The notes below the pieces were generated by a model that saw nothing but the letters and a program-made list of their open reading frames with translations, searched no databases and had not been told where the DNA came from. Below are positions 1 through 42,808 of a DNA stretch of 42,808 nucleotides, piece by piece. A program made the translations under genes and the position numbers. Source of the DNA: Myxococcota bacterium (lineage in GTDB: Bacteria > Myxococcota_A > Polyangia > Polyangiales > Houyiibacteriaceae); contig JANQQS010000092.1 of NCBI GenBank assembly GCA_028284955.1, forward strand, positions 1 through 42,808, read 5' to 3'. Numbering within the stretch: the stretch's first letter is position 1; each line of letters opens with the position of its first letter.

Positions 1-24
1 GGCCAGCCCCTCCGGAGAAACACA

Positions 25-238
25 GCGCACCCAGACCCTCTCGTTCGGGATACGATCCCGAACGATTCACCCAAGCTCCCCCCGCCAGGACGCACGTGAC
101 CTGGTTGCGTGGGGGTGAACTGCCGGGGCCCCGTCGCGAAGCGATGGGGCGGCCGCGAAGCGGCCGGCGGCGGAAGGGGGGCCCCGGTCGGGTCGTACCC
201 GACTGGGGGGAGGGTCTGCGGCCAGACCCTCAAAAAAA
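25..238 (-). repeat. Structured dispersed element, copy A (hairpin array after yajQ)
   Basis: No gene is seen here. The stretch is a ladder of five hairpins: 42-64 (10-bp stem, loop ACG), 129-149 (9-bp stem, loop GAA), 151-165 (GGCCGC/GCGGCC, loop GAA), 182-208 (12-bp stem, loop CGT) and 210-231 (8-bp stem). On the yajQ strand it begins right after the stop codon with seven T, then the 210-231 hairpin. The T run comes before the hairpin, so this is not a normal intrinsic terminator in either direction. Positions 25-90 match the complement of 26354-26414 closely, with compensating changes in the stem. A role in 3'-end processing or as a repetitive element is inference. Confidence 0.75.
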
Positions 239-724
239 CTAGTCTCTAAAATTCGTGAACTGGAGGGGTAGCTCTAGGTCTTTCCCTTTCAGGAGCGCGA
301 TTGTTTCTTGAAGCAGGTCTCGCTTTTTTCCGCTCACGCGCACCAAATCGCCCTGGATCGATGCTTGAACCTTGAGCTTGCTGTCTTTGACGGCCTTGAC
401 GATCTCCTTCGCGCTCTCCTTGGAAATCCCTTCTTTGAGCACGATAAGCTGTCGCCACGTGCTTCCGCCGGCAGGCTGAACTTTCTGCGCATCGAACGAT
501 TTCAATGACACTTTCCGCTTGGCGGCTTTCGATTGCAGTACCTCACGAGCGGCATCAAGCCTTCCGGAGCTATTGCTCCGGAGCACGATTCCTTCATTCG
601 TGAGCTCGACCTCGGTATCCGTTCCTTTGAAGTCGAACCGCTGCGCGATTTCCTTCTGGGCCTGCATCACCGCGTTACCCACTTCGTGTCGGTCGAGTTC
701 ACATACTACGTCGAAAGAAGGCAT
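239..724 (-). CDS. yajQ: YajQ family nucleotide-binding protein
   Basis: A 161-residue YajQ-family protein. Members bind nucleotides, some cyclic di-GMP, and act in the cytoplasm; the exact role here is unknown. Family signatures are MPSFDVVCEL at the N-terminus, QRFDFKGT near residue 30, VRVSGKKRD near residue 130 and the C-terminal PLQFTNFRD. An in-frame upstream start at 772 exists, but the ATG at 724 gives the standard N-terminus and follows GAGGAG at normal spacing, so it was chosen. It lies 53 bp downstream of the scfR-like gene on the same strand and may be cotranscribed with it. Its stop codon abuts the structured repeat. Confidence 0.93.
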   Translation of the reverse strand: MPSFDVVCELDRHEVGNAVMQAQKEIAQRFDFKGTDTEVELTNEGIVLRSNSSGRLDAAREVLQSKAAKRKVSLKSFDAQKVQPAGGSTWRQLIVLKEGISKESAKEIVKAVKDSKLKVQASIQGDLVRVSGKKRDLLQETIALLKGKDLELPLQFTNFRD

Positions 725-777
725 AAGATTTCTCCTCGAAGCTGGACCAAGGTTGACACGAAACTTCGCCACGCGGT

Positions 778-2277
778 CTAGCTTTTTTTTCGTCGCTTGC
801 CCGCGCCATCCGCCAAACGATCCACATCGACGAGCGGTGAGAAAAAGTTGTCTTTTTTTGTTCGTTCATCGACTCGAAAGGCGAACTTATAACTTGGCGC
901 GCTCCGCATATTGCAATCTGTCCGCTCACAAAATCGACACGTTGTGCCCACAGGAACGCTCATTTTGCGCGGATCGGCGAACGGGAGATCATCCGCGTAC
1001 GCAAGGTGCTTGGCGTGGTCCGCGTGGGTGCCCAAGCCAATGCTGTACACCGTTCCACGACTGAGCGACCCGGAAACTGGGTCTCCGACAACCTTCGCGA
1101 AGCAGAAGTACGTCGTCCGGTCAGGGAACATCGAATACTGTTTTGCAATCACATTGGGCGTCAAAAACGCGAGATGCACTGCGAGTTTCGGACAGCTCCC
1201 GTCGTGATGAGGAAATCGGATGCCATCGCCGGAGTATCGCTTAGAAATGTTTCCTGCGATATCCACTCGCAGAAAGTGCATCGGCAGACCGCGACGCTTT
1301 GGGTCTCCCAAATTGCATATCCGATGAGCCACCGTCTCGTAGCTCGACTGAAACATCTGAGCGAGCAGCTCCACGTCATAGCGGGTGCGGTGAACCTCGT
1401 CGTAAAACGAACTGTAGGGAAGCAACAACGCGCCGGCGAAGTAGTTCGCGAGATGGATCTTGATGAGCTGGTGCGATTCGCCGTGGCGCGTACTGCTTTC
1501 AGCGAGCCACTGTTTGTGCACGCCTTCATCGTCGAAGAGCCGCAGCGCAATCACGTGCGCCAACTGAAATTTCATTCGCTGCTCACCCAAATGGGAATGC
1601 AGCCACAAACATCCTTTCTCAGCATCCCACCGGCGGATCACCGAACCGGCTTGTGGAGGCAAGAGCTCAACCTGCACGCCCAGATGATCACGAAGCGACG
1701 AAATCAAGGCATCGCTCGACACGATGCGACCAAACCCAGATGTTCTTCGAAATTCCTCGGCACGCTCCTCCAGGGCGGGAAACCAGTTTCGATGCTTCTC
1801 GAGAAAATCGCTCACTTCGTCAAAAGGCGAATAGTCGAACCGCAACGATTCTTCATCTGCGGCACCTCGCTCTCGGTGCGAGATATCCGCGAGCAAGCCA
1901 TCAAGCTGACTGCGAGTGTTTTTGTAGAGATTGAAGAGCGCGGTGATCGTCGTCACCATTTTTGGCTCCGCGCTGATGCTGACCAAGTCTTCTTCGGCAA
2001 GATTCAGCGACCGCAACAAAGGCTCGTCCAATAGATGAGCCAGCCCGTCGTCCACCCGCCGCGCGCCTAGGCTCGCCATGAAGTCCTCCATGGTGACGCC
2101 GTAGAGTTCGATCGCTTTGAACAACAGCGGAAGCTGCACAACCCGCTTGCCCTTTTCGATCAAGCTCAGGTACGCCGGAGATATTTCGAGGCGCCGCGCG
2201 ACTTCACCCTGAGGCAAGCCACGCTTGATACGGAGCTCGCGAAGTTGACGCCCCATGGCTGCGTTGTTTGCTTTCAT
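778..2277 (-). CDS. XRE/ScfR-type short-chain acyl-CoA transcriptional regulator
   Basis: About 499 residues. An N-terminal Cro/C1-type helix-turn-helix (QGEVARRLEISPAYLSLIEKG) is followed by a long IrrE/ImmA-like middle region containing ANYFAGALLLPYSSF, without the zinc-protease HExxH. The C-terminal domain has a C-x2-C-x4-C cluster (CRFCERTDC), as in the ScfR family. Its known member, PccR of Rhodobacter sphaeroides, senses short-chain acyl-CoA and controls propionyl-CoA assimilation. The gene is divergent from ccr-mcd-mch, so control of that operon is likely. The open frame reaches a TTG at 2340; the ATG at 2277 puts the HTH about ten residues from the N-terminus and is preferred, though neither start has a strong ribosome-binding site. 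Confidence 0.85.
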   Translation of the reverse strand: MKANNAAMGRQLRELRIKRGLPQGEVARRLEISPAYLSLIEKGKRVVQLPLLFKAIELYGVTMEDFMASLGARRVDDGLAHLLDEPLLRSLNLAEEDLVSISAEPKMVTTITALFNLYKNTRSQLDGLLADISHRERGAADEESLRFDYSPFDEVSDFLEKHRNWFPALEERAEEFRRTSGFGRIVSSDALISSLRDHLGVQVELLPPQAGSVIRRWDAEKGCLWLHSHLGEQRMKFQLAHVIALRLFDDEGVHKQWLAESSTRHGESHQLIKIHLANYFAGALLLPYSSFYDEVHRTRYDVELLAQMFQSSYETVAHRICNLGDPKRRGLPMHFLRVDIAGNISKRYSGDGIRFPHHDGSCPKLAVHLAFLTPNVIAKQYSMFPDRTTYFCFAKVVGDPVSGSLSRGTVYSIGLGTHADHAKHLAYADDLPFADPRKMSVPVGTTCRFCERTDCNMRSAPSYKFAFRVDERTKKDNFFSPLVDVDRLADGAGKRRKKS

Positions 2278-2462
2278 AGACGACGCCTGTCGGCCGACGT
2301 TAGTTGATTGGTAAAGAATTCTCCATTCCTTTTTCGACAAAACGTCGCGTTAAACGCAAAAAACCCACTGTACCCTGAGACCTGGTTTACGCATTGCGTC
2401 ATAATATGATATGTGAAGGTGTAAAGGATCGTGATGTCATCAGGATCGCTCAGGAGCCCGCT
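2278..2462. promoter_or_regulatory. Divergent scfR/ccr control region with two 11-bp inverted repeats
   Basis: This region separates the regulator from the ccr operon. It holds two perfect inverted repeats with one-base centres: GCGTT-A-AACGC at 2347-2357 and ACGCA-T-TGCGT at 2389-2399, 42 bp apart. An AT-rich stretch (ATAATATGATATG) follows at 2401-2413 and could contain a -10 element for ccr. The repeats are plausible operator half-sites for the divergent regulator; this is inference from position. The ccr ribosome-binding site is AGGAG at 2452-2456. Confidence 0.5.
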
Positions 2463-3686
2463 ATGACCGATACACCTCGCATTGTTCCCGCTGGATCGCT
2501 GCCCGAACTAGGGGTCGTTCCCGAGCAGATGCACGCCTACGCCATCCGCCCGGAACGGTTTGGACCGCCGCGTTCTTCGTTCGCCCTTGAGGAACTCCCG
2601 GTGTGGGATCTCCGCCCAGGAGAAGTACTGGTCGCTGTCATGGCGGCCGGAATCAACTACAACGGCATCTGGGCGGGGTTGGGTAAGCCGGTGGACGTGC
2701 TCGCCAAGCACGGCGGAGACTTTCATATCGCGGGTTCGGACGCTTCCGGTGTGATTTGGGCGCTCGGACCAGACGTCCATGACGTAGACGTAGGCGATGA
2801 AGTGGTCGTGCATTGCAATCATTTGCTCGCTCCTGGGGTAAACGAACGGCAGCTGATCTGGGGGTACGAAACGCCCGACGGATCATTCGCCCAGTTCGCC
2901 CGCGTGCAACGCCAACAAATTCTCGACAAGCCGGAGCACCTCACCTGGGAGGAAGCGGCCAGTTACGGGCTCGTCTATTACACCGCGCACCGAATGTTGG
3001 TGGATCGCGCCATGCTCCAGCCGGGCGAAGATGTGCTGATTTGGGGTGGCGCAGGAGGTTTGGGTGTGTTTGCGACGCAGCTATGCGCGGCCATGGGTGC
3101 GCGCGGCATCGCGGTTGTCTCGAGCGATGAAAAGGCGAAACTCGCCACGAGCCTAGGGGCGTTTGCCACGATCAACCGCAAGGAGTTTCCCGACCTCCAA
3201 TACCGCGACGGAATGACAGAAACCGAAACGCGCGCCCATCGCGAAGCCATCAAAGCCTTTGGAAAGCGCATTTGGGACATCTTGGGAGAAAAGAAGGGGC
3301 CCGACGTGGTGTTCGAACACGTTGGCAAATCAACTTTTCCCGCGAGCGTATTTCTCGCGAATCCATTCGGTCGCATCGTGATCTGCGGCGCCACTACAGG
3401 GTACAATCTCACCTTTGACGTGCGGCATTTGTGGATGAAACAGAAGCGTATCATCGGCTCCCATTTTGCAGACGCCGATTCCGCAGGGCGCGCGAATCGA
3501 TTGATGATGCAGAAAAAAATCAAACCAGTGATGACTCAAATGTTTTCCTGGAACGAAATTCCCGAAGCACACCAAGCCATGTTCGAAAACAAACTTCACG
3601 GAACGGTAAGCTGCTTGGTCGGCTCGCCTCGAGCGGGTCTCAAGAACTTCGATGAAACCCGCCGGGCCCACGCGAAGGCCGCGTAG
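2463..3686 (+). CDS. ccr: Crotonyl-CoA carboxylase/reductase
   Basis: A 407-residue medium-chain dehydrogenase/reductase that carboxylates crotonyl-CoA to ethylmalonyl-CoA with NADPH and CO2, the key step of the ethylmalonyl-CoA pathway. Visible features are AGINYNGIW (Asn of the CO2 pocket), WGYETPDGSFAQF at about 133-145 (Tyr-Glu where Kitasatospora has Phe170-Glu171), the nucleotide-binding WGGAGGLGVFATQ at about 194-206, and KRIIGSHFA (His equivalent to His365). The ATG at 2463 follows AGGAG with good spacing. The open frame extends to 2394, but those codons overlap the control region. It is first in an operon with mcd (2-bp gap) and mch. A related enoyl-CoA carboxylase specificity cannot be excluded, but the operon argues for crotonyl-CoA. 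Confidence 0.93.
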   Translation: MTDTPRIVPAGSLPELGVVPEQMHAYAIRPERFGPPRSSFALEELPVWDLRPGEVLVAVMAAGINYNGIWAGLGKPVDVLAKHGGDFHIAGSDASGVIWALGPDVHDVDVGDEVVVHCNHLLAPGVNERQLIWGYETPDGSFAQFARVQRQQILDKPEHLTWEEAASYGLVYYTAHRMLVDRAMLQPGEDVLIWGGAGGLGVFATQLCAAMGARGIAVVSSDEKAKLATSLGAFATINRKEFPDLQYRDGMTETETRAHREAIKAFGKRIWDILGEKKGPDVVFEHVGKSTFPASVFLANPFGRIVICGATTGYNLTFDVRHLWMKQKRIIGSHFADADSAGRANRLMMQKKIKPVMTQMFSWNEIPEAHQAMFENKLHGTVSCLVGSPRAGLKNFDETRRAHAKAA

Positions 3687-3688
3687 CA

Positions 3689-5326
3689 ATGCAGGAACTC
3701 ATCCGTGTGATGCAGGCGCTCCTTCAGCATGCGCACGCTGCGCTACGATCCGAGATCGTTGCAGGCGAACGTTGCAACGCAGGCAAACTGCACGAGCATC
3801 AAATGGAAGCCCATGCGCTCGCTCATCTCGCTACCGAAACGTTCGCCTGCCGAGAGCTCGCCCGATGGGCCGAGCGCACAGGCTCCCCCCACGAGCGCTC
3901 GATCGCGACCACCTACATCGCGCACACGCTCCGCGCCTTCACCGCCGGAATTACCCTCAGCCCGACAGAACGGGTGGGCTGGAGCGGATTGGGAGTCGCG
4001 CCCAAAGAAGTGGCCTCGGCGCTCGAAGCAACAGAGTTGCGCGAGTTTTTCGAACAGCACGCCGCTCCCCGCAGTGGGGTCGACCTGGGTCTCGCGGCGG
4101 CAGATTCGGGCCTTGGAGCACTGGGCCTCGAGGACGCCACCGCGGAGGAAATCCGCGCGCAGTTCGCGCGCTTCGTCAACGCGGAAATCATTCCCCTGGC
4201 GCAGCAAATCCACCAACGCGACGAACTCATTCCCATGCGCATCATCGAGCAAATGAGCGACCTTGGGGTCTTCGGATTGACAATTCCTGAGCAGTACGGA
4301 GGGCTCGGTCTGAGCAAGGTCGTGATGTGCGTGGTGACCGAAGAACTGAGCCGCGGCTACATCGGGGTGGGCTCGCTGGGCACACGGGCTGAAATCGCGG
4401 CCGAACTAATTCTTTCCGGCGGAACGGATGCACAAAAACAACACTGGCTCCCGCGCATCGCAAGCGGGGAGACCATGTGCACGGCGGTGTTCACCGAACC
4501 CAACACCGGCTCTGACCTCGCTCACTTACAAACTCGAGCGCGACGGATGTCGGACGGAGGCTACCGCATCAGTGGGCAGAAAACCTGGATCACCCACGCC
4601 GCGAGAACCGATCTGATGACCGTACTGGCACGAACAAACGATGACGCCCCTGGCTACCGCGGCCTAAGCATGTTTTTGGCGCCCAAAAAACGGAAAGACC
4701 CGGGACCCGGAGAAGAACCTTTCGATGATGTTGGTCTCACCGGTACGGAAATCAAAGTGCTGGGCTACCGCGGCATGAAAGAATACGAAGTGAGCTTCGA
4801 TGATTTTGCAATCCCTCAGGACGCCTTGCTGGGCGACGAAGAAGGGCGCGGTTTCAAGCAACTGATGCAAACCTTCGAGAGCGCACGGATCCAGACCGCG
4901 GCTCGAGCCACTGGAGTCGCTCAAGCGGCTCTCGAAAACGCATTGCAATACGCTCAAGAGCGGAACCAGTTTGGTCGCCCGATCTTGGAATTCCCCAGAA
5001 TCGCCGCGAAGATCGGCAGCATGCTCGCGAAAACGCAGGCGGCGCGCCAGCTCACCTACTTCAGCGCTCGCCGCAAGGACTCGGGCGCCCGCTGCGATCT
5101 AGAAGCTGGGATGGCGAAACTTCTCGCCACCCAAGCAGCTTGGGAGTGCGCGGACGCCAACGTTCAAATCCACGGAGGCAACGGCTACGCCGAAGAATAC
5201 TTGGCTTCCCGACTGCTCGTGGATTCTCGAGTGCTCTCGATCTTCGAAGGGACTAGCGAAATCCAGGCCGGCGTGATCGCGCGACGATTGCTTGAAATGC
5301 CGTCCATCGAGATGGACGCGGCATGA
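3689..5326 (+). CDS. mcd: Methylsuccinyl-CoA dehydrogenase (acyl-CoA dehydrogenase family)
   Basis: A 545-residue flavin acyl-CoA dehydrogenase. It is longer than the usual 380-400 residues because of an N-terminal helical extension of about 150 residues, a hallmark of methylsuccinyl-CoA dehydrogenase. The core shows GLTIPEQYGGLGLS, the substrate/FAD segment MCTAVFTEPNTGSDL, KTWITHAA, and the catalytic-base motif IFEGTSEIQ near the C-terminus. The enzyme oxidises methylsuccinyl-CoA to mesaconyl-CoA and passes electrons to ETF. The start lies two bases after the ccr stop. The stop overlaps the next start in ATGA, indicating translational coupling. The extension and operon position separate it from generic fatty-acid dehydrogenases. 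Confidence 0.9.
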   Translation: MQELIRVMQALLQHAHAALRSEIVAGERCNAGKLHEHQMEAHALAHLATETFACRELARWAERTGSPHERSIATTYIAHTLRAFTAGITLSPTERVGWSGLGVAPKEVASALEATELREFFEQHAAPRSGVDLGLAAADSGLGALGLEDATAEEIRAQFARFVNAEIIPLAQQIHQRDELIPMRIIEQMSDLGVFGLTIPEQYGGLGLSKVVMCVVTEELSRGYIGVGSLGTRAEIAAELILSGGTDAQKQHWLPRIASGETMCTAVFTEPNTGSDLAHLQTRARRMSDGGYRISGQKTWITHAARTDLMTVLARTNDDAPGYRGLSMFLAPKKRKDPGPGEEPFDDVGLTGTEIKVLGYRGMKEYEVSFDDFAIPQDALLGDEEGRGFKQLMQTFESARIQTAARATGVAQAALENALQYAQERNQFGRPILEFPRIAAKIGSMLAKTQAARQLTYFSARRKDSGARCDLEAGMAKLLATQAAWECADANVQIHGGNGYAEEYLASRLLVDSRVLSIFEGTSEIQAGVIARRLLEMPSIEMDAA

Positions 5327-6384
5327 CCAAACGAGGATATTTTTTTGAAGACTTCTACGTGGGCATGGAGCTGCGCCATGCGATTCCCCGAACCCTTTCT
5401 GAAGGCGACCAAGCGACGTACATCGCGCTGACCGGCGACCGCCATCCACTCTATTGCTCTCGTCCGTTCGCCGAAGCACTCGGGTTCAGGCGCGAGCGAG
5501 TGCACGACCTTCTCGTCTTCCACACCGTATTCGGCCGAACCGTGGCCGACATCTCACTAAACGCGGTAGCCAACCTGGGGTACGCCAAGGTTCGGTTTCT
5601 CAGCCCGGTGTATCCGGGCGACACCCTGCGCGCACTTAGCCAAGTGGTCGGGACTAAAGAAAATAAGAGCAGGCGACACGGCATCGTCTGGGTGCATACC
5701 GAAGGACGCAACCAGCACGACGAGGTCGTTCTCGAATTTTTTCGCTGGGTGATGGTCAACAAACGAAGCACCGAGCCACCGAAAGAGCCGTCGATTCCAG
5801 ACATGCCGGAGCAAGTCGATGCGCGCGAATTGCCTTCCCCGCCGAAATCGATGCTTCCAGTCGAAGCCATGGCCGAAACCACAGGGAGTCGCAAGCGCGC
5901 TTCAGACTTCGAAGTCGGTGACGTGATCGACCACGTGGATGCGATGACGATTGAAGAAGCCGAGCACGCGATGGCCACGCGCCTCTACCAAAACACCGCG
6001 CGCGTGCACTTCGACGCCCACAGCATGAGGACCAGCCGGTTCGGCAAACGGCTCATGTATGGCGGCCACGTTATCAGCGTCGCCCACGCGCTATCGTTCA
6101 ATGGCTTAGAAAACGCACTCTGCATCCTCGGCTGGAACAGCGGGGCGCACGCAAATCCGACCTTCGCAGGCGATACACTGTTTGCTCAAAGTGAAGTCAG
6201 GGACGTCCGCGCGTACCCCGACAACTCGAGCTACGCGGCGTTGCGAACGCGTTTGGTGGTCACCAAGAATCAGCGTCCCGGGACGGATCCCAGCGTACAA
6301 CTGCCCACCGCGGCGCAACCACGCGCCTACGGGAAGAACGTAGTGCTCGATCTCGACTACTGGCAGCTCGTTCCGTCAGGTTGA
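5323..6384 (+). CDS. mch: Mesaconyl-CoA hydratase (double MaoC hot-dog)
   Basis: A 353-residue protein of two MaoC-like hot-dog domains joined by a Pro-rich linker at about 150-180. The first domain has the hydratase-type segment TGDRHPLYCSRPFAEALGF. The second has NTARVHFDAHSMR followed by GKRLMYGGH. Length and layout match mesaconyl-CoA hydratase, which forms beta-methylmalyl-CoA from mesaconyl-CoA. The start overlaps the mcd stop (ATGA). With ccr and mcd it supplies three consecutive-type activities of the ethylmalonyl-CoA pathway; the mutase and the malyl-CoA lyase are not in this window. No clear terminator follows. Confidence 0.88.
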   Translation: MTKRGYFFEDFYVGMELRHAIPRTLSEGDQATYIALTGDRHPLYCSRPFAEALGFRRERVHDLLVFHTVFGRTVADISLNAVANLGYAKVRFLSPVYPGDTLRALSQVVGTKENKSRRHGIVWVHTEGRNQHDEVVLEFFRWVMVNKRSTEPPKEPSIPDMPEQVDARELPSPPKSMLPVEAMAETTGSRKRASDFEVGDVIDHVDAMTIEEAEHAMATRLYQNTARVHFDAHSMRTSRFGKRLMYGGHVISVAHALSFNGLENALCILGWNSGAHANPTFAGDTLFAQSEVRDVRAYPDNSSYAALRTRLVVTKNQRPGTDPSVQLPTAAQPRAYGKNVVLDLDYWQLVPSG

Positions 6385-6554
6385 GCGAACTACGCCACCG
6401 GCGTCGCACCTTTCCGCACAATTATTAGGAAGAAGCTCGCCTTAGGCCATTTCCGCCTATAAGATTAAATGAAGGTTCAATTTTTCGATAACAAAAGAAA
6501 TTGCGCCTCATAGCCGGGGGTTCAGGCCAAATCGAAGGGAGTTTCGCCGCGTCG

Positions 6555-8075
6555 ATGAATCGACAAACAAAGGGAAGAGGAGCGGACAGCAAACGGGCAA
6601 CCCTGGCCGACACCGACCCGGTTCGATGGGTCGCAGACGCCTTGAACCTGCCCCTCGTTTTGGAAAAGGACCATCGCGCCGTTCCGCTCAACCGCGCCGC
6701 GAGACACCGCCTTGGCCTCGATTTTCACGGTTCTCTGGCCAAGGCTATTTCGCTGCTCACAGGTATCCCGTCGAACGACGAGGAACTGCAAAAACTACTC
6801 ACCCACGGCCGACATTTCGGAGAATCGTCAGACGCGATCATCGACCCCGCGACGGGTCGCCGATATCGATTGGCGATCAGCCGCAACGCCGACGACCAAC
6901 TGCGCGCACTGATCTCGGAGACCAGCGACCAAAAAGTCCCAACCTCCGCCGAACACGAGGCTAGAGTCACGAACGCGGTACTGCACGAGCTCGAGCGAAC
7001 TCTCGTTTCGCTCTACGGAACCGCGCAGCACGCCGCTTCCGTCGATGGCGCACGTAAGAACGAACTGATCGAGAAGTTCGCGCAAACCATCGGAGATTCA
7101 CTTTCCGCGGTGAGTTCCATTCGTGACGGGAAGACCGCGGGCTCTCACGACGAACCGCCTACCGGAACCATAGCAAGCGAGCTCGTCCGTGCGCTCTCAC
7201 CGCTCGCCAACCACAAAAACGCCCGTTTGCAGCTAGACATCCCTGCTGACCTAAGGTTCCCCGGTGGATACTCGGATCTGCGCTCGATTCTTTGGAATCT
7301 GACGCAGAACGCGATCGAAGCGGTGACCCCGGGAGGCGCAGTTCGCGTGTGCGCCCAAGACACTGGCGAGGTGGTGCGTATTTCAGTCGCCGATGACGGA
7401 CCGGGCATCGACCCTGAAATCCGGTCGAGAGTTTTTGAGCGCCAATACTCTACGAAGAATAACGCTTCAGGTTTGGGTTTGAGCGAAGTGCGGCGCGCGG
7501 TACGAAAGCTCGGCGGTGTCGTTCGAATCGACGAAGGGGTGCGGCGCGGAACCACCATCGTTGTTGACCTTCCTATCGAAAAGCCTGCGACCCAAGACGC
7601 AGCAGCCACTCAGGATGCAGGGACCACTCAGGACGCAGCAGCCACTCAAGACGCAGGACGTTCATCGATTGTGCGTGTACGACAACCTCTATCTGACCTT
7701 CGTATTCTGGTCATCAGCGAACCGCTGGACGGATCGATCGAACATCTGCGGGCCCAGGGCGCTTGCGTCGAAGATATGGCTTCTGAACAGCTTGCCGACG
7801 GTCATTGGTTACCCGGCGATGGTCTCTTCGACGTAGCGCTCGCCCCCTACGGTGACGGCCTGCTTTCCGGGGCCGCCATTTGCGTTCAAGCGAAAACGTT
7901 CGCCAAGCGCGTGATTCTGGTCAGCGAGTCTTCAGCCTTAGCCAACGAAGTGGACGCTATCATTCCGCTGGATTGCTCGCCCGAGCATCTCATTGCGATG
8001 GTGCTCGGCGCGACGCACCTTGACCGCACCCCGTCGCAACGAGAGTTTGACAAACTCCAGACCGAGTCGATCTGA
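6555..8075 (+). CDS. Sensor histidine kinase with degenerate C-terminal receiver
   Basis: About 506 residues and soluble, with no membrane segment seen. The N-terminal third is PAS-like and unassigned. A HisKA-like helix carries HELERTLVSLYG, with a candidate phospho-acceptor His. The ATPase domain has the N box (NLTQNAIEA), G1 (DDGPGI) and G2 (SGLGLSE). After a hexapeptide-repeat linker (7590-7660) comes a receiver-like domain (LRILVISEPL at its start) in which the usual phospho-Asp strand reads FDVALAPYG, without the acceptor Asp. The receiver is therefore probably not phosphorylated. The frame is open back to a TTG at 6501; the ATG at 6555 is preferred but its AAGGGAG is 13 bases away. No partner response regulator is adjacent. 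Confidence 0.82.
   Translation: MNRQTKGRGADSKRATLADTDPVRWVADALNLPLVLEKDHRAVPLNRAARHRLGLDFHGSLAKAISLLTGIPSNDEELQKLLTHGRHFGESSDAIIDPATGRRYRLAISRNADDQLRALISETSDQKVPTSAEHEARVTNAVLHELERTLVSLYGTAQHAASVDGARKNELIEKFAQTIGDSLSAVSSIRDGKTAGSHDEPPTGTIASELVRALSPLANHKNARLQLDIPADLRFPGGYSDLRSILWNLTQNAIEAVTPGGAVRVCAQDTGEVVRISVADDGPGIDPEIRSRVFERQYSTKNNASGLGLSEVRRAVRKLGGVVRIDEGVRRGTTIVVDLPIEKPATQDAAATQDAGTTQDAAATQDAGRSSIVRVRQPLSDLRILVISEPLDGSIEHLRAQGACVEDMASEQLADGHWLPGDGLFDVALAPYGDGLLSGAAICVQAKTFAKRVILVSESSALANEVDAIIPLDCSPEHLIAMVLGATHLDRTPSQREFDKLQTESI
7590..7660 (+). repeat. In-frame 18-bp tandem repeat (TQDAAx linker)
   Basis: Four consecutive 18-bp units at 7590-7607, 7608-7625, 7626-7643 and 7644-7660 (last one a base short) encode the hexapeptides TQDAAA, TQDAGT, TQDAAA and TQDAGR. 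They sit between the kinase ATPase domain and the receiver-like domain. Units differ at a few bases, so the array is not brand new. It is one of six in-frame arrays of 15 or 18 bp in this window. Confidence 0.9.
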
Positions 8076-8096
8076 CCGTCTGCTACGAAACCACCT

Positions 8097-11000
8097 TCAC
8101 TCCGAGAACAGATCGGAAACGTCTGCCTTGGTGAGCCCTTTCAAAGGGCTTCCTTCCGTGGCCAGTACGTTCGAAACCAACGCACGCTTTTTGGACGACA
8201 GCTGAAGAATCTTTTCTTCGACTGTGCCTCGAGCGATCAGCCGATACACGGTAACGACTTTCGTCTGCCCAATTCGATGCGCGCGATCGGTCGCTTGATC
8301 TTCCACCGCCGGGTTCCACCAAGGGTCGAAATGAATGACCGTGTCTGCTCCGGTTAGGTTCAACCCTGTGCCCCCTGCCTTGAGCGAGATCAAGAACACT
8401 GGCACGGCGCCATCTTGGTTGAACGCATCCACCTTCGATTGACGATCCTTGGTGGCGCCATCTAGATATTCGTAGCGAACGCCGTCTTCATCCAGCGCCT
8501 CACGAATCAATGTGAGCATGCTCACGAACTGGCTGAACACCAACACGCGATGTTTGCCCGCCACCGCTTCGGCGACAATTTCGCGAAGCGCGCCGAGTTT
8601 CCCGCTCTCTTCCGGCCCAAACTCTTGCTGCTCCAGTTTCATCAAACGTGGATCGCAGGCTACCTGCCGCAAACGAGTAAGCGCGGCCAAAATTTGAATC
8701 TGCGCTTTGGCCACGCCTTGTTTTTCGACCTCGCTCATCACGCTCTTGCGCGTTTCCGCCAGAATTTGCTTGTAGAGAGCGGTTTGTGTTTCGGCCAGCG
8801 GGACGATCATTTCCTGCTCGATCTTCTCCGGCAGATCTCTCGCAACTTCGGATTTCAACCGCCGGAGAACGAAGGGATGAATTGTCGTGCGCAAACGTCT
8901 CTGCGCCTGTTCGTCACCTCGGTCGATAGGCCTCGCGATCTTTTCCTCGAATGACTTCAGGTCACCCAGCAGTCCGGGGGACACAAAATCAAAAATGCTC
9001 CAGATTTCGCTCAAGCGATTTTCGATAGGCGTTCCTGTAAGCGCTAGCCTTCGCTCGCTGCGAAGCTTTTTGGCGGCCCGCGCGGTATGACTCATCGGGT
9101 TTTTGATGTGCTGGGCCTCATCCAAGATCACGTAACGAAGATCCAACGACTGAAGCAGCTCTTCATCGCGTCGCAAGAGCGCGTAGCTCGTGATCATGAC
9201 GTCGGCTTTGTCGAGCTGATCTTTGAGATCGTGCCGCCCAGGCCCCTGCCACACCACCGTTTTCATGCCGGGACCGAACTTGGCGATTTCTCGTTCCCAG
9301 TTCGGCACCACCGATGTCGGAGCGACTACAAGATTCAATTTCCGTTTGTCCCGCGCCTTCGCCCAAAGCAGCAACGCGATGGTTTGAATCGTTTTTCCGA
9401 GACCCATATCGTCGGCGAGAATGCCGCCGCTGTCGATCTCATGAAGAAACACAAGCCACGAATATCCCTGCTTCTGATACGGTCGCAGCGTCGCCTTGAG
9501 CGTGCGCGGCTTGGCCACGCTAGGCACTTCGGTAACGTCGGCAAGCTTCTCGAATAGCGACCGTGCCGATGTGCTCACGCGCGCGTTGGCCACCAACTTG
9601 AGCAGGTCTTGCACGCGACCCGCTTGGGAGAGCGGGAGTTTCTTCTCCTGGCCGCTGGTCGCGTAAATCTCCGCCATCCGCACCAGAACCTCGGAAACAC
9701 TTTCCGGATCCACTGGCGCATAGGTCCCATCTCCGAGCTTAACCAGCCGGCGACCGTGTTCGAGGCATGCGCGCAATTCGTCAGCGTCCACCACGACATC
9801 CCCCGACGTGAACGTCATGTCGAGGCTCAACCAATCCACGCCGCTCGAAACGCGCATTTGAGGAGTGACCGATTCGTCCCGAATTGTCACGTCGACTAGA
9901 TCGTCCGGAATAAACCGATCCCAAACTTCGGGAAGCGACCCAATGCCCTCCGTCCAAAACGAAATCGCGGTGTCGCCCGAGGCCACCAGCGTATCGCCAC
10001 TCTCGTCGACCTCGAACCCCAGGCTGAGCAGCTGTTGGGTAGCTGCCATTTCTTCACCTACCGCGCGACGCACCACGCGGGGACGGCCGCCCCGGCGCCC
10101 CGGCGGCAAAAAAGCCAGCGGCGCAGGCATTCCGCTCGGCGGAACGTCGAACTCCTGATTCTCGTACTGGACTTTGACCCGCACGCGAGCATCGATCAGG
10201 TCGCCACCGGCTCGAAGCTGAAACTGCGGCTGAGTGTCGACCACATCCGCCACCGAACTCAAATCCGGCAAGTCTGCGCCCAGCGAGTTCGCGACGCGCG
10301 GAATGAACTCGGTGAGCAAATAGGGAAGATCTTCCATCGTATGAACCAGCGCGGGCGAGCGATACAAGCGCTGGAGCCAGGCTGGCGTCACGGTTTCGAC
10401 CACGGGACGCGCTACCCCTTCGGTCGCATCGATATGCCACCCCGGCGTTCCTTCGAACCAGGCGCCGCTCGATAACGGAAAGCGTCGCCCGTTGCTCTCC
10501 AACACGAACGCCACGCGAATGCGGAGGGAGCCGCCGCCGGCGCGGTCGAGCTCGATCCGCGGTCGCAACGGTTCGTCGGTGAATCGCAACTCCATGGACG
10601 CCGGTTCGAGAAGAACGCGCTGGTCTCGCAGCGCGGTGAGCACTTCCGCGGCGTCTTCTCCGCGGAGTTCAGAGGTCGCGGGCTGACCGCGCGTCGCAAA
10701 CCGGGCGAGCGTACGAACCAAGCTTCGGTCGCGGTTCGACACCATATTGAACGTCGAAAGCGCATCACCCATCGGAACCGCGCTTCGCGACCCCGCGAGC
10801 ACGGGCGTGATGGTGATCGATGCCGCGCGCACGACCAAGCGGTATTCGAAATCGTACGATCTCGAGGCCGACCCGCGGGGTAGCCACGCATCAAGAACGC
10901 CGCGAGATTGTTCTGCTGAGTCTGATCCCAGCTCAGAGACAGAAAGCAACTCGAGCTTCTGCGGATCTCCGCTGGTGTTCCCCGACCGCCTCCGTCGACG

Positions 11001-12014
11001 CGCACGTCGACGTTTGCCGCCAACCGACACCGTGCCCGGCACGTGAACCGGTTCGGCCTTTGCCTTCTGAGCCTTCTTTTTGGGCGGGTTCGGTTGCTGG
11101 CCTTTGGGGCGCGGCGGACGGGAGCGGTCGCGGAGCGCAACCATGACGGCGGCTACGTGTTTGCAATGTCCTGTCGGACCCCGCCAGCCCGGGCACGTGC
11201 ACTTCGACACGAATTGACCCTCTTCGGACCACTCTACCCGTGTGCGATACGGCTCTTCCGCGGATCGAACTTTGATCTCACCGCTCGCGATTCTTCCTGT
11301 CGCGCTGAGGTTGTCCACTGCCTTGCGCCGCGCGTAGAGCCGCCCGCGCAAAAACGCATTGCCGCCCACAACTCGCTGAATCGCCCGGTCGGACATTGTG
11401 ATGAGCTGCTCGACGATCGGCGGCTTTGGGCCCGTCTGTTCGGCGGTTTTGCTCGGGTCACCTGGGCCGCCAGGCTCGGAGGTGCTGGCGCTCTCGGCCA
11501 ACGAGGTCGCCGCATCTTGATTCGAGCTCGGACGTTCTCCATCCGCGCCATCCGATGCGACCTGTGCAAACCCGGGCGCCGCGTTCGACGTCGAAGCAGA
11601 CTCCACCGAGACGTCCTCGTTCGAGGACTCACCAGCCGTCGTCTCCCTCGCGGGGGCGGAACCATTGGAACCGACGCTCTTCGGTCTCGGCCGAGAGGAG
11701 CGTCCATTTGACCCTGTCTTTGAAGCCACCGTCTTTGAAGCTACTGTCTTCGAAGACGCGGTCTTCGAAACCGCTGTCTTTGAGGCAGCCGGCGATCGAC
11801 GGCCTGAAGCAGTCGAGGAGCGGCGTCTGGTGCGCGCACCCGTCTCTCTCGCAGGTCTAGATTCGCTCGAGTCTCGCGGCTCGCTGGAAACCGAGGTGTC
11901 GTTCGAACTTTTCGACGCTTTTGACGAGCGTCTGGTTTTCGAACCCCCAACTTTGCGATCGGTATTGTCTGTGTCCGACGAGACTGGAGTCTCCGTCAGC
12001 GCGCCATCGGCCAT
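8097..12014 (-). CDS. SNF2-family DNA-dependent ATPase with SWIM zinc finger
   Basis: A 1305-residue Snf2/RapA-like helicase. Residues 1-195 are a low-complexity Ser/Thr/Lys/Arg tail containing a pentapeptide repeat. A SWIM zinc finger (CTCPGWRGPTGHCKH) lies near residues 270-290, and a long middle region is typical of bacterial SWIM-SNF2 proteins. The motor has LADDMGLGKTIQ (Walker A, near 870), ILDEAQHIKNP (motif II, near 965), LTGTPIENRLSEIW and, in the C-terminal lobe, LISLKAGGTGLNL and QATDRAHRIGQ. It probably translocates on duplex DNA to remodel bound proteins. The ATG at 12014 has AGGGA upstream. It converges on the kinase gene with a 21-bp gap. Confidence 0.93.
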   Translation of the reverse strand: MADGALTETPVSSDTDNTDRKVGGSKTRRSSKASKSSNDTSVSSEPRDSSESRPARETGARTRRRSSTASGRRSPAASKTAVSKTASSKTVASKTVASKTGSNGRSSRPRPKSVGSNGSAPARETTAGESSNEDVSVESASTSNAAPGFAQVASDGADGERPSSNQDAATSLAESASTSEPGGPGDPSKTAEQTGPKPPIVEQLITMSDRAIQRVVGGNAFLRGRLYARRKAVDNLSATGRIASGEIKVRSAEEPYRTRVEWSEEGQFVSKCTCPGWRGPTGHCKHVAAVMVALRDRSRPPRPKGQQPNPPKKKAQKAKAEPVHVPGTVSVGGKRRRARRRRRSGNTSGDPQKLELLSVSELGSDSAEQSRGVLDAWLPRGSASRSYDFEYRLVVRAASITITPVLAGSRSAVPMGDALSTFNMVSNRDRSLVRTLARFATRGQPATSELRGEDAAEVLTALRDQRVLLEPASMELRFTDEPLRPRIELDRAGGGSLRIRVAFVLESNGRRFPLSSGAWFEGTPGWHIDATEGVARPVVETVTPAWLQRLYRSPALVHTMEDLPYLLTEFIPRVANSLGADLPDLSSVADVVDTQPQFQLRAGGDLIDARVRVKVQYENQEFDVPPSGMPAPLAFLPPGRRGGRPRVVRRAVGEEMAATQQLLSLGFEVDESGDTLVASGDTAISFWTEGIGSLPEVWDRFIPDDLVDVTIRDESVTPQMRVSSGVDWLSLDMTFTSGDVVVDADELRACLEHGRRLVKLGDGTYAPVDPESVSEVLVRMAEIYATSGQEKKLPLSQAGRVQDLLKLVANARVSTSARSLFEKLADVTEVPSVAKPRTLKATLRPYQKQGYSWLVFLHEIDSGGILADDMGLGKTIQTIALLLWAKARDKRKLNLVVAPTSVVPNWEREIAKFGPGMKTVVWQGPGRHDLKDQLDKADVMITSYALLRRDEELLQSLDLRYVILDEAQHIKNPMSHTARAAKKLRSERRLALTGTPIENRLSEIWSIFDFVSPGLLGDLKSFEEKIARPIDRGDEQAQRRLRTTIHPFVLRRLKSEVARDLPEKIEQEMIVPLAETQTALYKQILAETRKSVMSEVEKQGVAKAQIQILAALTRLRQVACDPRLMKLEQQEFGPEESGKLGALREIVAEAVAGKHRVLVFSQFVSMLTLIREALDEDGVRYEYLDGATKDRQSKVDAFNQDGAVPVFLISLKAGGTGLNLTGADTVIHFDPWWNPAVEDQATDRAHRIGQTKVVTVYRLIARGTVEEKILQLSSKKRALVSNVLATEGSPLKGLTKADVSDLFSE
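11716..11790 (-). repeat. In-frame 15-bp tandem repeat in the helicase N-terminal tail
   Basis: Five consecutive 15-bp units (11716-11730, 11731-11745, 11746-11760, 11761-11775, 11776-11790). On the minus strand they encode five copies of a pentapeptide ending in SKT (AASKT, AVSKT, ASSKT, VASKT, VASKT). The peptide is basic and Ser/Thr-rich, like the eukaryotic-histone-like tails of some bacterial DNA-binding proteins. Unit drift is mostly silent or conservative. Confidence 0.9.
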
Positions 12015-12396
12015 GTGGTCCCTGCGCCCTTCCCTCGGTGTCCGCGTGGGTCCAACTCCGATGATGGATTGCCCGCGCCAGGACTTGATCGGGATTTCGT
12101 AACTACGTTTAGAACAAGACTTTGCACCGCCCGGGGTTCTGGGTCGTCAGTCTTCGACGAGCGGTCCGAGTATCGATTAATCCGACGCTTCCTACGAAGA
12201 AACCCCACCGGTGCGCCGGACGTTCTTTACCGATATTGCACGAAGCAGCGAAATCTGCAACCGACGATGAGTACTTGGAGCGACCCACGTCAGGTCGCCT
12301 GGCCGAACCAAAGCCCTCAAAACGCCACGATTTTATTAGATAAAACCGAAAGATGTCATCTGCGAAACATCGAATCAATTTCCGCACCAACGGCGT
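12015..12396. other. Intergenic region, no gene seen
   Basis: This 382-bp stretch lies upstream of the SNF2 helicase and downstream of the fused rRNA-modification gene. No open frame with coding character or RNA gene was recognised. An AT-rich inverted repeat, TTTTA-TTAGA-TAAAA, lies at 12331-12345. The helicase promoter should be in this region but no clear element was identified. Confidence 0.5.
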
Positions 12397-14106
12397 TCAG
12401 CGCGATCGAACTGGCTCCGTGACGCGGCCACCGTCGAGCCCGAGGGTCAACACTTTCAGATGTTGCCCTTCAGGGGCATGAGGAAAATCTCGGGGCAGAG
12501 GGAGGTCTTTCATCACGGCAATGGACCGTCGCGCGGCGCGCGACGCCTCGTGGACGTAGCGGCGGAACTGGCGCGGCCGCATACGTTCGTCATTCGAGCT
12601 CAGCACCAGGCGTCCCTCTTCCCCGGTGACCCGCATGCACAGCTCGGCAAGCTTCACCCAGCCCGACCTCGAGTTCCACCGCGTCGTCTTCGTCTTCGAA
12701 TACGTGGGAGGGTCGGCGATCACGAGATCGAACCGTTCATGGTTGCGAACGTATCTTTTGAGAATGACGAAGGCATCCTCGCGGATGAACCGATGGGTTC
12801 CCTCAGAGATTCCTGCGACCGCGAAGTTCTCCCGAGCCCACCGCAACGCGGAAGTCGATGAATCGACGGTGGTCACCTCGGTCGCCTGGCCAAGCGCCGC
12901 GACCACCGAGAATGCCCCTGTGTATCCGAACAGATTCAACACCCGGCAGCCCGCGGCATGCTCACGCACAAATCTTCGAGTGTTGCGTTGGTCCAAAAAG
13001 AGGCCCGTGCTGCGACCCTTGGTCAGGTCGACCAAAAACGAAACTCCGTTCTCTCGAATGATATGCCTGCTCGGGGCGGGAACTCCGACGATCGGGCCTT
13101 CCGGATCCGTTTGAGGAGCCACCGCCCCGTTGGTTCGCCGAAGGTGCTTTTTTACGTACACACCAGCGTAGCCGGCCGCGCGGATGACGTTCGCGACCTC
13201 CCGAATGTCGATCGTTTCGTTTCGCGTATGAATGGCCGCGTAGTCTCCATAGGCATCGATGAACAAGCCTGGAACCCCATCGGCCGCGCCATGCACCAGC
13301 CGAAACGCAGTGAGCGTGGTGGGTTCCTGCGCCAGGCCAAACCGCGATTCTAACGCTGCGGCAATCGCTTCCCGCAGGCTGGGATCCCGACCGTCGATCC
13401 AGGACCGAACCAAACCCGGAGTCTTCGCTCGAAACGTCAGCTTAGTATTCCGCGCCGGATGCGTGAGCTCGAGCCGCCGGGCGTGCAGCATGAGCCGCGG
13501 AGCCGGTCGTCCACCGTACGCGGCGTCTCCATCTACCGGCGAACCAACCGAGGCCAACTGCGCGCGAATCTGGTGCGTGCGCCCGGTTTGAATGTGCACC
13601 GAAAGCACCGTCCGACTACCCGTGCGTTGCTCGACACGAACATGGCTCACGGCTTCTTTAGCGCCTCGAAACGGCGCCGACGCAACGCGAACACGCTCGC
13701 CCCGGAGCGGGCCCAAGAAGTGCCGCAGCGTGCGCTCAGGCTCCTCAAAACGGGAAACCACGGCGAGGTAGTGTTTGCCTACTTCGCGAGCTTCGAACTG
13801 ACGGGCAAGCGGTCCGTTCGCGCGTCGAGAGCGCGTGTACACCAAAAGGCCTGAGGTGTGTTTGTCGAGCCGTTGGTGGACCCCGATGTAGTCAGCCTCG
13901 CCACACGCGCGGTAATGCGCGCGCAGACGATACGCGAGATCGTCAGGATTGGCTTCGTCGGCCGATTGGCAGGGAACGCCCACCGGTTTGTCGACGACCA
14001 CCACGGCATCGTCTTCGTGAACGATCCACTCCGGCGGTACGAAGGGCCACCGTTGAATCCGCGTATCCGAGTTATCTCTGAGCGTTGTGGGATCGGGCGC
14101 GGTCAA
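12397..14106 (-). CDS. Fused RluA-type pseudouridine synthase and RlmI-type rRNA methyltransferase
   Basis: About 569 residues with two complete rRNA-modification domains. Residues about 25-225 are an RluA-family pseudouridine synthase: VVDKPVGVPCQS, then IGVHQRLDKHTSGLL with the catalytic Asp in HQRLD, then HIQTGRTHQIRAQL. Residues about 240-565 are a class I SAM-dependent methyltransferase of the RlmI/YccW type: GLFIDAYGDY, KGRSTGLFLDQR, SAM loop NLFGYTGAFS and DPPTYSK. The frame is open to a TTG at 14169, deep in the upstream gene. The TTG at 14106 overlaps the upstream TGA (TTGA) and is favoured by coupling. Probable targets are 23S rRNA U and C residues, but which ones is unknown. Confidence 0.88.
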   Translation of the reverse strand: MTAPDPTTLRDNSDTRIQRWPFVPPEWIVHEDDAVVVVDKPVGVPCQSADEANPDDLAYRLRAHYRACGEADYIGVHQRLDKHTSGLLVYTRSRRANGPLARQFEAREVGKHYLAVVSRFEEPERTLRHFLGPLRGERVRVASAPFRGAKEAVSHVRVEQRTGSRTVLSVHIQTGRTHQIRAQLASVGSPVDGDAAYGGRPAPRLMLHARRLELTHPARNTKLTFRAKTPGLVRSWIDGRDPSLREAIAAALESRFGLAQEPTTLTAFRLVHGAADGVPGLFIDAYGDYAAIHTRNETIDIREVANVIRAAGYAGVYVKKHLRRTNGAVAPQTDPEGPIVGVPAPSRHIIRENGVSFLVDLTKGRSTGLFLDQRNTRRFVREHAAGCRVLNLFGYTGAFSVVAALGQATEVTTVDSSTSALRWARENFAVAGISEGTHRFIREDAFVILKRYVRNHERFDLVIADPPTYSKTKTTRWNSRSGWVKLAELCMRVTGEEGRLVLSSNDERMRPRQFRRYVHEASRAARRSIAVMKDLPLPRDFPHAPEGQHLKVLTLGLDGGRVTEPVRSR

Positions 14107-16595
14107 ATCGACCGCTCTCGAAGCGCCGCCGGAAGCAGCTGCGACGGAGTACCCGTCGTCATCACCCAAAGCTGGTGTGCCGCGCGGGTGGCCGCGATGT
14201 GCAGCAAGTGACGAGACTCATCGTCGATGGGGAACGAGGGACTCGTGCACTCCACAATCACGACGTAATCGAACTCAAGCCCTTTGACCTGTCGGACATC
14301 CGTGACGTCCACGCCCGGGCGGAAGGGAAAGTCCTGATCTGCGATCCGACGCAGGTTCGGCACCTCACCATGCTGGAGGCCCTTGTAGAATAAGTCGGCT
14401 TGTTCCGGATAGCGCGCAATCACCGCCACCGATGCCCGCGGCTCGGAGCGCACGAGTTCGCGCAGCGCCTCGCTCAAAAAGCCCACCGCTTCTCCCGTGT
14501 TGCCAAAGCGGAAGAGTTCAATCGGCGCGCCATGTCGCGTCGCCTGCGCTCGAACTTCGTTTTGCAGCGGACCAAGCACCTCGGTCGCGAACTCGAGAAT
14601 CTCGTGGGTCGAGCGGTAGCTGAGCCGCAAGGGTTCGACTTCAACGTGGTCGAGCTTCAGCTCCTGAAGCACGCTTCGCCAATCGCGGAAACTATTGTCG
14701 AGCTGAAGTTTCTGCGCCACGTCTCCCGCGAGGGTCACGCTCTGCCCGCGGCTCACCGTGTCGAGGACCACCGCCAGCTCAATCGGCGCCAAATCCTGCG
14801 CTTCATCCACAAATAAGTGCTCGTAGCGAAGCGCTTCTTTCTTGCGCATCAACGGTCCGCGCAGCCGCTGCCACAGACGCAACAAGATCGCATCGTCTTC
14901 GCGGTCGAGCGTCGGCACTTCTACTTCATCCTGTTCGTCGATTCCTCTCATCCCGGTGGGCGCGGAATCACCAGAGCGCTTGAGCTCCTCTTGCTCCTCA
15001 GCCCAGACCTGGGCCAAAGGGCAGCGCCGGGAACACCAGCTCAGTGCCCACTCCAGTTCGCGTTCAGAGAAATCGTTCGCACCAGTTCGCGAAAGCGCGT
15101 CCGCGACGCGCCCACGATCGGTCAGCAATTCGGCCCAGGCGCCGATGACATCGCTCGTTTTTTGTTCGCCGTTCAACACTGCGCGTTCGATGGCGTGACG
15201 GGTCTCGAGCGGAAGACGCTTTCCGCCGTCGTCATCGCTCAGCCATCGGCGAAGGCGACGCAGGCGCGAGCCCGGAGCGCGACCTTCCGATGTTCTCCAT
15301 TCCCGAAGCGCGTGCCCTCCTCCCGAGGAGGTTTTCGCGGTGTCGACGATGACCGTTTCGACCTCTTGGCTCACCGAGTCGGCGAACTGATCGATCAACC
15401 GCAAGATCGCAGGATGCTTTTTGAGCCGGACGACCACCGAAGGAGTAGTGTCGGCGTATTGCGAGGGAAGAAACCGAAGGTGCCGACTCCGCAGCCGTTC
15501 GGCCCAATCTTCGTACGTCGCAATACTGACCCCAGGAACCCCCAGCGCGGGAAGAACCCGCGTGATGTATCGACTGAGCGCGTGGTTGAACACCACGATC
15601 AGCATCCGATCGGCGCGGAACCGTTGGGGGTCTTGGAACGCGAGATACGCCAGCCGATGCAATCCGATGGTCGTTTTCCCGCTCCCGGCGCCGCCCTGGA
15701 TCACCACCAAGCCCGAGGTTGGCTTGCTGATCAGTTCAAACTGACGACGGTCGATGAGCGCCGTGATCTCGGACAGATGTTTATCTTCGATCTCGGCGCT
15801 TTCTCCGACCCCAAGCCGACCTCTCGAGCGACCGTGCCGTCTTGACCGACCGGAACCTCGCCGTTCAGAGCCTCCTCCGGGACGATGATGCGACTCCGGA
15901 CGCATCGCAGAGCCTTGACCCCCGCGAAGCTGCATCGCGGTGGACCCAAGACGCCGCCAGGTGCCGTCTTGACGACGCGAAAACGTCCCCTGAGGAGCCC
16001 CAATGCGTCGGAGCTCGGCTGCGGTAATCGAAAGGTTCCGGCGCACGAGCACGTCGCCCTCCACGACGCGGTCCCCGAATACCTCTTCGAAGTCGTCCCC
16101 TTCTTCGTACCGGTAGTAGATGCGGCTCACTGGCGCATCTCGCCAATCCACGATGCGAATTCCCGTCTTTGGGTCCAAAAACGTGCTTCGGCCGATCAGC
16201 ACCTCGCGCTTGCGATCGGTCTCCTCCAAAACAATGCGCCCGAAGTAGGGCGACTGCGGATCGACGACGCCTTGGGTCACTTTGGATCGTCGCGACGCCA
16301 CCTGCTGCAATCGCTCCATTTCTTCGACGAGGGGAGGCACGTCTTCGAGCCGAGCCTCTCGAATCTGGTCGCGTAGCGCGAGCAGCTCTGCGTCGTAGTC
16401 GATCTTTTTCGAAACGCTGGTCGGACGACGGGCGCTCAGGGTTCGCTTCACCCGCGTCAGCACACGCTCTTCTTCGCTGACGATTTGGTCCATTTCGCCA
16501 TCGGTGTGCGGCGGCGGGGCGCTCGAACCGGCGGCCATCGCTCGGGCTTCGTCCGAGGACCGTGTTGCCCCCCACGAATCAATCTCGGTAGGCAT
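14103..16595 (-). CDS. HelD/UvrD-like superfamily 1 ATPase
   Basis: An 830-residue UvrD/Rep-like motor. The N-terminal part is a probable coiled coil (residues about 30-110) followed by SPYFGRIVLEE and VDWRDAPVSRIYYRYEEG, typical of HelD, which frees stalled RNA polymerase. A Gly/Arg-rich insert (RRGSGRSRRHGRSRGR) precedes the motor. Motor motifs are VIQGGAGSGKTTIGLHRL (Walker A, near 300), FVDEAQDLAP (near 598), LAGDVAQKL, LSYRSTHEI and RQVKGLEFDYVVI. The motor is complete, so the protein is probably active. It is followed by the rRNA-modification fusion with a 4-bp overlap. RNA polymerase recycling versus DNA repair cannot be separated by sequence alone, but the HelD N-terminus favours the former. 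Confidence 0.87.
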   Translation of the reverse strand: MPTEIDSWGATRSSDEARAMAAGSSAPPPHTDGEMDQIVSEEERVLTRVKRTLSARRPTSVSKKIDYDAELLALRDQIREARLEDVPPLVEEMERLQQVASRRSKVTQGVVDPQSPYFGRIVLEETDRKREVLIGRSTFLDPKTGIRIVDWRDAPVSRIYYRYEEGDDFEEVFGDRVVEGDVLVRRNLSITAAELRRIGAPQGTFSRRQDGTWRRLGSTAMQLRGGQGSAMRPESHHRPGGGSERRGSGRSRRHGRSRGRLGVGESAEIEDKHLSEITALIDRRQFELISKPTSGLVVIQGGAGSGKTTIGLHRLAYLAFQDPQRFRADRMLIVVFNHALSRYITRVLPALGVPGVSIATYEDWAERLRSRHLRFLPSQYADTTPSVVVRLKKHPAILRLIDQFADSVSQEVETVIVDTAKTSSGGGHALREWRTSEGRAPGSRLRRLRRWLSDDDGGKRLPLETRHAIERAVLNGEQKTSDVIGAWAELLTDRGRVADALSRTGANDFSERELEWALSWCSRRCPLAQVWAEEQEELKRSGDSAPTGMRGIDEQDEVEVPTLDREDDAILLRLWQRLRGPLMRKKEALRYEHLFVDEAQDLAPIELAVVLDTVSRGQSVTLAGDVAQKLQLDNSFRDWRSVLQELKLDHVEVEPLRLSYRSTHEILEFATEVLGPLQNEVRAQATRHGAPIELFRFGNTGEAVGFLSEALRELVRSEPRASVAVIARYPEQADLFYKGLQHGEVPNLRRIADQDFPFRPGVDVTDVRQVKGLEFDYVVIVECTSPSFPIDDESRHLLHIAATRAAHQLWVMTTGTPSQLLPAALRERSI

Positions 16596-16660
16596 AAGGG
16601 TGGCGGGTTAGCACGCCAGATGGCGCACAGCCAACCGAGGACGGACCAGCCCGCAAGCGA

Positions 16661-18091
16661 CTACCCAAGCGCCTTGATAAGAACTTTGGATCGCCGCGCC
16701 CCACCGGCTCGAGACCGGTCGCGCGAAGGCAGGTCGCTCGCCGAACCAAGCACAAACCCGCGCTCCAAAAACCAGTGCACGGTTTGCGTGCTTAGCGCAA
16801 AAAGGCGCGCGATACCGCTCGCGCGACACTGTTCCTCGCAGTACGAGAGGAGCGCGTCGGCGAACCCCAGGTCGCGATATTCGGCGCGCACCGCGACGCA
16901 CGCGATCTCCGCGATCCCATCTTCCGGCGAAAGGTGAACTGCCGCGCACGCGGCAAGCGACTGGTTTTGCACTGCCAATACGAAACGATCGATGGTTTGC
17001 TCGAGTTCCGCTTGGCTCCGCGGACGAAGCGCTCCGTCACGTTCGAGAGGGCGCAGCAGCGCCATCATATCGGGCAAGTCGTCTAACGTGGCTTGTCGAA
17101 GCCCTTCGAATACTCCCGCGCGAATCAGCGTTCCAGCCCCGGCGCGGGTAAACAGTTCGCCCAGGAGGCCGCCTCCATCCGCGGCGCGAATCACGTGGGC
17201 TCGGCGCACCCCGCCTTCGCAAGCCTCCGCGCATGCCCCCAGGAACCGATCCAGCTCCGGGGTGGCGGATTTGCCCGGGGGCATTCGGTTCGCGCGCCGA
17301 CGTGCGTCATCGATCGACATCTCTGCGACGACGCCCCGCTCGTTTGTGACCCCGGCTCCGCCGACCCAGCCGATGAGCTTGTCTGCATCGAGCGCTACCG
17401 CGGCGGTGGCGGATAACATCGCGCTATCCAGAAAAAAAACGCCCCCTGTTCGCGAGTAGCCGAGTTCTGTAAGCAACACCACATCCCCGTCGTCGAGCCG
17501 GGATGAAATCGCGTGTGCATCAATCCGGCGAACCGTCCCAGAAAACCGGCAATCGACACCATCGATCACGCCGAGCGGGCGTGCCACCACGAAGTTGCCT
17601 GAGGCCAATCGCATGCGGGCGCCTCCCATCGGAGAGTTGGGCATCCCGGTAGAAAACAGCGTCTCCAAACGGATTCGCGCGGCGCCTACGTTCTCGGTGA
17701 TACGCCGCAGCTGCGGCTCATCGACCACCTGCGAACCGTTCGCAGAATGCTCGGAATCCAGCTGCGAGGCCGTACCCAGCACCAAAACGATCCGCGCCCC
17801 CAAGCTACTGAGGAGCGAGACGTCGTGAACGACGGTGACCAACTTCGCATCTTCGAGCATCGCCCCGCTCAGCCAGAGCACAAAGGTGCGCCCTCGGTGT
17901 GCGCGAATGAACGGCGCCGCCTCGCGAAAACTCCGCGCAAACCGAACGTCGCTACGGACATCGCCGGACCCCTCGACGGCATCAGACCCCTCGGCAGCAT
18001 CAGACCCTTCGGCAGCATCAGACCCTTCAGCACCGTCAGACGCTAGCGCCGCGACAGACTGCAGCGCGGCGGGTGGGAGCGTGTCGTTCAT
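16661..18091 (-). CDS. argA: N-acetylglutamate synthase (ArgA type: amino-acid-kinase fold plus GNAT)
   Basis: A 476-residue ArgA-like protein. Residues about 48-280 are an amino-acid-kinase fold (AAPFIRAHRGRTFVLWLSGA, then LGARIVLVLG). Residues about 330-470 are a GNAT domain (IAEIACVAVRAEYRDLGFADALLSYCEEQ, shown here only in part as ACVAVRAEYRDLGFADALL). The end (WFLERGFVLG ... RRSKVLIKAL) is typical of ArgA. It makes N-acetylglutamate from glutamate and acetyl-CoA, the first step of arginine synthesis. The N-terminal 45 residues hold a hexapeptide repeat (17967-18038) not normal for ArgA. The ATG at 18091 has no clear ribosome-binding site. The gene is divergent from the HDOD gene. Confidence 0.87.
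   Translation of the reverse strand: MNDTLPPAALQSVAALASDGAEGSDAAEGSDAAEGSDAVEGSGDVRSDVRFARSFREAAPFIRAHRGRTFVLWLSGAMLEDAKLVTVVHDVSLLSSLGARIVLVLGTASQLDSEHSANGSQVVDEPQLRRITENVGAARIRLETLFSTGMPNSPMGGARMRLASGNFVVARPLGVIDGVDCRFSGTVRRIDAHAISSRLDDGDVVLLTELGYSRTGGVFFLDSAMLSATAAVALDADKLIGWVGGAGVTNERGVVAEMSIDDARRRANRMPPGKSATPELDRFLGACAEACEGGVRRAHVIRAADGGGLLGELFTRAGAGTLIRAGVFEGLRQATLDDLPDMMALLRPLERDGALRPRSQAELEQTIDRFVLAVQNQSLAACAAVHLSPEDGIAEIACVAVRAEYRDLGFADALLSYCEEQCRASGIARLFALSTQTVHWFLERGFVLGSASDLPSRDRSRAGGARRSKVLIKALG
17967..18038 (-). repeat. In-frame 18-bp tandem repeat in the argA N-terminus
   Basis: Four 18-bp units (17967-17984, 17985-18002, 18003-18020, 18021-18038) encode GSDAAE-type hexapeptides on the minus strand (frames read DGAEGS, DAAEGS, DAAEGS, DAVEGS). 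The units form an acidic extension before the amino-acid-kinase domain. Two neighbouring units differ by a single base, suggesting recent duplication. Confidence 0.9.
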
Positions 18092-18170
18092 CTGCGCAGC
18101 ATAGCCGGCGTAGGGTTACACGAAAACGGGCGGCCCTAAAGCCACGCGGATAGCCGCCGATGATCGTACT

Positions 18171-19010
18171 ATGGCCCCGAGCACCCACGACGTCGTCTCT
18201 CGCGTCCAAGAGGTTTGTCCGCTCCCCGCAACCACCCAGCGCGTTGTCGCGCTGACCAGCAACCCGGACGTTCAGCTCGAAGAAGTCGCCCAGGCCATCG
18301 CCTGCGACGTCGCGCTGACCGCAGAGGTTATGCGCATCGCCAACAGCGCGGCCTATGGGCGAAGCCGGCAAGTCGCAGATTTGGCGCAAGCCGTGATGAC
18401 CCTCGGCTTGAATGAAATCCACCTGATGGCTACCGCGATGGCGATGCTGGTCGCGTTCCGGTCGGAACACGAGATATCGCTCGGTTTTCATGAAACCGCC
18501 GTCGTATCAGGCAGTATCGCGCGCTCGATCGCCCACGAGTCAAAGCTCGCCCCGGGCAACACCGCCTTTCTTTGCGGCCTGCTCTCGGAAATCGGCGCCA
18601 TGGCGTGCCTCGCGGTGGATTCGGATGGGTTTTCTGAGTTGTGGACCGAAGCGGCGGGGAGCGAACTAGCGCGCCTCAAGCTTGAGGCTTCGCGGTACGG
18701 AAACCACAGTCGCACGATCGGCGCGACGCTTCTGCGACGCAATGAGCTCCCCGAAGAAGTTGCTTCCGCGGTGGCATGCGCCTGGGAACACGATTCTGAA
18801 CCTGCCGAAACCACACCTCTGGCGTCCGTCACGATGCTGGCTCGTTCGGCGATTCAGCCGCTGCTGGCCGCGAGCAAAGACCAGAATCGCGATGCCCTCG
18901 AAACCGCACTGGAAGAACTGGCGGCGCGCACCCACGTTCCGCTCACGGGTTCGCGCCTCGCCGACCTATGCGTCGAAGCGAGCGGTCGCGCCCTCGGCGC
19001 CATGTCCTGA
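18171..19010 (+). CDS. HDOD domain protein
   Basis: A 279-residue cytoplasmic protein made almost entirely of an HDOD domain, a catalytically inactive relative of HD hydrolases. Signature stretches are CPLPATTQRVVALTSNPDV near the N-terminus, DVALTAEVMRIANSAAYG, VADLAQAVMTLGLNEIHLMA and FLCGLLSEIGAMACL. HDOD proteins usually act in signalling, motility or stress circuits as protein-interaction modules; the partner here is unknown. It is divergent from argA, with 79 bp between the starts, and convergent with the SprA-like gene. The ATG at 18171 is the natural start because HDOD begins within ten residues. Confidence 0.85.
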   Translation: MAPSTHDVVSRVQEVCPLPATTQRVVALTSNPDVQLEEVAQAIACDVALTAEVMRIANSAAYGRSRQVADLAQAVMTLGLNEIHLMATAMAMLVAFRSEHEISLGFHETAVVSGSIARSIAHESKLAPGNTAFLCGLLSEIGAMACLAVDSDGFSELWTEAAGSELARLKLEASRYGNHSRTIGATLLRRNELPEEVASAVACAWEHDSEPAETTPLASVTMLARSAIQPLLAASKDQNRDALETALEELAARTHVPLTGSRLADLCVEASGRALGAMS

Positions 19011-19066
19011 AGCCCGCTCGGTATTGAAGCCTGCTCTGCCGGGTGCATTCGAGGAGGAACCGCGGT

Positions 19067-19744
19067 TCAGGCTGCGAGCGGAGGGTCGAGAAGCCGCATC
19101 ACCCCGAGCGCGGCGGAGGATTGCGAACCTCGCGACCGGTTTTGCGAGGTATACGCCGCCTCTCCGCGCGTCGCAGCGGTGACCTCCTGCGCTTCCGACC
19201 CCAGCGCGCGCTCCTGGTTCCGCTCGCGCTGCGCTTGCGCTAGCTGAGCTTGCGCGCGTGCGGCCACGGCTCGGTCTTGGGAGGATGGTTGGGCCGGAGC
19301 AAGCGCGGCTCGCTTCACCTGCATCATTTTGCTGATCGTGGCCTCAGGGTCGCCCTGGACGGGAGCCACATCGATCTGCACCGATCCGCTGGTGGCGTAC
19401 TGTTTGCCGTCGGGCCCTCGCTCGTAGTCGTAGCGAGGCGACCCTGCATAGGCACCGCCAGCCGCCGCGTGGGCCTGTTCGTGCCTTCGAACCTCGGCGT
19501 CTCGCAGCTGAAGCTCGCGTACCCTTTTCTTGTCGCCGGGCGAAAGCTCTCCCGGGCGACTCACGTCACGAACCTGGTCATCGGCACGTAGATCGCTCTC
19601 GCGACCACGTTCAGCGTCAGGTCCCGAGCCGGGAGCGCGCAGCTCGGAGGAAACGTCGTCACTCGTATCGCTCGTGGGCGGTACGCTGGGACGCGATCGA
19701 AAATCGTTCAGCTGCGCCGTAGCCGTAGAAATACCTGCGATCAC
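19067..19744 (-). CDS. SprA-related putative metalloprotease
   Basis: A 225-residue protein resembling the SprA-related family (putative metalloproteases of the CJM1_0395 type). The conserved block has LRDAEVRRHEQAHAAAGG with a zinc-protease HExxH (HEQAH), then SPRYDYERGPDGKQYATSG and VQIDVAPVQGDPEATISKM. The N-terminal 80 residues are low complexity. After the core, a Gln/Ala-rich helix (about 150-190) may be a coiled coil. Start is GTG at 19744. No signal peptide is evident. Substrate and role are unknown; the motif shows a metal site but does not prove protease activity. Confidence 0.75.
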   Translation of the reverse strand: MIAGISTATAQLNDFRSRPSVPPTSDTSDDVSSELRAPGSGPDAERGRESDLRADDQVRDVSRPGELSPGDKKRVRELQLRDAEVRRHEQAHAAAGGAYAGSPRYDYERGPDGKQYATSGSVQIDVAPVQGDPEATISKMMQVKRAALAPAQPSSQDRAVAARAQAQLAQAQRERNQERALGSEAQEVTAATRGEAAYTSQNRSRGSQSSAALGVMRLLDPPLAA

Positions 19745-19941
19745 AATGGCCTCATCGGTCGATCCGGAGGAGCGACTTCTTAGGTAATCGACGATGGGGA
19801 AAAATAGTTTAGGGGGGTCGAAAGATTTTTTTGCCGAATCGCACGTAGGTCGCCCAACCCAGATAGAAGAAGCCCAGATAGAAGAACAGGTGGACTGTGT
19901 CCCGTGCAGCCGATAGTCCTGACGGCCTGAGATTCCGCCCG

Positions 19942-21465
19942 ATGAGGTCCACGCTCGAAAATCGGATCGGCGCGCTTCTAAGCCTGGGCGCCGGGGCTGC
20001 GTACTTTATCGCCGTGGCGACGGTGTCGAAGTTCCACAACATCGTGGAACTGAACCCCGACGAAGGAAATAACGCCATGAAGGCGCTCCTGCTGCGTCGG
20101 GGGCATCGATTCTTCGACGAGATATGGAGCGACCAACCGCCACTCTCGTCCCATTTGTTTCATTGGGCCTTTGAAATCTTCGGATGGGATATCTCGGTCG
20201 CGCGAATCGTGATCCTCTTTTTCGCCTCGATCATCATATTTGTATGCCACGACACCGTTCGCCGAGATTATGGCATGCCCGAAGCGACGGGCGCGGCGTT
20301 GCTTCTCGCGCTTTCGGCGTCGTTCGCGAAGTTGAGCGTTTCGGTGATGATTGGGTTGCCCGCGATCGCGCTCGCGGCGCTCGGCTTCTGGACGCTGTCG
20401 CGATGGAGCGAGAGCAGGCGCGCCACGCTATGCGTGCTCAGCGGTGCGCTGTTTGCGCTCTCGGTGTGCATCAAGATGTTCACCGCCTTCGTCGTTCCGT
20501 GGGCGTTCTTGTTGGTCGCCGGGGTCGCTGCGTTCCGGGACCGCGGAGCCCCTCTCTTCCGTTTGCGCGGCGCGCTAGGGCCAACGAGTCTTTGGTTGGT
20601 CGCGTTTTTGGTGGCGGGAGCCTTGGGTATGTGGTCAGCGTGGGTCGCCGAAGACCCCCTCAGCTTGGTGCGCGTACATCAACGAGGGCGGGCGACGGAC
20701 GGCTGGCTTTCCTTTCTCTGGGGCCCAGAGGCGCTGCGGGTGTTCATCAAAGAAGATGCGTTCCTCTACGGGCTCGCGCTGGTAGGGCTTCCCGCTGTCT
20801 TGACGCGCCGCACGATCAATCTGACGTGGGCAGGCGGATGGTTGGTGCTGTCCACGGCGGCAATCTATGGGCACAGGCCGGTCTGGCCCCACCACCGACT
20901 CCTTCTCGCGGTTCCCGCGGCGATCGTTGCAGGAGCCGCGCTTGGCGCCGCGTCGGTGCGCTGGCGCACCGGAAATCACGAACCGCCCCCTCCCGCCAAG
21001 GCCCTGCCACGATGTTTGGCGCGCTGGGCGAGCGTGCTGCTGGTGACCTACGCGGTGCACTACGTGCATCCCGGCCGACTTAGGGAGTTCAAAGCCCCCC
21101 CGTCATGGACCAACAACACAGCTGACCGCAAGGTCGTTTCGGTGATGGCACAGTACGCACGAAAAACAAAACGCATCGTCACGACCCGTCAAATGTACGC
21201 GTTCGCGTTGCGCAAACCCGTACCGCCCGCGCTCGCCGTAACCAGCCGGAAGCGATTCGACACCGACCCGACCACCGGGAGCCAGGTGCTCCGCGCGATC
21301 ACCAACACCCGCCCCGAACAGGTCGTCATCTCGTCTCGCTGGAAGACCTTGCTTCGGCTCCAAATCCGTCAGTTGATTCGAAGGGACTACGACCGGGTGT
21401 ACTACGATCGCAAAAACGCGAACACCGAAGTGTACGTGCGCCGAGACCTCGTAGAGCGGAAGTAG
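19942..21465 (+). CDS. ArnT/PMT-like membrane glycosyltransferase
   Basis: About 507 residues, with roughly nine or more hydrophobic segments in the first 370 residues and a soluble C-terminal part. After the first membrane segment comes ELNPDEGNNAMKALLLRRG, the acidic periplasmic loop typical of GT-C enzymes that use lipid-phosphate-sugar donors (ArnT and protein O-mannosyltransferase relatives), then DEIWSDQPPLSSHLF. It probably transfers a sugar from a polyprenyl-linked donor outside the membrane; the acceptor is unknown. The frame is open to a GTG at 19897. The ATG at 19942 was chosen because it gives a short cytoplasmic tail, but the GTG has an upstream CAGG and cannot be excluded. Confidence 0.75.
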   Translation: MRSTLENRIGALLSLGAGAAYFIAVATVSKFHNIVELNPDEGNNAMKALLLRRGHRFFDEIWSDQPPLSSHLFHWAFEIFGWDISVARIVILFFASIIIFVCHDTVRRDYGMPEATGAALLLALSASFAKLSVSVMIGLPAIALAALGFWTLSRWSESRRATLCVLSGALFALSVCIKMFTAFVVPWAFLLVAGVAAFRDRGAPLFRLRGALGPTSLWLVAFLVAGALGMWSAWVAEDPLSLVRVHQRGRATDGWLSFLWGPEALRVFIKEDAFLYGLALVGLPAVLTRRTINLTWAGGWLVLSTAAIYGHRPVWPHHRLLLAVPAAIVAGAALGAASVRWRTGNHEPPPPAKALPRCLARWASVLLVTYAVHYVHPGRLREFKAPPSWTNNTADRKVVSVMAQYARKTKRIVTTRQMYAFALRKPVPPALAVTSRKRFDTDPTTGSQVLRAITNTRPEQVVISSRWKTLLRLQIRQLIRRDYDRVYYDRKNANTEVYVRRDLVERK

Positions 21466-21509
21466 TCAACCCTGGCGTAGCCCGCGTCGTCCCGTTATGA
21501 TCGCGAATC

Positions 21510-22232
21510 ATGAGTTCGCATTCGTCCCGACCCGGCACCGACCCGAGCGCACTCCCTTCCGGCGCGGTCACGTCTCCAAGCGCAGCTACCTCCCAAAGCG
21601 CAGCTACGTCCCAAAGCGCAGTCACCCCCCCAAGCGCAATTACGATCGTAGAGTCCACCCATCGCGGCGAACGCATGTGGGACATCTACTCGCGCCTCCT
21701 CAAAGACCGCATCGTGTTCCTGGGCACGCCTGTCGACGACGACGTAGCCAACGCGATCATCGCGCAGCTGCTGTATCTAGAAAGCGACGACCCGGACAAG
21801 GAAATCACCGTCTACATCAACAGCCCGGGGGGCCTGGTCACGGCGGGATTGGCGATCTACGACACCATCCAATACGTGCGATGCCCCGTCTCCACCGTCT
21901 GCCTAGGGCAGGCCGCCTCGATGGGGGCATTCTTGCTCGCCGCAGGAACTTCAGGACGAAGACGCGCGCTTCCCCACAGCCGAATCATGATTCACCAGCC
22001 GATCGGCGGTTTTCAGGGTCAGGCGTCCGAAATCGAGATTCACGCCCGACAAATCCTTACCCAACGCGCCCGGCTCAACCAGATTTTGGCCTCGCACACC
22101 GGGCAAACCGAAGAGCAGGTCGCCAAAGACACCGAGCGAGACAACTTCATGTCCGCGATTCAGGCTAAAGAATACGGCCTCATCGACGATGTGATCACTC
22201 CGCGAAAAGACGCCTCGACACCGTCCGAGTAG
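21510..22232 (+). CDS. clpP: ATP-dependent Clp protease proteolytic subunit
   Basis: A 240-residue ClpP. The triad is Ser137 in GQAASMGAF, His162 in RIMIHQP and Asp211 in TERDNFMS, with spacings of 25 and 49 as in Escherichia coli. Other landmarks are [20 protein letters not shown] and the C-terminal EYGLIDDVI. It forms the barrel that degrades substrates unfolded by ClpX or ClpA. Residues 1-44 are an unusual Ser/Thr/Ala-rich extension with hexapeptide repeats before the mature-like start [12 protein letters not shown]. It may be removed by self-processing, as propeptides of other ClpPs are. No clpX or trigger factor gene is adjacent, unlike the common tig-clpP-clpX order, so it may be a second clpP. 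Confidence 0.95.
21573..21644 (+). repeat. In-frame 18-bp tandem repeat in the clpP N-terminal extension
   Basis: Four 18-bp units (21573-21590, 21591-21608, 21609-21626, 21627-21644) encode [18 protein letters not shown] and PPSAIT. They make up most of the extension before the conserved ClpP fold. Units 2 and 3 are nearly identical. Confidence 0.9.
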
Positions 22233-22292
22233 GCGGGCAAGCTCGCGTCAGCATGAAACGGGCGCGGCGCCCGATCGAAGGATGATGACTTC

Positions 22293-23930
22293 ATGGTGAG
22301 CAGCACCGACGAGCTTCGCGTCGAGAGCGACGAGCTCAGCGATTTCCCAAGAGCATTTGTAGTGGTGGACCAGTCGCGGACAACGACCGTTGTCGACTTG
22401 CCCGCCAACTCCAAGTTCGTCGTGAGCGCAACTCCGAACGCGAACTTGGTGCTCGATGAATCGTCGCAAGATTCTCGCTGTACCCTCGAATGGGACGGCG
22501 AATCGGTCACCCTCGAACACGACGGCGGCACCGCGTTCGTTAATGGCAAGCGTTTCTCGGGCCGAGCAGAGCTCAAACCGGGAGACGAAGTCACCCTGGG
22601 CACGGCACGACTGGTGCTTGGAGTCTCGGTTCCGTTGACCGCGGGAGGCCGCCGCGCGCTCACCCACCATGAATTTCGCGAACGCATGTATGAAGAAGTG
22701 GCGCGAGCGGCTCGGGGAAATCGCCCCACCGCAGTGGTCATGGTTCAGGCCAAGTCGGGCGAAGGCGGCCACTTGACCGCCACTGCACTGAATACGTTCC
22801 GCGCGGGAGACGTGGTCGCGACATATGCGCCAGACGAGCCCGAGTTTCTCCTTCCGGACACGCCGATCGAAGAAGCTCATGCCGTGGTCAAACGGATATT
22901 GGAAACCGCGGGCACAGAGGCGGCGATCGGAATCGCGGTGGCGCCCAACGACGGAACCAACCCCGAACGGCTTCTCCGCGCGTCCCGCGACGCCCTCCAC
23001 GAAGCGCTCCGTCAAAACACCAGCGTCAGCTATTCGACCAACCCAAGAACCCCCCAGCAAGATCTCCCAGAAGCCCACGACCCAACCAGCATTGCGCTAT
23101 CCGAGCAGGTAAAGCAGCTCGCGCGGGAGGATACCTGGCTCATTTTCGTCGGCGAGATGAGCAGCGGCAAAGGACTCTTCGCTCGGCTTCTTCATCAGGA
23201 AAGCGGTCGCCATCCATTCGTGGTGTCGGCATGCGCATCGATCACCACGCCAACCGAAGCGGCCCGCCAGTTTGGACCCGAAGGCGCCGCCAACCATGCG
23301 CGTGGGGGCACGCTTTTGCTCGACGAAGTGGGCGACCTGCCGAGCTTTGCCCAAGAACACTTGCTCTCGTTTCTTGAACGATCCGCCGCTGAGCTCCGCG
23401 TCGTCAGCACCACGCATCGCGCGCTCGCCGGGCTTGTCGAACGTGGCGCATTCAACTCCACGCTGTACCGAATGCTCGCTGGCCAAGTGCTCGATGTTCC
23501 TTCGCTGCGGGCCCGCCCCGAAGACATCATTCCCCTCGCGACCCACTTTGCCAAACGTACAGGCGCGAACCACGTTCGTTTTTCCGCCGGCGCGATCGCG
23601 CGACTGCGCAGCTATCCGTGGCCAGGAAACGTGCTCGAACTACGCAACGCAATGGATCGCGCAGCGCGCCTCGGCAGAGACGGAGAGATTCTTGCCGAAC
23701 ACCTTCCGAACGACCCCATGCCCATCGCATCTGGCGCGGGCCGACTTCGCGAACACGTCGACAGCGTAGAACGCGACGCGATCATCAAGGCGCTTGCCGA
23801 CAGCAACCACAACCAAACCCACTCCGCGAGACGACTCGGCATCAGCCGGCGGGCGCTGATTTACAAAATGGAAAAGTACGGCTTGAAGCGCCCGCCTCGG
23901 ACCGCGAAAAAACAGGCGCCCGCCGACTAG
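22293..23930 (+). CDS. FHA-AAA+-Fis regulator lacking the GAFTGA loop
   Basis: A 545-residue regulator. Residues about 20-112 resemble an FHA phospho-peptide-binding domain (FVNGKRFSGRAELKPGDEVTLG, in part). Residues about 125-250 look like a degenerate GGDEF-type fold without an active-site motif. An NtrC-like AAA+ domain follows, with Walker A-like GEMSSGKGLFARLL near 286 and Walker B GGTLLLDEVGDLP near 338. The sigma-54-contacting GAFTGA loop is missing: FGPEGAANHARGG runs straight into Walker B. The C-terminus is a Fis helix-turn-helix (NQTHSARRLGISRRALIYKM). The protein probably does not activate sigma-54 and, like TyrR, may work on another polymerase form. The ATG at 22293 follows GAAGGA. 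Confidence 0.85.
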   Translation: MVSSTDELRVESDELSDFPRAFVVVDQSRTTTVVDLPANSKFVVSATPNANLVLDESSQDSRCTLEWDGESVTLEHDGGTAFVNGKRFSGRAELKPGDEVTLGTARLVLGVSVPLTAGGRRALTHHEFRERMYEEVARAARGNRPTAVVMVQAKSGEGGHLTATALNTFRAGDVVATYAPDEPEFLLPDTPIEEAHAVVKRILETAGTEAAIGIAVAPNDGTNPERLLRASRDALHEALRQNTSVSYSTNPRTPQQDLPEAHDPTSIALSEQVKQLAREDTWLIFVGEMSSGKGLFARLLHQESGRHPFVVSACASITTPTEAARQFGPEGAANHARGGTLLLDEVGDLPSFAQEHLLSFLERSAAELRVVSTTHRALAGLVERGAFNSTLYRMLAGQVLDVPSLRARPEDIIPLATHFAKRTGANHVRFSAGAIARLRSYPWPGNVLELRNAMDRAARLGRDGEILAEHLPNDPMPIASGAGRLREHVDSVERDAIIKALADSNHNQTHSARRLGISRRALIYKMEKYGLKRPPRTAKKQAPAD

Positions 23931-23945
23931 CGCGCCGGTATCCCC

Positions 23946-24557
23946 GTGCCCCTGGCATACTACAAAAGGCTATCCAAACGAGATCAGCGTATCTACCGAA
24001 GAAGCGACGATATCGCAGCGGTCACCCTACCCGACGCGGCATCTTGCTTCCCTCTCATCCGCGAACTCGAACGTTCCCTATGCGCCGACGACCGCGTGGC
24101 CGTCGAGCAAAAAGCCTCGCGACTGGTCGCGCGCATCGTATACCAGCTGCATACCGACCCGGTCCGGGTCCGCGTTCGCGCGGTGCGACCAAGCGACGCG
24201 GGCGGCGAACTCCACGGGCTCTATACCTGGGAAGAAGGCAAGCGCGCGATCATCGAAGTTTGGATGCGAACGGCACGAAAACGTGATGTGGTCGCATTTC
24301 GTACATTTCTTCGCACATTGCTGCACGAAGTTTGCCATCACCTCGACTTCGCGCATTTTCGTTTTGCGGAATCGTTTCATACCAAAGGCTTCTTCCGCCG
24401 CGAGTCAAGTTTGATGCGACAGCTCGACCCTCCTGCGCCACAAATGCAATCGCCGCAAATGCAATCGCCCCAGACGCAATCGCCTCAAACGCAAACCCGC
24501 TCGACCGACGACTCGCCATCCGCGGAGCCAACACAGCTAGGCTTACCTTTTCTTTAA
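23946..24557 (+). CDS. Small putative zinc metallopeptidase (HExxH)
   Basis: A 203-residue cytoplasmic-looking protein with LLHEVCHHLDFAHF near residues 123-136, a zinc-type HExxH (HEVCH) followed by a histidine-rich stretch, and then ESFHTKGFFRRESSL, which may supply a third ligand. The layout recalls SprT-like or minigluzincin proteins, but no named family can be assigned. The start is GTG at 23946, fifteen bases after the stop of the FHA regulator, so the two may be cotranscribed. The C-terminal 50 residues are Gln/Ser/Pro-rich with a pentapeptide repeat (24441-24500). Function is unknown. Confidence 0.65.
   Translation: MPLAYYKRLSKRDQRIYRRSDDIAAVTLPDAASCFPLIRELERSLCADDRVAVEQKASRLVARIVYQLHTDPVRVRVRAVRPSDAGGELHGLYTWEEGKRAIIEVWMRTARKRDVVAFRTFLRTLLHEVCHHLDFAHFRFAESFHTKGFFRRESSLMRQLDPPAPQMQSPQMQSPQTQSPQTQTRSTDDSPSAEPTQLGLPFL
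24441..24500 (+). repeat. In-frame 15-bp tandem repeat in the HExxH gene
   Basis: Four 15-bp units (24441-24455, 24456-24470, 24471-24485, 24486-24500) encode QMQSP, QMQSP, QTQSP and QTQTR near the C-terminus of the metallopeptidase-like protein. The first two units differ by one base. Confidence 0.9.
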
Positions 24558-24629
24558 CTTCGTGAGACTATGAATCTGCGGCATCGATGTCGGATGGCGC
24601 GACTTTCGAACGTGCGCTAGGAGACATGG

Positions 24630-25256
24630 GTGCAAGATCGCTTGCCCGCAAAGAAGGATGTCGCGCGCGCGCTGCTTCTTCGAGGCAGCGTGTTCGTGCA
24701 TCTCGATCCGAGGCTCGACAGCGTCAGCGTGCCGTCTTGGCTCGTCCAGCAGCCTCAGCTTGTGCTGCAAGTCGGCCTCGACATGCCGATTCCTATTCCA
24801 GACCTCAAGGTGGACGATTCAGGCATCTACGGAACGCTCTCGTTCAATCGTTCCTCGTTTACGTGCGAAGTAAGCTGGGATGCCGTCTTCGCGCTCACGG
24901 GAGAAGACGGGCGCGGCATGGTCTGGCCCGAGTCGATGCCCGAGGAGATCGCGGCCGAAGTCGAAAGAGGGAACACTGCCAAGGGAATGAGAGCTGCCGA
25001 GCAGGGCAACAAGCCCGCGGAACCGGGAACGCTGGCTGAACCCGAACTCTCCCTCGAACGCCCAACGCCCTACGACGACGACGAAGCGACACCAAGCGCC
25101 GGAGTGCAACTGAGCTTGCTCAAAAACACCCAGCCCGCGGACACCCCACCTGTGCTCTCCCCGCCCTCCGACGCTTCGCCGCCTTCAACGAGCCGCAAAC
25201 CAAAATCGAAAAACGCTAAGCGAGAGCTGCCTCCCTACCTTCGCATCGTAAAATAG
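24630..25256 (+). CDS. sspB: SspB-type ClpXP adaptor
   Basis: A 208-residue homologue of the ClpXP specificity-enhancing factor SspB. The folded N-terminal domain spans about residues 10-115 (VARALLLRGSVFVHLDPRL, then QPQLVLQVGLDMPIPIPDL, GTLSFNRSSFTCEVSWDAVF). A disordered acidic/Pro-rich linker follows, then the basic C-terminal tail ELPPYLRIVK, which matches the ClpX-docking end of E. coli SspB (ALRVVK). It should tether tmRNA-tagged proteins to ClpXP. The start is GTG at 24630 after AGGAG; an ATG at 24626 is out of frame. The tmRNA gene lies 0.5 kb downstream and clpP 2.4 kb upstream. Confidence rests on both the domain pattern and the tail. Confidence 0.87.
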   Translation: MQDRLPAKKDVARALLLRGSVFVHLDPRLDSVSVPSWLVQQPQLVLQVGLDMPIPIPDLKVDDSGIYGTLSFNRSSFTCEVSWDAVFALTGEDGRGMVWPESMPEEIAAEVERGNTAKGMRAAEQGNKPAEPGTLAEPELSLERPTPYDDDEATPSAGVQLSLLKNTQPADTPPVLSPPSDASPPSTSRKPKSKNAKRELPPYLRIVK

Positions 25257-25463
25257 CGCAACGGAAATAGCGCAAACTGGAAACCGCGAAATAAGCGGCG
25301 AGGCCGAAACCGGGAAGCGGAAACCACCCACGGAACCGAAGCGACGGATCGGTGCGAACACCTCCGCAACGTCAGCCACCGGCAATTTGTGGGACAACAT
25401 ACGCGCTTCCTACTCCGCGATTCTCACCACCAATCGGGTCGAGTAAGCCCATTCATCACACTC

Positions 25464-25482
25464 GTGAAATCCTACTTTTCAC
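25464..25482. promoter_or_regulatory. Candidate upstream activator site
   Basis: An inverted repeat GTGAAA-N7-TTTCAC, with its centre about 85 bases upstream of the predicted start of the small RNA. This is a suitable distance for an enhancer-binding protein acting on the sigma-54 promoter at 25532-25549. The assignment is inferred from symmetry and position only. The preceding 200 bases (25257-25463) contain no recognised gene. Confidence 0.4.
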
Positions 25483-25531
25483 TTTCGAAGAAGTTCGACC
25501 ACCAGCGATCACAAAATGATTGAACAATCGG

Positions 25532-25549
25532 CTGGCACGACTCTCGCAT
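25532..25549 (+). promoter_or_regulatory. Sigma-54 (-24/-12) promoter
   Basis: CTGGCACGACTCTCGCAT matches the sigma-54 consensus TGGCACG-N4-TTGCA with a single mismatch in the -12 block (TCGCA). The GG at 25534-25535 and GC at 25546-25547 have the required 12-base spacing. Transcription would start near 25557-25560. It faces the hairpins of the small RNA and the terminator at 25614-25654; no protein gene follows within that interval. Confidence 0.8.
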
Positions 25550-25558
25550 AAGCCAAGT

Positions 25559-25654
25559 ACGTCCTTCGCAGCGCGTTCTCCCCCCCTCCGCGTTGCCATA
25601 AGGACCTATCGACAGCCCGCACGCGTACCCCCCCTTCGCGTGCGGGCTTTTTTT
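25559..25654 (+). ncRNA. Candidate sigma-54-dependent small RNA with twin C-rich loops
   Basis: The predicted transcript is about 96 nucleotides from the sigma-54 start to the T run. Hairpin 1 has an outer stem GTCCTT/AAGGAC (25561-25566 with 25600-25605) and an inner 8-bp stem (25568-25575 with 25589-25596) closing the loop TTCTCCCCCCCTC. Hairpin 2 is the terminator stem, with loop TACCCCCCCTT. Both loops present C7, able to pair with G-rich ribosome-binding sites. C-rich loops are a known seed type in regulatory RNAs, and Myxococcus xanthus Pxr is a precedent for a sigma-54-driven small RNA. Homology to Pxr was not tested. No open frame with a ribosome-binding site lies inside. Confidence 0.7.
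25614..25654 (+). terminator. Intrinsic terminator of the small RNA
   Basis: A perfect 12-bp stem AGCCCGCACGCG (25614-25625) with CGCGTGCGGGCT (25637-25648), an 11-base C-rich loop, and seven T at 25648-25654. This is the strongest Rho-independent terminator in the window. It stops transcription 110 bp before tmRNA, so tmRNA needs its own promoter in 25655-25764. Confidence 0.93.
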
Positions 25655-25764
25655 ATGGCGTTCGGAGAAGGCACCGTTGCATCACGCGAACGACGACCCC
25701 ATAGTGTGAGGATCGCTGATTCGGCATTGGCCGATGTAGCGATGATCTTTGAAAGAAAAATCAT

Positions 25765-26132
<368 letters not shown>

Positions 26133-26136
26133 TTCT

Positions 26137-26420
26137 CGGGAGGGGGATTAACCCCCCTCCCGCCCACTGGGCAGAGCCCAGCGGGACCCACCCTCCCCAC
26201 CGCTGCGCCTTCGGCTTGCGTCCCCACCGCGGGGCGGCGGGGCCCCTTTTTGCGCTTCGGTTGAGCCCCATGCGGTGGTTGACGTTCGTGGTGGCGGGTG
26301 GGCGCGGTTGCCTCTCTGCTGCAGCGCTGGGACAAGGCTACCCAGCAGGTGCCTCCTGGCGGGGGAGCTTGGGTGAATCGGCGGGATTGTATTCCGCCGA
26401 GAGGGTTTGGGTGCCAAACC
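26137..26420 (+). repeat. Structured dispersed element, copy B (after tmRNA)
   Basis: The element starts five bases after tmRNA with a T-rich stretch, like copy A after yajQ. Hairpins are 26137-26162 (10-bp G/C stem), 26163-26185 (CTGGGC-AGA-GCCCAG with outer pairs), 26379-26399 (9-bp stem, loop TGT) and 26401-26423 (GAGGGTTTGG-GTG-CCAAACCCTC). Positions 26354-26414 align with the complement of 25-90: TCCTGGCGGGGG, AGCTTGGGTGAATCG, hairpin, GAGAGGGT-TGGGTG. The two hairpin stems differ but remain paired. The middle (26186-26350) has little likeness to copy A. No gene is supported here. Confidence 0.75.
26184..26242 (+). repeat. 59-bp direct repeat, copy 1
   Basis: A 59-bp sequence beginning GGACCCACCCTCCCC and ending CGGGGCGGCGGGG. 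It recurs at 26435-26493 with one base change (TTCGG against TTTGG). It lies inside structured element B. Confidence 0.92.
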
Positions 26421-26434
26421 CTCAAACAACCGAC

Positions 26435-26493
26435 GGACCCACCCTCCCCACCGCTGCGCCTTTGGCTTGCGTCCCCACCGCGGGGCGGCGGGG
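26435..26493 (+). repeat. 59-bp direct repeat, copy 2
   Basis: Second copy of the 59-bp sequence, 251 bp downstream of the first and differing at one position. From 26494 to 26744 no gene, RNA or further copy of the element was recognised. Confidence 0.92.
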
Positions 26494-26744
26494 GCCTCTG
26501 GGGTCGTTCGATGCAGTGGCGTTGCGACTCACTTCGTGGGGCGGCGGGAATTGAATTCGTTCGGGCACGTTCTGCAACACGGTGACGTTGCACGCCTTTC
26601 CGCCTGGGCCTTCGAAGTAGCCGACGCCTTCGCCGTCTATCCCGTCCCCATCAGTCCCCGCTGTTCCTCCGCGTTGAACCCGATTCTTGGAGACATTCTG
26701 GAGCCACTTGGACCTGGGAACATTCCTGGAATAGCTTGCCGCGC

Positions 26745-27422
26745 GTGACCACACCCAACATCCAGGCCTTGGAGCAGGCCTTCGCGGAAGCGAGGAGCCG
26801 GCTGGACCGTGCGCTCCGCGCCTTGGAGCCCAAGCACAAGGGAGGCGAGGAGGAGGAGTGGCAGGCGGCGAGCGCGGACCTGAAGCGACTGGAGCGGGAG
26901 CTGGGCCTTGCGAAGGGGGAGGAAGTCGCTGTTCCCCATTCATGGGAGCCGCCATGGGACGCCGGTGCGCCGGTGCCGCATGTCGTCGCGGCCAACGGCC
27001 GCGTATTCCTCGTCTACTACGTAAGTACACCTGATCCGAACTGGGATGGAACTTACGTGAACGTCGTCGATCCCACGTCTCCCGAGGCAATGCCGCTCGC
27101 TGTCGTCGAGGTGCAAGGATGCTACTGCCACCGCTTCGGTGGACCCAATGACGAAGTCTTTCACCGGCATCCGCTGGCCGATCGTGGACTGGACGGATAC
27201 GGCGCCTATGTCGTGGCCAACTCCAGGTGGGTAGCGGAGCACCAGGCCATCAACAGCGTCCATTCAATGTACGACCCGAAGCGTTGGGAGGACCGGAGGC
27301 ACTTCTTTCTGGCCTTCCACGACGAAGTCTTCGAGTGCATCGCCACGGGGTTCAGTGTCCAGACTGTGCAAGCTACTTTCGCGGAGGCGCTCAACAGGCT
27401 AGTTGAACGCCTCCCGTGCTGA
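26745..27422 (+). CDS. Hypothetical protein with atypical codon use
   Basis: About 225 residues and not assigned to a named family. Residues 1-60 are a charged helix, probably a coiled coil. The rest is a compact domain with VFLVYYVSTPDPNWDGTYV, GCYCHRFGGPNDEVFHRHPL, NSRWVAEHQAINSVHSMYD and HFFLAFHDEVFECIATGF. The PNDE...HPL and FHDxxFEC blocks look conserved, so it is likely a real soluble protein. The frame opens at a TTG (26736); GTG at 26745 is equally possible. It uses mostly GAG, CTG and AAG, unlike the GAA- and CTC-rich neighbours, which suggests transfer from another myxobacterium-like source. It stands alone, downstream of tmRNA. Confidence 0.7.
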   Translation: MTTPNIQALEQAFAEARSRLDRALRALEPKHKGGEEEEWQAASADLKRLERELGLAKGEEVAVPHSWEPPWDAGAPVPHVVAANGRVFLVYYVSTPDPNWDGTYVNVVDPTSPEAMPLAVVEVQGCYCHRFGGPNDEVFHRHPLADRGLDGYGAYVVANSRWVAEHQAINSVHSMYDPKRWEDRRHFFLAFHDEVFECIATGFSVQTVQATFAEALNRLVERLPC

Positions 27423-27552
27423 TGCCGTCCTCAAACGCTTGAACGCAAACTTGGCCTCGACCCCTCCTCAAGTAAGTAGGCTCGCACTTGGGCAGGTGGG
27501 TCCTGCTGGTCGCGGTATGGGCACGGCGCTCAACGTGGATCGGAAGCGTGGC

Positions 27553-27774
27553 CTATCTCTGTTCGCGAAGACTTCGCAGATGCTCCCGCGCGTCGACGAC
27601 GTGGCCTCGACGAGAGCTCTCGATTCGATTCAGGAGCTCATCTCGGTCTTCATCGCTCACCGCAAACGTGTCGCCCGAGTCGACGATCCGAACGACCACT
27701 CGTGCCCCCTCGGGCGGGGAGCCGTTTTCGAACACCACCTTGCCATCCACGATTTGACCTGCGAACTGCGCCAT
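27553..27774 (-). CDS. Orphan antitoxin-like protein
   Basis: A 73-residue protein resembling small antitoxins: an N-terminal beta-rich part (GQIVDGKVVFENGSPPEGARVVVRI, quoted here only as GARVVVRI) followed by acidic residues and a helical, basic C-terminus (RGHVVDAREHLRSLREQR). In such modules a RelE/ParE-type toxin usually follows directly. Downstream on this strand (27552 to about 27430) only a short interrupted frame is seen, so the toxin is missing or broken. The ATG at 27774 is preceded by GGAAGG very close to the start. Family assignment is from general resemblance. Confidence 0.6.
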   Translation of the reverse strand: MAQFAGQIVDGKVVFENGSPPEGARVVVRIVDSGDTFAVSDEDRDELLNRIESSRRGHVVDAREHLRSLREQR

Positions 27775-28175
27775 CCTTCCAAAGGTAGCGCGCTTCTACA
27801 GAGAACGCGAGTGGCGCACGCAGGAGGGTCTAGCCGGCGAGCTCGGGGACTTCATTGCCGACCGGTCCATGCCGTCGCATGGATACCCGTCACGCCGTGA
27901 TGCCCATCGCGATCCGTGTCCGAATCGAACACGCTGCGAACTTCCGGACCTGGCCCACGACGTTTCAGCGCTCGCTTCGTCTCCTCCCCCCAGTTCCCCC
28001 ACCCTCGCTCTGTCGCTCAATGTTTGAACTTCTGAGCCGTGGGACGGAATCTACGCATCCGTTCCACTGTCGCCCTCAACCTCAGCTTTATCGCAGCCCC
28101 TCAAAGCCTTCACCTACGCACAGGCGTTGGCTGCCGGGATGTCGAAGCATGAGCACTACGACTTCGCGGGCTGAT
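27775..28175. other. Stretch without recognisable genes
   Basis: Open frames cross this region on both strands, but they have no recognisable domain, no convincing ribosome-binding site and are rich in Pro, Arg and Ser as expected of chance frames in G+C-rich DNA. No RNA or repeat was recognised before the REP-like copy at 28176. Confidence 0.5.
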
Positions 28176-28213
28176 ATTGGGGACGGAAAAGAAATCTCAC
28201 AAACCTACGCCGG
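28176..28213 (+). repeat. REP-like copy 1
   Basis: The sequence ATTGGGGACGGAAAAGAA, then an A/T/C-rich segment and AAACCTACGCCGG. It matches the copies at 28271-28307 (opposite strand) and 29121-29160. The pattern resembles REP sequences mobilised by Y1 (RAYT-type) transposases, but no transposase gene is in this window. Confidence 0.7.
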
Positions 28214-28270
28214 AGACTGGCTAGCGGGTTGGACATTTCTCGTCGCGCCCGGATGCGACCGCGAACACGC

Positions 28271-28325
28271 GGCCTAGGTCCGGTAAACTTCTTTCCCCGT
28301 CCCCAATCTTTCGTCCCCAATCTTT
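28271..28325 (-). repeat. REP-like copy 2, inverted, with a tandem end
   Basis: On the minus strand, ATTGGGGACGGGGAAAGAAG, then TTTACCGGACCTAGGCC. With copy 1 it forms an inverted pair about 60 bp apart. Its end is duplicated: CGTCCCCAATCTTT occurs at 28298-28311 and again at 28312-28325. It lies five bases beyond the stop of the double-glycine peptide gene and could act as its 3' end. Confidence 0.7.
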
Positions 28326-28330
28326 GGGTA

Positions 28331-28522
28331 CTAAAGACTCAATCCAGTGCAGCCTTTTCCGCACCCTCCAGTTTCTTGCTGTTGTCCGCCAGCGATTTTC
28401 TTCAGTTCCTCCGTGGTCAACTCTTCGCTGTTTCGCAAGCCAACCATTTCGCGGGCTAACTTGAGCTTTTCGGACACAGAAAAACTACGACTCTGCTGAA
28501 TGCTGAACTTATTTTGATCCAA
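28331..28522 (-). CDS. Double-glycine leader peptide, candidate RiPP/bacteriocin precursor
   Basis: A 63-residue peptide starting with TTG at 28522, directed by a consensus AGGAGG five bases upstream. Residues 1-46 look like a leader: a charged helix ending in ELTTEELKKIAGG, the classic double-glycine cleavage motif of bacteriocins and other peptides exported by peptidase-containing ABC transporters. The remaining 17 residues (QQQETGGCGKGCTGLSL) are a small Gly-rich core with two Cys spaced C-x3-C, which could form a disulfide, thioether or other crosslink. No modifying enzyme, transporter or immunity gene is seen nearby, so maturation would need proteins encoded elsewhere. The gene is clearly more A+T-rich than its neighbours. 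Confidence 0.65.
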   Translation of the reverse strand: MDQNKFSIQQSRSFSVSEKLKLAREMVGLRNSEELTTEELKKIAGGQQQETGGCGKGCTGLSL

Positions 28523-29120
28523 AACTTCCTCCTATAGGAACTGCGCGCCGTATCTGTGACGACGCCCACGTCACGCCGGACTGTGCAACCGGCGCAAATC
28601 TCGGCGTGTTGCCGGGGCGAGGGATCGTACTACCTCAAGGACCCAGGAAGCGGCAAGCATGAGGAGTGATTTCGTCAGTACGAATCGACCCGAGAGGCTT
28701 AGCGCGCGGGCATGGCCTCGCGGTCAGCGCTCGCTCCGTCTCCCCCGCGAAGTTCGATAAGTTCGATCTATCCCCGCTTTCGCTCGTGTTCAAGCGATGC
28801 AAAAGCGATTTTTGCGTGCTTGATTGCCAGTAGCACAGGTTGTGCGCGGTACGCGGGATGGAAGCAGACCCCATGCTCCGATCCCGCGGCCCAAACACAA
28901 CGGTTGGAGTACTCATGAAAAAAGAGAAAGTCGGACGGCGGTTGGTTTCTCGGCAACACAACGACTTAGGGTGGTACGCGAACTTGTCAGCAACCGGAAT
29001 GCCGAACCAATCGATGCGCACAGCATGAACAGACTCGGAGGTCAAAGAGCTGAGCTCCGATGTGAGCAGAACACGTGCTACGGATGGACAATAAACTAGC
29101 GGATGGACTGGGATGGGTAG
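28523..29120. other. Mostly non-coding stretch upstream of the peptide gene
   Basis: Apart from a possible tiny frame at 28915-29028, no gene is supported. Frames of up to 136 residues exist on the minus strand but lack ribosome-binding sites and domain features. The promoter of the double-glycine peptide must lie near 28530-28600; no clear -35/-10 pair was identified. Beyond the REP-like copy at 29121-29160, 29161-29377 likewise shows no gene. Confidence 0.45.
28915..29028 (+). CDS. Possible 37-residue peptide
   Basis: An ATG five bases after GGAG opens a frame for a basic peptide beginning MKKEKVGRRLVSRQ and ending SMRTA. It has no recognised domain, leader motif or Cys. The ribosome-binding site is the only support, and a chance frame is the main alternative. 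Confidence 0.22.
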   Translation: MKKEKVGRRLVSRQHNDLGWYANLSATGMPNQSMRTA

Positions 29121-29160
29121 ACTGGGGACAGGAAAAGAAGTTTCCAGAACCTACGCCGCC
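29121..29160 (+). repeat. REP-like copy 3
   Basis: ACTGGGGACAGGAAAAGAAG, then TTTCCAGAACCTACGCCGCC. It matches copy 1 at most positions and has the same orientation. Copies 2 and 3 lie on either side of the double-glycine peptide gene. Confidence 0.7.
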
Positions 29161-29377
29161 GGCTGATCCAATCCTCGGCTTTTCAGCATCGTGATACCCA
29201 CCCGGTTTCGGGTAACTGTTCAGGGGGTCTTCCGAGACCCCCTCGATTGGTGAACTCCGTCCACCAATCTTCACCCCTACCGTAGGAATCGTTTCGCTCA
29301 AGCGGATCAAGCTGCCGCTACTTTGCACAAAACCGTTCCTGGTGAGACTCGAGAAGGGTGGGTGAACAGATACGGTT

Positions 29378-30394
29378 TCAGGGCAGGGGCTGACCCCGCA
29401 ACATGCGCCAGAAGGTGGTCAATGTGGAGTCGTCTCGGGTTCGGTTGTTCTGATAGTCGACGTGGTCGCGAGAGCCCGCGTCTTCACGGAGGGTGATCGC
29501 CCAAAGTGGCCGGATATGGTGAGGGAGCAGCGAGTAGCGTACGTCGCCGATGCGGTTCGGTTGCTGTGGGTCGACGGCGAGAAAATCGTCGCTGAACCAG
29601 CGGAAGCGCTCGATATCCCGCGCCTGTTGACTCTGGGCGTCCAGCCAGGGGAAATCGCGCGCGAGGTGAAGCTTCGGTACCGAGCTGCCTTCGTACACCA
29701 CAGCCTCGCCGAAAAGGCTCAGGCGAATGGCGTCGATGCGGTATCGGCCGTCGACTTCGTAGATCGATTTCCACACGAAGAGATTTGCGAAGCCCGGCTT
29801 TGTTTCGAGGCGCGCAGGCATGTGGCCTCGCCGGGAAGCCAACGCGGTCGCGTGCGCCTCGGCGCGATCGCGTGCGACGACGCCCAGCATCAGGTAGGCA
29901 AGGGCCCACGCCATTGCAGCGACGGCATAACGACGATTGCGCCGCCACCGCGCGAGCAGCACCAGGATCACGAGCGGCAGGGTGACAAGCGGATCGACGA
30001 TGGACACGTTGTTCCACGCGATGCGGTCACTCGCGAAAGGCCAGAGCAGCATGGTCCCATAGCTAGTGCAGGCATCGAGCAGCGCGTGCGTGGCGTAGCC
30101 CAAAAACGAAAAGGCGTACGTCGTTCTGGGCGCCCAGCCCCGTCGTCGACCGACCGCGAAATGGAAGATCGCGGCGCACACCACCGCGCCGACCGGAATG
30201 AACGCCAGCGAGTGCGTGAACTGCCGATGATACTCGAGAAAGAGAAGCGGATCCGTCGACGACCGGATCAGAACGTCAAGATCGGGAGCCATTCCCGCGA
30301 GTGCGCCGCAGAAGGTCGCCTGGGCCATCTGGCGCGGCGTAGCCGCCGTTTGTGGCAGCGCCGCGCCGAGCGCTCCCTGGGTCACCGGGTCCAT
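29378..30394 (-). CDS. YdjM-like membrane-bound metal-dependent hydrolase
   Basis: A 338-residue inner-membrane protein of the YdjM family (putative metal-dependent hydrolases). The start MDPVTQGALGAAL is typical. Conserved metal-type residues follow: GMAPDLDVL, HRQFTHSLAFIPVG and FLGYATHALLDACTSYGT, with His and Asp between membrane helices (roughly four in the first 200 residues), then a soluble C-terminal region. The reaction is unknown. The frame extends upstream to 30460, but the ATG at 30394 gives the standard N-terminus. It lies 124 bp downstream of the hot-dog gene on the same strand. Confidence 0.8.
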   Translation of the reverse strand: MDPVTQGALGAALPQTAATPRQMAQATFCGALAGMAPDLDVLIRSSTDPLLFLEYHRQFTHSLAFIPVGAVVCAAIFHFAVGRRRGWAPRTTYAFSFLGYATHALLDACTSYGTMLLWPFASDRIAWNNVSIVDPLVTLPLVILVLLARWRRNRRYAVAAMAWALAYLMLGVVARDRAEAHATALASRRGHMPARLETKPGFANLFVWKSIYEVDGRYRIDAIRLSLFGEAVVYEGSSVPKLHLARDFPWLDAQSQQARDIERFRWFSDDFLAVDPQQPNRIGDVRYSLLPHHIRPLWAITLREDAGSRDHVDYQNNRTRDDSTLTTFWRMLRGQPLP

Positions 30395-30518
30395 CCGCCG
30401 CGATGTAGCAGGCGACGAATGGACCGGCTCGGATTTGATGGAGAGAGCCCTTCGGCCCACGGCATCAGACGCGAGACCCGAGCGAAGAATCTACTCGGTC
30501 TCGTCGGCGCTCATCTTG

Positions 30519-31229
30519 TCATGGCTCTCTGAGCTCGATCCATAGGGCTTCAGCTTCGGCGAGCAGTTCGCCTTCGTCGGACCAGAGCGCGGACCGGCAG
30601 CGAATCTTTCGACCGTCTTTGCCGAGCGACCATCCCCCGACCACGCAGCGTTGTCCCGACCGAGGCAAGGTCACGATCGAAGCGGTGAGCTGTCCTAGCA
30701 AGACTTGTTTGTATTCGTTCTGGAACGCTCCAAAACCAAAGTACGATGGGCAATCGAGCGCGGCCCAGATTAGCTCAGGGCGGGCTCGCTCATTCACGCA
30801 GAGATCGGCGGGAACAACGAAGGGAGCGGCCGCGATGTCTCGACCGCCCACGGTTCCCGGGTAGATGTGCAGCCCGCTGGTCCCCGAGCCAGGCCCGCAG
30901 ACGAAGCAGGTTGGGTACGGGTGGTTCTTTCGCCAGACAAAGCGTTTCGTCGCGGCGTGGGCCTGCGCCCATCCAACCGGTTCCACCTCGAGCGCTGGTG
31001 CCACGGCTTTATTCGCAGTTGCGATCAGCGCGTCACCATGCTGCATCGCCCACCCATCCGCCGACGTCAGCACGGCTAAGTCGGTATCGAGCGGTGGGGG
31101 CTTGTGCAGTCGAACCCGCGCAGGTCCATCGATAAGCCGCCCCAGAGTGCCGCAAGCCCACCCGCCATTGGCAGAGGTCGGCGGGCCACAGAAACGCGCC
31201 GGGATCCGTACTGTCTTTGGGAGGCTCAT
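30519..31229 (-). CDS. Hot-dog thioesterase-like protein
   Basis: About 236 residues resembling a conserved family of acyl-CoA thioesterase-like double hot-dog proteins. Typical blocks are FCGPPTSANGGWACGTLGRL near the N-terminus, RLHKPPPLDTDLAVL, HPYPTCFVCGPG in the middle and PELIWAALDCPSYFGFG in the second half. It may hydrolyse or bind an acyl-CoA, but no substrate can be named. The open frame continues upstream to 31469, with Pro/Ser/Arg-rich residues unlike the family; the ATG at 31229 is preferred, though no clear ribosome-binding site precedes it. It is divergent from the GNAT gene. Confidence 0.7.
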   Translation of the reverse strand: MSLPKTVRIPARFCGPPTSANGGWACGTLGRLIDGPARVRLHKPPPLDTDLAVLTSADGWAMQHGDALIATANKAVAPALEVEPVGWAQAHAATKRFVWRKNHPYPTCFVCGPGSGTSGLHIYPGTVGGRDIAAAPFVVPADLCVNERARPELIWAALDCPSYFGFGAFQNEYKQVLLGQLTASIVTLPRSGQRCVVGGWSLGKDGRKIRCRSALWSDEGELLAEAEALWIELREP

Positions 31230-31435
31230 CACCAAACCGTTGCTGAAATCGCGGCTGCTTTCCAGCCGAACAGTCCCGTGAGTTTTTCGTTCTTGCGCGC
31301 CGGAGCAGTGGGATGGATCGATCGGTGTTTCGCTAGTAACGTCGTCGAGCGTCCGCGCACGCGGTTGGGTCCAACGAGATGGAAAAAACGCAACGCGAGA
31401 AAGCCCTTCATTCTGGGGTGGAGAGGCCAACGGAA

Positions 31436-32038
31436 ATGTCCGTATCCGTTGACGACAAGCGGTCAGCACCGGCGGTCAAGAGCAGCCGTTGGGCGAATGT
31501 AGATCAGGAAGCGGCGCTCGAGACGCAGCGTCTCATACTAGAGCCAACCAGGCCGCCACATGCGGAGGAGCTCTTCCCGGAGATATGCGAGCCTACGTTG
31601 TACGCGTTCATCGACGAGAGTCCCCCGGTCGATATCCAGGCGCTCCAGTCAAGATACGAGAAGCTCGCGACGCGCCAGTCTCCGGATGGCTCAGAGCTTT
31701 GGCTCAACTGGGTTTGTCGAGAGAAAGCAGCAGGACGCGTGGTGGGCACCGTTCAATCCACCGTGTCGGTTCATGAACCGCCGCTTCTCGCGTATGTATT
31801 TCTCCCGTCCGGGCAGGGGCGAGGTTTCGCCCGCGAGGCGTGCTCGGAGGTCGTTCGATGCCTGAATCGCGAATACGACGCAAGCCGTATTGAAGCCACC
31901 GTGGACCACGACAACCAGCGTTCGCTGAGGTTGCTTGTTGCCCTGGGTTTCGTGCTCGTTTCAGAGTCCGAAGATCGCCCGACTGCGCGCGGACCTGTTC
32001 GTGAACGTCGGTACCGGCTGGACCGAGCAAAGGAATGA
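31436..32038 (+). CDS. GNAT acetyltransferase (RimJ/RimL-like)
   Basis: About 200 residues. The start LETQRLILEP is typical of the RimJ/RimL class, and the acetyl-CoA-binding loop is seen in YVFLPSGQGRGFAREACSE. The end DHDNQRSLRLLVALGFVLV is the usual C-terminal GNAT motif. It acetylates an unknown amine, possibly a protein N-terminus or a small molecule. ATG at 31436 has GGAGAGG nine bases upstream; an ATG at 31379 would add 19 residues. The next gene follows after four bases. Confidence 0.85.
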   Translation: MSVSVDDKRSAPAVKSSRWANVDQEAALETQRLILEPTRPPHAEELFPEICEPTLYAFIDESPPVDIQALQSRYEKLATRQSPDGSELWLNWVCREKAAGRVVGTVQSTVSVHEPPLLAYVFLPSGQGRGFAREACSEVVRCLNREYDASRIEATVDHDNQRSLRLLVALGFVLVSESEDRPTARGPVRERRYRLDRAKE

Positions 32039-32042
32039 CCAA

Positions 32043-32684
32043 ATGGTTGCCAACATGAACATCCCACTCAAGTGCCGCTGCGGTTCGATTCGTGGTCTCG
32101 CCAAAGACGTCACGGCAAACCCGAGCAATCGTTTGATCTGCATGTGTGACGACTGTCAGGCGTACGCGCATCACCTAGGCTGCGCCAATCGAGTTCTCGA
32201 CCGCCACGGCGGGACCGACATTTTTCAAACCACGCCATCGCGGATCGAAATCACGGATGGGCACGAGCACTTGCGTTTGCTTCGGCTGACGCCCAAGGGT
32301 CTGTTGCGTTGGTACGCGGGGTGTTGCAAGACACCGATCGCCAACACCGCGGGGGCGGCGTGGGTTCCTTTCGTCGGCGTCGTGCACACGTTTATGGACC
32401 ACAGCGCCGGGCCTTCGCGCGATGAAGCCCTCGGCCCTGTGATCGCGAGTATCCACGGCCGTTTCGCGGTCGGCGGTCTTCCCCACGGTGCCTACGCGCG
32501 GGCACCCGCACGCTTGATTCTTCGATTTCTTCGATTTTTTGCGACAGGCATCGCAACGCGGGGACACAGTCCGTCGCCATTCTTTGTGCATCGCAGCTCG
32601 AAGCCGATCGTCGAAGCAAGTGTGCTCTCTGCATCAGAACGCGAAGCGCTGCGATCTCGGTGCGGGCCGAACGCAACGCCGTAG
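32043..32684 (+). CDS. GFA/CENP-V-like zinc protein (DUF6151 type)
   Basis: A 213-residue cytoplasmic protein with cysteine pairs typical of the GFA (glutathione-dependent formaldehyde-activating-like) fold: CRCGSIRG, CMCDDCQAY and YAGCCKTPIAN. The length and the HLGCANRVLD and WVPFVGVVHTF blocks fit the DUF6151 branch. Activity is unknown; members probably bind structural or catalytic zinc. The ATG at 32043 follows AAAGGA and lies four bases after the GNAT stop, so the two genes probably form an operon. An ATG at 32055 is a possible alternative. Confidence 0.7.
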   Translation: MVANMNIPLKCRCGSIRGLAKDVTANPSNRLICMCDDCQAYAHHLGCANRVLDRHGGTDIFQTTPSRIEITDGHEHLRLLRLTPKGLLRWYAGCCKTPIANTAGAAWVPFVGVVHTFMDHSAGPSRDEALGPVIASIHGRFAVGGLPHGAYARAPARLILRFLRFFATGIATRGHSPSPFFVHRSSKPIVEASVLSASEREALRSRCGPNATP

Positions 32685-32847
32685 TCGATCGAGCTAGACG
32701 CAATTTGATTTGTTGTACAATGCGCATCATCGTGCACCAATGAGGCGCGTTCGACGCCCGAATGAACGCGCTCGGCTGAATGCGCTCGGCCTGAGGCCAC
32801 GATAGCCGAGCCGGCGTTTTCGGGCGGTTCTAGTCCCGCAGGGGCGC

Positions 32848-33999
32848 TCAGATGCAGATAGGGGTGACGTCGAGTCCTGCGTCGTTCGCGTGCAACACGA
32901 GTACGCTGCTGCCCCTGCCCGGCAGCAAGGCAACTTGCTCTGCCGCGGTTTCACTGACGCGGACCACCGAAGAGATCGATTCGTCGCGCAGCACACCGGT
33001 CCAAACGCCATCATTGTCTGCCCAGGCAACCCACAGGCGGGTATCGATGTGGGTTGATGTGATGACACGCAGGTCGTCGAAATCTTGCGCGACCACCGCC
33101 GGCGCGCCATCTATTTCTCCCGCTTCGTTGAGTCGTTGAAAACGCAGCGACGAGCCCTCCGACAGCACCAGGCCGAGGGATGGTGGTGGGACAATGTCTC
33201 CCGTAGTTTCTGCAAATGACGTGGTCGTTGGCTGAGGGGCTCCGTCCGAAGAAAAACGTTCGAGTTCGAGGGTGTTGCGACGAGACAAAACGAGCCACCC
33301 ATCGGTCGATGGACGTAGACGCTGAATCACGGGCGGCTCTGAAGGACCATCCACTCGCTCGACACGAAGCTGCTGGCCATTCAGGTCAAAGCGCGAAAAG
33401 ACGATGGACGAATCGCACCGATGAGCCACGCCCAGTTCGCCGTGACCGCGTGCAACTTGGGGCTCGAAGCAACCAAAGCGGCTAGGGTCTGAAGTGGCGT
33501 CGAACTGGCCCCATTCCATAGGCCCCGCCCATGGCATCTCGCCCAGATACACGCGCCAAGTCCCCGCAAAAGCATGGTTTTGCACCGCTAGCCAAACTTC
33601 ATTGTCTCCCGATGCGATGCGGGGCGTTCCGGACCACATGAGCGAGCCGACGCCTACCGGCGCTCCCGTAGATGTCCCCGTTTCGTCGAGCTGTACGACG
33701 AACGCTTGCGCTGCATCGCGATAGGCCACGCCACGGGTTGCGTCGTCGGTCACGCCTCCAAGCACGATGCCTGGACCGTCGGCGATTCTCTTCGAATCCC
33801 CGCAAAGTGCGGCTACGTTTCCTGATCCATCGCCGATCGGGCTGGATTCATCGAAGCTGCGCAGCACGTCGCCATCGACACTGACGCAGCCCCCGGCAAC
33901 GATGCTCAAGCCAACGAACAGGCTCGCGAGACCACACGAGCTCGAAACCCGAGGCGTAGATTGTTCTTTTTCGGGGCGCTGCACGCGGCACAGATTCAT
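32848..33999 (-). CDS. Hypothetical lipoprotein with repeated beta segments
   Basis: A 383-residue lipoprotein. A basic N-terminus and hydrophobic stretch end in the lipobox IVAGGC, with Cys38 as the lipid site. The mature part is rich in Gly, Ser and Asp and has recurring patterns such as GTPRIASGDNEVWLAV, QVARGHGELGVAH and RPSTDGWLVLSR that suggest a beta-propeller, but no named family is recognised. The ATG at 33999 has GGAG six bases upstream and is chosen over an in-frame TTG at 34011. It is divergent from the ECF sigma gene, with 168 bp between. Confidence 0.75.
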   Translation of the reverse strand: MNLCRVQRPEKEQSTPRVSSSCGLASLFVGLSIVAGGCVSVDGDVLRSFDESSPIGDGSGNVAALCGDSKRIADGPGIVLGGVTDDATRGVAYRDAAQAFVVQLDETGTSTGAPVGVGSLMWSGTPRIASGDNEVWLAVQNHAFAGTWRVYLGEMPWAGPMEWGQFDATSDPSRFGCFEPQVARGHGELGVAHRCDSSIVFSRFDLNGQQLRVERVDGPSEPPVIQRLRPSTDGWLVLSRRNTLELERFSSDGAPQPTTTSFAETTGDIVPPPSLGLVLSEGSSLRFQRLNEAGEIDGAPAVVAQDFDDLRVITSTHIDTRLWVAWADNDGVWTGVLRDESISSVVRVSETAAEQVALLPGRGSSVLVLHANDAGLDVTPICI

Positions 34000-34167
34000 G
34001 TGCGACTCCAATCCAGATTAACCCTCTGAGCCCAACGTCGTCAAAACAGAGTTCGGTCAAACGGACCTCACAAAACCTCGTTCCACGTGTTTCGTCGTAC
34101 AGGTCTGCTGAATCACATTCTGTTTGAGCCATTTTGTCGCACTCGTGGCAAAAAGACATGAGGGATC

Positions 34168-34761
34168 ATGACTGCGCTCGAACATCTCGTGATGACCATG
34201 TCTGCGAGACCTCATTTGCGTCTCGTGACCGAGGAACACGTCGATGAACATTCCCATGGCGACCTAGGGCAAGAGCCAGATCTTGAAGGGTTGTATCGTC
34301 GCTATGCGCCGTACGTGGCCACGATCGCGTTTCGTATAACCGGTCGGGACAACGATGTGGACGACCTCGTGAGCGAGACCTTTGTCGAGGCGATTCGGTC
34401 CTGGCATAAGCTCGATCGAACCCGTTCGCTCAAGGGGTGGCTCGCTACGGTGGTCACGCGCGCCGCCCTCAAGCGCCTGCGCCGTCGTCGTTTGCGCCGC
34501 CGGCTCGGTCTCGAATACGGCGAAGCCTACGAACATGTTGCGAGCCCGGACGCGAGCCCGGAACACCGAGCGCTCCTGTCCGCGGTGTATGCAACGCTTG
34601 GCAAGCTTCCTCCGGAAGCGAGGGTTGCGTGGACGCTGCGCTACATTGATGGAGAACAAATCGAAACCATCGCGCTCCGATTGGAGATGTCCCCCGCCAC
34701 GGTGAAGCGACGAATCGCTTCTGCGCGCGCTCGACTGGAGAAAGAGTTCTCCGATGACTGA
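34168..34761 (+). CDS. ECF-type RNA polymerase sigma factor
   Basis: A 197-residue group 4 sigma factor. Region 2 is YRRYAPYVATIAFRITG ... DVDDLVSETFVEAIRSW. The basic linker RLRRRRLRRRL precedes region 4 (LGKLPPEARVAWTLRYIDG ... MSPATVKRRIASARARL). It directs RNA polymerase to its own set of promoters. Its last eight bases overlap the FecR-like gene, the probable regulator. ATG at 34168 starts the frame; the N-terminal 35 residues are extra to the family. Confidence 0.92.
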   Translation: MTALEHLVMTMSARPHLRLVTEEHVDEHSHGDLGQEPDLEGLYRRYAPYVATIAFRITGRDNDVDDLVSETFVEAIRSWHKLDRTRSLKGWLATVVTRAALKRLRRRRLRRRLGLEYGEAYEHVASPDASPEHRALLSAVYATLGKLPPEARVAWTLRYIDGEQIETIALRLEMSPATVKRRIASARARLEKEFSDD

Positions 34762-35950
34762 CGTGGCGCGCCGGGTAGAGAAAGCACGAAGTTCCATACG
34801 GGAACCCGCGTGGGATGATCACCGAGCATCGCGGGTGCTTGCAAAAACGCAGGCTCGACTCGAACAGCAACGACGGAGAGAACGATATGGGCGTCTTGCT
34901 GCGGCAGCAGCGGTGATGGGGTTGGTGGGCGCAGGCGCGTACTGGCTCGGGAGAGCCGAAAGCCCGGCTGCGTCTCCCGTGGCGCGATCGAGTTCGCCCG
35001 CCGCGCGCAAACCGAGCGGGCGGCCTCCTCTGAAAGCGTTCCCGCTCAAGTTACATGATGGCTCTGTGGCGACTTCGCTGACCGATCAAACGCATCTGTC
35101 GGTTCATGAGGATCACAAAGCGCGAAGTCAGATCAATCTGAACTCTGGCGCCGCGCGATTCGAGGTGGTGTCCAACCCGTCCCGGCGTTTTGTGGTGGTA
35201 TCGGGAGAGGTTTCGGTAGAGGCGCTGGGCACCATTTTTGTGGTTGAACAACGACCTGACGACAGCTCGAAAAAACCAGACAATGCGCAAACGCGTGTTG
35301 AGGTAGTGGAAGGCCGTGTACAAGTACGATGGACGACCGGAGAACAGCAGTTGGCAGCGGGAGAATCTGGATGGTTCCCTCCGAGGACGCAGGCCGAACC
35401 AGGCGCACAGGCCGAACTGGGTGCACAGGCTGAACTAGGCGCACAAGCAGAGCAGGATGTCCCCCAGCGAGAGACCTCATCGCGTTCGCATTCGCAGTGG
35501 CGAGCGCTCGCCAAAGAAGGAAAATACGTTCGTGCGTACCGTGCGCTTTCGTCTTCCGGCAAGTTGGCCGTTCGCGATCGGCCGGCAGAGCTCCTTCTCG
35601 CTGCGGATGTCGCGCGGCTCAGCGGGCACCCACGAAAAGCCGTCGAGCCGCTGCAACGCATTGTGTCTGCGCATTCGTCTGACGCACGCGCGCCCCTGGC
35701 GGCGTTCACTTTGGGGCGTGTCTATCTCGAAGATCTAGGCCAGCCACGAGAGGCGGCGCAGGTGTTTGCGCGAGCTCGCCGACTTCAGCCACGAGGTTCG
35801 ATCGCTGAGGACGCCCTCGCCCGAGAGGTCGACGCGTGGTCTCGAGCAGGCCGCGACGAACTCGCAAGACAACGAGCTGAGGAGTATATCGCTCGCTACC
35901 CACATGGCGCACGGATTCATCTGGTGCGTCGTCTGGGCGGCCTCGAATGA
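34754..35950 (+). CDS. FecR-like transmembrane regulator with C-terminal TPR-like repeats
   Basis: A 398-residue protein. A basic cytoplasmic part (about 1-45), one membrane helix (LAAAAAVMGLVGAGAYWLG) and a FecR-type periplasmic domain (LHDGSVATSLTDQTHLSV, then RRFVVVSGEVSVEALGTIF and VEVVEGRVQVRW). A hexapeptide-repeat linker (35390-35455) follows, then a TPR-like helical region (about 255-395). It should transmit an envelope signal to the sigma factor at 34168. It overlaps that gene by 8 bp, and the next gene by ATGA. Confidence 0.85.
   Translation: MTDVARRVEKARSSIREPAWDDHRASRVLAKTQARLEQQRRRERYGRLAAAAAVMGLVGAGAYWLGRAESPAASPVARSSSPAARKPSGRPPLKAFPLKLHDGSVATSLTDQTHLSVHEDHKARSQINLNSGAARFEVVSNPSRRFVVVSGEVSVEALGTIFVVEQRPDDSSKKPDNAQTRVEVVEGRVQVRWTTGEQQLAAGESGWFPPRTQAEPGAQAELGAQAELGAQAEQDVPQRETSSRSHSQWRALAKEGKYVRAYRALSSSGKLAVRDRPAELLLAADVARLSGHPRKAVEPLQRIVSAHSSDARAPLAAFTLGRVYLEDLGQPREAAQVFARARRLQPRGSIAEDALAREVDAWSRAGRDELARQRAEEYIARYPHGARIHLVRRLGGLE
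35390..35455 (+). repeat. In-frame 18-bp tandem repeat in the FecR linker
   Basis: Three 18-bp units (35390-35407, 35408-35425, 35426-35443) encode QAEPGA, QAELGA and QAELGA, followed by a decayed partial fourth (QAEQD). They separate the FecR domain from the TPR-like part. Confidence 0.88.
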
Positions 35951-36951
35951 AGGGTCGGCGTCGCAGCCTGAACGTCTGCGGTACGGCTTGCTTGCTTTGG
36001 TGGTGTGCGATGGCGGCTGGGCATGCGCAAGAGCGTGCCCACCGAGAGGGAGGCCGCGCAGTCCACTCTTCAGATAGTGCAGTCCGCTTTCCGGGATGCG
36101 CCCCAGCGCTGGCTTCCGAGGTCGCTTCGCTTCTCACCATCGAGCTTGGAGAAACGATCGAGCGGATACATGGTCGCGAAGCACAAGTCAGCTTTGCCAC
36201 AGAACTTCGAGTAGAATGTACGCCATCAAACATTCGGCTGCGCGTTACGGTGAACGGCGTAGCGTTTCCTACCGAACGAGCGATGCCGCATCGGGATATC
36301 GCGCGCCGCGCGCTTGCGCGTACCGTGGCAATCTCGGCGGCGGAGCTGGTGCGTGCGGCTCGCGCGGCCGATCAACCTTCGGCGCCGGCAAACGCCCCCT
36401 CCGAACCTGAAGCCGCACCTATACCTGAACCACCACCTCCATCTCCTCATTCGTGGGCGCTTGGAATAGAGGCTTCAGGTCGTTTCGTTCTCGGTCGCTT
36501 CGACACGTTCGGTGGTCGAATCGGGGTGACCAAAGAATGGGGTGTGTTGCGCGCCGCATTGATGTTGGGCTCTGAGTACGGGGCGACGAGCACGAGCCTC
36601 GGCGATGTGCGTGGCCTGGGCGCGCACGTCGTTCCGCGCGTCTCTCTTCGTGTCCCACAACGCGGCACCGTGGCTTTTTCGGCGGGCATCGCCGCATACA
36701 TCGGGATGGCGATGCTTTCTGGGACGTCAGATATGTCCTCGGTGCAGACCGACAAGCTAGCGGGCGTCTGGTTTGCCCCGGCTGCGCGCGCCGAGCTCAT
36801 ATTCGAACCCTGGAAGAAGTTTGGTTTCCTGATTGGGATCGAGGCGGGGCACCCCGTAGTCGGCGTTCAGGGACGCGTTGACGGCACCAACGAGTCGACA
36901 TGGAGTCGGAGCTTTCTCAGCGCCTCCGTGGGTAGCTACGTCCGATTGTGA
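35947..36951 (+). CDS. Putative outer-membrane protein of the ECF/FecR operon
   Basis: A 334-residue protein with a probable signal peptide ending near AMAAGHAQ. Residues about 40-135 form a periplasmic-like domain and a Pro-rich linker follows (PSEPEAAPIPEPPPPSP). The last 170 residues alternate polar and hydrophobic residues in short strands (WALGIEASGRFVLGRFDTF, then VVPRVSLRVPQRGTVAFSAG) and end in SVGSYVRL, as expected of a small beta-barrel. No named family is assigned. The start overlaps the FecR stop (ATGA), so it is translationally coupled and probably part of the same envelope-signal module. Confidence 0.72.
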   Translation: MKGRRRSLNVCGTACLLWWCAMAAGHAQERAHREGGRAVHSSDSAVRFPGCAPALASEVASLLTIELGETIERIHGREAQVSFATELRVECTPSNIRLRVTVNGVAFPTERAMPHRDIARRALARTVAISAAELVRAARAADQPSAPANAPSEPEAAPIPEPPPPSPHSWALGIEASGRFVLGRFDTFGGRIGVTKEWGVLRAALMLGSEYGATSTSLGDVRGLGAHVVPRVSLRVPQRGTVAFSAGIAAYIGMAMLSGTSDMSSVQTDKLAGVWFAPAARAELIFEPWKKFGFLIGIEAGHPVVGVQGRVDGTNESTWSRSFLSASVGSYVRL

Positions 36952-37025
36952 ACGAGCCAAGTGTTCTCTTTCGGCTGGAAGTTTTTTGAGCCTTTCGGGC
37001 TGGGCGACGGCAGTACCGTTCGAAC

Positions 37026-39035
37026 ATGATCAGATTTATCGGTGCCTCAGTCGCCTTCGCGCTCGTGGGCGCTCCGGTCAACGCACAGACACAGCACGTG
37101 CCTGCCGAATCCGGCCGCAGCGTGCGGGACTACGGGGCCGTCGGCGATGGGTCCACCGACGACACGGATGCGCTACAAGCCGCGCTCGACGATGGTCGGG
37201 ACGAACACGCCGACTACTTTGGCCGCCCGCGCACTCTGCACCTTCCCGCAGGCACGTACTTGGTGCGCGATACCCTCCGCTGGAGAGGCTGCTGCGTGCA
37301 GCTTCAAGGCGCCGGCCGAGACAAAACCATCATCCAACTGATGGACGATTCGCCAGGATTTCGCGATACGGAGTCGCCGCGCGCCATCATCGACGTCCCC
37401 CGAGTAGAAGGCAACAAAAGCCATCGTCAGTACATCTTTGACCTCTCTCTCGACGTAGGTGAACGCAATCCTGGAGCCATCGGCCTCGACTTCATTTCGC
37501 ACAACAACGGCGCGGTAGCCCGGGTGGATATTCGCGCTGGCGAGGGTTCGGGCGTCACGGGGCTCGCATTGACTGAAGCGTGGCCCGGCCCGCTCCTCAT
37601 TCGGGACGTTCGCGTTTCCGGGTTTGATGTCGGCATTCGCATTGCACACCCAGAATATGCACCGACGTTCGAGTCTATTGCGCTAAGGCACCAGCGCACG
37701 GCGGGAATGATGATCGACGGAAGCATCGTTCCTGTTCATCAACTAGACAGCGAACAACACGCCGACATTCCCGCGGTCGTGAGCGGCGGCGCGGGCTCCC
37801 TCTTGGTTTTGCTCGATGCTTCGCTGGCTTCCGAGGGCGGTCAAGGCTCGGCGATGGTCGTCGAGGGCAGCGCTTATCTTCGCGCCATTGCGACGCAGGG
37901 GTATGCCCGAGCGGTGTTGACCGACAGGTCGACCTCGGGTTCCGCGCCGGTCGACCTATCGGATACCACCGAGATAGACGAACTCGTTGTCGGTGAACCA
38001 AGCTCCCTCTTCGACAGCCCTCGTCGCGCGCTCCATCTGCCGATCCAGCCGTCGCCTCAGTACGAAGGCGAAAACGCTTCGGACTGGGCCTATGCGGAGA
38101 CCAAATGGCCACGAGACGGCCGGGATGCAGAGCGTCTCCGCGCGGCGCTACGCTCGGGCGCGCCTATCGTCTACCTGCGCGGAGGGGCAACCAGCGTGTG
38201 GGGAGATGAAATCGAGATTCCTGCGCATGTGCGCCGCATCGTTGGATTCGGACATTGCGCAAATGGATTCGGAGACGACCCAATCGGTTTGCGATTTGTC
38301 GTCGCCGAACCTTCAGAGCATCCGGTCATCATCGAGCAGTTCGGATACGGCGTCACGGTTCACCATGCAGGTGACCGTGCGGTCGCGCTCAAGTACGGAG
38401 GGTATCGGTACCAGGCCGAGCCGAACGCAGGGGACCTCTACCTGGACGACGTGGTCACCCACGATCTGCACTTCGTTGCCGGCCAGCAGGTGTGGGCACG
38501 ACAGCTCAACACCGAGGGGGACGTCAACGTCGTCAACCACGGAGCGCAACTCTGGATTTTGGGTCAAAAGACAGAGCGTTTTGGAACGGTGATCCACACG
38601 TTGGATGGCGGCCTCAGCGAGCTCCTGGGGGGTCTTGTGTATCCGTCACGCTCGTACGACCAAAGCGACTCTTCGCTCGCCGCCTTTCTTGCGGAGGATT
38701 CAGGGCACAGCCTGGTGTTTGGCACCAGCGTGTACGTGGACCGAGGGTTTCACCCCCAACTGGTCACCGAACTACGCGGCAGCCAGCAGTTGAGCATTCC
38801 GGCGAACCCCGCCCCACGCGCGATTCCGTTGCACACGGGATATACGGAGCAGCTGGTCCAGAGGGCACGCGAAGGATCGGGCCCCCCCGCCGCCAAGAAC
38901 GCAAACGACCGACCCAATGGCGAGCGTGCAAAAGACGGCGGCTGTGGGGTCGTCAGAACAAAAGGAGCTCCCGGCCGTGCGTTGGCCGTGTTCCTTGCCG
39001 TGGCGTGCACGTTGGTGCGAAGGAGGCGTCGATGA
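37026..39035 (+). CDS. Secreted pectate-lyase-type beta-helix protein with MYXO-CTERM-like tail
   Basis: A 669-residue exported protein. A signal peptide ends near VGAPVNAQ. The start of the mature part (VRDYGAVGDGSTDDTDALQAAL) is the typical N-terminus of pectate-lyase-3/tail-spike beta-helix domains, followed by LHLPAGTYLVRDTL and VQLQGAGRDKTIIQL. Such folds bind or cleave polysaccharides. The C-terminal end has a Gly/Cys patch (DGGCGV), a hydrophobic segment (ALAVFLAVACTLV) and five Arg, like the MYXO-CTERM surface-anchoring signal. Its stop overlaps the start of the cytochrome gene. Catalytic residues were not identified, so binding rather than cleavage is possible. Confidence 0.82.
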   Translation: MIRFIGASVAFALVGAPVNAQTQHVPAESGRSVRDYGAVGDGSTDDTDALQAALDDGRDEHADYFGRPRTLHLPAGTYLVRDTLRWRGCCVQLQGAGRDKTIIQLMDDSPGFRDTESPRAIIDVPRVEGNKSHRQYIFDLSLDVGERNPGAIGLDFISHNNGAVARVDIRAGEGSGVTGLALTEAWPGPLLIRDVRVSGFDVGIRIAHPEYAPTFESIALRHQRTAGMMIDGSIVPVHQLDSEQHADIPAVVSGGAGSLLVLLDASLASEGGQGSAMVVEGSAYLRAIATQGYARAVLTDRSTSGSAPVDLSDTTEIDELVVGEPSSLFDSPRRALHLPIQPSPQYEGENASDWAYAETKWPRDGRDAERLRAALRSGAPIVYLRGGATSVWGDEIEIPAHVRRIVGFGHCANGFGDDPIGLRFVVAEPSEHPVIIEQFGYGVTVHHAGDRAVALKYGGYRYQAEPNAGDLYLDDVVTHDLHFVAGQQVWARQLNTEGDVNVVNHGAQLWILGQKTERFGTVIHTLDGGLSELLGGLVYPSRSYDQSDSSLAAFLAEDSGHSLVFGTSVYVDRGFHPQLVTELRGSQQLSIPANPAPRAIPLHTGYTEQLVQRAREGSGPPAAKNANDRPNGERAKDGGCGVVRTKGAPGRALAVFLAVACTLVRRRRR

Positions 39036-41011
39036 AGTGTACCGTAGACTGGCACTGGATCGGAGTGGCGATATCCGTCACGCTTGTTGCTTCCGGGGCG
39101 CTCGGCTGCCGAGGCGAGTCTGCGTCGGGCTTGGCCGACCGCGGCGAAGGTACGCTTGACGGGCCGCCATCCCAGTGGGCCGGGCGCCGCGGGCTAATCT
39201 CCGATGGCGTGATGGGTTGTCCCACCATCGATCCGCCGCCTTACAACAACGAAAGCGGCGTGAGCTCTTTGTCGGCGTCGTTCAATGAAGTTTGCGTTGC
39301 GTGTCACGGAGGACAAGGCCGCGGCCAAGGCACAATACCCGGAATTCCGGGCCAACTTGACTATCCATCGTTCGTTGACGTCGTGCGAACAGGCCGCCGA
39401 GGCATGCCTGCTTTCGACGCTTCCGAAATCGATGACGCGACATTGGAGGCAGACTACCGAGCGCTGCGGGGCGAAGGAGACAGCCCGGTTGCGCTCGAAC
39501 ACTTCGAGGCGCAGCCGCAGGATTGGAACGACTCGGAGATCGAAGAAAAAATGGCGAACGGCCTCGCCGCATGGCGAAAACCTGACGAGAAAGGAGCCGC
39601 CTGCGCCAACTGCCACAGCCCGGACGCCATAGATTTGGCAGTGATTGGCTACCCCAACGCAGATATCGCGCGGCGCGCCCTGCTTCATATTGCACCCAGC
39701 GACACCCGCGCAATCATCGACCTCATTCACGCGCAGCGCGTTCGATATGGAATGACGCAAGTGTGTGATCCGCTTCGCTTTCGCCCCCTGCAGCCAGGGG
39801 GCGAGCCTCTTGTCGGCGTGGACGATGTCGACATCGACGCGAAGTTTGCGCAGCAACTACACGACATGGAGCTGCTCGTCGCGCGCGGACTGGTGGATTC
39901 TAAAGAAAAAGCGATCGAGGCTCGCGACCAGTGGCTGCTGTTGAACCCGCGACTCTTGCGGACGAGCGTAACGCTACCGCGGTGGACCGAAGATCGATTT
40001 CACGGAATGGAGCACAGCAACATCAATGACTGGATTTCGTCGGTCCCCAGGCGCCCCGCGCAGAATATGAACGATGCATGGTACGCGCTCCACGATGCAT
40101 ACCTCGCAGATCCGACCGACCAAAATATGCTCGCGATCTACGATGCGGTCGATGAAATGACGGTGGCTGATGAAAGTGTCGTCGACAGTCCGTCGCGGAT
40201 TCTGTTTGACGGAAAGTATCTCTCCCTGCTTCTCACATCTCACCTCTTTCGCGAGGAGCTAAACGAGGGCAAAGGATGGTTCGAGCGGCCACCTGTCATC
40301 TACGGAACCGACTCTGGCGAGGAATACGGAACACCCAATCCGTTTTGGTGGATCGGCAATGCGACGCTTGGTGCGTCCGTGCCCTACTGCAACGGGAACT
40401 TCGGCGGCGAGGTGCGAAACTGCATGGTGTTCCCTGATGACGCCCTCGCTGAACTGCTGCCCGGACAAACGACGCGAGATGCATGGTCCGCGCTCAATCA
40501 CTCGTGGTTCATGATGGGGTGGGTTTGGGACCCGGGCATGGTGGAAACCTCCGGCAAGAACATCAACTACCTCACGGGAAAATACTGGTCGCTGCCGGGG
40601 TACGCAGAGTCGTTTTTTATCTCGAATCTGCGCGTCGCTTTGCAAGTCCTGGGCGAAGATGGCGGTCAACTCGCAAGACGCATGGGAGACGGCGAAGTCC
40701 GACCGTTGCTGAACGGGAAATACACCACGCACGCGCACACGAAGTTCACGCTTCCAGATCTCGACAACAATCCGCAGGAGGAGCTTCGACAAACCCTGTT
40801 GGTCCCCATCATGGCCAACACGTTTCGCATGTGGGCCTTCCTTATGCGGTCCGCGCTCGATGACGACGCGCGTGTGCAACAAAAGTCTGAGTTGCTTGAG
40901 CAAGTGAACGAATGGCGCGTGTTCAACCAGACCTACGATGACCGCAGCGTTGACAAAGAACTCTTTGACGGCCTTGTGCAGCGCATCGAACGCGCCGAAG
41001 AGCCAGGATGA
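39032..41011 (+). CDS. Dihaem cytochrome c lipoprotein
   Basis: A 659-residue lipoprotein. The signal peptide ends in the lipobox SGALGC (Cys26). Two haem c sites are CVACH at 88-92 and CANCH at 191-195, each in a region of 80-100 residues; the first is followed by RGMPAF, a candidate distal Met. The rest (about 220-659) is a large uncharacterised domain with many aromatic residues. The ATG at 39032 follows AAGGAGG and overlaps the previous stop (ATGA). The frame extends upstream to 38492 but that part lies inside the beta-helix gene. It should act on the outer face of a membrane, but its redox partner is unknown. Confidence 0.83.
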   Translation: MKCTVDWHWIGVAISVTLVASGALGCRGESASGLADRGEGTLDGPPSQWAGRRGLISDGVMGCPTIDPPPYNNESGVSSLSASFNEVCVACHGGQGRGQGTIPGIPGQLDYPSFVDVVRTGRRGMPAFDASEIDDATLEADYRALRGEGDSPVALEHFEAQPQDWNDSEIEEKMANGLAAWRKPDEKGAACANCHSPDAIDLAVIGYPNADIARRALLHIAPSDTRAIIDLIHAQRVRYGMTQVCDPLRFRPLQPGGEPLVGVDDVDIDAKFAQQLHDMELLVARGLVDSKEKAIEARDQWLLLNPRLLRTSVTLPRWTEDRFHGMEHSNINDWISSVPRRPAQNMNDAWYALHDAYLADPTDQNMLAIYDAVDEMTVADESVVDSPSRILFDGKYLSLLLTSHLFREELNEGKGWFERPPVIYGTDSGEEYGTPNPFWWIGNATLGASVPYCNGNFGGEVRNCMVFPDDALAELLPGQTTRDAWSALNHSWFMMGWVWDPGMVETSGKNINYLTGKYWSLPGYAESFFISNLRVALQVLGEDGGQLARRMGDGEVRPLLNGKYTTHAHTKFTLPDLDNNPQEELRQTLLVPIMANTFRMWAFLMRSALDDDARVQQKSELLEQVNEWRVFNQTYDDRSVDKELFDGLVQRIERAEEPG

Positions 41012-41027
41012 GCATGACGGAGTGTGC

Positions 41028-42674
41028 ATGAAAAGAATCGAGTGCGTCAAAGCTAGCTTGTTCATCGCTGCGGTGGGCTGCGCGGGCGAGATTTCCGAGC
41101 CGCGTGATGCGCAACATGAGTCCGCGGAAGGCGACCGCATGGGCTCAAACTCCGCGAGCCAAAACGAACTCCAGCCTGACTTGTCGCTGAGCGACAACGG
41201 GTTCATTCGTCTGGTGAATCTTGACCGAGACTCTGAAGCTATCGACTTTTGCGTCCGCGCGTCTGGTGGCGCATTCGTCGGGCCCCTCATGCAACACGGC
41301 ACGCCCATCACCCCCGGAGAGGTGCGCGAGAACGGGGTGCGATTTGGCGAGATTTCTCGATATCAAGAGCTCGAGCCTGGCGCGCTGGAAGTGCTCGTCG
41401 TTCCAGGAGACGCGGAGCAATGTCCATCCGCAGCCGACGACAGCTCGGTCGGATCCGTAGAACTTGTCGCAGGGCGCGGCGCGACGGTGATGTTGACCCG
41501 CCAAGGAGTTCGCGCCCTACAAGACCGGTTTCATATCGGAGAGCCATCGGCAGCGATACGCTTCGTCCATGCGGGTGCGGATGGACCCGCCGTTGACTTC
41601 CGTCTCGGCACGGGTGAGATTTCTGAGCCGTTTTTCTCCGCGGTGGAACCCGGAACGCTCGGTTCGGTGCGCGGCGATTCGCTCGGATACCTTCGCACCG
41701 GGCGCGCTGAGCACGCTGTGTGGAGCGTCGGGCCAACCGGCACGCTTGAAGATTTGCTTCACTTTCGGGACAGCCTTCGCACATCGAAAAGGACCTACGT
41801 TCTGATCGGCGAACCGGGCTCTTCGGAATATCCGCTGAGCATGCTTTCTTGCTCCGATCAACTCGACCTGGATCGCCGATTCGGCGGCCACGAATGCGAC
41901 GAGCTCGGCGAAGACGTCGCGGGTGTCCCCATGGCGAAAATCCGTTGGGGCCAGTTCACGCGGGATATTGACGGCGGCATCGACGTTTGTTTGCGCCGGG
42001 CCGGTCAGCCCTGGACCGAAGGCGGAGGCCTGCAAGCCAACTCCGGCGCGGCAGGCAACATTCGAAGCGGACACATCACGCGATACGTCGATGTGCCCGC
42101 GGGACGCTACGACCTCAAGGCCGTGGATGCACCCGCAGATTGCACATCGGCGGGGCGATGGGAACGCAGCGCGGTGGAGCTTTCCGCTGGCTCGTACTCC
42201 ACCGGCATCATTCACGGCATTTCGTCGTCGCTCGACGGCGCTATATTCCGCGATCGGATTGATTTCGAACGCGACCAAGCCTCTGTACGCTTCATTCACG
42301 TAGCTCCTGCGCAACCCACCATGCTCGGTGGACTGCGATATGCGAGTTCATTTTCCCCCGTCGTGTCGGATATCCACTATGGCGGCATCGGCGCCGGCAC
42401 AGGTGACGACGCCGCCCTCGGGTACGCGCGCATCGACCCCCTTTTCCTGAGCGAACTGACGGTCCGCGCCCAGTCCGATCCCGACGTCGATGTGGCGGTG
42501 CGAAGCTCGATGGTCATCAACGAAGGCGAGACCTGGACAGCATTCATCATGATGGGCCGAAAGTTCAACAGCACGGAGGAGCAGGTAAAGATTATGGCCT
42601 GCTTCGACAATGCCGTACCGAACGGCTGGCGAACGGGATGCCGCGACGCCCGCGGCGGCGTCCCCAGCGACTAG
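41028..42674 (+). CDS. DUF4397-repeat lipoprotein
   Basis: A 548-residue lipoprotein with lipobox AAVGC (Cys18). The mature part holds about four DUF4397-like beta domains, each opening with a similar strand: FIRLVNLDRDSEAIDFCV, AIRFVHAGADGPAVDFRL, KIRWGQFTRDIDGGIDVCL and SVRFIHVAPAQ. Paired Cys recur in the first and third, so disulfides are likely outside the cytoplasm. The ATG at 41028 has GGAG five to six bases upstream and lies 16 bases after the cytochrome stop. The three genes from 37026 are probably one operon; a common cell-surface role is inferred. The activity of DUF4397 is not known. Confidence 0.8.
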   Translation: MKRIECVKASLFIAAVGCAGEISEPRDAQHESAEGDRMGSNSASQNELQPDLSLSDNGFIRLVNLDRDSEAIDFCVRASGGAFVGPLMQHGTPITPGEVRENGVRFGEISRYQELEPGALEVLVVPGDAEQCPSAADDSSVGSVELVAGRGATVMLTRQGVRALQDRFHIGEPSAAIRFVHAGADGPAVDFRLGTGEISEPFFSAVEPGTLGSVRGDSLGYLRTGRAEHAVWSVGPTGTLEDLLHFRDSLRTSKRTYVLIGEPGSSEYPLSMLSCSDQLDLDRRFGGHECDELGEDVAGVPMAKIRWGQFTRDIDGGIDVCLRRAGQPWTEGGGLQANSGAAGNIRSGHITRYVDVPAGRYDLKAVDAPADCTSAGRWERSAVELSAGSYSTGIIHGISSSLDGAIFRDRIDFERDQASVRFIHVAPAQPTMLGGLRYASSFSPVVSDIHYGGIGAGTGDDAALGYARIDPLFLSELTVRAQSDPDVDVAVRSSMVINEGETWTAFIMMGRKFNSTEEQVKIMACFDNAVPNGWRTGCRDARGGVPSD

Positions 42675-42808
42675 GAGACTGGTGTCAAACGCGGACCGAG
42701 GCTGGCGCAGCGCCGGTAGGCCAGTCGTCGCATCCGCGAACCGAGGAAATGCCGAAGCATTTTCGAGCGTGAGGGGATGGCGGCGAATGGCCTGCCGCCG
42801 CAAGCGAG
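42675..42808. other. Window end, no gene seen
   Basis: A short tail with an inverted repeat at 42779-42799 (GGCGGC ... GCCGCC) but no T run and no open frame of note. It may hold the 3' end of the surface operon. Confidence 0.4.

Follow-up and report, generated by a model that had tools for sequence, protein, structure and literature searches.

A sigma-54-type small RNA gene with two C-rich hairpin loops represents an uncatalogued RNA family of a myxobacterial order

Based on RNA folding, covariance-model searches and the comparison of related genomes, we describe a small RNA gene at 25559-25654 of the forward strand in the 42,808-nucleotide stretch of Myxococcota DNA that was analysed as a whole (the window). 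It is a free-standing gene and belongs to an uncatalogued family, spread through this myxobacterial order, whose members fold into two hairpins with a C-rich loop in each (the twin C-loop RNAs). We consider it likely that this RNA is driven by sigma-54 and an enhancer, and that its C loops pair with G-runs of mRNAs without the help of Hfq. A search of Rfam at the gathering score, a check that had been suggested when the DNA was read from its letters alone (the sequence-only reading), returned tmRNA as the sole match in the window and no family for the twin C-loop RNA. Our literature search, covering few subscription journals, found no paper describing the family.

The predicted transcript is approximately 96 nt long, with a +1 near 25559 and a 3' end in a T-run, as placed by the fold and the covariance model. 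Hairpin 1 (25557-25609, forward strand; predicted fold) exposes a C7 loop at 25580-25586 that is followed by UCC, and its outermost predicted pairs lie just 5' of the predicted +1. Hairpin 2, the predicted terminator stem (25614-25648, forward strand), carries its C7 loop at 25628-25634 and runs into the T7 run of the intrinsic terminator, present in the sequence at 25648-25654 of the same strand. The segment 25555-25660 folds with -46.1 kcal/mol, compared with -25.9 +/- 3.1 for its shuffles (z -6.6), none of the 200 shuffles being equally stable. The two stable hairpins with C7 in each loop and the terminator, as described in the sequence-only reading, are thus borne out, and so is its -24/-12 element with correct spacing: the putative sigma-54 promoter TGGCACGACTCTCGCA (25533-25548, forward strand) scores 14.5/15.5 against the consensus and has the correct GG-N10-GC spacing. 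Its single deviation from TTGC, a C for T, is common to many members of the family, most of which have the same -24/-12 element on their 5' side.

To define the family without reference to its promoter, we used a pattern of C6, spacer, C6, spacer and T6, which matches in 53 of the 184 genomes of the order and gives few matches in the reversed control; when folded, these loci mostly show the two-hairpin architecture, with a strong sigma-54 element upstream. A stricter collection script gave 75 entries, of which 50 were non-redundant after a length filter. The covariance model, built on 13 members and extended to 88 matches, finds the RNA in 67 of the 184 genomes and in 40 of the 84 genera of the order, in 23 of the 34 genomes of the window's own taxonomic family and, outside the order, in one of 379 genomes sampled from the phylum. 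Because covariance E-values are only rough and weak matches are lost by the fast filters, these figures are approximate and probably too low. About two thirds of the genomes of the order have no match at the strict filter, so the family may not be universal. In the search of the source genome, the window RNA is matched at 25548-25656 (E 8.9e-6), and a second copy lies on contig C29:35469-35579. The number of copies per genome reaches 11, and tandem arrays hold up to about nine, every copy with its own promoter. One such array, of about nine genes with a sigma-54 promoter each, is found at L155 (G074:C1:9571000-9578000). A DNA similarity search with stretches of 197 and 297 bp returned the window itself as the only match, because the stems diverge too fast. 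Among the promoter-pattern matches beyond the order, some resembled chance matches or coding sequence and were rejected, as was a match in the f41 group, whose architecture differs from that of the twin C-loop RNA. Within one genus of the taxonomic family, a similar-looking C-loop RNA occurs without a sigma-54 promoter (L180, L181 and L062), and the sspB-linked copy has a third C-loop hairpin (L063 and L107).

The structure is under selection: the stem sequence is free to change if pairing is kept, and both loops stay C-rich. In the 88-row alignment, 93.8% of the cells are paired, compared with 55.9% in shuffles, and changes on both sides are seen at all 20 modelled pairs. This alignment had been fitted to the structural model, and two other checks are independent of the fit. 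When the 5' arm of one member was set against the 3' arm of another, standard pairs amounted to just 45-46%, and an unfitted MAFFT alignment of 13 members has double changes at 13 of the 20 pairs. Hairpin 1 has a run of 5-10 C and the terminator loop one of mostly 6-9, with UC or UCC often directly 3' of the run, and the anti-Shine-Dalgarno core CCUCC is present within about a third of the loops.

The gene has a layout of the sigma-54 type, as judged from its -24/-12 element, its upstream enhancer-like sites and the presence of rpoN in the source genome (contig C143:873-2318). Because several family searches used the promoter, the clean promoter test was limited to matches found by RNA structure alone, with control windows (n=1149) taken from the same loci. 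A strong sigma-54 element (score >=13.5, <=110 nt upstream) precedes 18 of the 23 non-redundant structure-only matches and occurs in 1.7% of the control windows; the palindromic enhancer-like motif TTKCA-N4-TGMAA accompanies 19 of the 23 (masked sequence accounts for one miss), compared with 2.3% of the control windows. These frequencies agree with the earlier proposal of a sigma-54-type, enhancer-driven small RNA. Together with the covariation, they also show that the promoter and both loops recur among relatives, on which that proposal had been staked.

Nearly every family member has such a site, usually in a pair. When the enhancer-like motif was trained on one half of the family and scored on the remaining half, its median score was 14.9 bits, compared with 4.2 in dinucleotide shuffles; for 49 of 56, the held-out score lay above the 95% level. 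The best sites fall near -57, -67, -78, -89 and -100, in steps of one helical turn, and second sites lie mostly 21-22 bp from the first. In the window, the two candidate sites, to which no strand is assigned, are ATCACACTCGTGAAAT (site 1, 25455-25470; 6.5-6.6 bits, held-out score included, with a weak left half) and TTTTCACTTTCGAAGA (site 2, 25476-25491; 9-10 bits). They are 16 bp each and 21 bp apart, at -78 and -57 relative to the -24 element and in phase with the family grid; taken alone they are unremarkable, with a single-site p of 0.09 and a paired-site p of 0.01, and are among the weaker ones of the family. The GTGAAA-N7-TTTCAC at 25464, earlier read as a symmetric element, is present in the sequence, but it is not one dyad: it joins the right half of site 1 to the left half of site 2.

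The conserved neighbour of the RNA is an sspB-like gene, encoding a putative ClpXP adaptor, at 24630-25256 of the forward strand (NF008764, E 3e-6, a weak match). This gene adjoins a copy of the small RNA in 16 genomes of the taxonomic family, the window's included, and the RNA is either downstream of it on the same strand or convergent with it. In eight of these 16, again counting the window's, a regulator with FHA, AAA+ sigma-54-interaction and Fis-HTH domains is close to the RNA; in the window it is encoded at 22293-23930 of the forward strand (PF14532, PF00158, PF02954) and is without a response-regulator domain. We weighed this neighbour as the activator. The GAFTGA motif contacts sigma-54, and none is recognisable in the 22293-23930 regulator nor in the full-length relatives that were read (L126 and L128), so it is no obvious activator. 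The tmRNA gene (ssrA, 25765-26129, forward strand) is a neighbour here and lies outside the conserved unit. In relatives, tmRNA is on the far side of sspB from the small RNA, and its adjacency is therefore local to the source genome. For the same reason, the lack of a twin C-loop RNA in the last 450 bp upstream of tmRNA in relatives, an apparent refutation, does not count as one, because their RNA sits across sspB. Of the sspB/tmRNA setting first proposed, the sspB part holds and the tmRNA link is not supported. Copies that are not linked to sspB have no neighbour common across the family.

In the explanation that we favour, a sigma-54 promoter and two enhancer sites in phase with the DNA helix would drive the two-hairpin RNA, which an enhancer-binding protein would switch on upon a signal. 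The two exposed C loops would then contact G-runs in mRNAs, which probably lie in or close to G-rich Shine-Dalgarno regions, and these contacts would block or alter translation without Hfq, which was not found in 12 carrier genomes; Myxococcus Pxr and Helicobacter RepG serve as working models. The check on G-rich leaders that the sequence-only reading had called for gave no support in the source genome, where a bulk count of GGGGGG-N3-12-ATG shows no enrichment (231 vs 278 in the reversed control). In eight relatives, GGGGGG before ATG is enriched 1.6-2.9 fold over the reversed control, without tracking the presence of the RNA. A small number of specific targets may remain compatible with the bulk result. 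Since this result lends no support, the target claim rests on the analogy with Pxr and RepG and on the CCUCC in the loops; by that analogy, the C loops would pair with G-rich ribosome-binding sites.

C-rich loops that pair with Shine-Dalgarno regions are found in the Staphylococcus RNAIII/Rsa and alphaproteobacterial RNAs, in which the loops are usually UCCC or CUCC rather than long C runs; their sequences and promoters are unrelated to those of the twin C-loop family. Sigma-54 and enhancer-binding proteins drive the small RNAs GlmY/GlmZ of enterobacteria, and these, as well as the Qrr RNAs, act with Hfq or RapZ. The Qrr RNAs of Vibrio are likewise driven by sigma-54 and an enhancer-binding protein (PMC10162802). 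The window RNA would share this mode of expression with Qrr and GlmY/GlmZ, but both are without twin C loops. RepG of Helicobacter pylori resembles it in the C/U-rich loop of a terminator hairpin, the seed with which it targets G-repeats in the leader of an mRNA (PMC8295292); unlike the window RNA, it has one such loop and belongs to a different phylum, and no sigma-54 promoter pair of the window's kind is described in that paper. Pxr, which gates multicellular development in Myxococcus, is about 100 nt long, lies behind a sigma-54 promoter and has a terminator hairpin. Its first loop carries a C6 run, and replacing a single C by A there destroys the function of the RNA. Pxr paralogues occur in tandem, each with a promoter of its own, and some of them fold into two long stem-loops (PMC5568312, PMC5684412). 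Pxr, from Myxococcus and its relatives (Cystobacterineae), and the twin C-loop RNAs have in common the sigma-54 promoter directly upstream, the length, the terminator hairpin, the tandem paralogues and the C-run in the first hairpin loop (Pxr loop folded from published oligos). However, Pxr has three stem-loops, of which only SL1 is shown to be C-rich, whereas the window RNA has two hairpins, both with C7. Pxr is the closest known RNA, and we call the twin C-loop family Pxr-like in layout without assigning it to Pxr, homology by sequence not being demonstrable.

Several other readings of the locus have to be weighed against this explanation. The position just 3' of sspB and 5' of tmRNA might mean that the hairpins merely serve sspB as a terminator pair and 3' UTR, or ssrA as a leader element. 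However, many copies lie far from both genes, sspB is convergent in some genomes, the RNA has its own predicted promoter and enhancer sites, and a terminator separates it from tmRNA, which makes such an origin very improbable. A short protein-coding gene has still less to commend it, to the point of being almost negligible: the list of open reading frames does include a 93-aa frame at 25520-25801, but base-paired covariation runs throughout with the stem sequence free, the C runs vary in length, and the terminator falls inside the frame.

It is also conceivable, though rather unlikely, that the partner of the two C loops is a C-binding RNA-binding protein and that they act as its decoy or platform instead of as antisense seeds. 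Loops that are near-homopolymers confer little specificity for targets, a pair of loops in each RNA and copies in tandem are suggestive of titration, and both the missing Hfq and the flat G-run count at start codons of the source genome fit this idea; the precedents of Pxr and RepG favour pairing, and we know of no C-binding regulator of such a kind in these bacteria, which we count against it. Kinship with Pxr, as an ortholog or deep relative with the same role of restraining a life-cycle switch, is compatible with the pairing explanation, and we regard it as possible but doubtful. The best local match, CTGAAGGT..TTCCCCCC in member L070, speaks for it. On the other side, the Pxr core (SL1/SL2) pattern is absent from the source genome and 378 others (379 phylum genomes, Myxococcus itself perhaps not being sampled), the similarity of family members to Pxr SL1 is not significant over 59 tests, the terminator loop of Pxr is UCUCUU-like and not C-rich, and Pxr adjoins the two-component genes pxrK/pxrR while the window RNA has sspB, the FHA/AAA+/Fis regulator and tmRNA around it. 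The Pxr resemblance first noted in the window stands for the architecture.

Among the regulatory RNAs of these bacteria, Pxr has been studied best, and few of its targets are known; the twin C-loop RNAs add a well-delimited and widespread family. Through the conserved enhancer site the activator becomes findable, and the near-homopolymeric loops raise the question of how specificity is reached without Hfq. As a tentative view, which we hold to be less probable than its opposite, Pxr and the twin C-loop family could both belong, as separate branches, to an old class of myxobacterial C-loop RNAs, driven by sigma-54 and enhancers, whose members gate lifestyle switches under one shared enhancer-binding protein and without Hfq, with arrays expanded in some large-genome species. 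According to the literature, Pxr arose within a single suborder; if the old class were real, Pxr would be no late invention of that suborder, and the distribution of the family makes the claimed recent origin testable.

Some minor features of the window and its source genome were also recorded. The tmRNA tag reads ANTNGHIALAA in the window and ANDNAxALAA in the five relatives that were read. Just 3' of tmRNA, a 62-bp GC-rich direct repeat occupies 26184-26245 and 26435-26496, with copies 97% identical. Elsewhere in the source genome, four dispersed and near-identical stretches, CCCCCCACGGAATACGATTCCGCGGGGCC..CTGTTTTTT, on contigs C156, C159, C171 and C177, look like a repeated terminator element.
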